The notes below the pieces were generated by a model. The model was not told the origin of the DNA and did no database searches. It worked only from the letters and a program-made list of their open reading frames with translations. The position numbers and the translations under genes are program-made. Shown one piece after another: positions 1-10,804 of a stretch of 10,804 nucleotides of DNA (position 1 is the stretch's first letter; every line of letters begins with the position of its first letter). The stretch covers positions 1 to 10,804 of the forward strand of contig JAGQUI010000054.1 in NCBI GenBank assembly GCA_020438595.1, in the 5' to 3' direction. The DNA is from Propionibacteriaceae bacterium. GTDB lineage: Bacteria; Actinomycetota; Actinomycetes; Propionibacteriales; Propionibacteriaceae.

Positions 1-451
1 ACTCTCCGGCAGGTTCGGCGTGGTCCCGCTGCCGGCCTTCGGCGACAGCGCCAGAACGGCGGCGAACGGCGGCTCCAACCTCGCCGTGCCCGCCCAGGCC
101 AAGAACCCCACGCTGGCCGCCGACTTCGCCGCCTGGGTGCTGGCGGATCCCACGAACCAGGCGTCCATGATGGAGAACGAGGGCCTGTTCCCCTCCTATC
201 TGCCCGCGCTGAGCGAGCCCATCTTCACCGAATCGTCGGAGTACTTCGGCGGCCAGAAGGTGTACGAGTTGTTCGCCGAGCAGACCGGGAAGATCCCGCC
301 CGTGAACTACACCAGCGATGCGGCGAAGGCGTCCGACATCGTCGGCAACGCGGTGGTGGCCGCGGTGCTCAACGGGAAGGATCCGAAGGCCGTCCTCGAC
401 GACGCGGCCCAACAGATCGCGACCGCGACGGGTCGGCAGATCGCCGGCTGA
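1..451 (+). CDS. Sugar ABC transporter extracellular solute-binding protein, C-terminal part (5' end outside window)
   Basis: This is the last ~149 residues of a family 1 extracellular solute-binding protein, the lipoprotein that captures a sugar or oligosaccharide outside the membrane and delivers it to the permeases encoded directly downstream. The reading frame is open from base 2 and ends with TGA at 449-451, so the start, signal peptide and lipobox lie outside. Visible family traits are the block GSNLAVPAQAKNP followed by AADFAAWVLADP (the usual 'ignore-fatigue, group moves with the body' C-lobe region of this family) and a helical C-terminal segment with VLNGKDPKAVLDDAAQQI. The stop shares one base with the next start (TGATG), which indicates translational coupling. 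Family assignment rests on these motifs and on the two permeases. The substrate cannot be read from this fragment. Confidence 0.85.
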   Translation, partial: LSGRFGVVPLPAFGDSARTAANGGSNLAVPAQAKNPTLAADFAAWVLADPTNQASMMENEGLFPSYLPALSEPIFTESSEYFGGQKVYELFAEQTGKIPPVNYTSDAAKASDIVGNAVVAAVLNGKDPKAVLDDAAQQIATATGRQIAG

Positions 452-1386
452 TGCCCCTCCCGACAGCGCGAGCCGGTGCCCCGGTGCGGTCCTCGACCCG
501 CCTGGGACGCCGGCTCGCGCGGCCGGGCCTGTGGTTCTCGCTGCCGGCGCTGGCGCTGTTCGGGTTGTTCTTCGCCTACCCGCTGGTCGCCTCGCTGCTG
601 CAGAGCTTCTACACCACCAAGGGAGGCGTCACCCGCCCCGTCGGAATGGCGAACTACGTCAGGCTCACCGAGGATCCCCTGGTCGCGCAGAGCCTCGTCA
701 ACGCGCTGATCATCCTGGTCGTCCAGGTGCCCCTGATGATCGGGCTCGCGTTGGGCATCGCCTACGTGCTCAACCAGTCGTGGCTGCGACTGCGCACCGG
801 ATTCCGGCTGGCCTACTTCCTGCCCGCCGTGACCACGCTGGTGGCCTACTCGGTCGTGTTCCGGGTGATGCTCGCCACGGACGGGGGCCTGGTCAACCAG
901 CTGCTCGGCATGGTCGGCATCCCTCCGGTGGACTGGCTGAACAACGAGATCTGGGCGAAGGTCGCCGTGATCGCGTCCATCACCTGGCGCTGGACCGGGT
1001 ACAACATGGTGATCATCCTGGCCGGCCTGCAGGCCATCCCGGCCGAGCAGTACGAGGCCGCCCGGGTCGACGGAGCGGGACGCTGGGCCACGTTCTCGCG
1101 GGTGGTGGTGCCACAACTGAAGGCAGTGCTGGTGTTCACCACGGTGACCTCCACCATCGGTGCGCTCCAACTGTTCGACGAGAACTACATCCTCACCGGC
1201 GGCGGCCCGAACAACGCGACCCTGACTCCGGTGCTCTACCTCTACAAGGTCGCGTTCCGGCAGTTCGACTTCGGCTACGCCTCGGCGATCGCCTGGTTGC
1301 TGGTCGTGATCATCACCATCGCCTCGGCGCTGCAGTTCTGGTTCACGCGCGAACGTGAGCCGCGACGGCGGAAGGCCCGGCGATGA
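451..1386 (+). CDS. Sugar ABC transporter permease, MalF/UgpA type
   Basis: Inner-membrane permease of a carbohydrate-uptake (CUT1-type) ABC importer, 311 residues, the usual length for this family. A basic N-terminus (residues 15-25, RSSTRLGRRLARP) precedes the first membrane helix at about 28-50. Further helices lie near 80-107, 118-140, 170-193, 225-245 and 275-297. The EAA loop that docks on the ATPase is clear at about 201-222: YEAARVDGAG followed by WATFSRVVVPQLK. The start ATG overlaps the stop of the binding-protein gene, and its own stop overlaps the next gene (ATGA). No good Shine-Dalgarno sequence precedes the ATG, so coupled translation is likely. It should form a heterodimer with the following permease. 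Substrate is undetermined; a sugar, oligosaccharide or glycerol-phosphate is possible. Confidence 0.92.
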   Translation: MPLPTARAGAPVRSSTRLGRRLARPGLWFSLPALALFGLFFAYPLVASLLQSFYTTKGGVTRPVGMANYVRLTEDPLVAQSLVNALIILVVQVPLMIGLALGIAYVLNQSWLRLRTGFRLAYFLPAVTTLVAYSVVFRVMLATDGGLVNQLLGMVGIPPVDWLNNEIWAKVAVIASITWRWTGYNMVIILAGLQAIPAEQYEAARVDGAGRWATFSRVVVPQLKAVLVFTTVTSTIGALQLFDENYILTGGGPNNATLTPVLYLYKVAFRQFDFGYASAIAWLLVVIITIASALQFWFTREREPRRRKARR

Positions 1387-2204
1387 AGCGCACCGCGACG
1401 CTGACCCTCCTGTATGTCGCCATGGCGGTCGGCGCGGCGGCAAGCCTGTTGCCCTTCTGGTGGATGGCGATCGCATCGACCCACACCACGTCCGAGCTGT
1501 TCGCCACGCCGCTGCCGTGGCTGCCCGGGAACCAGTTCATGGAGAACCTGGCCCGGCTCCAGCAGAGCACGGACTTCGCGCGGGTGATGGTCAACTCGCT
1601 CGGCATCGCGGTGGTCTACACGTTCTTCAGCACACTGGTGTCGGCAATGGCCGGCTACGGACTCGCCAAGTTCCGGTTCCGCGGACGCGGGGTGCTGCTC
1701 GGCCTGGTACTGCTCACCATGATGATCCCGATGCAGGTGCTGCTGGTTCCGCTGTTCCAGATGATGTCCAGCGTCGGCTGGATCGACACCTACCAGGCGG
1801 TGATTCTGCCGTTCCTGGCCAACGCGTTCGGGATCTTCCTGATGCGCCAGGCATTCCTGGACTTCCCGGATTCACTGGTGGAGGCCGCGCGCATCGATGG
1901 TGCCGGCGAACTGCGCACCTTCTACCGTGTCGTCATGCCCGTTGCGCTGCCCCAGTTGGCGGCGTTGGTGATCTACACGTTCATGAGCCAGTGGAACGCC
2001 TTCATCTGGCCCCTGCTGATGCTGAACACGGAATCCAACTACACGGTGCCACTCGCGCTGAACCGCATGATCGGCCTCACCCGCGTCGACTACTCGGGGC
2101 TGATGCTCGGGTCACTCCTCGCCACCCTCCCCCTACTACTGGTGTTCCTGTTCTTCCAGAAGCAGTTCATCGCAGGGCTCCTGGGGGGCGCGGTCAAGGG
2201 GTAA
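1383..2204 (+). CDS. Sugar ABC transporter permease, MalG/UgpE type
   Basis: Second inner-membrane permease of the same CUT1-type importer, 273 residues, typical for MalG-like proteins. The first helix is at about 8-31, followed by an external loop with the conserved start of the permease core near NSLGIAVVYTFFSTL (71-85). The EAA loop is at about 166-191: VEAARIDGAG then LRTFYRVVMPVALPQL. The C-terminus ends with a helix (242-258) and the QKQFIAGLLGGAVKG tail common in this family. A good ribosome site (GGAAGG, about 7 bases upstream) precedes ATG 1383, which overlaps the previous stop. No ATP-binding subunit follows; the operon ends here with TAA and a gene-free stretch. Such systems often share a general MsmK/UgpC-like ATPase encoded elsewhere, which is an inference for this genome. 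Confidence 0.93.
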   Translation: MKRTATLTLLYVAMAVGAAASLLPFWWMAIASTHTTSELFATPLPWLPGNQFMENLARLQQSTDFARVMVNSLGIAVVYTFFSTLVSAMAGYGLAKFRFRGRGVLLGLVLLTMMIPMQVLLVPLFQMMSSVGWIDTYQAVILPFLANAFGIFLMRQAFLDFPDSLVEAARIDGAGELRTFYRVVMPVALPQLAALVIYTFMSQWNAFIWPLLMLNTESNYTVPLALNRMIGLTRVDYSGLMLGSLLATLPLLLVFLFFQKQFIAGLLGGAVKG

Positions 2205-2385
2205 CCGCTCGCGGTCGCGCTGTTGGCTCGACGATTCTTGGCCATGGGAATGAGTATCGTGCTCCCCCGCTGCAGCCGCATCAAGGTTCGCTCGCGCATG
2301 CTCGCGATGGCGCGCTTGTGATGTCTGAGGACAGCGGTGACAGTTCTGCGCTGGATTCGAAACGGAGTGCCAGACTCATCCACAG

Positions 2386-2404
2386 GTGCGGCTTCAAGCC
2401 GCAC
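2386..2404. repeat. Perfect palindrome, 9-base arms around one base
   Basis: GTGCGGCTT and AAGCCGCAC flank a single C, giving a DNA palindrome. In RNA it would fold as a 7-pair stem (GTGCGGC/GCCGCAC) with a five-base loop. It lies 181 bases after the last permease stop. It could be the core of a transcription terminator for the sugar operon, but no T-run follows on either side. A protein-binding dyad is equally possible. Confidence 0.5.
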
Positions 2405-2406
2405 TG

Positions 2407-2436
2407 AGACAGAAATGTCTACGAAGGTCCGAGACA
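2407..2436. repeat. Cluster of AGACA / TGTCT inverted motifs
   Basis: AGACA (2407-2411), TGTCT (2416-2420) and AGACA (2432-2436) follow one another, so the middle unit can pair with either neighbour. The layout resembles a protein-binding array or the end of a transposable element. No second matching end was recognised in the window, and neither reading is established. Confidence 0.35.
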
Positions 2437-2490
2437 TGGCACGTGAGGGCGTGAACCCAACCCGCTTTCCAACCGGGACAGTGCCGTTCA

Positions 2491-2508
2491 GGCATGTCCG
2501 CACATGCC
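2491..2508. repeat. Inverted repeat, 7-base arms with 4-base loop
   Basis: GGCATGT and ACATGCC flank CCGC, a perfect hairpin or dyad in the gene-free spacer. It lies about 310 bases downstream of the nitrite operon's last stop (in the direction of that operon) and has no adjacent T-run. It could act as a weak terminator or operator; no direct support for either. Confidence 0.45.
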
Positions 2509-2568
2509 CGTGGCTAGCCGTTTCGTCAATCTCGCGGTCGGCAGCGGACACCGCTGAACAGGCAGGAA

Positions 2569-2610
2569 TGAGACTAGAACTGAGACTAAGCCTCACAGCG
2601 CCTCACAGCG
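2569..2610. repeat. Two short tandem direct repeats
   Basis: TGAGACTA occurs at 2569-2576 and again at 2581-2588 (12-base period). It is followed almost directly by two exact copies of CCTCACAGCG at 2591-2600 and 2601-2610. Such slippage-type repeats are unusual against the coding flanks and mark this spacer as non-coding, relaxed sequence. Confidence 0.55.
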
Positions 2611-2816
2611 CAATGTTCGAATCAGCCAAGCATCGGTCCAGCGAGGCTAAAGGCACCGCCCTGCACCCGTCGGACACCACGTGAGTCCTACCACAGCAGA
2701 GGTCGCTCGTGCCCGATGCGCAGTGCCCACCGCTGTCCTGGGCAGCACGTCCGGCAAACGAGCCGGTCGATACGCGCGGGTTCGGTGCCAGAGCAATCCG
2801 GGTTCGCGGAACGCCC

Positions 2817-3119
2817 TCAGCCGGCGTGGCGCGGACCCGCCTCCCTGGTGATCCGCAGGCGCCATTCATCCGGCCCCTCCTGGAGGTACTCGACGCCGAT
2901 CGGGAAACGCTCCGACAGCTGGCCAAGGAGTGGCAGCGGGTTGTGTGGGGCGACCAGGACCAGCGAGCCGCCGGCCGGGATCGCGTCGAACGCGCCGAAC
3001 ACGCTGGCGTGCCGGATGGCGTGGGGGATGGTGCGTACGTCCAGCACGATGTCCTCCTCGTCGTGGTGTCCGCAGGTGCAGCCGCCGGAGCGGGTGTCCA
3101 GCTGGATCGGATTGGTCAT
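2817..3119 (-). CDS. DUF2249 domain protein (small Cys/His-containing protein of the nitrite operon)
   Basis: Small soluble protein of 100 residues. The DUF2249 core spans about 25-92: it begins with LDVRTIPHAIRHASVFGAFD, then GSLVLVAPHNPLPLLGQL, and ends EYLQEGPDEWRLRITR, matching the family's usual order of conserved blocks. Upstream of the core, residues 14-23 form CTCGHHDEED, a possible metal- or heme-binding patch. The start at 3119 is chosen because AAGGAG sits about 5 bases upstream. A longer frame reaching 3353 would run into the nitrite reductase gene and has no family match. DUF2249 proteins are commonly found near hemerythrins and nitrogen-oxide enzymes; their function is not settled. 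As last gene of the operon it is likely co-transcribed with nirK, 58 bases upstream. A role in NO or metal handling is inference. Confidence 0.82.
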   Translation of the reverse strand: MTNPIQLDTRSGGCTCGHHDEEDIVLDVRTIPHAIRHASVFGAFDAIPAGGSLVLVAPHNPLPLLGQLSERFPIGVEYLQEGPDEWRLRITREAGPRHAG

Positions 3120-3135
3120 TTCTCTCCTTCGTTGG

Positions 3136-3149
3136 GCTCCCGTGGGAGC
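3136..3149 (-). repeat. Short palindrome between nirK and the DUF2249 gene
   Basis: GCTCCC and GGGAGC flank two bases, giving a 5-pair stem with a four-base loop in the 58-base gap between the nirK stop and the DUF2249 start. There is no T-run, so full termination is unlikely. It could be an mRNA processing or stability element that sets different levels for the two genes. Confidence 0.4.
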
Positions 3150-3177
3150 GGTTGGGCGTTGCCGGTCTGTGGGGCCG

Positions 3178-5820
3178 TCAGGGTGACACCTGGATGTCGC
3201 CGTGGGCGCCTCGTTCGGCGTCGGCCATGACGTGGGAGACGAACGGATAGCGTCCGGCTTCGGTGAACACGGTTTCGACGAACCCGCCCTGCGCGGGCTG
3301 CAGGCCGAGTGCCTGTGATCCACCGGTGCGGTCGCCGAAGGGGTCCCGGCCACGCTTGAGCTGGTAGGCGCCCTCGCTGAAGGTGGTGTCGAACTGTGCT
3401 CCCACGATGTGGAAGCTGGTGGCCCGGTTCGGGCCTGCGTCGAGTACCCAGAAGCGCACCCGCTCGCCCACGCGCGCTGTCAGTGGGGCGTTGTCGTAGC
3501 CGTTGGCCACCCCGTTGAACACGACGTGGTCGGGCTCGCCCGCGCCGGTCGCGCGGTCGGCGTCCACCTCGGTCGCGGACGCCGCGTCCGTAGCAGGAGT
3601 CTGCAGGTAGACCTCGGACTGGACCAGGACGTAGGAGCGGTCGACCTTCGGCAACCCAGGCGGTTCGATCACGACCGCCCCGGCCATGCCGGCGGCGATG
3701 TGGGCGCTCATCGGCGCGGTGGAGCAGTGGTACATCCAGATGCCCGCCCTGGCCGCGACGAATCGGTAGGTGAGGTTCTGGCCGGGCTCGATCGTCCGCA
3801 TCGGGACTGAGGGGGCCAGTTCTCCGGCGTGGAAGTCGATCGAGTGGCCCATCGAGCCGTGGTTGACGAGGGTGATCACGAAGGTGTCGCCCACCCGGCC
3901 GTGAAGGGTCGGCCCGACCGGCGAGCCGTTGTAGGTCCAGCGTTTCTGCCAGACTCCGGGGGCCACTTCCAGCGGCACCTCCTGGACGGTCAGGGTGAGG
4001 CGGTGCACCCGTTCGTCGGTCAGCGGCGCCAGCTCGGGATCGACGGTGTCGGTCGGGGGCGTCGACCGGGCCTGATCACCCGCGCCGCCCATCTCATGCT
4101 CGCTCATCGGCGCGGGGGTTGCTCCGGTGGCTGGTGGTGCGCCGTCCACGACGATGTTGAGGACCATTCCCATCTGCCGGTGGCCCGCCACCGAGCAGAA
4201 GCCCTGTTCGGAGGTCCCGATCAGTCCCGCGTCGAGTTCAGCCTGCGCCCCCGGTGCGATCCGTGCGGTGCGGACGTCGCCGATCACGAGGTCATGGGTA
4301 GTGGTGTCGGCGTTGGTCAGATGGACGACCAGGTGGTCGCCACTGTCGAGGTGGATCTCGGCGGGGATGAAGCGCATGTCCTTCGCGGTGACCTCGATCC
4401 TCACCACGCGGCCCGTCGGCCGCACGGCTGCCGCGGCCGCCGGGACGCCCGCCAGCCCGGCGGCGGAGGGATCCAGCCCAACCCCTACGACCACAGCCGT
4501 GGCCACTGCAGTGAGGCCGGCGACCAACTGGCCGGCGGTGAAGATGTTCGGACGCTCCACCGGGGCAACCGGCGGGCCGGGAGCGGTCGCCTCCGCGTCC
4601 CGTCCGGCGAGCAGGTCGCGCCGCGCAGCAACGCTCGCTCGCACCCCGAGGACCATGAGCGGGAGGAAGCTTGCCGCGGCAAGGAGGGCGAGTGCCGAGC
4701 CCGTCACCCGCACCCAGCTCGGCGTCGGCAGCAGCCACAGCGCCAGCCCGCCGTTGGTCGCGATCAGCCGGAACCCGCCGGCCCGGTTGAACCAGGCCTG
4801 ACCGGCCCGCACCACGCTCGGCCCTCCGCCGAGCACCGACGGAAGCAGGTAGGACAGGGCGCCGATCAGCACCTGCCCGGCGAAACCTGCGCCGAGAACG
4901 GCGGCCGGCCAGATGAAACTCTCCTCCACCGCGTCCCACTCGGACGTTGCGAGTAGCCAGCCCGCCCAGGCGAGGCCGACGACCAGCCAGGCCAGGCCGG
5001 CGGCGACCGAGGCGGGCCCGAACTCCCGCGGGGGCCTGGTGCGCGCGGGACGGACGAGGCCTCTGCCCCACACGGCGAGGCCGAGGACGTAGCCGGCCAC
5101 GCCGACCGCCGAGAGCCAGCCGAGCCCGGCGAGCGCGCCCGCGTCTGCGACCAGAATCGAGCCGCCCAGGATGGGGAGGGCCTGACGGGTCCAGAGTTCC
5201 GCGGTGGCGTCCATGGGGGTGCGGAGCATGGTCGGCCAGAGGGTGAGCAGGGTCCCGGTGACGGTCAGACCCACCCAGCCGAGCACGTTGGTGAGGGCGT
5301 GGGCGGCGAGGAGGCGCCCGTGCCACGGGTCGGGCCAGCCCCACGCGAGCGTCACGCCGAACCCTGCGCCGACGACCAGCGCCGCGGCGGCCCAAAGGTA
5401 GTAGCGGACGCTGACCCGGAACCGCGCCGGCAGCGCGCGGCGGAGCATGCCGAGCAGGACGAGGCCGTGCCAGCCGACCGCGCCGGCCACGACGAGGCCT
5501 CCGGCAAGGGTGAGCGGCCACCAGGTCGTGGGCACGCCCACCAGGACCGCAACGGCGCCGGTGGTGAGCAGTCCGAGGCGCCGGTTGTGCCAGCGGGCCT
5601 GCTGCTCGGACACGGGCGTGCGCAGCAGCGTCTGGGCGAAATGGAAGCTCCAGACCAGGACGGAGTGGGTCACCGCACCGAGCAGGACCAGGTGCAGCAT
5701 CAGCCAGTTCGCGTCCGGCAGCCACCGGTGACCAAGGGCGACGAGCGCGGCGGTACCGAGCCAGCCGAGCAGCGGCAGGTCACGCAGCTTCGACCTGCCC
5801 CGGGTGGTGGAACGGCTCAT
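3178..5820 (-). CDS. nirK: Copper-containing nitrite reductase fused to a membrane domain and a cupredoxin
   Basis: Reduces nitrite to nitric oxide on the outer face of the membrane. The 880-residue protein has three parts. Residues 1-450 are a polytopic membrane domain (about 12 hydrophobic segments), with His at 43, 52, 60, 118, 167 and 174. Residues 470-560 are a cupredoxin with a full type 1 copper set (H509, C542, H547, M552, spacing C-x4-H-x4-M). Residues 598-880 are a two-domain NirK. All NirK copper ligands are visible: type 1 H659, C699, H707, M712; type 2 H664, H698, H863; catalytic D662 and H804. Ordinary NirK is about 340-380 residues, so 500 residues are extra. The start at 5820 is set by the 4-base overlap (ATGA) with the upstream gene; the open frame continues to 5973 but only through that gene. 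A Met/His linker (PAPMSEHEMGG, 569-579) joins cupredoxin and NirK. The inferred electron path is membrane domain, cupredoxin, type 1 Cu, type 2 Cu. NirK function is near certain; the donor is not known. Confidence 0.93.
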   Translation of the reverse strand: MSRSTTRGRSKLRDLPLLGWLGTAALVALGHRWLPDANWLMLHLVLLGAVTHSVLVWSFHFAQTLLRTPVSEQQARWHNRRLGLLTTGAVAVLVGVPTTWWPLTLAGGLVVAGAVGWHGLVLLGMLRRALPARFRVSVRYYLWAAAALVVGAGFGVTLAWGWPDPWHGRLLAAHALTNVLGWVGLTVTGTLLTLWPTMLRTPMDATAELWTRQALPILGGSILVADAGALAGLGWLSAVGVAGYVLGLAVWGRGLVRPARTRPPREFGPASVAAGLAWLVVGLAWAGWLLATSEWDAVEESFIWPAAVLGAGFAGQVLIGALSYLLPSVLGGGPSVVRAGQAWFNRAGGFRLIATNGGLALWLLPTPSWVRVTGSALALLAAASFLPLMVLGVRASVAARRDLLAGRDAEATAPGPPVAPVERPNIFTAGQLVAGLTAVATAVVVGVGLDPSAAGLAGVPAAAAAVRPTGRVVRIEVTAKDMRFIPAEIHLDSGDHLVVHLTNADTTTHDLVIGDVRTARIAPGAQAELDAGLIGTSEQGFCSVAGHRQMGMVLNIVVDGAPPATGATPAPMSEHEMGGAGDQARSTPPTDTVDPELAPLTDERVHRLTLTVQEVPLEVAPGVWQKRWTYNGSPVGPTLHGRVGDTFVITLVNHGSMGHSIDFHAGELAPSVPMRTIEPGQNLTYRFVAARAGIWMYHCSTAPMSAHIAAGMAGAVVIEPPGLPKVDRSYVLVQSEVYLQTPATDAASATEVDADRATGAGEPDHVVFNGVANGYDNAPLTARVGERVRFWVLDAGPNRATSFHIVGAQFDTTFSEGAYQLKRGRDPFGDRTGGSQALGLQPAQGGFVETVFTEAGRYPFVSHVMADAERGAHGDIQVSP

Positions 5821-6929
5821 CGGCGCACCACCAACACGAACGCCGTGACCATGAAGCCGAGCATCGCGAGCACGGTGAGGACGCCGCCGACCTGCCACAG
5901 CACGGTCGCGCCGGTGAGCGCGCCACCGAACCGGGCGGCCAGGCCGGCCTGCAGCAGCACCAGGGGCGCCCACAGTGCAGGCCGGTACGGCAGAGGACGG
6001 CCGAGCACGGCCGGCAGGATGACCGGAGCGTGCGCCATCACCATGGAGACGCCGAAGCCGAGGAACACCCCGTGCACGACGACGTCGTAGGTCCCCGGGT
6101 CGGCCAGCAGGCCGACGGCAGCGAGTACACCGCCGGCGAGCGCAAGGTTGGCGTAGCCAGCCAGCAGCGCGCCAGCGAGGTAGCGTCGCTGGCCGGCGAG
6201 CCCGAGCTGGCGCCGCACGACGTCGTGGGCCACGAGCCAGCCGGCGACCGCCAGCAAGGACAGCCCGACCAGCCTCTCCCCGCCCGCCGGCGCGAGGAGG
6301 GCGGCGAGGATGGCCAGGGTCAGCACTGAGGCGAGGGCGAGCAGCTGCCGATCAGCCACGTCCCCCATGGTCAGAGCGGCCAGTTCGGCGCGCTCGGCCG
6401 CGATCGTGACCACCACGAACCCGGCCAGCCAGGGCAGTGCGTGGGGGACGTCGACCGTGGCGGCCACCACCGCTCCCCCGAGCGCCAGGACGGCGGAGAG
6501 CACCTGCGCCGCGACGAGCGGACGGGGCGCCCTGCGCCACAGCGCCACATAGACCGCGACGAACAGCACCCCTGCCTCGACCTGCAGAAGCTGCCCCACA
6601 AGGGCGGGCGCCGGGCTGACCAGGGCCAGCGCGCCCACCCCGTACAGGCCGGGCGCGAGGTAGGCCCAGGCCCGGCCAAGTGACTGCGCACGCTCCAGCG
6701 AGATCAGCGTGGCCAGAAAGCCGAGCACCATCACCTGTCCGTGCACATCGCCCAACCGGGACGAGGCCACCGGTGCCCAGACTCCGAGCCGCACCAGGGC
6801 CGCGTCGAGACCCGCGAGCAGGGCACTCCCGCCGAGGGCCACCAGGAGCACACGACCCCGGGCGGCCCTGCGGCGGGCCCCGCCCGCCACGGAGGGGACG
6901 GTGGCGGCGAGCGGCACGGCCGGCCTCAC
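5817..6929 (-). CDS. Polytopic membrane protein, NnrS-like / heme-copper-protein-like
   Basis: Integral membrane protein of 370 residues with about 10-12 hydrophobic segments and short loops. Candidate metal or heme ligands lie within helices: H63 in DVHGQVMVLGFLATLISLER, H286 and H300 in the block from VVHGVFLGFGVSMVMAH to APVILPAVLG, plus H163 and H235. The His-Gly helix start followed by GF and a C-terminal 'HAPVILPAVLG' block resembles NnrS, a heme- and copper-containing membrane protein of denitrifiers that relieves NO stress. The resemblance is remembered family pattern, not an alignment. The GTG start overlaps the hemerythrin stop and its own stop overlaps the nirK start, so the product is made in step with both. 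It could supply electrons or heme-bound NO handling to the fused NirK, whose membrane domain looks related. The exact start is uncertain because the ribosome site is weak. Confidence 0.72.
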   Translation of the reverse strand: MRPAVPLAATVPSVAGGARRRAARGRVLLVALGGSALLAGLDAALVRLGVWAPVASSRLGDVHGQVMVLGFLATLISLERAQSLGRAWAYLAPGLYGVGALALVSPAPALVGQLLQVEAGVLFVAVYVALWRRAPRPLVAAQVLSAVLALGGAVVAATVDVPHALPWLAGFVVVTIAAERAELAALTMGDVADRQLLALASVLTLAILAALLAPAGGERLVGLSLLAVAGWLVAHDVVRRQLGLAGQRRYLAGALLAGYANLALAGGVLAAVGLLADPGTYDVVVHGVFLGFGVSMVMAHAPVILPAVLGRPLPYRPALWAPLVLLQAGLAARFGGALTGATVLWQVGGVLTVLAMLGFMVTAFVLVVRR

Positions 6930-7477
6930 CTCTGGAGTGCGGCGCAGAGGGTCGGATCGGCCGTGCCGCGACTGTGGTCCGCCTCAGCGGCGGAAGGGGC
7001 GTGGGCGCCGTCGTGGGAGTGGACGTGGGGCTGGCCGCCGTCGTGGGAGTGCGGGGTGGTGTCGTGCACCTCCACCCAATCGGGGCCGTCGAGGGCGATC
7101 GCGGCGGCGGGGAACAGCCCGTTGTCCTCCTTGTCGATGTGGGCTCGCAGCGCGTCCTCGAAACGGGCCATCGCCGTCGCGTCGCCCGGCGCGAGTTCGC
7201 CCAGCAACGTGGCAAGGGTCTCGTGCTCGCCGCACAGCGTGGCGATGTGGTCGGCGTAGACCTCGTCGCGAGCCATCACTCGGAAGAGCCCGGCTTCCTC
7301 GGCGACCGTGTGTGGCCACAGCAGGTCCGATACCGCGACCCGGGCAGCGTCGAGTCGCCCCGCGCCCCCGGAGCGGACGGCGGCGCGCAGCTCACCGGTC
7401 GCGTTGATGATCTCCACGTGCTCGGACATGAAGCGTCCGATCACCTCGATCGAGTCGCATCCGCAGTAGCTGCACAT
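6926..7477 (-). CDS. Hemerythrin-like diiron protein with Cys-rich head and His-rich tail
   Basis: Probably a cytoplasmic non-heme diiron protein that binds O2 or NO. The 183 residues contain a hemerythrin four-helix bundle at about 10-125 with the expected ligands: H20, H56 and E60 (HTVAEE), H85 (GEHE), H113 and E117 (HIDKED). Before it lies a CxxCxC motif (MCSYCGC), and after it a His/Asp-rich tail (HSHDGGQP, then HVHSHDGAHAP, about 143-161) likely to bind further metal. ATG 7477 is preceded by AAGGAA at suitable spacing, and the next ATG upstream is out of frame. It is the first gene of the nitrite operon and lies divergent from a regulator, so its promoter is in the 54-base A/T-rich gap. 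Hemerythrins in denitrification loci are associated with NO or O2 sensing and iron-sulfur repair; which applies here is inference. Confidence 0.88.
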   Translation of the reverse strand: MCSYCGCDSIEVIGRFMSEHVEIINATGELRAAVRSGGAGRLDAARVAVSDLLWPHTVAEEAGLFRVMARDEVYADHIATLCGEHETLATLLGELAPGDATAMARFEDALRAHIDKEDNGLFPAAAIALDGPDWVEVHDTTPHSHDGGQPHVHSHDGAHAPSAAEADHSRGTADPTLCAALQR

Positions 7478-7531
7478 CCCATTTCCTTTTTCTACATACC
7501 GTCATATAGAAAATAGCACTAGAGTGGCACC
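7478..7531. promoter_or_regulatory. Divergent promoter/operator region with imperfect dyad
   Basis: This 54-base gap between the leftward hemerythrin operon and the rightward regulator gene is strikingly A/T-rich for this genome. Bases 7491-7510 form an imperfect dyad, TCTACATA...TCATATAGA type, in which 14 of 20 positions match their reverse complement; the outer arms are TCTACAT and ATATAGA. TATAGA within the right arm could serve as a -10 for the regulator. On the opposite strand TATATGA or TATGTA could serve the operon. A dyad overlapping both promoters suggests the adjacent regulator represses or activates both directions. The promoter elements are by-eye calls. Confidence 0.6.
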
Positions 7532-8167
7532 ATGCGCACCTCAGCAAGGCTCGGGCCCGACCCGATCCGCACCGACCGGCCGCGGGACGCGGGCCTTCGC
7601 GTGCTGCGTGCGCTGGCCTCCCGGGAGTCGGCGACGCTCGCCGACCTCGCAGATGCCCTCGGCGGCCACCCGAACACCACCCGTGCCCAGCTCGAGCACC
7701 TGGTCGCCGCGGGGTTCGCCACCGCGCTGGACCTGCCCGCCTCCGGACGTGGACGACCGGCACACGCCTGGGCCGCGACGATCGCCGGGCGCCAGGTCGC
7801 CGGCGAGGACCCCAACCTGGACCGCCAGGCGGCCCTCCTCGAAGCCGTCGCCGAGCACCTCGACGGCACTCCGGACCCGGCCGCGGCCGCGCACGCGATC
7901 GGCCTCGGGTGGGGACACCGGCTGGCCGCGACCCGGAACGACAGCCTCGTCCCGATCCTGGCCGCCCAGGGCTTCACCCCCGAGGAACAGGACGACGGCA
8001 TCGCTCTGCGCACCTGCCCCCTGCTGGCCTCGGCCCGGCAGCGTCCCGCGGTCGTGTGCGGCATCCACCAGGGCCTGATCGACGCCGTCTCCCCCGCGGC
8101 CTGGGCACTCGAACCGTTCGCGGCCCCGGGCGCATGCCTGCTCCGCCGCCGTGGGGGTGCAGCGTGA
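7532..8167 (+). CDS. Winged-helix transcriptional regulator with C-terminal Cys/His cluster
   Basis: Likely DNA-binding regulator of the divergent nitrite operon, 211 residues. An N-terminal winged helix-turn-helix spans about 18-80: LRVLRALASRESATLADLAD, recognition helix near HPNTTRAQLEHLVAAG, wing near SGRGRPAHAW. The C-terminal half carries C162, C176, H179 and C202 (C-x13-C-x2-H, then C near the end). This recalls SufR-type and related regulators of ArsR/MarR-like build, in which Cys residues hold an Fe-S cluster that reacts with O2 or NO. Cluster binding here is inference. ATG 7532 is chosen for the first in-frame Met after the operator gap, with a weak GAGTGG site. Its stop overlaps the molybdenum cofactor gene start (GTGA), so both are co-expressed. 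Alternative: a redox- or metal-sensing repressor unrelated to NO. Confidence 0.78.
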   Translation: MRTSARLGPDPIRTDRPRDAGLRVLRALASRESATLADLADALGGHPNTTRAQLEHLVAAGFATALDLPASGRGRPAHAWAATIAGRQVAGEDPNLDRQAALLEAVAEHLDGTPDPAAAAHAIGLGWGHRLAATRNDSLVPILAAQGFTPEEQDDGIALRTCPLLASARQRPAVVCGIHQGLIDAVSPAAWALEPFAAPGACLLRRRGGAA

Positions 8168-8664
8168 ACGATGCGCCGAGTCCGCTGACGGCAGCAGTGG
8201 TCACGGTCTCGGACGAGATCGCCTCAGGCAGGGACGTGAACCGTGCGGGGCGCGTTGCGGTCACCGAGCTGGCCGGGCACGGGATCGAGGCGGACCTGGT
8301 GGTCGTGCCCGACGATCCCGACGCCATCCGCGCGGCCGTGCGGGGGGCGATCGACCGGGGCTCTCGGCTGGTGATCACCAGCGGTGGTACCGGGATCGGT
8401 CCCGGCGACGTCACCGTCGACGCGGTCGCTCCGCTGCTGAGCTACCAGGTGCCGGGCATCTGCGAGGAGATCCGGCGCCGGGGCGCGGAGCACGCACCGG
8501 TCGCGCTGGTCTCCCGAGAGGTCGCCGGCGTCATTGTGGGCACGCCGTCCACCTTCGTCCTGACCGCGCCCGGCTCCCGTGGGGGCGTCCGTGACGCCGT
8601 CGCTGTCCTGGGGCCGCTCGCGGCCCACATCGTCCGCCAGCTCGACGGCGCGGGCCACCTGTGA
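8164..8664 (+). CDS. mogA: MogA/MoaB-family molybdenum cofactor biosynthesis protein
   Basis: Adenylates molybdopterin to prepare it for molybdenum insertion, or acts as the related MoaB protein, in the cytoplasm. The 166 residues form a single MoCF-binding domain, typical for the family. Visible motifs are VVTVSDEIASGRD near the N-terminus, VVPDDPDAIRAAV with the acidic D50, the signature LVITSGGTGIGPGDVTVDA (69-87, with D82), PGICEEIRRRG, and APGSRGGVRDA near the end. The GTG start at 8164 overlaps the regulator stop and has a GGGGG-type ribosome site just upstream. Placement with a regulator, and convergent to nitrate transporters, points to cofactor supply for a Mo-dependent nitrate reductase encoded outside the window. 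MogA and MoaB cannot be told apart firmly from sequence alone. Confidence 0.9.
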   Translation: MNDAPSPLTAAVVTVSDEIASGRDVNRAGRVAVTELAGHGIEADLVVVPDDPDAIRAAVRGAIDRGSRLVITSGGTGIGPGDVTVDAVAPLLSYQVPGICEEIRRRGAEHAPVALVSREVAGVIVGTPSTFVLTAPGSRGGVRDAVAVLGPLAAHIVRQLDGAGHL

Positions 8665-8677
8665 GGGCGGCCCCCTC
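8663..8677. terminator. Possible short hairpin between convergent genes
   Basis: GAGGG and CCCTC flank five bases in the 15-base gap between the stop of the molybdenum cofactor gene and the stop of the leftward small gene. A U-G pair could extend the stem by one. There is no T-run, so this is at best a weak two-way terminator. Position, rather than strength, is the argument. Confidence 0.3.
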
Positions 8678-8679
8678 GA

Positions 8680-8901
8680 TCAGGGACTCCCGGCTCGCCT
8701 GAGCCCGGGCCGGGCCTCGGCGAGCAGTTCGTCCAGCGTCGCGAGCAGCGCAGGGTCGGATGAGGTCATCCGCTCCATCTCGGCGCCGGTGTCGCAGCTG
8801 CACAGGGCGAGCGTGACCGTGCGGGTCGAGCGGGCCAGCGGACGCAGCGTCCCTCCGGCGCCGAGCCAGCGCTGGACGCGGGCGAGATCGTCTGCCATCA
8901 C
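8680..8901 (-). CDS. Small conserved-looking protein downstream of narK
   Basis: Soluble protein of 73 residues (72 if ATG 8898 is used instead of GTG 8901). It reads as a compact domain: RVQRWLGAGGTLRPLARS, a beta-like stretch TRTVTLALCSCDTGAEMER, then MTSSDPALLATLDELLAEARP. The pattern 'GGT-x-R ... LC-x-CD-x-G-x-E-x-x-R ... SDPALLA' resembles short actinobacterial proteins of unknown function; this is recollection rather than a search. Two Cys (34 and 36, C-S-C) may bind metal. It begins 10 bases after the narK stop with no clear ribosome site, so it probably depends on translation from narK. No function is assigned. The strand, coding bias and operon position support it as a real gene. Confidence 0.62.
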   Translation of the reverse strand: MMADDLARVQRWLGAGGTLRPLARSTRTVTLALCSCDTGAEMERMTSSDPALLATLDELLAEARPGLRRAGSP

Positions 8902-8911
8902 CGAAGAGCGT

Positions 8912-10315
8912 TCAGGACTTCTTCGGCGCCCCGGGTCGGGCGTAGCGCCACACGGTGATCAGGACGCACATCACGGCCCAGGCCACCCCGATCCAGTAGA
9001 AGGCGGTGGGCGACATGACGGTCAGCCCGACGCCGAAGAGGAACGGGCCGAAGGCGGCGATGGCGCTGGTCCAGCCGATCACACCGCCGGCCTGGCGCCG
9101 CTCGAAGATCATCGGCATCTGCTTGAACGTGGACGCGTTGCCGATGCCGGCGAACAGGAAGATCGCCAGCATGCCCCACAGGAACTGGTTGAACCCGGCC
9201 TGCAGGGTGGCCGCGCTGGACGTGTCGGGGGTGAGCGCGGGGATCGTCCACAGGATCGAGGCGACCAGGCCGACGCCCGAGATCAGCGTCCAGATCGCCC
9301 CGCCCATGCGATCGGTGAGTGGGGAGAACAGGGCCCTCGCGGCAGCCCCGATCAGCGGGCCGAGGAAGACGAAGGCTGCCGGGTCCGGTACCTGGTAGCC
9401 CTGGACGAGGATCTGCGCGGTGGCGCCGGAGCCCTGGACGATGGCGGCGTTGCTGGCCCCGTACAGGTTGGCCATCAGCAGCCCGAACTGGGCGGCGAGA
9501 CCTGAGAAGGTGCCGAAGGTCATGATGTAGAGCAGAGTCATCCACCAGGTGTCCTGGTTGGTGAAGATGTCGAACTGCTGGCGGATGTTCGCCTTGACCG
9601 GTACGGCCTTGAGGTACTGCCAGGCGATCCAGGCGCCGATCAGGATGAACGGCAGCCACACGAAGGACGCGGCCTGGTACCAGACCTCCCGGTCAGGCTT
9701 GCCGGCGATCTTCATCATCTGGCTCTGGCCGAGCCACCACAGCATGCCGAGCCCGATCAGCCACGGGGTGAGCAGCTGGACCAGGGAGACGCCGAAGTTG
9801 CCGATGCCGGCCTGCAGCCCGAGGGCTGTGCCCTGCTTGCGGCGCGGGAAGAAGTAGGAGGTGGAGGGCATGAATCCGGAGAACGCTCCACCGCCGATCC
9901 CGGCGAGGAACGCCAGCGTCAGCAGCTCCCAGTAGGGCGCCGTGGGCGACATCGAGCGGACGCCCCAGCCAAGGACGGGGAAGAAGAGCAGCAGGGTGGT
10001 GGCCGCGACCATCTTGCGTGTCCCCATGATCGGCGGGAGCACCATCCAGACCAGTCGGAGCAGGCCGCCGGAGAGCCCGGGGATGGCGGCGAGCCAGTAC
10101 AGCTGGGTCTTGGTGAAGTCGTAGCCGATCGCGTTCAGCTTGGGCACGATGGCGGAGGGCAGGAACCAGGCGACGAAGGCCAGGGTGAGGGTGAAGGTGG
10201 TGATCCACAGGGTCTGCCAGGCCAGCCGGGAGTCCCAGGTCTCCTCGTTCTCGGGGTCCCAGGACGCCAGCCACTCGGGGCCGCTCTGGAGTCGCTGGAC
10301 GATGCTGCTGGTCAT
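8912..10315 (-). CDS. narK: NarK-type nitrate/nitrite transporter (NarK2-like, MFS)
   Basis: Inner-membrane major facilitator protein that moves nitrate and nitrite, probably as a nitrate/nitrite antiporter. It has 467 residues, close to E. coli NarK in length, with 12 predicted helices. Family marks include the N-terminal WDPEN...W segment (19-27), R87 in GGLLRLVW and R327 in GAAARALFSPLTDR, which align by position with the substrate-binding arginines of E. coli NarK. The nitrate signature AGIGGGAFSGFMPSTSYFFP lies at 138-157, and the second signature region AGIGNASTFKQMPMIF at 389-404. AGGAGG about 7 bases upstream of ATG 10315 is a strong ribosome site, and the ATG overlaps the upstream transporter's stop (ATGA). 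The direction of transport is inferred from family type; it could also import nitrate. Confidence 0.93.
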   Translation of the reverse strand: MTSSIVQRLQSGPEWLASWDPENEETWDSRLAWQTLWITTFTLTLAFVAWFLPSAIVPKLNAIGYDFTKTQLYWLAAIPGLSGGLLRLVWMVLPPIMGTRKMVAATTLLLFFPVLGWGVRSMSPTAPYWELLTLAFLAGIGGGAFSGFMPSTSYFFPRRKQGTALGLQAGIGNFGVSLVQLLTPWLIGLGMLWWLGQSQMMKIAGKPDREVWYQAASFVWLPFILIGAWIAWQYLKAVPVKANIRQQFDIFTNQDTWWMTLLYIMTFGTFSGLAAQFGLLMANLYGASNAAIVQGSGATAQILVQGYQVPDPAAFVFLGPLIGAAARALFSPLTDRMGGAIWTLISGVGLVASILWTIPALTPDTSSAATLQAGFNQFLWGMLAIFLFAGIGNASTFKQMPMIFERRQAGGVIGWTSAIAAFGPFLFGVGLTVMSPTAFYWIGVAWAVMCVLITVWRYARPGAPKKS

Positions 10316-10804
10316 GCGCGGGCCTCCTGCGGGGAACGGGTGTCGACGTGGTCGACGTCGAAGTGGTCGGCGAGTTCGGGGGACTTCTGGTGCAGCATCC
10401 CGACGATGGTGAGGTGCATCCAGATCGCGCAGATCGCGGTCAGGACGAACAGGACGAGGAAGGTGCTGGTCGGGAAGCCGGTCCAGAGCTTGGTGTAGGC
10501 GAACAGCGGCGGCAGGACGAAGCCGCCGAGCCCGCCGAGCATCCCGACCAGGCCACCGACCGAGCCGACGTTGTCCGGGAAGTACTCGGGGATGTGCTTG
10601 TAGACGGCGGCCTTGCCGACCCCCATCGCGCAGCCCAACAGGAACACCAGTGTGGTGAACCCGGCCAGGCCGATGGTGTAGGGCAGGTGCTGGGTCTGGC
10701 TGCCGTCGGCGTGCACGACCACGACGTAGCCGTTGGGCATCATCAGGATGCCTGTGGTGGCGAGCATCACGGCGAACGTGGCGTACATCACCTTGCGGGC
10801 GCCG
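10312..10804 (-). CDS. NarK-type nitrate transporter (NarK1-like), C-terminal part; 5' end outside window
   Basis: The last ~163 residues of a second MFS nitrate transporter. The frame is open to the window edge, with GARKVMYATFAVM read just inside it, so the apparent Met near 10788 is internal. Helical segments include YATFAVMLATTGILMM, IGLAGFTTLVFLLGCAMG, and VGGLVGMLGGLGGFVLPP. The block GKAAVYKHIPEYFPDNVGSV followed by GGLVGMLGGLGGF is characteristic of the NarK1/NasA-like nitrate:proton symporter branch. Its stop overlaps the start of the NarK2-like gene by 4 bases. The tandem of NarK1-like and NarK2-like proteins is the separate-gene version of the fused NarK known from Paracoccus. The missing N-terminus would be needed to confirm the substrate residues. 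Confidence 0.88.
   Translation of the reverse strand, partial: GARKVMYATFAVMLATTGILMMPNGYVVVVHADGSQTQHLPYTIGLAGFTTLVFLLGCAMGVGKAAVYKHIPEYFPDNVGSVGGLVGMLGGLGGFVLPPLFAYTKLWTGFPTSTFLVLFVLTAICAIWMHLTIVGMLHQKSPELADHFDVDHVDTRSPQEARA

Follow-up and report, generated by a model that had tools for sequence, protein, structure and literature searches.

A copper nitrite reductase of a Propionibacteriaceae bacterium with a membrane module of predicted heme-copper oxidase fold and a second protein of the same predicted fold beside it

The nitrite reductase gene and its neighbours

The window, that is, the whole stretch of 10,804 nucleotides that was analysed (Propionibacteriaceae bacterium, contig JAGQUI010000054.1), holds the features listed in Table 1. 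The minus-strand genes are read in the order hemerythrin-domain gene, P0002, NirK, and DUF2249 gene. The hemerythrin-domain gene and P0002 overlap by 4 nt, as do P0002 and the start of NirK, and the DUF2249 gene begins 58 nt after NirK. A MoaB-type gene and the winged-helix regulator run the opposite way from position 7532, and relatives of this regulator adjoin many of the related loci. Two NarK-type genes lie at 8912-10791 of the window (minus strand) with a 4-nt overlap at 10312-10315, and locus L005 has a similar pair. The two sugar-type ABC transporter permeases at 451-2204 (plus strand) apparently have no relation to the nitrite genes. Among seven loci in named genome contigs, the closest was PHEV01000131 (HGW-Actinobacteria-5), at 97% over residues 1-382, the part present.

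Table 1. Coordinates of the genes, modules and residues discussed in the text (positions of the window)
Feature	Position	Strand	Basis
Three-module NirK, 880 aa (P0001)	3178..5820	-	Translation, profile matches
P0002, 370-aa 12-helix membrane protein	5817..6929	-	Predicted HCO subunit I fold; no Pfam family
Hemerythrin-domain protein	6926..7477	-	PF01814, E 2.7e-13
DUF2249 protein	2817..3119	-	PF10006, E 3.3e-24
Winged-helix regulator, divergent	7532..8167	+	PF12840, E 1.9e-8
NarK-type nitrate/nitrite transporter	8912..10315	-	TIGR00886, E 4.2e-66, under curated cut-off
Membrane module, residues 1-405, 12 helices	4606..5820	-	Predicted HCO subunit I fold
His43 codon, outer end of TM2, invariant 60/60	5692..5694	-	
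His174 codon, outer end of TM6, invariant 60/60	5299..5301	-	
Thirteenth membrane helix, residues about 429-447, leads out to cupredoxin	4480..4536	-	Structure model
Type 1 copper cupredoxin, residues about 465-558 (H509, C542, H547, M552)	4147..4428	-	
NirK catalytic core with every type 1 and type 2 copper ligand, residues about 600-880	3181..4023	-	

The NirK frame comprises 880 residues and a stop and opens with an ATG at 5820, whereas the mechanical list of open reading frames begins it at a GTG at 5973 (931 aa). We took ATG 5820 as the start because of its 4-nt overlap with the stop of the gene upstream and because the nearest homologs are about equally long (880, 883, and 879 aa). The initial annotation had read this chain as a membrane domain, a cupredoxin, and NirK in succession, which the translation, the profile matches, and 26 loci with the membrane module and NirK in one open frame confirmed.

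To the NirK of Hyphomicrobium denitrificans (PDB 2dv6), a 447-aa chain without such a membrane module, the cupredoxin and the core aligned over residues 450-878 with E 1.8e-44. The site C542-x4-H547-x4-M552 with H509 fell on the N-terminal copper site of 2dv6 (CSIAGHRQAGM), and H659, C699, H707, M712, H664, H698, H863, D662, and H804 were the aligned residues of the core. We take H659, C699, H707, and M712 to be the type 1 ligands, H664, H698, and H863 to be the type 2 ligands, and D662 and H804 to be the catalytic residues. All 13 ligand and catalytic positions of cupredoxin and core were invariant in 70 of 70 sequences of close kin, a set made of the query and of 116 of the best 120 of 941 matches, longer than 840 aa and thinned to <85% identity. 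The earlier claims that the catalytic part carries every copper ligand and that the cupredoxin before it has a complete C-x4-H-x4-M site were thus borne out, and the loss of cupredoxin ligands in close relatives, which would have spoken against that annotation, was not seen. The core matched TIGR02376 with E 1.4e-44 and 152.8 bits, the curated cut-off being 296.3 bits. Since the curated score was reached by none of 394 genomes of the class, this cut-off excludes actinobacterial NirKs as a group. The protein should convert nitrite to nitric oxide.

The three-part architecture has already been published. In the available text of PMC4770552 (BMC Genomics 2016), NirKs of approximately 900 aa from Propionibacterium acnes and other Actinobacteria are described with the same order, namely a membrane domain of about 400 aa, a CX4HX4M cupredoxin, and the NirK core; the comparison is one of descriptions. 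The same text lists the membrane domain as 'of unknown function' and describes neither a fold, nor a partner, nor conserved His for it. These forms, together with 45 of 51 genomes of our survey in which the module and NirK adjoin, agree with the earlier remark that similar long NirK proteins occur in other actinomycetes. To this the present analysis adds a predicted fold of the membrane domain, its two invariant His, and a partner protein. Other Nir fusions occur in Chloroflexi and include NirK with cupredoxin and cytochrome, which is not the three-part form, as far as the available part of PMC8756737 goes.

Membrane proteins of predicted oxidase fold

In the structure model, residues 11-410 of NirK form 12 membrane helices, counted with 368-383 joined to 385-410 and with the short 334-345 omitted, and one more helix starts from 429. 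When the N-terminus was placed inside, K and R made up 19 of 125 inside loop residues versus 3 of 85 outside ones; because of this bias, the cupredoxin and NirK should lie outside. Residues 1-405 are predicted to adopt the 12-helix fold of heme-copper oxidase (HCO) subunit I. Foldseek with the predicted models gave no match at E <=0.001. As modelled, the layout is oxidase-like, with a subunit I fold followed by a helix and a cupredoxin as in subunit II, but NirK would take the place of the oxygen chemistry.

The membrane helices had earlier been said to contain several His. Eight are indeed present in residues 1-450, and H31, H43, H52, H118, and H174 were kept in 70 of 70 close homologs. In a wider set of 60 sequences, however, H43 and H174 were the only invariant ones (60/60), with H118 (TM4) in 55 of 60 and with H31, H52, H60, and H167 varying. 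A membrane domain devoid of conserved His, which would have counted against the initial annotation, was therefore not what we found. The wider set consisted of 39 fused modules and 21 counted as unfused, after duplicate loci and stretches of <330 residues were dropped; the 21 include L005 and L029, both truncated at a contig end, L043 from Phycicoccus, and nine proteins from databases, known without their gene neighbourhood. H43 is the seventh residue of helix 37-66 (TM2) and H174 the ninth of helix 166-199 (TM6), and a pattern H...LRTP is common to both helices, as it would be in pseudo-symmetric repeats. Neither 6 nor 61 module sequences showed an invariant Met or Cys, M198 being only nearly invariant in the latter.

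The metals of oxidase subunit I are held by His on TM2, TM6, TM7 (two), and TM10 (two), and this six-His pattern was visible in CcoN sequences. Of these four helices, only TM2 and TM6 carry kept His in the module. CcoN of the cbb3 oxidase, NorB of cNOR, and COX1 have the TM7 His pair and the TM10 His-x-His, whereas the module has neither; TM7 and TM10 of the window module are without His, and a His at position 324 (TM10) was seen in 7 of 60 sequences.

NnrS and heme-copper oxidases had been named earlier as families with which to compare the membrane part. Family searches with residues 1-440 were silent (no Pfam or NCBIfam match), NnrS was not matched either, and it is the predicted fold that points to HCO subunit I. 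PF00115 was matched by one of 61 module sequences, at E 2, and one solo module relative scored 19.2 bits for it, with a cut-off of 34.8. With hhalign, the module or its solo copies reached 0.1 to 12.9%, the best value being that of the solo modules against CcoN. TM6 of the module did no better than shuffles against NorB (209/300) and COX1 (59/300), nor did TM2 against CcoN (69/300). Sequence homology of the module to HCO is thus not established by profiles, the hhalign probability being at most 12.9%.

An identity with NnrS was considered since NnrS accompanies denitrification genes, and NnrS is likewise a multi-helix membrane protein of nitric oxide metabolism; however, it has no sequence match to the module. 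PF05940 matched neither the module protein nor P0002 at E 0.1, nor any of 61 module sequences at E 5. Against a profile of five NnrS proteins from Sinorhizobium and Azospirillum plasmids, the probability was 0.3% for the module, 7.6% for the solo modules, and 0.1% for P0002. This identity was rejected on sequence grounds. A search for NnrS in 20 genomes of the class gave no match, but control genomes were likewise silent, so this outcome carries no weight.

P0002 is also predicted to have the 12-helix HCO subunit I fold. His63, His286, and His300 were invariant in 45 of 45 sequences, and they lie on TM2 (63) and TM10 (286, 300) only, short of the six-His oxidase set. Among 61 close homologs, M67, M296, M298, and H300 were invariant and might form a copper-binding set; in the wider set of 45, M298 was not kept. 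Residues 296-300 read M-x-M-x-H in TM10, which might be a copper site or a pair of heme ligands. The comparisons of P0002 with CcoN, NorB, COX1, and NnrS gave mostly off-register matches (best z 4.4 to 5.2), and its likeness to HCO lies in the predicted fold alone.

Co-occurrence and alternate fusion of the parts

To the survey belonged 394 Actinomycetia genomes from the class of G001, with thresholds of E 1e-5 for the module and E 1e-25 for NirK. With 4 or 5 first-look candidates scored per genome, absences of module or NirK are soft; the counts for P0002 cover the 51 NirK-bearing genomes. The module was found in 57 of the 394 genomes and NirK in 51, of which 48 had both. Module and NirK adjoined on one strand in 45 of the 51, with 433-670 nt between the matches, and in 26 of these 45 (fetched loci) they shared one open frame. 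P0002 was found in 30 of the 51 and stood directly upstream of the module in 22, which makes the earlier idea of a 'self-contained' enzyme doubtful. On the other hand, P0002 is not obligatory, since 18 of the 48 genomes with NirK and module yielded no P0002 and 3 of the 30 (G013, G155, and G373) yielded only fragments of it. G114, G153, and G175 have NirK without module and without P0002, and nine of the 57 module genomes gave no NirK match at E 1e-25.

The fusion partner of NirK was found to differ between genomes. In G062, P0002, cupredoxin, and NirK form one 899-aa frame; this contig also carries the module as a gene of its own, with DUF2249, a hemerythrin-domain gene, narG, and narH close by. 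In G044, P0002, cupredoxin-NirK, and the module are three separate genes that span no more than 14 kb, narG, narJ, and narI lying between them. Since the partner is exchanged in this way, the two proteins of predicted HCO fold and cupredoxin-NirK behave as one system, and this swap is the strongest case that the parts belong together.

In a NirK tree rooted with plasmid NirKs on long branches, the NirKs of G062 and G044 were sisters (100/97) outside the fused clade (97/92). Those of G114, G153, and G175 nested inside the fused clade, so NirK can do without module and P0002. The tree fits a course in which the genes would have been separate first, with different fusions later and some losses.

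Several other arrangements were seen. Unfused modules occur in L044-L050 (G118, G226, G151, G062, G027, G044, and G015), some of them beside DUF2249, hemerythrin, and nar genes. In G226, contig C62 bears P0002 and a fused NirK, C52 opens with another cupredoxin-NirK, which is unfused, and C53 ends with a module that is likewise unfused. G216 has two NirK genes (C10 and C16); one of them adjoins a module, and the other sits in a frame of 600 aa that has no match to the module. In Phycicoccus elongatus Lp2, the module (L043, 9386-11002) and cupredoxin-NirK (L007, 7779-9494) lie 1.5 Mb apart. This NirK frame can start no earlier than at a GTG in the linker that precedes the cupredoxin, and there are unread bases nearby; we therefore took the case as a rearrangement or an assembly break and not as a natural split. 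This genome is counted in the 48 and not in the 45.

Candidate electron routes to NirK

The question at stake is how electrons are fed to NirK in these Gram-positive bacteria. We tentatively favour, as plausible, the reading that NirK is the catalytic subunit of an actinobacterial membrane nitrite reductase complex, which would receive quinol electrons through one or both parts of HCO fold and the cupredoxin. The His pairs would bind a b-type heme (or copper) towards the outer side of the membrane, and quinol would be oxidised in the membrane part, by one or both of the HCO-fold proteins. Electrons would then pass to the cupredoxin copper, on to the type 1 and the type 2 copper of NirK, and nitrite would be reduced to nitric oxide at the latter, outside the membrane. 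Against such a complex count the 18 genomes in which P0002 was not found, the three that lack both parts, and the nine that have a module and gave no NirK match, as does the statement, in the available part of PMC4770552, that NirK function does not depend on the cupredoxin. The low hhalign values, the comparison of TM2 with CcoN, the likeness of P0002 to HCO by predicted fold alone, and the silent Foldseek search weigh against it as well. In sum, the anatomy given by the initial annotation was right, and its interpretation as a whole is partly supported.

The oxidase low-spin heme sits in the TM2/TM10 pore, and the TM2/TM6 pore is empty. A narrower form of the complex, which we regard as unlikely, would be a quinol:nitrite oxidoreductase whose electron entry is made of two reused, catalytically dead HCO subunit I proteins, with a heme in the TM2/TM10 pore of P0002 and one in the TM2/TM6 pore of the module. 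If it holds, HCO subunit I would be a general redox scaffold whose three pseudo-symmetric pores are filled differently in each enzyme, and heme in the third of these pores would also inform our picture of oxidase evolution.

Pei, Li, Kinch and Grishin defined, by the title of their 2014 paper (Protein Sci 23:1220), new HCO-related families, NnrS reportedly being among them; the HCO assignment of the module may for this reason not be the first. An association of DUF2249 with the HCO superfamily, and a role of HCO relatives in denitrification electron transfer, are stated in the available part of PMC11218638, citing that work. In the literature searched, with most subscription papers outside reach, we found no fold, partner, or electron route for this NirK. 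With a predicted fold, the two invariant His, and the partner protein in hand, the question can be tested by spectroscopy and point changes. As far as the accessible part of PMC10999283 shows, most NirKs of Actinobacteriota fall in one clade that is prevalent in every surveyed biome apart from geysers; how electrons reach NirK is therefore relevant to NO release from soils. The word 'transmembrane' is absent from the main text of that paper.

That the module is a mere membrane anchor or assembly platform, with a diffusible or membrane cytochrome c or cupredoxin as the donor, seems to us rather unlikely. It would accord with the three genomes that have NirK without module and partner and nest in the fused clade, with the missing TM7 and TM10 His of the oxidases, and with the reported dispensability of the cupredoxin (PMC4770552, available part). 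However, H43 and H174 are invariant whether the module is fused or not (60/60), and a mere anchor would have no need of them or of a second 12-helix protein that alternates with it in the fusion.

Rather than serving as electron entry, the module might bind nitric oxide or hand it on, or it might relieve nitrosative stress, as has been thought of NnrS; we consider this improbable. The absence of a Pfam NnrS match and the low profile probabilities (0.3% for the module and 7.6% for the solo copies) disagree with this role, whereas the hemerythrin and DUF2249 neighbours, the G062 module that stands unfused next to DUF2249, hemerythrin, and nar genes, and the module without a NirK match in 9 of 57 genomes would suit it. 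NnrS is, moreover, a core member of NO-responsive regulons according to the available part of PMC1274295. For DUF2249, a further setting is known from Thermus, where DrpA and DrpB, the latter with DUF2249 domains, are proposed nitrate sensors (PMC6282519, available part).

Still more doubtful is a delivery or insertion of copper by the module and P0002 for the two copper domains, with the conserved His as copper relays. The kept His do lie at outer helix ends, on the same side as the copper domains, and P0002 has the invariant M67, M296, M298, and H300 among its 61 close homologs, M298 being lost from the wider 45. The predicted fold is, however, that of heme carriers, three NirK genomes do without both proteins, and the module is without an invariant Met or Cys (M198 only nearly so).

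A chance fusion through assembly or a mis-set start, with which the 1.5-Mb separation in Phycicoccus elongatus would agree as the one case that differs without a clear biological reason, is refuted by the adjoining pair in 45 of 51 genomes and by a length of >840 aa in 116 of the best 120 of 941 homologs.

A further oxidase relative was seen at L067 (1384-2865, G014:C4), a 494-aa frame that matches COX1 PF00115 with E 1.5e-26; its TM10-like stretch is without His-x-His, and it is apparently another ligand-poor member.
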